Source: Fibrobacteres bacterium CG2_30_45_31 (GTDB taxonomy: Bacteria; Fibrobacterota; Fibrobacteria; Fibrobacterales; Fibrobacteraceae). Taken from it: a stretch of 35,296 nucleotides of DNA. Position numbers and translations under genes: made by a program. The notes beneath the pieces are model-generated. The model had not been told where the DNA came from and did no database searches. It worked only from the letters and a program-made list of their open reading frames with translations. The stretch lies in NCBI GenBank assembly GCA_001873075.1, contig MNYL01000192.1, positions 1 to 35,296 on the forward strand. The letters are read 5' to 3'. Of the stretch, positions 1 to 35,296 are shown in pieces; position 1 is the first letter of the stretch, and every line of letters begins with the position of its first letter.

Positions 1-117
1 AAAACTCTATTAAAATAGTAGCGACCAAAAAAGAGGTTGGCTTGCTTGAAAAGAGAAGAACGATATATTTTAAACCCGTTGTCGAATGGGGTTGAGATTT
101 AAAGGAACTGTTGACAA

Positions 118-1179
118 ATGAATTTGCAAGATCTGGGATACAATGAGGCATGGGAAACATCCAGGCGGGAGATGGGGCTTGAACGCTTTGATGTAGGGCG
201 TGTCGTGGCGGAGCATAAGGAACGTTATCATGTGCTGACAGAGAAGGGGGGAATGGATGCGGAGGTTACGGGGAACCTGCGTTTTGTGGCGCGGGGCCGT
301 GAGGATTTCCCGGCGGTGGGTGATTGGGTGGCACTTACGATCCACGATACGGATTTTTCGCTCATTCAGGGGATCTTGCCGCGATTTTCTGTGATTTCGA
401 GAGAGGCGGTGGGGCAGTTTGGGGAGATTCAGATTATCGGAACGAATATTGATGATGCTTTTCTGATTCAGGCCGTGGACAGGGACTTTAATCTCAATCG
501 GCTGGAGCGTTATCTGACGCTATGTCATGCGTCTAGGGTGCGTCCGATGATTGTGCTGACGAAGACGGATCTGATTTCCGAAGAGGCGCTGAGTTCGATT
601 CTGGATCGGGTGCGGAAAGGTATGCCGGAGATCCCTGTGATGGCGATCAGCAATGAGACGGAGGCAGGTTACGAGACTTTGAAAAATTCTCTTGAGAAAG
701 GCAGAACCTATTGCATGCTGGGCTCTTCGGGCGTGGGGAAGTCAACGCTACTGAATCATCTTTCAGGAAATACCGTGATGAAAACCGATGCCATCAGCGC
801 GAGTACAAACAAAGGAAGGCACGTGACGAGTCACCGGGAGTTGATCGTGCTTGCGAACGGTAGCATTCTGATTGACAATCCGGGGATGCGCGAGGTGGGC
901 ATTGGCGAAGCGGGCGAGGGCCTGGAGACTACGTTTGATCCTGTTTTTACTTTGGCGAAAAAATGCCGATTCAGGGACTGTTCTCATACGCATGAAGCGG
1001 GTTGTGCCGTACTTGAGGCGATTGCCACCGGAGAGATGGATCGGCGTTCTTATGAAAGCTATTTGAAAATGGAAAAGGAAAAAAACTTTTTTGAATCATC
1101 GGCGAAAGAACGGCACAAGAAGGATAAGGACTTCGGGAGAATGATGAAAAATTACCATAAGGGAAGAGTTGGACGTTGA
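118..1179 (+). CDS. rsgA: Ribosome small subunit-dependent GTPase A (circularly permuted GTPase RsgA/YjeQ)
   Basis: GSSGVGKSTLLNHLSG P-loop, T-rich GRHVTSHRELI, LIDNPGMREVG (G3), and C-terminal Cys/His zinc motif CRFRDCSHTHEAGCAV. Confidence 0.96.
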   Translation: MNLQDLGYNEAWETSRREMGLERFDVGRVVAEHKERYHVLTEKGGMDAEVTGNLRFVARGREDFPAVGDWVALTIHDTDFSLIQGILPRFSVISREAVGQFGEIQIIGTNIDDAFLIQAVDRDFNLNRLERYLTLCHASRVRPMIVLTKTDLISEEALSSILDRVRKGMPEIPVMAISNETEAGYETLKNSLEKGRTYCMLGSSGVGKSTLLNHLSGNTVMKTDAISASTNKGRHVTSHRELIVLANGSILIDNPGMREVGIGEAGEGLETTFDPVFTLAKKCRFRDCSHTHEAGCAVLEAIATGEMDRRSYESYLKMEKEKNFFESSAKERHKKDKDFGRMMKNYHKGRVGR

Positions 1180-1230
1180 AATGGAGAGCTCCAAGGTATT
1201 CCTCTGGGTGCTCGGTGAGTCGTTTACAAT

Positions 1231-1287
1231 GTCAGTTTTTCTAGGGGCTCGCTTGTTTGTCAGAAATAAAATAGCCCCCCAAAAAAA
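1231..1287. terminator. Probable rsgA terminator hairpin (AGGGGCT...AGCCCCCC flanked by T- and A-runs)
   Basis: tttttctAGGGGCT(N~23)AGCCCCccaaaaaaa inverted repeat shortly downstream of the rsgA stop; long loop. Confidence 0.4.
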
Positions 1288-1515
1288 GACGCATTTTAAA
1301 ATCCGCGCCACCTATATTCTCAGAGAAATCATTGGCAATCGGCCCTATGGCTTTTGGTTCTTTTTTGCTCAGAATTGCCGAATATACGGATAGTGGCTTT
1401 TTTTAATGGACGTATTTAGTCATTGATTTAATGACATGGACCCCGGTTTAATAATTTGACAAACTAAAAAGGGAAATTGATAAAAACGATATTTTTATCT
1501 CTTTGTTGCTTTGTC

Positions 1516-1544
1516 TTGACTGTAGGCTTGTGTTAGGGTAGATT
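1516..1544 (+). promoter_or_regulatory. Candidate sigma70-type promoter for the stressosome operon
   Basis: TTGACT - 17 nt - TAGATT, about 70 nt upstream of the ATG at 1617. Confidence 0.4.
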
Positions 1545-1616
1545 ATTAATTAATTGGTTGCCTTTTGGAGTCCAGAGGCAGTTTTTGTTAATTTATTTAA
1601 TAAGGGAGAATATTTC

Positions 1617-2411
1617 ATGAAAACAAACGGGATAGAACTTGAGAAGGAAATTTTAGACCAGTTGCCAGCCATTGTGCTTGCGGTGGATAAAAATTTCAAC
1701 ACCCTGTATGCTAATAATGCGGCACTTACTTTTATGGGCTCGACGCCAGAGAACGTTATTGGAAAACACTGTTATAATATGGTGCGCAATCCGCAGTGCA
1801 AAACACCTGAATGCTGTATCGCCCAGGCTATGGCTGATGGGAAGGTTCATTCGATACGGAGTGAAGCCGATGGTGGCACCGGTAACCGATTCCTCGAAAG
1901 TACGGCGGTGCCCTTGAAGGACGAAAAGGGAGAGATTGTTGGGGGTCTGGAATTTGTTCTTGACATTACTCAGAAAGTGCTGGATGAGAAAAAACTGAAT
2001 GAACAGGGTCGTACCATTCGCGATATGTCAACGCCGACCATCAAGCTTTGGGACGGCATTCTGGTGCTTCCTGTTGTCGGAGTTATAGATACGAATCGCG
2101 CTCAGCACATGATGGACAGTATGCTCAATAAAATACTATCCTCTAATTCTCGGGCGATCATTATGGATATTCAGGGAGTGGCCGCTGTGGATACCGCTGT
2201 GGCAAACCATCTGATCAAGATTACCAAAGCGACCAAGCTCATGGGGTGCGAATGCCTTATTTCCGGGATCTCTCCTGGGGTCGCAAAAACGCTCACCCAG
2301 CTCGGCATCAATTTAGGTTCAATTAAAACAAAAGCGACGCTGAGTGATGCGCTTGAGGAAGCCTTTTCAATGATTAATCTGCGTGTCATTACAACGGAAG
2401 CAAAACAATAG
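1617..2411 (+). CDS. RsbR-like stressosome protein: N-terminal PAS domain plus C-terminal STAS domain
   Basis: PAS-like segment (LPAIVLAVDKNFNTLYANNAALTFMGSTPENVIGKHCYNMV) and STAS (AIIMDIQGVAAVDTAVANHLIKITKATKLMGCECLISGISPGVAKTLTQLGINLG) with the two Thr positions typical of RsbR; start moved from 1554 to ATG 1617 behind aagggaga RBS. Confidence 0.88.
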   Translation: MKTNGIELEKEILDQLPAIVLAVDKNFNTLYANNAALTFMGSTPENVIGKHCYNMVRNPQCKTPECCIAQAMADGKVHSIRSEADGGTGNRFLESTAVPLKDEKGEIVGGLEFVLDITQKVLDEKKLNEQGRTIRDMSTPTIKLWDGILVLPVVGVIDTNRAQHMMDSMLNKILSSNSRAIIMDIQGVAAVDTAVANHLIKITKATKLMGCECLISGISPGVAKTLTQLGINLGSIKTKATLSDALEEAFSMINLRVITTEAKQ

Positions 2412-2824
2412 TGGAAGCGGATTCGTTCCGGCTTCTTAATGGGGTGAAGGCAATGATGGATTCCGGTGATGAATATTCGGTATCAGGTAGCGTTACCAAC
2501 CGTTGTTATATTGCTTGTATTAACGGTGAGTTGAGTAGTGCTCAGATGGGGCAACTTTATGATGAAATTGTCCGTATGGCCGAAAAACGTGAACTCCGAG
2601 GGGTTATCATGGACTTAAATGGTTTGGCCGTCCTGGATAGCGCCGCTTTTTGTGTGCTTCGGAAAATTTCAGGGGCTCTCGCTTTGATGGGACTGAAATC
2701 AGCATGGATGGGTATTAAGCCTGCCATTGCCTCTTCTCTTGTGGATTTTGGTGCAGATGTGGATGATCTTTGCATTTGTCAGAATATTGAAGACGGCGTT
2801 CGGCTGATGAGTTTCCAGAAATGA
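2411..2824 (+). CDS. RsbS-like STAS-domain anti-sigma factor antagonist
   Basis: MDLNGLAVLDSAAFCVLRKISGALALMGLKSAWMGIKPAIASSLVDFGADV: conserved DS phosphosite; GTG start overlaps upstream TAG. Confidence 0.85.
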   Translation: MEADSFRLLNGVKAMMDSGDEYSVSGSVTNRCYIACINGELSSAQMGQLYDEIVRMAEKRELRGVIMDLNGLAVLDSAAFCVLRKISGALALMGLKSAWMGIKPAIASSLVDFGADVDDLCICQNIEDGVRLMSFQK

Positions 2825-2846
2825 TTGCGCTGGAGAATGGGTAACG

Positions 2847-3296
2847 GTGGCCAAGTATTGTAAGAATAATAGAGTATTGGAAGCTTCTGCCAAGCTTCTA
2901 GAATCCTCAACGTTTGAGTTGAATGAAGAAAATGATCAAGCCACAGCGGTCTTTATGACCCGTGAAATTGCAAAGAATGCCGGATTTAATCTTGCCGATG
3001 AGGTCATGGTGGCCACTGCGGTTTCCGAATTGGCTACGAATATACTGCGCTATGCTTCCTGTGGTCGCATTCGGGTAATTGTCATTCAGAACGGCGATGG
3101 GAGAACTGGTATTGAAATAGGGGCGGAGGACAAAGGAAAGGGCATTCGCGATCTAAAACTTGCCATGCAGGATAATTACAGTACGGCAGAAAGTCTGGGT
3201 TTGGGGCTCCCTTCGGTGGAGCGCATTATGGATGAATTTGAAATTGAATCAGAGATTGGGCAAGGGACCCGAATTCGCGCTCGCAGGTGGCTTTAG
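2847..3296 (+). CDS. RsbT-like serine/threonine kinase (HATPase, anti-sigma type)
   Basis: REIAKNAGFNLADEVMVATAVSELATNILRYA (N-box) and GAEDKGKGIRDLKLAMQDNYSTAESLGLGLPSVERIMDEFEIES. Confidence 0.9.
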   Translation: MAKYCKNNRVLEASAKLLESSTFELNEENDQATAVFMTREIAKNAGFNLADEVMVATAVSELATNILRYASCGRIRVIVIQNGDGRTGIEIGAEDKGKGIRDLKLAMQDNYSTAESLGLGLPSVERIMDEFEIESEIGQGTRIRARRWL

Positions 3297-3884
3297 ATGG
3301 ATAAAATCGATTATGGAATCGCTGTGAGAAGTCTACAGCTTGAATGTGGCGACATGCCTCTGGTTTTGAATGATGAGGACCAGTATCTTTTGGTTCTTTT
3401 GGATGTTCTTGGGCATGGCGAAGAGGCGGGTGAGCTTGCTCAGAGAACAAAAAAATATATTCAGGAGCACAAATCTCTTGAACTTGAAAAATTGATCTCT
3501 GGAGTGGATGGCGTTCTAAGGGATACGCGCGGCGCTGTAGGGGCCTTTATCCGTTTGGATGTGGCAACGGGAAATTTTAGGTACGAAAGTATTGGCAATG
3601 TGACGATGAGAATCATTGGTGCTGACTCCTCTGTTTTTGTCCCTTCGGGTGGTGTCATCGGCTATTCCATGCCAGTGCTCAAAGAAAAACGTTCCCGCCT
3701 CCAGAGCGGAGATATTCTTTTGATGTATTCGGATGGGATCAGGGCTGGTTTTTCTTCTTATGAGTGGGCCGATTTGTGGTTGCAATCGGCACAGGATATC
3801 GCACAAGGTTTGCTCGAAAGATTCTGTATTGGGGATGATGATGCCTCTGTCATTGTTTTAAAATACGGGACTTTTTTTCCTTAG
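3297..3884 (+). CDS. RsbX-like PP2C-type protein phosphatase
   Basis: [55 protein letters not shown]; position in an RsbR-S-T-X order. Confidence 0.85.
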
Positions 3885-3888
3885 CGGG

Positions 3889-6582
3889 GTGTGTATGTTG
3901 AAGTTGGGCGAGTTGCAGATAGGTTCGAAGGCGATTATTGTAATTATTCGAAAAAAAATATGTCGGCTTGCTTCTGAATTGAATTTCAGTCCCTATGTTT
4001 CGGCAAGAATCGAGTCCGCCGTCTCTGAAATTTGTACCGTCTGTTTTCGCGAGGCGTCTCCGCTTCAGCTTTTCGTGGGGCTTGAAATAGGGAAAAACCG
4101 TTGCGGTTTGTTTTTGCGCTTTTCTGTCATTCCCGAAAATGTCGACCTGTCTTTTGGTAAACTTTTTTTCGATGCTTTTTCCGTTCATGGAGCTAAAGAA
4201 AATTGCTGTGCGGAGGCTCTTGTTATTTTACCTGTTCCAGAACTTGTGAACGATTCCCATTTTGTGGATTTATTGATATCGGGTCTGGCTTTGCCTTCGC
4301 GCACGGAACTTTTGTTGGATCTCCAGAAAAAGAATGAATTGATGGAAATGCAGTCTAGTGAATTGCGTGTGGCGAAGGAACATGCCGAGGCCGCCACCCG
4401 GGCGAAATCAGATTTTCTTGCCAACATAAGTCATGAAATACGGACCCCGATGAATGCCATTATGGGGCTCAATAGTCTTCTTGAAAAAACGAGCCTCAGT
4501 GCGAAACAGGCTGATTATGTGAAGAAGATTGGCAATTCGGCGCAGAATCTTCTGGGAATTATCAATGATATCTTGGACTTTTCCAAGATTGAAGCTGGCA
4601 AAATGAGCGTGGAATCCATTCCGTTTTCCATTGAGGAAGTGCTGGATAATGTGTCCAGTGCTATCGGGATAAAGGCGTTTGATAAGGATATTGAGTTTGT
4701 GATCAGCAAGGCTCCGAATGTCCCACACTGCATGAGGGGAGACCCGTTGCGTCTCGGGCAGGTTTTGATTAACCTTGCGAATAATGCTGTGAAATTCACC
4801 GAAGCGGGTGAGGTGACTCTTAGGGTGGATCTGAACAGTATCCAAGGAAATAGAGCTGACGTTGTCTTTTCTGTCGAAGATACGGGTATCGGCATGACGG
4901 ATGAGCAGGTTCAAAAACTGTTTCATCCTTTTTCCCAAGCCGATGAGTCCACGACGCGCAAGTATGGAGGCACGGGCCTCGGACTCACGATATCGAAAAA
5001 TCTGATCACTATGATGGGGGGGGAGATTGGCGTTTCCAGCACGTTTGGCAAAGGGAGCCGTTTTTTCTTCAATGCCATTTTTGAGGTCTGTGATTCGCCT
5101 TTGAACCAACCGCAGATTGTTCCCGAGGTTCTTAGATATCTGAAGATCATGGTCGTGGATGACAACAGTACGGCAAGAGAAGTTATTGCTGAATATTTGA
5201 AGGCTTTTAATTTTCAGGTAACGCAGGCCGCTTCGGGTTTTGAGGCTATGAAGCTTGCGGATGGAAGTCATGATCTGTTTATCTTGGACTGGAAAATGCC
5301 TGGTATCAATGGAATCGAGACATGGCGCCGGATACGGGCAAAGCTGGGTGCTAAAAAGGCGCATGTGATTATGGCGACTGCTTACGGAAAGGATGAGGTG
5401 ATTGCAGAAGCAGAAAGCGAAGGCATAGAAAAAATTCTCACAAAACCCATTGGGCCGTCGATTCTTTTGAACACCATTATGGAAATGCATGGTACAAAGG
5501 CCGTTACTATAAAGCTTAATAAGAAAAAGGTGCTTCCTGGCTTTGATGAGATCAGGGGAGCCTCCATACTTCTTGTGGAGGATAACCAGATTAATCAGCT
5601 TGTGTGCCGTGAGTTGCTCGAAGGGGAAGGTTTTTGGGTGGATATTGCGGACAATGGTCGGATTGCTGTGGATATGGTATTTAAGGGGGCCTATGACGCC
5701 GTGCTTATGGATCTTCAGATGCCGGAGTTGGACGGTTACACCGCGGCAGAAGAAATTCGCGCAGGGGGGAATGGCAAGTCGGTTCCCATTATTGCACTGA
5801 GTGCCGATGTTATGGAAGGAACGCGGGAGCAGGTGCTTGCCGCAGGAATGAACGATTATATCACGAAACCCATTTATCCAGGAGAACTGTATGAAATTCT
5901 CGTCAAATGGATCGCTCCAGGTGAGCGACCGCGTTTCGTTTCCACGAGCATCGGGGCTGAAGCCTTTGATGATGAGTTCTCGACAAATTTAAAATCCTTT
6001 GATGTGCGTTCTGCCTTGCTTCGCATTGGTGGAAAACGGGAACTGTATCAGGAAATACTTGCAAAATTCAGGGACAGTTACAGCGATTTTATGAAAAAAA
6101 TTCGTCCCTTGATAAAAGAGGGAGATCGCCGAACCCTCATGCGGCATTTTCATACTCTTAAAGGTGTTGCTGGGAATATTGGAGCGAATGATATTCATTT
6201 TATTGCCAAAACTTTGGAAGCCAAGTTGAAAACGGCGGAAAATCTTCAGGATGTAGGGGCGTTTGAGGAACTCCATACGCTCCAGGAAAAATTGGCTATT
6301 GCCATGAAGGAGATTGCATCTGTCCATGTTTGTAGTGATATGTTCGATGTTGTTATTCTGGAAAAAAAGGATCTTATTGAAAAAATAAACGATTTGGCTA
6401 CGCTTCTAGACGGCTATGATTCGGAAGCGGAAACCGTAGCGAGGGGACTTCTCGCGACCTTGAATAATAGGGGATACGCTCCTCAGGCAAAAGATTTATT
6501 TTTAAAAATCAAACAATATGAATTTGAGGCGGCTTTGAATGTCTGTCGGTTACTATTGAATGATATAGATGGAGGGGAATAA
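3889..6582 (+). CDS. Hybrid sensor histidine kinase: RsbT/RsbW-like N-terminal region, HisKA, HATPase_c, two receiver domains, Hpt
   Basis: H-box [39 protein letters not shown]; receivers [14 protein letters not shown] and [13 protein letters not shown]; Hpt [16 protein letters not shown]. Confidence 0.93.
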
Positions 6583-6584
6583 CG

Positions 6585-7598
6585 ATGATATATTCTGTCC
6601 TAGTTGTGGATGATGTCCCTGAAAACATTGATGTTCTTAAGGGCATGCTAACAAACGAATACTATGTTAAGGTCGCTGTCAGCGGCTTTATGGCTTTGAA
6701 AGTCGCCGAAAAAACTGTACCGGATATCATTCTTTTGGATATCATGATGCCGGATATGGATGGCTACGAGGTTTGTGAGAAGTTAAAAGCCAATCCCATC
6801 ACTCAGAATATCCCCGTGATTTTTGTCACTGCCAAGGATCAGACTGTAGATGAAATAAAGGGATTTGAGGTCGGTGCTGTTGATTATGTCACGAAGCCTA
6901 TCAGTCCGTCCATTGTCAAGGCAAGGCTCAGTACACACCTTGCGCTGAGCAATCAGAACCGAGAACTGGAGCGATTGGTGACTCAAAAGACCAGTGAAAT
7001 TAACCAGACCCGACTGGAGATCATCAAGAGGCTGAGTCTCGCTTCAGAGTATAAGGACAGTGAAACAGGACATCATATTGAACGTATGAGCCAGTATGCC
7101 TATCAGATCGCCGTCGCTTGTGGAATGGATATTGTTAATGCTAATCTTCTTTACAATGCGGCTCCCATGCATGATATCGGTAAAATTGGCATCCCGGAAG
7201 CCATCATTCTAAAACCGGGCCGACTTACGAAGGAAGAGTTTGATGTTGTCAAGACCCACTGTGAAATAGGGAGTCGGATTATTGGGGATCATACGTCCGA
7301 ATTGTTGAAAGCGGCGAAAATCGTTGCGTTGCAGCACCACGAAAAATGGGACGGATCCGGTTACCCAGAGGGGTTGATCGGAGATTCCATTCACGTTTAT
7401 GCGCAGATTATTGCGGTTGCTGATGTTTTTGATGCATTGACCAGTAAAAGGCCTTACAAGGAAGCGTGGGACTTTGATCGGGCGGTGGCGCTAATTAAAG
7501 AGGAGAATGGTCGGCATTTTTCTCCGGGAATCGTGGTGGCTTTTTTGAAAATTTTGGATGAAATTAAGGCAACAATGCTGAAATATTATGACCATTAA
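6585..7598 (+). CDS. Response regulator with receiver and HD-GYP domain (putative cyclic-di-GMP phosphodiesterase)
   Basis: VLVVDDVPENIDVLKGML receiver with DIMMPDMDG; HDIGKIGIPEAIILKPGRL, HHEKWDGSGYPEGL, ADVFDALTSKRPYKEAW. Confidence 0.94.
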   Translation: MIYSVLVVDDVPENIDVLKGMLTNEYYVKVAVSGFMALKVAEKTVPDIILLDIMMPDMDGYEVCEKLKANPITQNIPVIFVTAKDQTVDEIKGFEVGAVDYVTKPISPSIVKARLSTHLALSNQNRELERLVTQKTSEINQTRLEIIKRLSLASEYKDSETGHHIERMSQYAYQIAVACGMDIVNANLLYNAAPMHDIGKIGIPEAIILKPGRLTKEEFDVVKTHCEIGSRIIGDHTSELLKAAKIVALQHHEKWDGSGYPEGLIGDSIHVYAQIIAVADVFDALTSKRPYKEAWDFDRAVALIKEENGRHFSPGIVVAFLKILDEIKATMLKYYDH

Positions 7599-7630
7599 AT
7601 TTTAGCGCTTATTGAGGTTTGATGTTCTTT

Positions 7631-7674
7631 GCTCGGCCAATTTCATTCCCGCAAACCAATTTTTAGGGGCTCCC
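7631..7674 (+). repeat. Divergent copy of dispersed repeat (GCTCGGCC...CGCAAACCAATTTTTAGGGGCTCCC)
   Basis: Matches the conserved end of the repeats at 14169-14201 and 33364-33396 with a few mismatches. Confidence 0.55.
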
Positions 7675-7695
7675 TTATATAAGGGACTCTTTTTT
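7671..7695. terminator. Rho-independent terminator between HD-GYP and GH12 genes
   Basis: TCCCTTATATAAGGGA palindrome followed by ctcTTTTTT. Confidence 0.5.
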
Positions 7696-7728
7696 GGGAT
7701 CAAACAAGATATGAATTTTCCATCAATT

Positions 7729-8556
7729 TCAACGTCGCACCAGGTGGATGCGGTAGTTGTTCAATGCCGTGATTCCTTTGCCATCGCGGATTTCGTTGCC
7801 GAAATTGATGACAGCGAGGTACGCGTTCGGGTCAATTAATTTATCCTCAATGAGCATTTTGAAAAATGCCAGCAGATCTATTTTTCCTTTCCAATCGAGG
7901 CGTGGATTGACAAACGCGTAGTATGTCCAGTGGACGGGTGGGACAAGGTTCGGGTCGCCGTGATTTTTGAGGATGGTGATGTTGAATGGCTGTCCGTCGA
8001 TGGTGTCACTTTTGAGGAAGGGTGCTGGCGGGAGGTTGTCGTTGCGAATCCAGATCATGATTTCATTGAGGAGGTGTTTGTCATCGGCGACATCTGTGGT
8101 GAGCCATATCTGAAAAGAGGAATTGCGGTGTCCGTAACCGTAGTGGGTGAACTCGAATTCCGCGGTGAGAGTATCGATGTCTTTGAGCGCGACGGGCATT
8201 TGGGGAGTGGAACTTTGGGGAGCCCAGGGGTTTTTGCCGTAAAGAATATCGGGGAAGGCGACAATTTCAGAACCCGCGGGCCATTCCCAGGCCCAGGCTA
8301 CCGAGACAGATCCGTCTTTATTCGCCTGGATGCCGATTTCCTGACGATAGTCTTTGGTATTTCCCTTGTTCCAGACGTTGTTTTCCACATAGTATTCGCC
8401 CGTATGCTGTTGCTCCCAGTCGGTGGTGGCTGGGGTCTGATAATAGCGGTGCAGTTGCTGGAAATAGTTCTCGTTTTCGGTAAAGTGCGGACCCGCCTGG
8501 GTTTGGCTCCACAGTAGAAAGAAGGCGGTTCCAAACATTATAGATAAAGGCTGCAT
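7729..8556 (-). CDS. Secreted glycoside hydrolase family 12 endoglucanase/xyloglucanase-like
   Basis: Signal peptide; EIVAFPDILYGKNPW, AEFEFTHYGYGHRNSSFQIWLTTD and catalytic-region motif NEIMIWI, typical of GH12. Confidence 0.75.
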   Translation of the reverse strand: MQPLSIMFGTAFFLLWSQTQAGPHFTENENYFQQLHRYYQTPATTDWEQQHTGEYYVENNVWNKGNTKDYRQEIGIQANKDGSVSVAWAWEWPAGSEIVAFPDILYGKNPWAPQSSTPQMPVALKDIDTLTAEFEFTHYGYGHRNSSFQIWLTTDVADDKHLLNEIMIWIRNDNLPPAPFLKSDTIDGQPFNITILKNHGDPNLVPPVHWTYYAFVNPRLDWKGKIDLLAFFKMLIEDKLIDPNAYLAVINFGNEIRDGKGITALNNYRIHLVRR

Positions 8557-8744
8557 AGAAAAACTTCCTTCAGGGAATCCCCTCTAAAATTTTTTTTTCA
8601 GGGACCCATTGAGACAAGGGTTTCTTTCAACTGTTAATATACATTCTCAGATAATTTTAGGTAAGCAGAATGTGGATACAACTGAAAACAGGGCCTTCTC
8701 TCCTCAGTGTGTGTGATGACTAAACAAATTTTTATAAAATTCTA

Positions 8745-8767
8745 TATTAACTAACCGTATGGTTAAT
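8745..8767. promoter_or_regulatory. Candidate TetR-family operator overlapping the tetR start codon
   Basis: TATTAACTAACCGTATGGTTAAT: inverted arms TTAAC/GTTAA and TAACC/GGTTA around the ATG at 8759. Confidence 0.5.
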
Positions 8768-9742
8768 AAAGCGAATTCTACCTCTTCGACATTGAATGAA
8801 GCCCGGCAGCGGATTTTGGATGCCGCTCTCGCTGAATTTTCCGAAAAAGGTTATGACGGTGCCCGCGTGGGTTCCATTGCCCAAAGGGCCGAGGTCAACA
8901 AGGCACTCATCTATTATTACTTCAGATCCAAGAATGAGTTGCTCCTGGAACTTCTGGAACGGTTTAGAAAGGATCGGCTTCAGGTGCGCGAAACGCTGAT
9001 GCAGGAATCGGATGAGCGGGATTTTCCGGATCGGGTGGCGCGCGCGGATGTGGATTACTTGTTTTCCAGGCGCGATGTCTTGCGCGTTGCACTTATGGAG
9101 GATTTGAAAAGTCCTGCACAGGGTGGCGCTTTTTTAGAGCATTGGGTGTCGGGACTGGAAGAGGGCCGCAAGGTTTATGAGAAGCAGGGTTATTCTTTCC
9201 GCTATACTCCGAGAGTGCTCACCGCTCTGTTTTTTTATCAGCTTCTGCCAACGGTCGCTTTTGCAACCTTGGGAGAGGCCTTTGCGAAAAAAACGGGAAT
9301 CGGGTTGGAACAGATTCGTCTGGAATTTCTGCAACTCGTGCGGGAAACGACGCAGCGGCATTATGATACGGTCTTTGCGAGTTCTCTTAAGGATGCTGCT
9401 CCCGAAGCGACATTTTTTGGTTCCAGAAAAAACAAGTCTGAACGCGATTTAAAAGCGGCTCCACTGCATTTGCAGACCAGCGCAGAAGAAAAAGCCGCTC
9501 TTATCGCAAAATATGTGGTCCATGGACGAGTCATTAAATTTCCTTTGAAAGAAAAAGCGAAAGTGGTCCTGCTGGAATATTTTTCAGAATTGTTTGATGT
9601 GCGCAAAATATATACGGAAAAGCAGGTGAACGAAATGCTTCGCGCCGTGGTTGATGATTATGCCAAAGTGCGTCGCTATCTGGTGGATTATGGTTATTTG
9701 GGGCGTCGTCCCGATGGAAGCGCTTACTGGTCGAGAGTTTAG
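8759..9742 (+). CDS. TetR family transcriptional regulator with C-terminal DUF2087-like domain
   Basis: N-term ARQRILDAALAEFSEKGYDGARVGSIAQRAEVNKALIYYYFRSKNELL; C-term IKFPLKEKAKVVLLEYFSELFDVRKIYTEKQVNEMLRAVVDDYAKVRRYLVDYGYLGRRPDGSAYWSRV. Confidence 0.88.
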   Translation: MVNKANSTSSTLNEARQRILDAALAEFSEKGYDGARVGSIAQRAEVNKALIYYYFRSKNELLLELLERFRKDRLQVRETLMQESDERDFPDRVARADVDYLFSRRDVLRVALMEDLKSPAQGGAFLEHWVSGLEEGRKVYEKQGYSFRYTPRVLTALFFYQLLPTVAFATLGEAFAKKTGIGLEQIRLEFLQLVRETTQRHYDTVFASSLKDAAPEATFFGSRKNKSERDLKAAPLHLQTSAEEKAALIAKYVVHGRVIKFPLKEKAKVVLLEYFSELFDVRKIYTEKQVNEMLRAVVDDYAKVRRYLVDYGYLGRRPDGSAYWSRV

Positions 9743-9764
9743 GGCCCCTCTAAGGAGAAAAAAT

Positions 9765-11105
9765 ATGGATTCGGTACATCATCAGGGTGTGCAACCTGTC
9801 GGACGATTGCTTTTAAAGTATTCGATTCCGGCCATTGTGGGTTTTCTAGCAAGTGCGCTTTATCAGTTTGTGGATCGTGTTCTCGTGGGGCGCGGTGTGG
9901 GAACAGAAGCCATGGCAGCAGTCACATGCGCTTATCCACTCACCATTTTAGGAATGGGCTTCGGTTTGTTGCTTGGCACAGGTACAGGAAATCAGATCTC
10001 AACATTTCTGGGTAAGAACTTGCGCGATGAGGCGGAGAATGTATTGGGGCAATCATTGCGTTTAGCGATTGTGCTGGGTGCGGGCTTTGCCTTGATCCAG
10101 ATTGTATTTGCAAGACCCCTGCTGTTTGCCTGTGGCGCAAGTGGCGCGGTTCTCGATATGGCTATCCCTTATTTGCGGATTACGGCCTTCAGTCAGATTT
10201 GTGTGATCCTCATTATTTCTATGGGAAATATTTTGCGAGTGCAGGGGCGCCCCGGACTTGGCCTCGTGTTTATGGGTTCGGGAAATATTCTAAATGCCAT
10301 TTTGGCTACTGTCGCCATTTTTGTGTTGCACTGGGGAATTGTCGGGGCCGCGCTCGCGACTTTGGTGACAACTGTTCTGAATCTGATCGTTTTGCTTTGG
10401 TTTGTACAAAGTCGCCATAGTGTATTGCATATCCACAGTCAGTATCTGGTCAAGAACTTAAAACTCGCAAAATCCATTCTCAAGTTAGGGGCTCCTGTGC
10501 TCATGATGCAGGTGCTCGGGATGGTCACATTCCTTGTGGCCAATCATGGTGCTGCTGGCCTGGATGGCGCGCGCGGTGTCGCCGCTGTAGGTGTTTTCAA
10601 TACAGTGTCGATTCTTCTGATTTATGGCCCTTTAGGCGTGGTACAGGCGATGCAGCCTTTGATTGCTTTTAATCGGGGGGCAGGGCGCATGGATCGTGTG
10701 CGCGATTTATTAAAGCGTGCGCTCATAGCAACGACCGTGATGGGAGTTGTATCCGCTCTGATTATCGCTTGTTTCCCGGAAGCGGTGGCGGGTCTTTTTA
10801 CCCGGAACGACATGAAATTGGTGGATATTGTCGCCCAAGGGCTTCCCATTTTTATGGTATCTGTGGCTCTCTTTGGGGTACAGGGCACCGCCTCTCACTA
10901 TTTTCTTGCTGTGCACCAGCCTAAAAAAGCGAGCCTGTTGCTTTTGGGGCGTCAGGTACTCGCGATTCCTTTGTTTCTGATACTGCCTAAGTTATTCGGC
11001 TTCCCGGGCCTTTATCTGGTTTCGGTGCTCTCTGATGTACCGATGGCCATACTTGCCGCCTACATGCTTCGCAAAGAATGGCGGGTGTTGAAACAAAATA
11101 ATTGA
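9765..11105 (+). CDS. MATE family efflux transporter
   Basis: PVGRLLLKYSIPAIVGFLASALYQFVDRVLVGRGVGTEAMAAVTCAYPLTILGMGFGLLLGTGTGNQIS; 12-TM-like hydrophobic pattern; start at 9765 behind aaggagaaa RBS (longer ORF call from 9651 overlaps tetR). Confidence 0.92.
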   Translation: MDSVHHQGVQPVGRLLLKYSIPAIVGFLASALYQFVDRVLVGRGVGTEAMAAVTCAYPLTILGMGFGLLLGTGTGNQISTFLGKNLRDEAENVLGQSLRLAIVLGAGFALIQIVFARPLLFACGASGAVLDMAIPYLRITAFSQICVILIISMGNILRVQGRPGLGLVFMGSGNILNAILATVAIFVLHWGIVGAALATLVTTVLNLIVLLWFVQSRHSVLHIHSQYLVKNLKLAKSILKLGAPVLMMQVLGMVTFLVANHGAAGLDGARGVAAVGVFNTVSILLIYGPLGVVQAMQPLIAFNRGAGRMDRVRDLLKRALIATTVMGVVSALIIACFPEAVAGLFTRNDMKLVDIVAQGLPIFMVSVALFGVQGTASHYFLAVHQPKKASLLLLGRQVLAIPLFLILPKLFGFPGLYLVSVLSDVPMAILAAYMLRKEWRVLKQNN

Positions 11106-11109
11106 TGTT

Positions 11110-13641
11110 TTATTTCAGATGCACCATTTTTGTGGAAGCGATCACGTGTCCGTTAAAGCGGACTTGTACCCAGTAGATGCCTGAATGGAGCTGTTCCCGA
11201 CCTATAGAAAGAGAGCTTTCTCCGACGGGTACTGTTTGGGAAAACGCAGCAATACGGCGCCCCTGTAAATCGAAGACTTCGATTTCGGCGAATCCCGCAG
11301 CGGGAACGTTTAAAATTTGCTGGGCGGCATTGTAGAAAATATTCTGAGCACCCCTTCCTTGTTGCGGAAATAAGGCGGTCGTCGGCCCTGTCCATAAAGT
11401 GACCCCCGCCACATCAAATTCGAATTGATCCACGTTGGGACCCCCGTCCGCATCGGTGGACGTGAGTTGAAGCGTGTTGAGTCCTTGAACGAGATCCACG
11501 GAAAGGCTTACAGAGTCCCATGTGGTCCAGGTGGCAGTGGAGGCAAAAGGCGCTGCGCCGAGGGAGGTCCCGTTGACAATGAGATTCATGTGCCGTGCGA
11601 GAGTGCCCCCATTGGCAAAGCGAATCACCAGGGTGGCAGCCCTCGCTGCAGTCGTTGCATTCAGATTCCAAAGCGCATCACTTTCCGCGCTGTTGGTGAA
11701 ATTGTAGTAGCCGCTGTCAATCCAGCCCGTATTTTTTTCTTCGTAAACTCCCAGCCCTTGAGCGGGATATGCGGCATTCACGCTTGAAAGAATAGTGGCG
11801 GGGGTGGCAGCTTCGGCGGCCTTCGGAATAACCGTGATGGTTCCCGTAACAGAGTGGGCATCACCTTCGCCTCCGATGGTGGTAATCGTAAAGGTGTAAT
11901 TGCCTGCTCTGGACGGTGTTCCGCTCAAGGTGATGGTGCTGTCCGTGGTATTCATGGATGCGGTAACTCCAGCGGGGAGATTCGTGGCTTGGGCACTCGT
12001 GCAACTGGTGTAGGTGTAAGCGATACTCACGATGGCGCTATTGAGAAGAATTGTCTGGTGGGAGGCTCCGGGTCCCACATAGGTGAGTGCGGGCCCGCTT
12101 GCGATAGTGCTTGATTCCACGAGCATGGAAACGGTTCCCGTATATTCGGAGCCATCATTTCCTTTCACAGTAAATTGAAATGAACCTTCGCCAGTGTAAT
12201 TGGCGGTGGGCGTAAAGCGAACTGTATAACCATCGGACAAAAGCGTTACACTTCCGTTGACCGCATTGGCTACGGTATAAGCGGGCGAAACGGCCTGGAA
12301 TCCTTGAGTGAAAATTCTGAGGTCTACGCCAGTATCACTGTTTTGGAGAACGCTTGCATGGGTAGTGCCTAACCAGTTGATGTACTTCTCGATCAGGGCG
12401 TAACCATCACTTCCAAGGGTCATCGCATCATCGCTATTCAGGTTGCTCCCGGTCGCCGATTCCCAGAAATCAGGCATCCCATCGTTATCGGTATCCGTTC
12501 GCTTGGTTCCACTGTGGATGGTTCCGTAACCATTGTTGTCCAGTCCTGTTTGTGTCTGACTGGTATAAAGCGATGAAGGCCCTCCTTTCAAGGAGTTGAC
12601 CTGCGCCCAGATCAGGGAATCCATGGGGTCGTAGGGAAGCGTTCCGCTCTGCGATGTGACGAGACGAAAAGCAGTGGCAGGGCTGTATACAGGATTGCTG
12701 GCGGTGACTGTGGACCAGGGGGCAGTCAAGACAGTGCCTTCTCCCTGATACCAGTAAGGGGTGGTTGAGGTTCCGTTAAGTGTCCCCTCTTTGTCGGTGT
12801 CCACTAAGTTACCGCTGTAGTAGATGGTTTGATTCTTGTCGACTTGAAACCACGTATTTCCACCGGTCGCTGGCCCGTATATAAAATAGTTGTTGACGAT
12901 ATCGTGTTTGAAACTGGTGCTCGTGTGGGTCGTATACCCCGCTTCGTAGTTGTAAAGAATATTGTTCACAAAAACGGTGTTTGTCTTGGCGAGCGGGTTT
13001 CGATTGTGAGAATTGACAAAGGCATTGTAATACCACGACCAGTCGCTGCTCACGGATTCACAATGGGCTCCGAATTGTTGATAAATCGGGTCTGCAATGA
13101 GGCTGTACTGAATGGTGATGTTCGTAACCGGATAATTTTGCCAGTCATCGCTCACGCCACCGATATTATTCCAAGGCGCAAATTCGATGGACATGTGGTC
13201 CAGTATAATATTGTGAGCGTTGTACAAATTAATCGCCACATCTCCGGTCGATGCGGTTTCGCTCCCTGGCCGAATTCGTAAATAGCGCATGATGATATTG
13301 GACTGCTTACCGGTGGAAAGTTTTCCTGCCCGGAATCCAATCCCTTCGCCTGGGGCTGTTTGTCCCGCAATGGTGATATTGCTTGAGATAGAGACGGCTG
13401 TTTTCAGATTGATGTAACCACCCGCGTCAAACACCACGATTCGATTGGGACTACTGACGGCATCCCGGAAAGATCCTGTACCGGAATCATCCAGGTTGGT
13501 CACATGATACACCGTGCCCCCGCGCCCTCCTGTGGCCGCACTCCCAAACCCCAGCGCTTCCGGGAAGGCGAGAGGGGAGGCTGCGTTTATCACGCTTACA
13601 AAGCCGAGAACGACCAGACTACATAGAAATGGATGCATCAT
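11110..13641 (-). CDS. Secreted PL1-like pectate lyase with Ig-like (He_PIG-like) domain, CBM35/CBM6-like module and C-terminal tail domain
   Basis: PEALGFGSAATGGRGGTVYHVTNLDDSGTGSFRDAVSS; ITIAGQTAPGEGIGFRAG; NIIMRYLRIRPG; start assigned to MMHPFLCSLVVLG with GGAG RBS 6 nt upstream (ORF track extends to 13746); C-term GIYWVQVRFNGHVIASTKMVHLK. Confidence 0.88.
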   Translation of the reverse strand: MMHPFLCSLVVLGFVSVINAASPLAFPEALGFGSAATGGRGGTVYHVTNLDDSGTGSFRDAVSSPNRIVVFDAGGYINLKTAVSISSNITIAGQTAPGEGIGFRAGKLSTGKQSNIIMRYLRIRPGSETASTGDVAINLYNAHNIILDHMSIEFAPWNNIGGVSDDWQNYPVTNITIQYSLIADPIYQQFGAHCESVSSDWSWYYNAFVNSHNRNPLAKTNTVFVNNILYNYEAGYTTHTSTSFKHDIVNNYFIYGPATGGNTWFQVDKNQTIYYSGNLVDTDKEGTLNGTSTTPYWYQGEGTVLTAPWSTVTASNPVYSPATAFRLVTSQSGTLPYDPMDSLIWAQVNSLKGGPSSLYTSQTQTGLDNNGYGTIHSGTKRTDTDNDGMPDFWESATGSNLNSDDAMTLGSDGYALIEKYINWLGTTHASVLQNSDTGVDLRIFTQGFQAVSPAYTVANAVNGSVTLLSDGYTVRFTPTANYTGEGSFQFTVKGNDGSEYTGTVSMLVESSTIASGPALTYVGPGASHQTILLNSAIVSIAYTYTSCTSAQATNLPAGVTASMNTTDSTITLSGTPSRAGNYTFTITTIGGEGDAHSVTGTITVIPKAAEAATPATILSSVNAAYPAQGLGVYEEKNTGWIDSGYYNFTNSAESDALWNLNATTAARAATLVIRFANGGTLARHMNLIVNGTSLGAAPFASTATWTTWDSVSLSVDLVQGLNTLQLTSTDADGGPNVDQFEFDVAGVTLWTGPTTALFPQQGRGAQNIFYNAAQQILNVPAAGFAEIEVFDLQGRRIAAFSQTVPVGESSLSIGREQLHSGIYWVQVRFNGHVIASTKMVHLK

Positions 13642-13927
13642 AAAACACTCCATGAGAGCTTTTTTTACACTCTGTAATTTACTTTCTCCAGAGTCTTTTT
13701 CTTGGGGTTTCTTATTTTTACCGTTGTCTGGGGACTTCTTTTTCAATGTTCAACTCAGTTTGGGACACATTCGTTAAAATGCAGTCGGAATGATTATGTC
13801 CATGAACAAGATCCATTTCGAAAAGCCCCTTTTCTGAGTCCTCTGTGCAGCCTTTGGCCTAGATGCTAGAGCCGTACCTTACACCCAACCAATCTTAATG
13901 GTTCCATCGTGTTTAATTTAGATGGAC

Positions 13928-13979
13928 TTACACACCTATAACACACAACTATGCTTGTTACACGGATATTACACGGAAC
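13928..13979. repeat. Cluster of 11-bp-spaced direct repeats (TTACACACCTA TAACACACAAC ... TTACACGGATA TTACACGGAAC) in a divergent intergenic region
   Basis: Four [T/A]ACAC-type units starting at 13928, 13939, 13958 and 13969. Confidence 0.55.
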
Positions 13980-14040
13980 TACTCTTCTCCCTATTCTTAG
14001 TTGGATTCAGAGGAATATTTTTTCATGGGTAAATACTCAT

Positions 14041-14201
14041 GGTCACCTCTAAAAATTCTTTTTCTGCCAAATTGGCTGTGGCACATCGCCATAGTTCGTT
14101 GCTCAAAGTGGCGAATAACACCATTATTAGCCACTTTTCGCGCCTGCTCTGGCTCGGCCTCGCTCAATTTTGCGGTCGCAAACCAATTTTTAGAGGTGCC
14201 C
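14041..14201. mobile_element. MITE-like ~161-bp element with terminal inverted repeats and a central hairpin
   Basis: Left end GGTCACCTCTAAAAATT, right end AATTTTTAGAGGTGCCC; central AAAGTGGCgAATAA-cacca-TTATTaGCCACTTT; both pairs are centred near 14121. Confidence 0.55.
14169..14201 (+). repeat. Dispersed repeat core, identical to 33364-33396
   Basis: TTTGCGGTCGCAAACCAATTTTTAGAGGTGCCC, 33 bp identical at two sites ~19 kb apart. Confidence 0.9.
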
Positions 14202-14217
14202 TAATAAAGGAAGTTCT

Positions 14218-16557
14218 ATGAAAATCCGAATTCTTACAAGAAGTGTTCTCATCCTACTTTTTGCCGGGGCAATGTTTGGGGCATTTGCAGCAGAAGGGGA
14301 CGCTTACACTTGGCCAACGTATTCGTCCAAGCTAAATTACAGCTTCAAAGACGCTGGGATTACTTATAGCAAGCCCACAAAGGACGTCAGCGGAACCTGT
14401 GTGAATGCAGCAAAAAGCGCAAATGGAGTTTACCATGGGAATTATTGGGCATTCTATCATGGAGCCAATAAGAATTCGCTCGTTACCGAAGCTTCGATTA
14501 CACCCATGCTTGCGCGTTTTGACAAGGATTTTTCTTATATAACCGATACTTTGGGCTGGCCACGCGATAGCCGTGTAAAGGATGGTTACTACAGCTCTAT
14601 TTATTTGTATGGTTCTGATGCCTGCACAGGCTCTAACAGCCCTTTGGATAGTGGTGGTTGGCAGTCTTCGATCGATGGTTATCCTGCTGTTGCCGCCTCT
14701 TTTTATCCTGTTTACAGCTATGATCCTAATTGCCCATACGGCGACAAGGTAAGCCAGCAAGGCGCCATGATCCACGAAGGCATCCATGCCATTCTTACCA
14801 ATCTGGGAGCCGCGCACGTGCATTGGTTCCAAGAAGGAGGCAACACCTGGCTTCAGCAAGAAATGGAAGTGCGCCGCAGTACTGCAACTCAATATTCCGG
14901 TATGGGATTCTTGAATGTGGGTAATTTGATGGCTCCGTTTGTGCCTATTGAAAGCTATTCTGGCTGGCTTTTGGACGGCTCTTTTGGCGGCCCTGGCGCA
15001 GAAGGCGTGGATGCTGGCCAAGGGATATGCAATTGGCGCAAAACTTTGGGCGGTGTGCAGTATGGCAACTTGTTCCCGACTTTCCTCGGCCTCTGGGTTG
15101 CGGAAGGTGCTGTGCCTTGGATTTGGGTGAGCATTCCCAACTATAACGGTCAATACATTCTGGAATCCATGGCTGCGGCAATTGGTGGTAGCGAAGTCCG
15201 CAGCATTATTATGGAATATCGCGCAAAACTCGCCATGCTCGACATGAAAAAATGGTCCGAAGAAATGCGCTCGCTCCTCAATCAACAGGTAGGAGGCTCT
15301 ATCGGTTGCGAATGGACTCCTTGCGCTGTCAATAATGTGGCTTCCTGGACGGTGACGCCGTACGTTGTGACAACGGAAAGCAATGGGGTTTTAACTCCTG
15401 AAGCCCGCACCACTCCAGGTTGGTCCGGAGCGAACGTAATTCCGCTGACCATTAATTCGGGAGCGACGCAAGTGAAACTTTCCCTCCAAAATGCAAGCAC
15501 AAGCATGGGGCTTCAGATTGCTTATCGTGCAACGGACGGAACTCCGATTTATAGCACGCCGATATTTGGCAATAATCAGGTGGTCCTCAATTTAAGCAAA
15601 GCTCCTCAAGGAAATGTCGTGTTTGCTATTATCACTAACACCGATTATGATTATGTAGGAGACGTTACACGCACCACACATCACTCTTATCAATTAAAAC
15701 TTGATGCCGGTATTTCTGCCAAAGCAGACCCCTATACAAAATGGTATGACAATTTCAATCTGGACTATGATTGGGATAACGCAAAAATTGTCACCTCTAC
15801 AAATTCTTCGTCTTCTGTAACTTCAAATTCTTCATCTTCCGGTACAAGCTCTTCGTCTTCTGTTGGCTCTGCAACGACAATTACGTACAACGTAAATATT
15901 CCTATTTCTAATGATTACAGCGGGACTTCTATAAATGTGGACTTTGATCCGATCGCTTCCGGGCTTGGAATTTCCGCATCAGAAATTACAGCGTCGATGA
16001 TTCAGGGTGTCAATGCAGACGGCTCCTTATCTACCGGGAATACGGCGGCTGGTGATGCGGGCCATTGGTTCGCAGCAAATGGTGATGTTGTAAGCTGGAA
16101 TGAAACGACGGCTTACATTTTTGCCGAATGGACTATTAGTTCAAAGACTGTAAAAATTGGACATTACCCAAACAAAGTCTTGGATGGTGAAACTTATGTA
16201 GTTCGCCAAGCGGTGAGTTCTGGTACAAAGCAAATGATTGTTGAATATAAAGTTTCTATCGGTACGACGACTATCGCCGAGGGTTTTACTGATTGGAGGA
16301 AGGATCTGGACATTGCTTATAAAAATGGACTCATTTTAGCGAATTACAATGTGGAAAAGGCTGGCAAGGTAAAAGTCGCTATCTACACAGGCTTCGGTGC
16401 CTTAATTCAGAATGTGGTAAACGAATATCAGCCTATCGGTACTTATTCCAAGCAAATAGACTTGAAAGCGATGGGCTTGCCAAAGGGCGTCTATCTCATC
16501 AGACTCTCTTATCCGGGGCATTCTGAAACGCGGGCGTCTATCTCTTCCTATAAATAA
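14218..16557 (+). CDS. Secreted protein with HExxH metallopeptidase-like domain, Ser-rich linker, DUF4859-like domain and C-terminal tail
   Basis: Signal peptide; GAMIHEGIHAILTNLGAAHVHWFQEGGNTWLQQEME; linker TNSSSSVTSNSSSSGTSSSSSVGS; NVNIPISNDYSGTSINVDFDPIASGLGISASEITASMIQGVNADGS resembles DUF4859; tail GLPKGVYLIRLSYPGHSETRASISSYK. Confidence 0.75.
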   Translation: MKIRILTRSVLILLFAGAMFGAFAAEGDAYTWPTYSSKLNYSFKDAGITYSKPTKDVSGTCVNAAKSANGVYHGNYWAFYHGANKNSLVTEASITPMLARFDKDFSYITDTLGWPRDSRVKDGYYSSIYLYGSDACTGSNSPLDSGGWQSSIDGYPAVAASFYPVYSYDPNCPYGDKVSQQGAMIHEGIHAILTNLGAAHVHWFQEGGNTWLQQEMEVRRSTATQYSGMGFLNVGNLMAPFVPIESYSGWLLDGSFGGPGAEGVDAGQGICNWRKTLGGVQYGNLFPTFLGLWVAEGAVPWIWVSIPNYNGQYILESMAAAIGGSEVRSIIMEYRAKLAMLDMKKWSEEMRSLLNQQVGGSIGCEWTPCAVNNVASWTVTPYVVTTESNGVLTPEARTTPGWSGANVIPLTINSGATQVKLSLQNASTSMGLQIAYRATDGTPIYSTPIFGNNQVVLNLSKAPQGNVVFAIITNTDYDYVGDVTRTTHHSYQLKLDAGISAKADPYTKWYDNFNLDYDWDNAKIVTSTNSSSSVTSNSSSSGTSSSSSVGSATTITYNVNIPISNDYSGTSINVDFDPIASGLGISASEITASMIQGVNADGSLSTGNTAAGDAGHWFAANGDVVSWNETTAYIFAEWTISSKTVKIGHYPNKVLDGETYVVRQAVSSGTKQMIVEYKVSIGTTTIAEGFTDWRKDLDIAYKNGLILANYNVEKAGKVKVAIYTGFGALIQNVVNEYQPIGTYSKQIDLKAMGLPKGVYLIRLSYPGHSETRASISSYK

Positions 16558-16588
16558 GTAGCCTGATATTTTCTTTCTTCATATTAAG

Positions 16589-16611
16589 GGCTCTCGAGAG
16601 AGACGAGAGCC
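16589..16611. terminator. Hairpin downstream of the metallopeptidase-like gene
   Basis: GGCTCTCG-agagaga-CGAGAGCC perfect 8-bp stem 32 nt after the stop; no strong T-run. Confidence 0.4.
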
Positions 16612-16820
16612 TATTCTCGTTGATGCTATTGCCATTCCAGTGGGCTCCAACTGGCAGTAAAACTGTCAGTACGTTGCTCGAACCTCATTGCGCATTTTTC
16701 ATCATCCGAAACGGAAAAAAATCAAAAAAAACATCAATGAAACGCTATTTACACGGTTAATTTGAGATACTTGAATCTTTAAATAATGCCCAAAGTATAT
16801 TCGCAAACATTGAGGATTTT

Positions 16821-18521
16821 ATGCGACTTCGTTACACGAAAATGGTATTGATTTTTTTGTCCCTGATTATTTTGTCTTGTCAATCGGATTCCACTAGTGC
16901 AGATGAATTGTATAGCAGTCAAAACGCTGGTTCTTCATCATCAGATACATCGTATTCTAGCGAAGCTTACCGCAGTTCGTTTGCTGGATCTTCTTCAAGC
17001 TCAGATGATTTATACTCCAGTGCAACGGTTGGATCTTCTTCAAGTTATACTATATCCAGTAGTGCGGTGGTAGGGTCTTCCTCTTCTATTTCTACAGGTT
17101 CTACACCGATTTCGTTTTTGAAAGCGATGAATAGCAATCTTTTTCAGGATATAATCTTCAGGTTGCAATCGGACAGTTCTTATATTGCGGATGTTGCTTA
17201 CGAAGTCGATCTCAGTCGCATTATTCCCACATTTACCTACAGCGGAAAGGTAAAAATGGGGGATGTGCTACTTAAAAGCGGAATCACATCGGTAAATTTC
17301 TTGAATGAAACGATCCTTCAATTCGATGGCAAAACGGTGAAATTCCATGTGGTACGACAATATACCATTCCGACACTTCATATCAATACTCAAAATAGTG
17401 CGGAAGTCGCCTCTGACACGGAATATGTCAGATGTTCTTTGATCCTTGATGGAAAGAATAGGTATGCAGATTACTCCGCAACCGATGTGGCGATTCGGCA
17501 ACGGGGTAATTCCTCGCGCACTTATTATGACAAGAAACCTTATCGTTTGAAATTAGGCTCCAAATCGGCTCTTCTTGGGTTAAAAGAAGACAAAGATTGG
17601 GTCCTTCTGGCCAATTACCGAGACCCTACAAACTTTATGAATGCCGTTGTCTTTGATATGGCTCGCTATATGGAATTGCCCTATACCAATTCGAATCGAT
17701 TTGTGGAGGTGTATCTCAATGACATTTATATCGGCATGTACCAACTCACAGAACAAATTGAACAAGGAACAAACCGAGTGGCTGTGGATGAGGCCACTGG
17801 AGTGCTCTTGAATCTTGATCTTGACGATGGACCGGAACTTGCCTCCAGTGCAGGCAATAATTTTTATTCAAGCGTTTATGAATTGCCGGTCTGTGTTAAA
17901 AATCCAAAGAATCAGACGTCTGCTCAGCTCGATGCTATCAAAGCGGATTTTGCAGTGCTCGAAAATCACATAAAAAATGGTGAATACACAGCACTTTCCT
18001 CACGCCTTGATATTCAATCTTTCATTGATTTTCTCCTTATTCAGGAATTAACAAGGAATGTCGAATTGGTCAGCCCTCGGAGTATGTATATGTACAAAAG
18101 TTCTGACAACATTTACCATTTCGGTCCTGTTTGGGATTTTGATGGGGGCTTCGCCTTTGATTGGGCTTCTATGTCAGAGGGACATGAATATTTTGGCAGT
18201 CAATCGTGGTTGATGGGGTCTTCTAATCCAGCCGCTCATCCTCTGGACGCCTACGATAGTATTCCTAGATTTTTTGTAGATCTCTTTGCCAATGAGGATT
18301 TTGTGGCGGCATACAAATCGCGTTGGAATAAACTAAAATCAGGAATTCTGGAATATACGTTTGCAAAATTGGACGATTATGTGCGGCATTGTGATTCTGC
18401 GGTGGTCAATAATGCTAAAAAGTGGCCGATTGGCAAAGATCCTGATACAGAAATACAACGGATGCAATCTTGGTTGACGGAGCGTATTTCGAGCTATTCC
18501 ACGGTGGTAGAAAGTTATTGA
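16821..18521 (+). CDS. CotH-like kinase-domain lipoprotein with Ser-rich N-terminal linker
   Basis: Lipobox-like LIILSC; RQRGNSSRTYYDKKPYRLKLG, EDKDWVLLANYRDPTNFMNAVVFDMARYM, FVEVYLNDIYIGMYQLTEQIE, VWDFDGGF. Confidence 0.88.
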   Translation: MRLRYTKMVLIFLSLIILSCQSDSTSADELYSSQNAGSSSSDTSYSSEAYRSSFAGSSSSSDDLYSSATVGSSSSYTISSSAVVGSSSSISTGSTPISFLKAMNSNLFQDIIFRLQSDSSYIADVAYEVDLSRIIPTFTYSGKVKMGDVLLKSGITSVNFLNETILQFDGKTVKFHVVRQYTIPTLHINTQNSAEVASDTEYVRCSLILDGKNRYADYSATDVAIRQRGNSSRTYYDKKPYRLKLGSKSALLGLKEDKDWVLLANYRDPTNFMNAVVFDMARYMELPYTNSNRFVEVYLNDIYIGMYQLTEQIEQGTNRVAVDEATGVLLNLDLDDGPELASSAGNNFYSSVYELPVCVKNPKNQTSAQLDAIKADFAVLENHIKNGEYTALSSRLDIQSFIDFLLIQELTRNVELVSPRSMYMYKSSDNIYHFGPVWDFDGGFAFDWASMSEGHEYFGSQSWLMGSSNPAAHPLDAYDSIPRFFVDLFANEDFVAAYKSRWNKLKSGILEYTFAKLDDYVRHCDSAVVNNAKKWPIGKDPDTEIQRMQSWLTERISSYSTVVESY

Positions 18522-18549
18522 AGGCCCCGTCCTTTATGGACAGAGCCTT
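18521..18549. terminator. Bidirectional terminator-like hairpin between convergent genes
   Basis: AAGGC-ccc-GTCC-tttat-GGAC-aga-GCCTT between genes ending at 18521 (+) and 18569 (-). Confidence 0.45.
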
Positions 18550-18568
18550 TGGGGTTAAATTCTAAAAT

Positions 18569-21385
18569 TTATTTCACGTTTGCAATTCTTGCAGAGGTAA
18601 CGATGCTTCCGTTAAAACGAACTTGTACCCAATAAACGCCTTGGGGGAGCCTTTCTTTGCCGGTGGTGAGTTGGGTTTCCCCAGCAGACACGCTTTTTGA
18701 GAAGCTCGAAATGCGGTGTCCCAGTAAATCAAACATGTCCATTTGCACAAAACCAGGGATGGGTGCGCTTAATAATTCCTGTGTGGGATCGTAGAATATT
18801 TTTTGGAAATCAGCTTGTTGCAGAATTATTGTCGTGCCTGTATCTGATTCATCCCATAGAGTGACACCCGCGACATCAAATTCAAACTGGTCCATATTCG
18901 GGCCACCATCGGCGCCCATCGAAGCCAGCTTCAGTGTATTCAAACCTTCGACGAGAGTGACACTCAGGCTCACAGAATCCCATGTGGTCCATGTATTGGT
19001 TTTTGCAAAAGGAGCAGCCCCCATGGAAATCGCGTTTAAGGTTACATCCATGTTTCGTGCAGCAGTACCTCCGTTGGCAAAGCGAATGACGAGCGTGGCG
19101 TTGCCCGCTGTGATCGCTTTCAATTTCCAGAGAGCATAACTGTCTGTACTGTTTGTAAAGTTATAATAGCCACTGTCAATCCATCCCGTGTTCTTTTCTT
19201 CGTACTCGCCAAATCCATCGGCAGGATAAGCGGCGTTCACGCTTGATAAAAGGGTTGTGGGTACGGAAGTGGTTGTCGCCCTTGCTACGACTGTGAGGGT
19301 CCCCGTTTGTGTTGTTGCATCCCCTTCTCCGCCGATGGTTGTAATCGTGAACGTATAGGTTCCCGCTATCGTTGGCGTTCCGCTGATGCGGAGTGTAGCA
19401 CTTGCCGTGTTGAGTGTTGCTGTGACACCGTTCGGGAGGCCTGTAGCTTGAGCACCAGTACAGTTCGCGTAAGTGTAAAAGAAACTTTCAATGGTATCCC
19501 CGAGGAGAATGGTTTGAATTGCGGCTCCCGTGCCATCTTTTACAAGTTTCGGATATGGAGTGGCTCCCACGAGTTCAATATCAGGTGTGGGAGCTTTGGC
19601 AATACCAGCACCGAGCCAGAATCCAAGATGAGGTGGTTGATTGTAGGCTGTGTTCTGCCAGGACATGGCGAGACGATAAACAGGGTCGTGGGCGAGTGTG
19701 TAAAGACGGTGTGTCGTAGGGATTGTCGTCGTGTACAGGTAAAGTTTGGAAGCATTGTCATGAACGATCACTTCTTCGCGCCAGTCGCCCAGAATATCGC
19801 CGCTGAAGTTGGGTGTCGCCTTCGTTGAATTACAGGAATACCCATTCAAGGTAAGTAATGCCGTATTTTTGCTTGTGCTGCTGTTCCACTTGCTGATGGT
19901 AATATTATCTAACAGTTCATCGAGCAAGTCGCCGTCCCAGTAAACGCGAAAATTATAGGCCGGGCGGGAAGAAGAGAGCACCGTACCACTTTTGGAATAG
20001 GTATTGTAATTTGCCCCGGACCACATTTCATAACCTGCAGAGGTTGAATCCACATCGCCGGCTACGCCGCGCCCGTTATCGGTTCCCGTTTTGACTCCCC
20101 AGAGAATTTTTCCCGTTTTTGCATCATGCAATTCAAAACCATATGCCGCTGAGGTTTCTTCATGAACGCTCCATACTTCCAACCCTGCGTTATTCGGGTC
20201 CATATCTCCTAGGTGCATTGCATCACCATGGCTGAGTCCCGTGCGGTACATGAATGTGCCATCATGATCAATGGCGCAGGCCCCTTCAATAATCTCATCT
20301 TTGCCATCGCTATCAACATCGCCTGCGGTAACGCTATGGTGCCCTTGTCCGTAACATTCTGAACCTTTGGTTGCCGCATTGTAATACCAGCGCTGAGAAA
20401 GTGTTTTGCCATCCCAGTCATAGGCAGTGACGGCCATGCGGGTGTAATAGCCGCGCTGAAAAACCATGCTGGGTTTCACACCATCCAAGTAAGCGTTGGT
20501 CGCAAGAAAACGATCGACGCGATTTCCGTAGGAGTCCCCCCAGCTGGAAACCGTGCCACGCGCAGGATTGTAGTTGACGGTCGCCATTTCCTTGCCGGTT
20601 TCTCCATTGAAAATCGTAAGATATTCGTTGCCACTCAGAATGTAGCCGCTGGAGTTGCGAAAGTCTTTGCTGTCATCATCAGAGGCGGCGGGACCCGTGC
20701 TGAGGTAAGTTCCTGTGCCATCTTTGGTGCCGGGGGCGGTTTTTACGGCAAGCTCTGCTTTGCCATCGGAATCGTAGTCGCCAACCAACATTTGTGTGTA
20801 ATGCGCTCCCGCACGAATATTGACACCGAGATCAATGCGCCAGAGTTTGGTCCCATCCAGTTTATAGGCATCTAAAAAAACATTCCCTGTATAACCTTTG
20901 AGTGAATTGTCCTTGGAATTGCTCGGATCCCATTTGAGGATTAATTCATATTCTCCATCCCCATCCAGATCTCCCACAGCAATATCATTGGGCGAGTAAG
21001 TGTAGCTTCCGCTGGTATTTGTGCCTCCCGCGGGGCGATCCAGATTGATGGTAAGTGCCTGGCTTGCCCAGACATCAACCGTCTTGTCTCTGGAGCTTTC
21101 CACACCATTAATGACAGGGCGTACCGAATAAGCAGACGATGTGGTGCCGGAAGCATCCGTATAGTTGCTCGCTCCAGTAATCGTGGAAACATTAATTTTT
21201 GTCCCATCTCTGTAAAGATTAAATCCAGTGGTGGCTGCATCTGTGCCAAGGATACGCCAACTGAGAAAAACGCCTCCCGAAACTTTAATGGCAACAAGGC
21301 CGCGATCAAGATTTTCCATCTGCCTCGTTGCAAAAGAAAGCCCGAAAACCATCAATATGGATACCACAAATAACCCAACTCTCAT
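18569..21385 (-). CDS. Secreted PL11 rhamnogalacturonan lyase with Ig-like domain, CBM35/CBM6-like module and C-terminal tail domain
   Basis: RQMENLDRGLVAIKVSGGVFLSWRILGTDAATTGFNLYRDG; repeated DxDxDGxxE motifs; QRGYYTRMAVTAYDWDGK; GDILGDWREEVIV; typical PL11. Confidence 0.92.
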   Translation of the reverse strand: MRVGLFVVSILMVFGLSFATRQMENLDRGLVAIKVSGGVFLSWRILGTDAATTGFNLYRDGTKINVSTITGASNYTDASGTTSSAYSVRPVINGVESSRDKTVDVWASQALTINLDRPAGGTNTSGSYTYSPNDIAVGDLDGDGEYELILKWDPSNSKDNSLKGYTGNVFLDAYKLDGTKLWRIDLGVNIRAGAHYTQMLVGDYDSDGKAELAVKTAPGTKDGTGTYLSTGPAASDDDSKDFRNSSGYILSGNEYLTIFNGETGKEMATVNYNPARGTVSSWGDSYGNRVDRFLATNAYLDGVKPSMVFQRGYYTRMAVTAYDWDGKTLSQRWYYNAATKGSECYGQGHHSVTAGDVDSDGKDEIIEGACAIDHDGTFMYRTGLSHGDAMHLGDMDPNNAGLEVWSVHEETSAAYGFELHDAKTGKILWGVKTGTDNGRGVAGDVDSTSAGYEMWSGANYNTYSKSGTVLSSSRPAYNFRVYWDGDLLDELLDNITISKWNSSTSKNTALLTLNGYSCNSTKATPNFSGDILGDWREEVIVHDNASKLYLYTTTIPTTHRLYTLAHDPVYRLAMSWQNTAYNQPPHLGFWLGAGIAKAPTPDIELVGATPYPKLVKDGTGAAIQTILLGDTIESFFYTYANCTGAQATGLPNGVTATLNTASATLRISGTPTIAGTYTFTITTIGGEGDATTQTGTLTVVARATTTSVPTTLLSSVNAAYPADGFGEYEEKNTGWIDSGYYNFTNSTDSYALWKLKAITAGNATLVIRFANGGTAARNMDVTLNAISMGAAPFAKTNTWTTWDSVSLSVTLVEGLNTLKLASMGADGGPNMDQFEFDVAGVTLWDESDTGTTIILQQADFQKIFYDPTQELLSAPIPGFVQMDMFDLLGHRISSFSKSVSAGETQLTTGKERLPQGVYWVQVRFNGSIVTSARIANVK

Positions 21386-21569
21386 AAAAACTCCTTGTGA
21401 GCCCTAATTTCAATTCTGTATACAAAAGATATTGTGAAAATGGAAGATCGTCTCTATTCTGTTTTTTTTGCGTTGTCTCTGAACAACGGTAAATTATCCC
21501 CACTAAGGCATTTTGTTTTGGGTCTGTCTATGTTATGGAAAGTCGTGAACTGTTCACTAAGGGTTACAT

Positions 21570-24500
21570 GTGATTACGAATAAATTAAAGAATTTTTCCC
21601 TGGCGGGCCTCTCTATAAATCAATTTAGTGTCAGAATGGCTTTGATTCTTCGTCGCTTCTCATGCCGGATTCCGCCTGATCAATTTGGTTTTATTTCTTG
21701 CAAATCAACTTTCAGAGGTGCCCTTGCATTACTTTCCGCTGGGGGCTTGGTGTTGGCAGCAACTCCCGTAATCACGGTAGATTTCGATCAAAGTGGCAGA
21801 CAAATGAGCGAAGTCACAGAATCCAATTATACCCCATGGGTGGTGACAGGAGTTACTTCTGCCGATACGACTTTGGAAAATGTGAAAATTACCATTTCAA
21901 AGTCAGGGAGCGCAGGTACGGCACTTGCGACCAATTGGTATAAGACCGGGGTCCAGTCTCCTTACTATGCAAAACTTGTGTGCGATGGTATCTATGTCGC
22001 AGACGGCAATTCCGGCGGGGCCATTCAGCTCCAATTTGACAATCTCCCTGCGGGGACGCACACGCTTTTAACGTACCACAATAATGTGGACAGTCCAGAT
22101 GCTTACACCTTCAGCAAGGTCGATGTCTCGGTCAATGGTATCAAGCAGGAGACCATCACGCCGACGACCCGGGCGACTTCCACAGCGGAAGCTGCCACTT
22201 CTTTTGTTTCGTTCACGGTGGCTGCTGGCGGGAGAGCCACCATTCTCTATACGCCTTCTTCTTCAGCGACTTTCAAAAACGTGCTAATCAATGGTTTTGC
22301 TCTCAATGTGGTGAATAGTGCAAAACAGGCACAAAATCCTTCACCTGCAAATCTTAACGATCATGCGGAAGCAACGAGCGGAACTTTGACTTTGAGTTGG
22401 AATGCGGCGAGTGGGGTTAGTTCTCACCAAGTTTATTTCGGCACGGATTCCCTTGCGCTTACGACAGCGACAACCCTCAGCAGTTATTATCAAGGGTCAC
22501 AGACAGGAACTTCATTTAATGCTTCCGGTCTTTACATAGGAAATACTTATTTTTGGCGTGTGGATGAAGTGGACGCTTCGGGCACGGTGACTTTAGGGAA
22601 TGTGTGGCGATTCCGCATTGCTCGTCTTGCCTTTGAGGGGGCTGAAGGCTACGGTCGTATGGCTCGCGGGGGTCGTGGCGGTCAAGTGGTTTATGTGACG
22701 AATCTGAACGATTCAGGCACAGGAAGTTTGCGCGATGCGGTTGAAAATGATATAGGGCCTAGAACTATTGTTTTCAATGTCGCGGGAGTGATTGCGCTTC
22801 AATCCCGGCTTTCGCTGAGTAGTTCATACGTTACGGTGGCGGGGCAGACGGCTCCAGGCAAAGGCATTACTATTCGAGCGGCTCCTTTTGGAATGAGTGG
22901 TGGATCGGATAATATCATCCGTTTTCTCCGCGTACGTCTTGGTGCCGGACAGACGTATGACGGTATGGGCATGGCGGGGAGCAACTTTTCCATTTTGGAC
23001 CATTGCTCCATTAGTTGGACCATTGATGAAGCCTTTAGTTCCCGTAATTCAAAAAATGTGACATTGCAACGGACCTTGATTTCGGAAGCCTTGAATATTG
23101 CAGGTCATCAGAATTATCCCGCAGGGACCGCTCACGGCTATGCGGCTACCATTGGTGGTGACATCGGTAGCTTCCATCACAATTTGCTCGCGCATAATGA
23201 GGGGCGCAACTGGAGTATGGGAGGAGGCCTTGATGGTGATGGTTATTATGCGGGCAAACTCGATATTTTTAATAATCTCGTCTATAACTGGGGCGGTCGT
23301 GCTACGGACGGTGGCGCAAACCAAGTGAACTTTGTGAATAATTATTATAAAGAAGGTGATGCGACGAGGTTGCATAGTATGTTGATCGCAAATCTTGAAG
23401 GCAAAGGACAAGGCTCGCAGAGTTATTATTATTCGGGCAACGTTTTGCAGGCGGCATCGGGGAGCTTTACTTGCGATGGAACGAATAACGAATGTGGTCG
23501 TGCATACACGATTGCAGAGACCCAAGTGCTCGATTGGACTCTTTGGGTAAACAAACCATTTTTCCCCTCGTATGCGGCCATTCAGACGGCGAAGCAGGCT
23601 TATAAAGACGTTCTTTCCGATGTGGGCATGAAAATGCCTGTATTGGATGATCACGACACGCGCATTATTAAGGAAACCAAAAATAGAACCTATACCTACA
23701 CGGGAAGCGTCTCTGGATTGGAGGGCCTTCCCGATGATGAAGATGATGTGGGTGGGTATGAAAGTTATCCATCCGTCTCTTGGGCGGACTCGTATGACAC
23801 CGATCGGGATGGGCTCCCGAACTGGTGGGAAAAAATGTTTGGTCTGGATACAAATTCGACTTCGGGCGATTTCTCTAATGCCAATAAAGATCGCGACGGC
23901 ACAGGCTACACAGAACTGGAACGCTTCTTAGAATGGCTCGCCACTCCGAATTACAAATTTGACGGAACGGAATCCCAGGTTATTGATCTCAGCGCTTTTA
24001 CCAAAGGTTATGACAATGGAACGTATTCATTAGTCTCTGTTCCGAGTCATGTGACGGCTTCCATTTCGGGAACCAAACTCACGGTCGCCTTACAATCCAG
24101 TTTTGGAGGTGCTGCCTACATCACCTGGAAAATAATGGATAGCGCGGGCGATACCTTTACACGCAGAATCGGGATTCGCGGGGATGCCGCAGCCTCGGTA
24201 TCCGCTCCCACGCTCACTAAATGTGGTGCTGGCAGCTCTTCGCAGTCTGTCCTCAAGGATAGTGCCATTACCGATTTCTGCTATACATGGACTGGGGCAA
24301 CCACCGTCTCTGTAGCAGGTTTCCCTTCCGGGATCGGGATCAGCATTGATAATGCGGCTCAAAAGGTAAATATAAGTGGTTATGCGCAAGATGACTTAGG
24401 TGCTTATCCATTTACGGTGGTCACTGTGGGTGGTACTTCAGAAGTCACGAAAAAAGGAACCATTACGATTATGGAATCTTCAACGGCGCTGAATATTCTC

Positions 24501-24737
24501 TCGGCACCTCGCATTATCCCTTTGATCACCTCTGATTATATCTATGTGTCTGGATTGCATCCCAATACAGAGCTTGTGATAACTGATATGAGTGGAAAAC
24601 ATTTATTAAAACGTAAAGTTTTGGGTGAATTTTCCGGAGAAACCCAAATGGATTTGCGCGATTATAAGGCGGGGGTCTTTTTATTAACGATTCAGGATTC
24701 CGGTAAACGCAGCGTTTTCAAAATTACGAAGCAATAG
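21570..24737 (+). CDS. Secreted multidomain PL1-like pectate lyase with C-terminal tail domain
   Basis: FEGAEGYGRMARGGRGGQVVYVTNLNDSGTGSLRDAVENDIGPRTIVFNVAGVI; VAGQTAPGKGITIRAAPFG; NIIRFLRVRLG; real start may be internal (e.g. ATG 21636). Confidence 0.85.
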   Translation: MITNKLKNFSLAGLSINQFSVRMALILRRFSCRIPPDQFGFISCKSTFRGALALLSAGGLVLAATPVITVDFDQSGRQMSEVTESNYTPWVVTGVTSADTTLENVKITISKSGSAGTALATNWYKTGVQSPYYAKLVCDGIYVADGNSGGAIQLQFDNLPAGTHTLLTYHNNVDSPDAYTFSKVDVSVNGIKQETITPTTRATSTAEAATSFVSFTVAAGGRATILYTPSSSATFKNVLINGFALNVVNSAKQAQNPSPANLNDHAEATSGTLTLSWNAASGVSSHQVYFGTDSLALTTATTLSSYYQGSQTGTSFNASGLYIGNTYFWRVDEVDASGTVTLGNVWRFRIARLAFEGAEGYGRMARGGRGGQVVYVTNLNDSGTGSLRDAVENDIGPRTIVFNVAGVIALQSRLSLSSSYVTVAGQTAPGKGITIRAAPFGMSGGSDNIIRFLRVRLGAGQTYDGMGMAGSNFSILDHCSISWTIDEAFSSRNSKNVTLQRTLISEALNIAGHQNYPAGTAHGYAATIGGDIGSFHHNLLAHNEGRNWSMGGGLDGDGYYAGKLDIFNNLVYNWGGRATDGGANQVNFVNNYYKEGDATRLHSMLIANLEGKGQGSQSYYYSGNVLQAASGSFTCDGTNNECGRAYTIAETQVLDWTLWVNKPFFPSYAAIQTAKQAYKDVLSDVGMKMPVLDDHDTRIIKETKNRTYTYTGSVSGLEGLPDDEDDVGGYESYPSVSWADSYDTDRDGLPNWWEKMFGLDTNSTSGDFSNANKDRDGTGYTELERFLEWLATPNYKFDGTESQVIDLSAFTKGYDNGTYSLVSVPSHVTASISGTKLTVALQSSFGGAAYITWKIMDSAGDTFTRRIGIRGDAAASVSAPTLTKCGAGSSSQSVLKDSAITDFCYTWTGATTVSVAGFPSGIGISIDNAAQKVNISGYAQDDLGAYPFTVVTVGGTSEVTKKGTITIMESSTALNILSAPRIIPLITSDYIYVSGLHPNTELVITDMSGKHLLKRKVLGEFSGETQMDLRDYKAGVFLLTIQDSGKRSVFKITKQ
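21700..21723 (+). repeat. Divergent copy of dispersed repeat end, inside the signal-peptide coding region
   Basis: GCAAATCAACTTTCAGAGGTGCCC vs GCAAACCAATTTTTAGAGGTGCCC. Confidence 0.5.
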
Positions 24738-24796
24738 TTTCTTTCATCACCATCAAAACGCCTTTGCCTGTATTTGCATTTGCCGGGGGTGTTTTT

Positions 24797-25588
24797 CTAC
24801 CAAGGTACGCCACCCAGATTCTGTGTCGCCATACGTCCCATTTCGGCCCCGGCCATCAATGCTTTTTCAACATTTCTCGACTGGTAGTATTCGCTGGTAA
24901 AACCCGCTTGATAAGCATCGCCGCAGCCTGTAGTATCAACAACTTTATCTACGGGCAACGCTTTTTGAAAATGGGGGACTCCCTTTTCAAAGGCATAACT
25001 CCCCCCCGATCCGCAAGTTAACACTATCAGGGATTGATATTCTTTTGACAACCGAAGCAGATCATCGTATTGCTTTTCCGTACCGCCAAAATAGGCGATA
25101 TCCACTTTCCCTTTTCCAGCTTCTAAAAGTTCATAGGTATCAAAATGAAGATAATCGACAACCAGAAAATTATCTTTACTTTTCTGTCGCAAGGTCGCCT
25201 CATAATTGCCGCCAGTAGCATGAGTGGACCATATTTCGTAAGCTTGAATAAATTGCCAATCGGATTCACTAAGTACAAATTCACCATATACTCCATTTTT
25301 CCATGCGCCCTCTACGCCAAAACGTTCGCCTTTTTCATCATTCACAATTTGATTACAGGCAGTTATTCCTGCGAGCCGGTAAAGATGCGACACGTTTACT
25401 TGATTTTTCTCCAGTAACTTCCTGATATCCTCGCCGGCAACATCGATACCAACGGCTCCAACAAATGCAGTCTCATGCCTTAATTGCTTAAACCGAATGG
25501 ATTGATTGAGAGCATTGCCCCCTGCAAAGTATTTTTTTTGTTGTGGAAAGAAATCCATAGCGGCTACTGTAAAACAGGCGACTTTCAT
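24797..25588 (-). CDS. PfkB-family carbohydrate kinase, fructoselysine 6-kinase (FrlD)-like
   Basis: AGGNALNQSIRFKQLRHETAFVGAVGIDVAGE and DTTGCGDAYQAGF (PfkB signature); RBS gaggtaaaaATG. Confidence 0.82.
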   Translation of the reverse strand: MKVACFTVAAMDFFPQQKKYFAGGNALNQSIRFKQLRHETAFVGAVGIDVAGEDIRKLLEKNQVNVSHLYRLAGITACNQIVNDEKGERFGVEGAWKNGVYGEFVLSESDWQFIQAYEIWSTHATGGNYEATLRQKSKDNFLVVDYLHFDTYELLEAGKGKVDIAYFGGTEKQYDDLLRLSKEYQSLIVLTCGSGGSYAFEKGVPHFQKALPVDKVVDTTGCGDAYQAGFTSEYYQSRNVEKALMAGAEMGRMATQNLGGVPW

Positions 25589-26092
25589 TTTTACCTCAAT
25601 AGAACAAGTATTAACCTATAACGGTAGAAATTATTTGAAGTGTCTGAGACTACATTTTTTTAGTGAAAAAGAATTTCCGCGTTCTCTATTCACGAAAAAC
25701 ATCGTTTTGAATTTGGTTCGACAAGTATCCATCTCTTTTCGCTCTGTCATAGAGGAATTTGTATATAAAAATTCTTTTTTTGTTGGTTTGCCTCCCTTTA
25801 ATGGCACTTGCACAAAATACCCTTACCGCGGCAGTCAGATTGCCATCGCAGGCACCAATGAGGTCATGGTGGATGGCGATTATTTATGGTACACCGACAC
25901 TTCTGGGACAATAGCAAATAAATTTTTACATATGGACACGCTTTTTTATGCGTCGTAATTCATTTTGTTGACGTTTTATCCATGACTTTTTTTAGTTTTT
26001 CTGCCATGGGGGGCATTTGATTTTATTTTAAGCAGGTCTTATGGCCGTTAATGGCTAGTTATAATCGATGGGTATAACCACAAGGATTGTCT

Positions 26093-28273
26093 ATGACATC
26101 AATGATACGGATAAAAACAACTACGTTATTGTGGCTATTGATAAGTATTCCTTTGTTTGCCGCAAATGTTGGAATTGATCTCAGTAGCGAAAAACAAAAG
26201 ATCACAGGCTTTGGTGGCATGAATTTTCCGCGTTGGATTGCAGATCTTACTGAGGCGCAGGCAGACAAAGCTTTTGGTGTGGGCGATGGCAAAATAGGTC
26301 TTTCTGTTTTGCGTATCAGTGTTGCTCCTGTGGAAAGTGACTGGAGCAAAGAAGTGACTACCGCTAAACGTGCGGTAAGTTATGGGGCTTCCGTATTTGG
26401 GACCCCTTGGTCACCTCCTGCTTCCATGAAAACTAATGGTAACATCGTAAAGGGTGAACTGAAGACGAGTTCCTATGCTGATTATGCTACATACTTATCA
26501 AAATTTGTGAATTACATGAGTACAAATGGAGTGGATTTGTATGGAATTTCCATTCAGAATGAGCCGGACTGGTTACCTGATTATGAATCCTGTGGCTGGA
26601 GTGCGACTCAGATTTACAATTTCATCAAAAACAATGCGGGTGTTATTCCCACAAAGGTTATTGCTGCGGAAGGGTTGGGCTTTAACAAGGCTCTTACCGA
26701 TCCTGTTTTAAATGATGCGACTGCTGCGGCAAATATTGACATTGTGGCGGGGCATTTATACGGAACCACTCCTTCTGATTATCCGCTTGCCCGTAATAAG
26801 GGTAAAGAGATTTGGATGACGGAACATTACACTACCAGTGATATCAGCGCGAATTTATGGCCGGAAGCACTTGAGGTGGGCAAAGAAATTCATAATGGCA
26901 TGGTGAGTTATTATAACGCTTATATCTGGTGGTATATCCGCAGAAGTTACGGCTTGATCACAGAAGATGGCAATGTCTCAAAAAGAGGCTATGTGATGAG
27001 CCACTTTTCAAGATTTGTGCGTCCGGGTTATGTGCGTGTAGATGTTAACGCCACGCCGGCCACCAACGTTTTAGCTTCCGCTTACACCAAAGATGGCAAT
27101 CTGGTGGTTGTCCTCACCAACTCGAACTCTTCTACCAGTAACTTAACGTTTGATATAAAAAATGCAACGACTAGTGTTACTTCTTTCAAAAAGTACACAA
27201 CGTCTTCGAGCAAGAATGTCAGTGATGATGGTTCTGTTGCGGTAACCAATGGAACGTTTAGCGTATCGCTGGATGCCTCCAGTATCACCACCTTGGTTTT
27301 CACTGCCCCTCTGGGGACACCCACTGTGGCTATTACTGCGCCTGTGAGTAACGCAAGTTATGAAGCTCCCGCTACAGTTGAAATCGCAGCCACTGCGACT
27401 GACCCCGATGGCACCATCTCCAAAGTGGAATTTTATAACGGAACGACCAAATTAGGGGAGGATGCCACATCGCCCTATACATATTCCTGGACAAATGTAG
27501 CTGAAGGCTCCTATTCCATTACGGCGGTCGCTACAGACAATGAGGGTAAGACGGCGACATCATCAGCGGTAACTATTCAAGTCCATATTCCCCAGGCTCC
27601 CTATAGTGGCACATCATGGACAATTCCGGGAACCATCGAAGCTGAAAATTTCGACGTGGGCGGTGAAGGTGTAGCTTATCAGGACAACGAAACAGAAAAC
27701 AGGGGCGGAGCCTACCGCACAGACGAAGGGGTTGACATTGAAGGGGATGCCACCAATGGATACATGGTTGGCTACACAATTACTGGTGAATGGCTGGAGT
27801 ACACGGTGAACGTGGAGAATGCGGGTACCTACATATGGAAAGCCAACGTGGCCTCCGGCGGTTCCACAGGAGCCTTCCATCTGCTTATTGACGATGTTGC
27901 TATCACGGACACCGTTAGCGTTCCTAACACTGGCAGCTATACTACTTATACCACTGTGACCGATACAACCCCGGCTCTTACCGCTGGTAACCACGTTATG
28001 CGTCTTGTGGTGGACGGAGACTACTTCAACATGGACTGGATCACCTTCTCGAATGGAACTGTTTCCATTAAACCGGAATTAGCGGACAAATGGTTGCATA
28101 ATTCGGGAACTTACCAGGTTTATAATCCTCTGGGAGTGTTTCTCGGCTCTGTAAATCTCGCTGCAGGGGAAAGCATTGAGAAACAAGTCGGGCGACTGAC
28201 TTCACAATCCGGGACATTCCTCGTTAAAGCAAAAAATAGTAGTAAGTCCTATTTGATCCACGTCCGTAAATAG
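26093..28273 (+). CDS. Secreted GH30 (subfamily 8-like) glucuronoxylanase with bacterial Ig-like domain, CBM6 and C-terminal tail
   Basis: ITGFGGMNFPRWIADLT, YGISIQNEPDW (acid/base), EIWMTEHY (nucleophile), YIWWYIRRSYGLI; CBM6 IPGTIEAENFDVGGEGVAYQD...YFNMDWITF; start at ATG 26093 behind aagga. Confidence 0.9.
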   Translation: MTSMIRIKTTTLLWLLISIPLFAANVGIDLSSEKQKITGFGGMNFPRWIADLTEAQADKAFGVGDGKIGLSVLRISVAPVESDWSKEVTTAKRAVSYGASVFGTPWSPPASMKTNGNIVKGELKTSSYADYATYLSKFVNYMSTNGVDLYGISIQNEPDWLPDYESCGWSATQIYNFIKNNAGVIPTKVIAAEGLGFNKALTDPVLNDATAAANIDIVAGHLYGTTPSDYPLARNKGKEIWMTEHYTTSDISANLWPEALEVGKEIHNGMVSYYNAYIWWYIRRSYGLITEDGNVSKRGYVMSHFSRFVRPGYVRVDVNATPATNVLASAYTKDGNLVVVLTNSNSSTSNLTFDIKNATTSVTSFKKYTTSSSKNVSDDGSVAVTNGTFSVSLDASSITTLVFTAPLGTPTVAITAPVSNASYEAPATVEIAATATDPDGTISKVEFYNGTTKLGEDATSPYTYSWTNVAEGSYSITAVATDNEGKTATSSAVTIQVHIPQAPYSGTSWTIPGTIEAENFDVGGEGVAYQDNETENRGGAYRTDEGVDIEGDATNGYMVGYTITGEWLEYTVNVENAGTYIWKANVASGGSTGAFHLLIDDVAITDTVSVPNTGSYTTYTTVTDTTPALTAGNHVMRLVVDGDYFNMDWITFSNGTVSIKPELADKWLHNSGTYQVYNPLGVFLGSVNLAAGESIEKQVGRLTSQSGTFLVKAKNSSKSYLIHVRK

Positions 28274-28429
28274 TCGTTCCTTAAGAAGTCTGTCAGCCCA
28301 ATAAAATCAAAGGAAAATGATTAAAAATACAGTCAAAAATATGCAAGTTTTGTATTGTAGTGTCAAAATCCTTGCAGATAATTTGTATGTATCAACCATT
28401 CAGAACAACCCCCCTAGCGTACTCTTTTT

Positions 28430-28616
28430 CCCAGACTGGAAGAACAGCTTGACAGAAAACATCAGGGACTCCCCGGATTCTCATCCCGGACGTGCCAAAA
28501 AAAGCAACAGCTATTATCAGAAAAGGAAACTACACAACCTGTTTTGTAAGCGCGCAGGCATAGAGCCGACAATCGGGCACCTGAAATCGGATTACAGGCT
28601 GGGACGCCATTTTTAG
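28430..28616 (+). pseudogene. C-terminal remnant of an IS5/IS1182-like DDE transposase
   Basis: KRKLHNLFCKRAGIEPTIGHLKSDYRLGRHF* matches the conserved RxxIEPxIGHLKSDxRLxRN region; rest missing. Confidence 0.65.
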
Positions 28617-28624
28617 AGGTGCCC
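28608..28624 (+). repeat. Partial copy of dispersed repeat end abutting the transposase remnant
   Basis: cATTTTTAGAGGTGCCC; AGGTGCCC pairs with GGGCACCT at 28575-28582. Confidence 0.55.
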
Positions 28625-28787
28625 TTATTTCTTTCGTTCCGCGTCAATCTCCTTTCTGCATTTTATTTGATCCAAACGATACGTGCTGCTTTAATGTCTA
28701 GGGATCAATTTCCCGTAGCTTCGTGCGTGGGTAGTTCTTTGTCCGGCTTTGAGATTTTTGAAATCAGTAATTTAGCGGTTTCAGCCC

Positions 28788-28809
28788 ATTTTTTTGACGT
28801 CAAAAAAAT
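28788..28809. promoter_or_regulatory. 22-bp perfect palindrome upstream of the GH5 gene
   Basis: ATTTTTTTGACGTCAAAAAAAT. Confidence 0.45.
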
Positions 28810-28952
28810 CCTGCAATGGATAGACCTTCTTATGGATGAATTGACAATGAAAGTTTAGTTCCTCCCTTAAATACTCGTTTTTTTAAGAGGTATTTTAAGA
28901 ACTGTAAAATCGCTTAGTGGGGCGGGTGGCCCTGCTTATAAAGGGTAGCCCT

Positions 28953-30644
28953 ATGGGTGTTTCAAAAGTTTTGGCAATTACGGCTGTGGTGTGCTTGAAT
29001 GCGTTTGCGACAACCAATCAATTCCGTGGCGTTAATTGGGCTGATAAGCGAGATAACTTCGTTTCGGATGTACTCTTAGTGTCTGGAATCTCGTTTACTG
29101 ATACTTATGAATCAGCCTCCGTCATCGCGGAACGTGTCGTTGGAGAGTTCGTTAGATTGCTAGGAACCAATAGCGTGCGTTTGCCTATCAACGAGCCAAC
29201 CGTTTCCTCTTTCTGGAGTACTTATACCGGAGTGATTGATGTTGCGTTGACCAAGGGACGCGTAGTGCTCGGCTACTGGGGGCCAAGTCAGCCTTCAGGC
29301 CCCAAGAGTATGGATGATTTTTGGGCTATGTGGGCAAAAGTCGTAAAGGCTTATGGAGGCAACCCTAATGCCTATTTTGAAATTTTCAATGAACCGCATA
29401 TGTACAAGGCTGATGAATTGCGAAGCCTTTATGCTACTTGGCTTGAAAAGTTCCCGGAAGTTCCTCGGGATCATGTTATTCTAGATGGTTCCGGTTTGGC
29501 ATGGAACATTCCAGATATTGCCGATGATAGTCGCTTTGATGGATGCTTTTTTGCCGTTCATGATTATTCTTTCTGGGCAAGCATAGAAACCGAATCGGGC
29601 TGGAGAAATCATTTTAAGGGCTTAGTGGGAAAATACTCGGATCGTACTATTTGCACGGAATGGGGCGGCCCTATGGGAGCGGGTTCCAAAAATGGCGTTT
29701 ATTATGATTCGATGGATTACAACCAGTCTTCGAGCAACTTCTTTATGGCTTACATCCGCGGCATGACGGAGCAACTCCGCGAGTGGCAAATGGGCAGCTT
29801 CTATTGGGTTGGCCTTAGAGATGGCGACTGGTACAGCATGACAAAGCGCACGGGCGAGGGCGATAATATAAAACTTGAAATTGTGAACCAGTCCGGAGTT
29901 GACCGGATGCATTATTCTTGGACTGATACGGTGGAGGTTGTCTCCTTAGTTCAAGAACCCTACGAAGGCGAGCCTGCATTGATTCCCGGCAAAATTCAGA
30001 TTGAAAACTATGATTTGGGGGGTAACCAAGTTTCGTACTACGATAAGGATGCCGATAATAAAGGTGGCGAATACCGCAAAGATGGAGTTGATATTACAAA
30101 GGATTCTACAGGGAACTATATCGTTGGCTATACGGAAGCTGGCGAATGGCTGGAATATACGGTGAATGTGAAAGCGAAAGGAATGTACAAGGTCTCCGCC
30201 CGCGTATCTTCTGGTTCGGACAATTCCTCGTTTATTTTGTTCATAGACGGCAAAGCCATTTCGGACACGATTAAAGTTCCCAATGGTGGAAATTGGACTG
30301 ATTATACGGAAGTCTTAGGAAAAACGTTAGAAATTGCAGAAGGTTCTCACGTGCTGAAAATTCTGATTACAGGAAACTATGTTAATATGGACTGGATCGA
30401 ATTCAAGGACAACGCAATGACAAACATCGAAAATCGCCCAGCCTTTAAGAAAGGTACTGATAGCGGACAATTGACGTATGATGTTTTTGACTTCTGTGGC
30501 AAGTATCTGGGAATGTTTAAGTCTTCTGCACAAATTAATTTATCCAAAGGGGCACAAGAAATTGTCCGCAAGTCTGGAATCTACTTGGTAAAATCCCGGA
30601 ATAGGTCAGAAATTTATAAGATTTCTGTCATAAAAGAAAATTGA
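28953..30644 (+). CDS. Secreted GH5 family glycoside hydrolase with CBM6 and C-terminal basic tail
   Basis: FEIFNEPH (acid/base), TICTEWGGPM (nucleophile), FFAVHDYSFW; CBM6 IPGKIQIENYDLGGNQVSYYDKDADNKGGEYRKDGVDI...NMDWIEF; start at ATG 28953 in frame with the 28917 ORF call. Confidence 0.85.
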   Translation: MGVSKVLAITAVVCLNAFATTNQFRGVNWADKRDNFVSDVLLVSGISFTDTYESASVIAERVVGEFVRLLGTNSVRLPINEPTVSSFWSTYTGVIDVALTKGRVVLGYWGPSQPSGPKSMDDFWAMWAKVVKAYGGNPNAYFEIFNEPHMYKADELRSLYATWLEKFPEVPRDHVILDGSGLAWNIPDIADDSRFDGCFFAVHDYSFWASIETESGWRNHFKGLVGKYSDRTICTEWGGPMGAGSKNGVYYDSMDYNQSSSNFFMAYIRGMTEQLREWQMGSFYWVGLRDGDWYSMTKRTGEGDNIKLEIVNQSGVDRMHYSWTDTVEVVSLVQEPYEGEPALIPGKIQIENYDLGGNQVSYYDKDADNKGGEYRKDGVDITKDSTGNYIVGYTEAGEWLEYTVNVKAKGMYKVSARVSSGSDNSSFILFIDGKAISDTIKVPNGGNWTDYTEVLGKTLEIAEGSHVLKILITGNYVNMDWIEFKDNAMTNIENRPAFKKGTDSGQLTYDVFDFCGKYLGMFKSSAQINLSKGAQEIVRKSGIYLVKSRNRSEIYKISVIKEN

Positions 30645-30780
30645 TATCATGCTTGGATTCAAATAGTTAGGAATCCGAAGCAAAACGTATTTGCTGAAAG
30701 ATCGGCTTATGCAATGTGTTTTGGATAATGACTTTTTAAGGGGCAACTAAATAAGTTTTCAAAGTTCTTGTAAAAAAATA

Positions 30781-30813
30781 AACGCCTCTTGATTTTCAAA
30801 GGCGTTCTTTTTT
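30781..30813 (+). terminator. Rho-independent terminator
   Basis: AACGCCT-c-TTGA-ttt-TCAA-AGGCGTT followed by cTTTTTT; A-run upstream, so possibly bidirectional. Confidence 0.8.
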
Positions 30814-30895
30814 GTGTACTGCTTTCAATAGAAAATATTTTTAGGCCTTCTCTTATATGATTTTTTGAAATCTGGTATTAACAACAAATTTAATA

Positions 30896-30926
30896 AAAGA
30901 AGGCTATCCACTGGATAGCCTTCTTT
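30896..30926. terminator. Second strong hairpin/terminator
   Basis: AAAGAAGGCTATCC-act-GGATAGCCTTCTTT, perfect 14-bp stem. Confidence 0.65.
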
Positions 30927-31342
30927 GGGATGGGAGAGAGAGTCGTATGGAAGAAACACCCGCCAAAAATATTATAAAATGTTAATCTTTTTGCTTATTT
31001 GAGCAACTAAACCAAAACTTTTAGAAGCACTTTAAGAACACTCAAATAATATATCACCATGAAATGTCTAAAAAATCAGAATGTAGATTTTGTTGTTGAT
31101 GATTTATCCACAGCACATCGTTGACTGATTTATTTCTCTTATTTTAGAATAAATCTTGATGGAATGAAACCAATTTGATTTTTAAAATATGTTCCCTTTT
31201 TTCATGAAATACATAGAAACTCTGCATTAACGGTCCCGTGAACTAAAATATTCACTGTTATTGTTGAACCATTGAATATGTACTTTTCAGAGTATTCATA
31301 TTGTGAATTATGGATAATTTGTCCGTAATGTTTTTTGCTGTA

Positions 31343-31371
31343 TTGTCACACTCAACACGGAAAAATATAAA
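31343..31371 (+). promoter_or_regulatory. Candidate sigma70-type promoter of the GH54 gene
   Basis: TTGTCA - 17 nt - TATAAA, about 55 nt upstream of the ATG at 31427. Confidence 0.55.
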
Positions 31372-31426
31372 CTAACCGTGGAGTTATATATAATGCAAGA
31401 TTATATGTTATAATCCGAGGATTGAT

Positions 31427-33298
31427 ATGAATAATGATAAGCAGAGTCAATTACGTTGGCTGTTTTTCTTTGTAATGACAGGCATAGTTTTTCAATACAA
31501 CGTAACTGCTGGGACTGGGCCGTGCGACATTTATGCATCGGCAAATACACCCTGCGTTGCTGCTTATAGTACGGTAAGAGCTCTTTACGGTAACTACAGT
31601 GGGAATCTCTACCAAGTGAGACGCATTTCTGACAATGCGACCAAGAACATTACTCCTCTGTCAGCAGGAGGTGCGGCCAATGCCGCCGCGCAAGATGCTT
31701 TCTGTTCTGGAAAATCCTCCTGCACCATTTCGATTATTTATGATCAGACGGGTAATGGCAATAATCTTACCAAGGCACCGGGCGGAAGTGAGATTTATGG
31801 CTCAGAAGATGATATTGAGGCTGTTGCCGATTCGCTCCCTGTCTATATTAACGGAAACAAGGCCTATGGGGTTCATGTCACCCCAGGTTCCTGCTGGACA
31901 TGCGGCGGTCAAGTAGGTTACCGAACCACTACATCCAAGGGGATCGCTACGGGCGATAGTCCAGAGACTACTTATATGGTGACTGACGGCACCTACTACA
32001 ATGGTTCTTGCTGCTTTGACTTTGGGAACGCTTTGATGACACCCACTGCGGGTGCCAATGGTTCGATGGATGCCATTTATTTTGGAAGTTGTGACTGGTG
32101 GGACACGGGTGCTGGCGATGGTCCTTGGATCATGGCGGACCTTGAATCGGGTGTGTATAATATGGACGGTGTCGCTAAAGCCAATAACAGTAAAGATATT
32201 TCATTGCCCTACCCGTTTGTCACGGCAATGCTCAAGAGTAATTCGAACGGTGCAACCACTGGCGGCCCATTCACAATCAAGGGTGGAAATGCGAAGTCGG
32301 GATCTCTCCAGACGATGTGGGACGGGGCGCGCCCCACGAACTATGCCGTCATGCACAAGGGAGGGGGCGTTGTCCTTGGAATTGGCGGTGATAACAGCAG
32401 TACGGCAAAAGGGAATTTCTATGAGGGTGTCTTGACGAGTGGCTACGCAACCACTGCTACGGATAATGCTATCCAGGCGAACATTGTGGCTGCCCGCTAT
32501 GGCGAAACCACTACTGTGATATTAAGTTCTTCTAGCACCACATCCTCTTCCAGCGTTGAATCTTCTTCCAGCACAGTGTATTCTTCTAGTGTTCAGGGGT
32601 CTAGTAGCAGTTCGGCTATTGCGGAAATTGCCTACAGCGTGGCCAATATTCCAGGAACCATTCAAGCCGAGAATTATAATATTGGCGGTGAAGGCGTGTC
32701 TTATCATGACACTGAAACAGGGAATAGCGGAAGCCTCTACCGCACAGATAACGTGGACATAGATACTGTGACGGTCGGTGGTTATACTTTGGGTTGGCTT
32801 GTTGCTGGGGAATGGACTGAATATACGGTCAATAGCACTACCGCTGGAACGTTGGCTTTCCATGCCAGGGTCGCCTCTGGAGGAGACGGAGGAGCTTTCC
32901 ATCTGGAATTAGACGGCAGTCCTATCACTTCTTCGATTTCGGTTCCCAATACGGGTAGCTATACCACTTATCAGACCATTGACGGAGAGGTCAGCGGGTT
33001 GATTCCGAGCTCCCATATGTTGCGGATTGTAATTGATTCTTCTTATTTCAATATTGATTGGATTCAATTTGGAGACGCTAATGTTTCCATTGGGTCAGTC
33101 CAAAATTTTAGAACAATGGAAATTCGTGAGTATCAGGTATTTGATTTGGATGGAAAATATCTGGGGATGGTGACGGCTAGTGATTATCTGGATATTCGCT
33201 CTGCACTGAGAAAGAAATTTCCTCAGCCCGGCGTGTATATTGTACGGTATCGCTTACGGGGGAAGACTACGCAAAATCTGGTGGTGAATTCCAAATAG
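31427..33298 (+). CDS. Secreted GH54-like alpha-L-arabinofuranosidase B with Ser-rich linker, CBM6 and C-terminal basic tail
   Basis: GPCDIYASANTPCVAAYSTVRALYGNYSGNLYQVRR, IYDQTGNGNNLTKAPGG, GPWIMADLESGVYNM, LGIGGDNSSTAKGNFYEGVLTSGYAT; linker SSSSTTSSSSVESSSS; CBM6 IPGTIQAENYNIGGEGVSYHD. Confidence 0.9.
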   Translation: MNNDKQSQLRWLFFFVMTGIVFQYNVTAGTGPCDIYASANTPCVAAYSTVRALYGNYSGNLYQVRRISDNATKNITPLSAGGAANAAAQDAFCSGKSSCTISIIYDQTGNGNNLTKAPGGSEIYGSEDDIEAVADSLPVYINGNKAYGVHVTPGSCWTCGGQVGYRTTTSKGIATGDSPETTYMVTDGTYYNGSCCFDFGNALMTPTAGANGSMDAIYFGSCDWWDTGAGDGPWIMADLESGVYNMDGVAKANNSKDISLPYPFVTAMLKSNSNGATTGGPFTIKGGNAKSGSLQTMWDGARPTNYAVMHKGGGVVLGIGGDNSSTAKGNFYEGVLTSGYATTATDNAIQANIVAARYGETTTVILSSSSTTSSSSVESSSSTVYSSSVQGSSSSSAIAEIAYSVANIPGTIQAENYNIGGEGVSYHDTETGNSGSLYRTDNVDIDTVTVGGYTLGWLVAGEWTEYTVNSTTAGTLAFHARVASGGDGGAFHLELDGSPITSSISVPNTGSYTTYQTIDGEVSGLIPSSHMLRIVIDSSYFNIDWIQFGDANVSIGSVQNFRTMEIREYQVFDLDGKYLGMVTASDYLDIRSALRKKFPQPGVYIVRYRLRGKTTQNLVVNSK

Positions 33299-33363
33299 TT
33301 GTTGGGGTGAGATGGAACATGCCATCTATGAGGGATCAGAGTCACTAAGCGCTGAAGCACAAG

Positions 33364-33396
33364 TTTGCGGTCGCAAACCAATTTTTAGAGGTGCCC
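33364..33396 (+). repeat. Dispersed repeat core, identical to 14169-14201
   Basis: TTTGCGGTCGCAAACCAATTTTTAGAGGTGCCC. Confidence 0.9.
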
Positions 33397-33397
33397 C

Positions 33398-34465
33398 TCA
33401 ATCTTTTCCATTTACAATGCAACTATTCTCAGAATCGTCGCTGTTTTTATACAATTGAAAAAATCTCATATCCAAATCGGGATCCACTAGCCATTCTTCT
33501 TCTTCTTTTGTACACGCATCTCTTACACGAATGAAAAAATTTATTTCGCGTTTTAGCGATTTAGAATTGCACTCTAGTTTGGCCGTCCATTTCGCAGGGA
33601 AATCTTTTCCATACAATATTTCCTGTTTTTGCGATTTTGTCGCAACCCTATTTAAACCAATATACTCGGGAATCGGAAATTCTGCAGACGTTTCTATAGT
33701 ATCGTTTCTCCCGCAGACTTCGGACTCCGTGTAAGGACCCATTATTTTATTTCCATAACCTGAAAAATGAAGTTCCAGAGTCTTCTGGACTTTATACCCG
33801 CCAACGCATACGGTTTCATCTTTTAACGGAAATAAAGTCTTGGGAAAAAAGCCGAGTTCGCGCGTTTTATAGAGATGCAAAGAATCCTTTTGCGATACGC
33901 AATATTCAGCAATCAGAAAGGGCTTGTCACATTCGCCCACCAGAAGAGCATCGAATTCCTGATCAAACCGTATGGAGGTTTCATGCAACCTGGTTTCCCA
34001 GCTTCCTCTGAACTTTTTTCCATAATATCTTTTCAGGTTTTCACGGGCATTGACAAATGTATATACAAGTCCATCTGAATCCGTAGGGTCCAACCTTATC
34101 CTGGTTATTGGCGTAACTGCGGATTCCTTGCGGCACGGGCAACCAGGGCAAATTGAAACGCCGCCGCCGCCACCTCCTAATAATCCAGACAAGCCACAGG
34201 AAACATCATACGGAGCCTCTATCTCAAAACTCGATTCCCAATAGGCACGACAACGACAATGACCGCAGCGCACTGTATCCGGGTAGATCCAGCGCGGGTC
34301 CGGGGGAATACTGATGTTTTTAATCAGGTGGAGCTGATACTCATTCTTGTTATCGGTAAAGGTCGCACAAAATTCCGCCACTGAACGGATCTCGTCTTCC
34401 GCGAAGCAAACGCTAGTAAGCAATGTTCCGCACAACAGAATAAAAAGGGTCACGCGCTTCATCAT
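33398..34465 (-). CDS. Secreted Cys-rich hypothetical protein, two-domain paralog of the upstream gene
   Basis: Signal peptide MMKRVTLFILLCGTLLTSVCFA; VAEFCATF..YQLHLIKNISIPPDPRWIYPD..CGH; YYGKKFRGSWETRL..FDALLVGEC; start overlaps upstream stop (ATGATG/TGA). Confidence 0.75.
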   Translation of the reverse strand: MMKRVTLFILLCGTLLTSVCFAEDEIRSVAEFCATFTDNKNEYQLHLIKNISIPPDPRWIYPDTVRCGHCRCRAYWESSFEIEAPYDVSCGLSGLLGGGGGGVSICPGCPCRKESAVTPITRIRLDPTDSDGLVYTFVNARENLKRYYGKKFRGSWETRLHETSIRFDQEFDALLVGECDKPFLIAEYCVSQKDSLHLYKTRELGFFPKTLFPLKDETVCVGGYKVQKTLELHFSGYGNKIMGPYTESEVCGRNDTIETSAEFPIPEYIGLNRVATKSQKQEILYGKDFPAKWTAKLECNSKSLKREINFFIRVRDACTKEEEEWLVDPDLDMRFFQLYKNSDDSENSCIVNGKD

Positions 34466-35076
34466 TCCCTCTCTTGCTTGCATTCCCCGACCAGGCGGGC
34501 GTCAAAAGTACGAGAAATCCGTTTCACCGTATAATGGGGGCAACCACAGCTCAAAAGGGCATTCCACTCTATCTTGAATGTTTTTCCATAATACACTTTC
34601 AAAGAATCTCGATAATCTTCCCAGAAATAACGTGTTAAAGAAATGGTATCTACATGAAGCAACAAAGGAGGATCGGCCGATTTTTTCCTTTTGGCCTTTT
34701 CGGTACAATCTTCACAGGAAAATTTAGAATAGTCCCCACGATAACCATATTCTTCACCATTTCCAGATTCGTTATCATCAAACAAAAGTCCTTTGTCGAC
34801 AACATCCATCCGAAAATAATATTTCCAGTATACATGACCGCAATTATTCAGCGAATCCGGATATTCCCATTCAGAATCCCGGGGAATATCAATTTCTTTT
34901 AGTAAGTGAAAAGAATAGTGTTTATTGTCAGTTTCGGCGCATGTATTACAAATACTACATTCAGGTTCCGCTTTAAAAGAAACGCAAAATTCCGCAACAG
35001 GCTGAGCATTGCCAAGGCATACTCCAAAAAGCAGAATGCCACATAGAACAAGAATGCTTGCTACCCGAATTTTCAC
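34462..35076 (-). CDS. Secreted Cys-rich hypothetical protein, single-domain paralog of the downstream gene
   Basis: GTG start at 35076, VKIRVASILVLCGILLFGVCLGNA signal peptide; VAEFCVSF..YSFHLLKEIDIPRDSEWEYPD..CGH; VYYGKTFKIEWNALL..FDARLVGEC. Confidence 0.75.
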   Translation of the reverse strand: MKIRVASILVLCGILLFGVCLGNAQPVAEFCVSFKAEPECSICNTCAETDNKHYSFHLLKEIDIPRDSEWEYPDSLNNCGHVYWKYYFRMDVVDKGLLFDDNESGNGEEYGYRGDYSKFSCEDCTEKAKRKKSADPPLLLHVDTISLTRYFWEDYRDSLKVYYGKTFKIEWNALLSCGCPHYTVKRISRTFDARLVGECKQERE

Positions 35077-35296
35077 AGCAGCCCCATTTTGGAATCTGCT
35101 TCCGTTATAGGCCGCACGGGCTTGCAGGGCGAACCGAAAGCCACATAGCCCGCGGGAATATCGCGCGTGACAACGCTCCCTGCGCCGATAACTGCACCAT
35201 CGCCAATGGAGACACCGCCGATAACGACTACATTTGCGGCTATCCATACGTTGTTCCCGATGTGGATCTCATCGGCATATTCGGAAACGGAAACGT
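35073..35296 (-). CDS. Hexapeptide-repeat sugar O-acetyltransferase (Maa/LacA-like), partial, 5' part outside the window
   Basis: Reverse-strand translation DEIHIGNNVWIAANVVVIGGVSIGDGAVIGAGSVVTRDIPAGYVAFGSPCKPVRPITEADSKMGLL*; not in the ORF track because it runs off the window edge. Confidence 0.85.
   Translation of the reverse strand, partial: VSVSEYADEIHIGNNVWIAANVVVIGGVSIGDGAVIGAGSVVTRDIPAGYVAFGSPCKPVRPITEADSKMGLL

Follow-up and report, generated by a model that had tools for sequence, protein, structure and literature searches.

A probable non-autonomous IS5-type MITE of rumen-type Fibrobacter with hairpin modules at fixed core positions

The window analyzed here is a 35,296-nucleotide stretch (contig MNYL01000192.1) of Fibrobacteres bacterium CG2_30_45_31, a rumen-type Fibrobacter whose draft genome (hereinafter G000; GCA_001873075.1) comprises 2.09 Mb in 272 contigs and is 71% complete. 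An identical 33-mer occurs in it at 14169-14201 and 33364-33396, as an initial annotation had reported and as we verified for both coordinates; the 24-mer core of this repeat has 4 matches in the window at up to 3 mismatches, against 0 in 100 dinucleotide shuffles. The 33-mer forms the right end of a MITE that is 161 bp long, non-coding and two-ended, of which the window holds the following copies, parts and neighbors:

7631-7674, + strand: decayed right end, core columns 112-161 (E=1.8e-07)
14041-14201, + strand: intact 161-bp core MITE with no modules (core profile 1-161, E=1.4e-54)
14041-14057, + strand: left terminal inverted repeat GGTCACCTCTAAAAATT (17-bp end search)
14185-14201, - strand: right terminal inverted repeat, reading GGGCACCTCTAAAAATT on the - strand (17-bp end search)
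21605-21723, + strand: decayed, internally shortened copy (right part E=3e-06, left part E=0.058)
28488-28619, + strand: remnant of the C-terminal part of an IS5_1 transposase (IS5 family), stop included (NF033578 profile 353-395, E=2e-7)
28608-28624, + strand: 16/17-nt match to the right end, of uncertain membership (E=0.31)
33304-33319, + strand: short, probable module A remnant read by eye, GGGGTGAGATGGAACA (module A: GGGGTGAGGATGGAACA)
33323-33364, + strand: module D remnant, module positions 20-61, 86% identity (E=1.8e-09)
33357-33396, + strand: copy carrying the second 33-mer; core right end, core columns 122-161 (E=2e-08)

The intact copy is flanked by TCAT and TAAT, an imperfect 4-bp duplication, and its right edge lies 16 bp upstream of the ATG of the ORF at 14218. 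The copy at 33357-33396 lies 1 bp from the stop codon (33398) of a - strand ORF and has the module D remnant directly to its left; we infer that it is the decayed right part of a module-bearing composite, preserved as the module A remnant, the module D remnant and the right end. Copies lie at most a few bases away from a stop or start codon, in line with the initial description of a dispersed repeat at gene boundaries, and our searches likewise found no named family for it. The diverged copies listed in that description also exist, with the first starting one base off the position given (it spans 7651-7674) and the second matched by the core profile at both ends, weakly; the third is a short match adjoining the transposase remnant, and its membership in the family is uncertain. 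This TIR-like 17-mer sits directly at the end of the IS5_1-type remnant. Elsewhere in the window, repeated coding stretches of the GEWLEYTVNV type, which we take to resemble CBM6-like carbohydrate-binding modules, occur in three neighboring ORFs (27623-27811, 29982-30167 and 32648-32833).

We compared G000 with Fibrobacter sp. UBA1313 (hereinafter G001; 78% complete), a sister species of the same genus with which shared loci are mostly 93-94% identical; the counts below derive from searches and retrieved stretches of these two draft assemblies. The 24-mer core occurs at 38 places in G000 (reversed control: 0), 21 of them forward and 17 reverse, such that the uniform + orientation noted originally is a chance property of this window. 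The 17-bp end GGGCACCTCTAAAAATT occurs at 61 places in G000, and pairing of these ends yields a 161-bp unit with 17-bp inverted ends. Far from being restricted to the window, the MITE has about 40 copies across G000 and further ones in G001. Among 59 distinct complete copies from the two genomes, 33 are flanked by exact 4-bp duplications and 12 by duplications with one mismatch; the duplications are AT-rich (TTTA, TAAA, TTAT, ATAA, TTAA, TCTA and similar). Empty orthologous sites are found in both directions between the two species, a site filled in G000 being empty in G001 (L018; TTTATAAAAGG) and one filled in G001 with duplication TCAA being empty in G000 (L270), and therefore demonstrate transposition. 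Separately, comparison of window positions 25654-25898 with L289 showed that G001 has a decayed right part of the MITE upstream of the orthologous gene, where the window lacks it. The earlier notion of an element that is one-ended or defined mainly by its right end fails on these complete two-ended copies, their 4-bp target duplications and the empty sites; left ends are missing in the window owing to decay and to internal modules, which increase the distance between the two ends.

The element accordingly shows the hallmarks of a MITE: it is short with terminal inverted repeats (17-bp ends on a 161-bp core), generates a 4-bp target-site duplication, as also seen from the empty sites, and lacks its own transposase, both the cores and the composites of up to 600 bp consisting of core plus hairpin modules. 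Its copies occur in all gene orientations. We conclude that it is a real, active-looking IS5-type MITE with ordinary ends and an unusual, modular interior. Folding of 33 cores gives one rod of 49 pairs, of which 23 have pairing-keeping changes on both sides; the main structure is not the small palindrome pointed out earlier (GTTTGCGGTCGCAAAC) but the single long hairpin formed by the whole element. Such compensatory changes can arise through selection or through template switching within the palindrome. Searches of Rfam gave no match for the element at gathering score; a copy from another genus (L319) has a sub-threshold match to proV (27.7 versus a cutoff of 88.5).

The same ends delimit complete insertion sequences in other Fibrobacteraceae, namely a 1253-bp element in G003 (L090; 342-aa transposase, duplication AGGA) and a 1255-bp element in G062 (L105; 335-aa transposase, duplication TAAA). 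Both transposases score above the NF033581 (IS5 family) cutoff and contain the DDE_Tnp_1 domain, their named relatives at about 50% identity being IS1168, IS1169 and IS1194; further, IS5_4-type transposase pieces adjoin the same end at L147, L161 and L169. Hence, the MITE agrees in both its ends and its 4-bp duplication length with a derivative of the NF033581 subgroup. Its core resembles L090 and L105 only over about the terminal 20 bp, and no internal sequence of the kind a deletion derivative would retain is common to them. No homologue of the IS5_4 transposase was found in the draft genomes G000 or G001; the search for an autonomous partner proposed in the initial annotation was thus successful in related genomes (G003 and G062) but not in the element's own. 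A partner in the same genome is classic for MITEs but not required, and IS elements tend to get lost from draft assemblies. With same-ended IS5 elements present elsewhere and none found in G000 or G001, these sequence relationships suggest that an NF033581-type transposase of the IS5 family mobilizes the whole MITE in trans, modules included. The IS5_1 (NF033578) transposases were considered as partners and rejected: the genomes with intact genes above the cutoff (G005, G014, G100 and G104) have no copies of the terminal inverted repeat. In rumen MAGs of Lentisphaeria (L119-L157), we saw a distinct MITE of 164 bp that shares the end sequence, has 4-bp duplications and is present in many copies.

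Composite copies, 209-600 bp long, differ from the bare core in alignment by insertions at fixed core positions, which define seven module types:

Module A: core position 28, mostly 92-98 bp
Module E: core position 55, 72 bp
Module C: core position 73, usually 81 bp
Module G: core position about 84, 34-80 bp
Module B: core position 97, 75 bp
Module D: core position 107, 49-72 bp
Module F: core position 118, about 78 bp

As a rule, no core bases are lost or duplicated on insertion, and the direct repeats at the junctions are just 0-2 bp. Among the 59 complete copies of the two genomes, 34 are bare cores and 25 bear between one and six modules, the seven types being combined in about 18 ways; exact tandem pairs of module A are also seen at that module's site, and in decayed copies some modules are shortened. 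Among copies, module divergence is 0.08-0.10, as against 0.14-0.19 for the cores that carry them, and for modules A, E and C the module distance is uncorrelated with the core distance (5-9 copies per comparison); modules therefore seem to spread among already diverged cores. Exact modules A-F were not found as free copies in G000 or G001, where they occur only within intact or decayed MITEs. Several module A copies (L250, L273, L282 and L294) lie at contig ends, and the repeat therefore probably breaks draft assemblies.

Two orthologous pairs differ precisely in module content between the species. The first is a 233-bp copy in G000 with module D only (L012), whose 554-bp ortholog in G001 (L085) has modules A, E, C, B and D. 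Their common parts show about one difference in 233 bases, and both contain a private variant, AAAGTGCTGAA, absent from the other loci compared. This variant resides in the 20-bp core segment between modules E and C, 3-4 bp from the module C junction, and is kept although the two flanking modules differ. In the second pair, the G000 copy (L019), which is otherwise decayed, has modules A and E, and its G001 ortholog (L263) has none; both have the unusual end ATACACC. Two further shared copies have the same module content in both species (L002/L139 and L022/L269), and another has decayed through imprecise deletion (L023/L266). The L012/L085 pair favors exact insertion or excision over recombination between copies. 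In another genus, G046 has a composite (L319) with a 161-bp core 99% identical to a bare core of that genome and six inserts, at core positions 31, 55, 69, 87, 97 and 139. Positions 55 and 97 are the sites of modules E and B, and 31, 69 and 87 lie within a few bases of the A, C and G sites; most of the inserts have the canonical fold with unrelated stem sequences. The first insert (position 31, in L319:443-1200) is 217 bp long, much longer than module A, and contains several nested hairpins.

Relatives of the modules also occur outside the MITE. Many Fibrobacteraceae have the inner 37 nt of module B as a free-standing sequence, with matches in 40 of 111 genomes, and a degenerate hairpin pattern (conserved letters CTCGG..ATG..CAAG..CGC..CTCG) was recovered in 10 of the 11 genomes tested and never in reversed controls. 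At the positions of the inner hairpin left unconstrained by the pattern, 91% of cells pair; column shuffles give 58% (sd 1.5). In G092 and G067, a solitary copy forms a 79-bp insert within a gene, presumably of the ORF6N type, with a 0-bp duplication and empty orthologous sites in several genomes. A common fold, a small stem-loop followed by a long hairpin, unites the solitary copies with modules B, C (reverse strand), E and G (five solitary copies were folded, and the minimum-energy forms of two are not of this shape); module F carries the same motif, and modules A and D fall outside the common fold. We accordingly propose that modules B, C, E, F and G probably descend from a Fibrobacteraceae-wide class of hairpin elements of about 70-80 bp whose insertion leaves no target duplication. 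Y1 (IS200-type) transposases are present in 44 of 111 related genomes; we dropped adjacency as an argument for them as the source of the hairpins once the loci showed that the hairpins next to Y1 genes had inserted into copies of IS200. Both G000 and G001 have a solitary hairpin with diverged stems close to the start of a gene for an IS200-type transposase (L410 and L422).

Taken as a whole, we regard the element as a non-autonomous IS5-type MITE with modular inserts, with a probability of about 0.8. Under this reading, an NF033581-type transposase acting in trans would move the entire element including its modules, and each of the types B, C, E, F and G would have entered the MITE at its own site and then been carried along by transposition; their further spread and loss would proceed by exact insertion and excision or by recombination between copies. 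It is possible, though less probable, that the modules instead entered once, long ago, with their patchiness due entirely to recombination (gene conversion) that full and bare copies undergo with each other. The single site of each module type and the presence of modules at positions 55 and 97 in another genus, which indicates that they may be old, speak for such a history, as do the roughly halved divergence of modules relative to their cores and the failure of A, E and C divergence to track that of the cores, both being expected under homogenization. However, with the private variant of L012/L085 only 3-4 bp from the module C junction, exchange would need breakpoints within a few bases. An ancestral element loaded with all modules, from which bare cores arose by repeated precise deletion of hairpins, for instance through replication skipping, would suit the hairpin nature of the modules and the existence of precise absences, but is unlikely given junction repeats of at most 2 bp, a majority of bare cores, modules younger than their cores and the imprecise deletions in L023/L266.

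We consider it improbable that the element is mainly a structured RNA (an attenuator, mRNA stabilizer or sRNA) with copy number secondary: the conserved rod with its 23 compensated pairs and the proximity of copies to stop or start codons fit such a role, but the pairs could also stem from template switching, Rfam offers no match, all gene orientations occur, and the marks of transposition are clear. The initially suggested one-ended remnants of a larger catalogued IS would explain why the ends match IS5-family elements; yet the restriction of shared sequence with L090 and L105 to about the terminal 20 bp, and the fact that the copies are complete at both ends and have duplications and empty sites of their own, make this extremely unlikely. 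Returning to the non-autonomous MITE with modular inserts, we tentatively entertain, as a possibility on the doubtful side, that the modules are mobile hairpins recognized by shape and not by sequence, which enter and leave exactly and without target duplication, the IS5-type MITE serving as their multi-site docking platform. The hairpins might then constitute an undescribed Fibrobacteraceae class, likewise a speculative assignment, defined by a small stem-loop plus a long hairpin, a length of about 70-80 bp and freely varying stems.

We found no paper on MITEs or palindromic repeats of Fibrobacter. Like other IS5-family-derived MITEs, the present element is short and non-coding, with inverted ends and duplication length common to an IS; it differs from them in its seven optional fixed-site modules, its whole-length compensated fold and the fact that its own draft genome yielded no partner. 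Bacterial repeats in which a single internal segment is optional are already known. The pneumococcal BOX element has the organization boxA-boxB(n)-boxC, with boxB absent or repeated and folding apart from the rest (PMC3049150); it is likewise a modular intergenic repeat, and the tandem module A parallels the repeated boxB, but its sequence is unrelated and it has one repeated middle unit where we find seven different modules, each at its own site. In place of boxA/boxC ends and boxB middle units, our element has IS5-type ends and seven unrelated module sites. Correia/NEMIS elements occur with and without one 50-bp internal segment (PMC2229807), as against seven optional modules here, and differ in ends and host. 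A further comparison is afforded by the REP/REPIN palindromes with their RAYT/IS200-type transposases (PMC3116915, PMC3733652), which the solitary relatives of the modules resemble as small hairpins inserted without target duplication, as is seen for the 79-bp insert and at the fixed MITE sites without core loss. Unlike in REP/REPINs, the stems here preserve pairing although their sequence is free to change, and no GTAG or CGTC tag was found at the foot among the module or solitary hairpin sequences examined. The location of hairpins beside Y1 genes is explained by their insertion into IS200 copies.

What appears new is the presence of seven independent optional modules at fixed sites in one MITE, a combinatorial design that we did not find described, in which orthologous positions of two species sharing about 94% identity differ in the modules present. 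As a practical matter, it comes with a warning that such repeats probably break metagenome assemblies. For biology, the MITE amounts to a natural experiment on the entry and exit of small hairpins in DNA, and it points towards a class of hairpin elements that spans the family and is conserved in structure but variable in sequence; should the reading of shape recognition prove true, one transposon would carry interchangeable passengers at fixed places.
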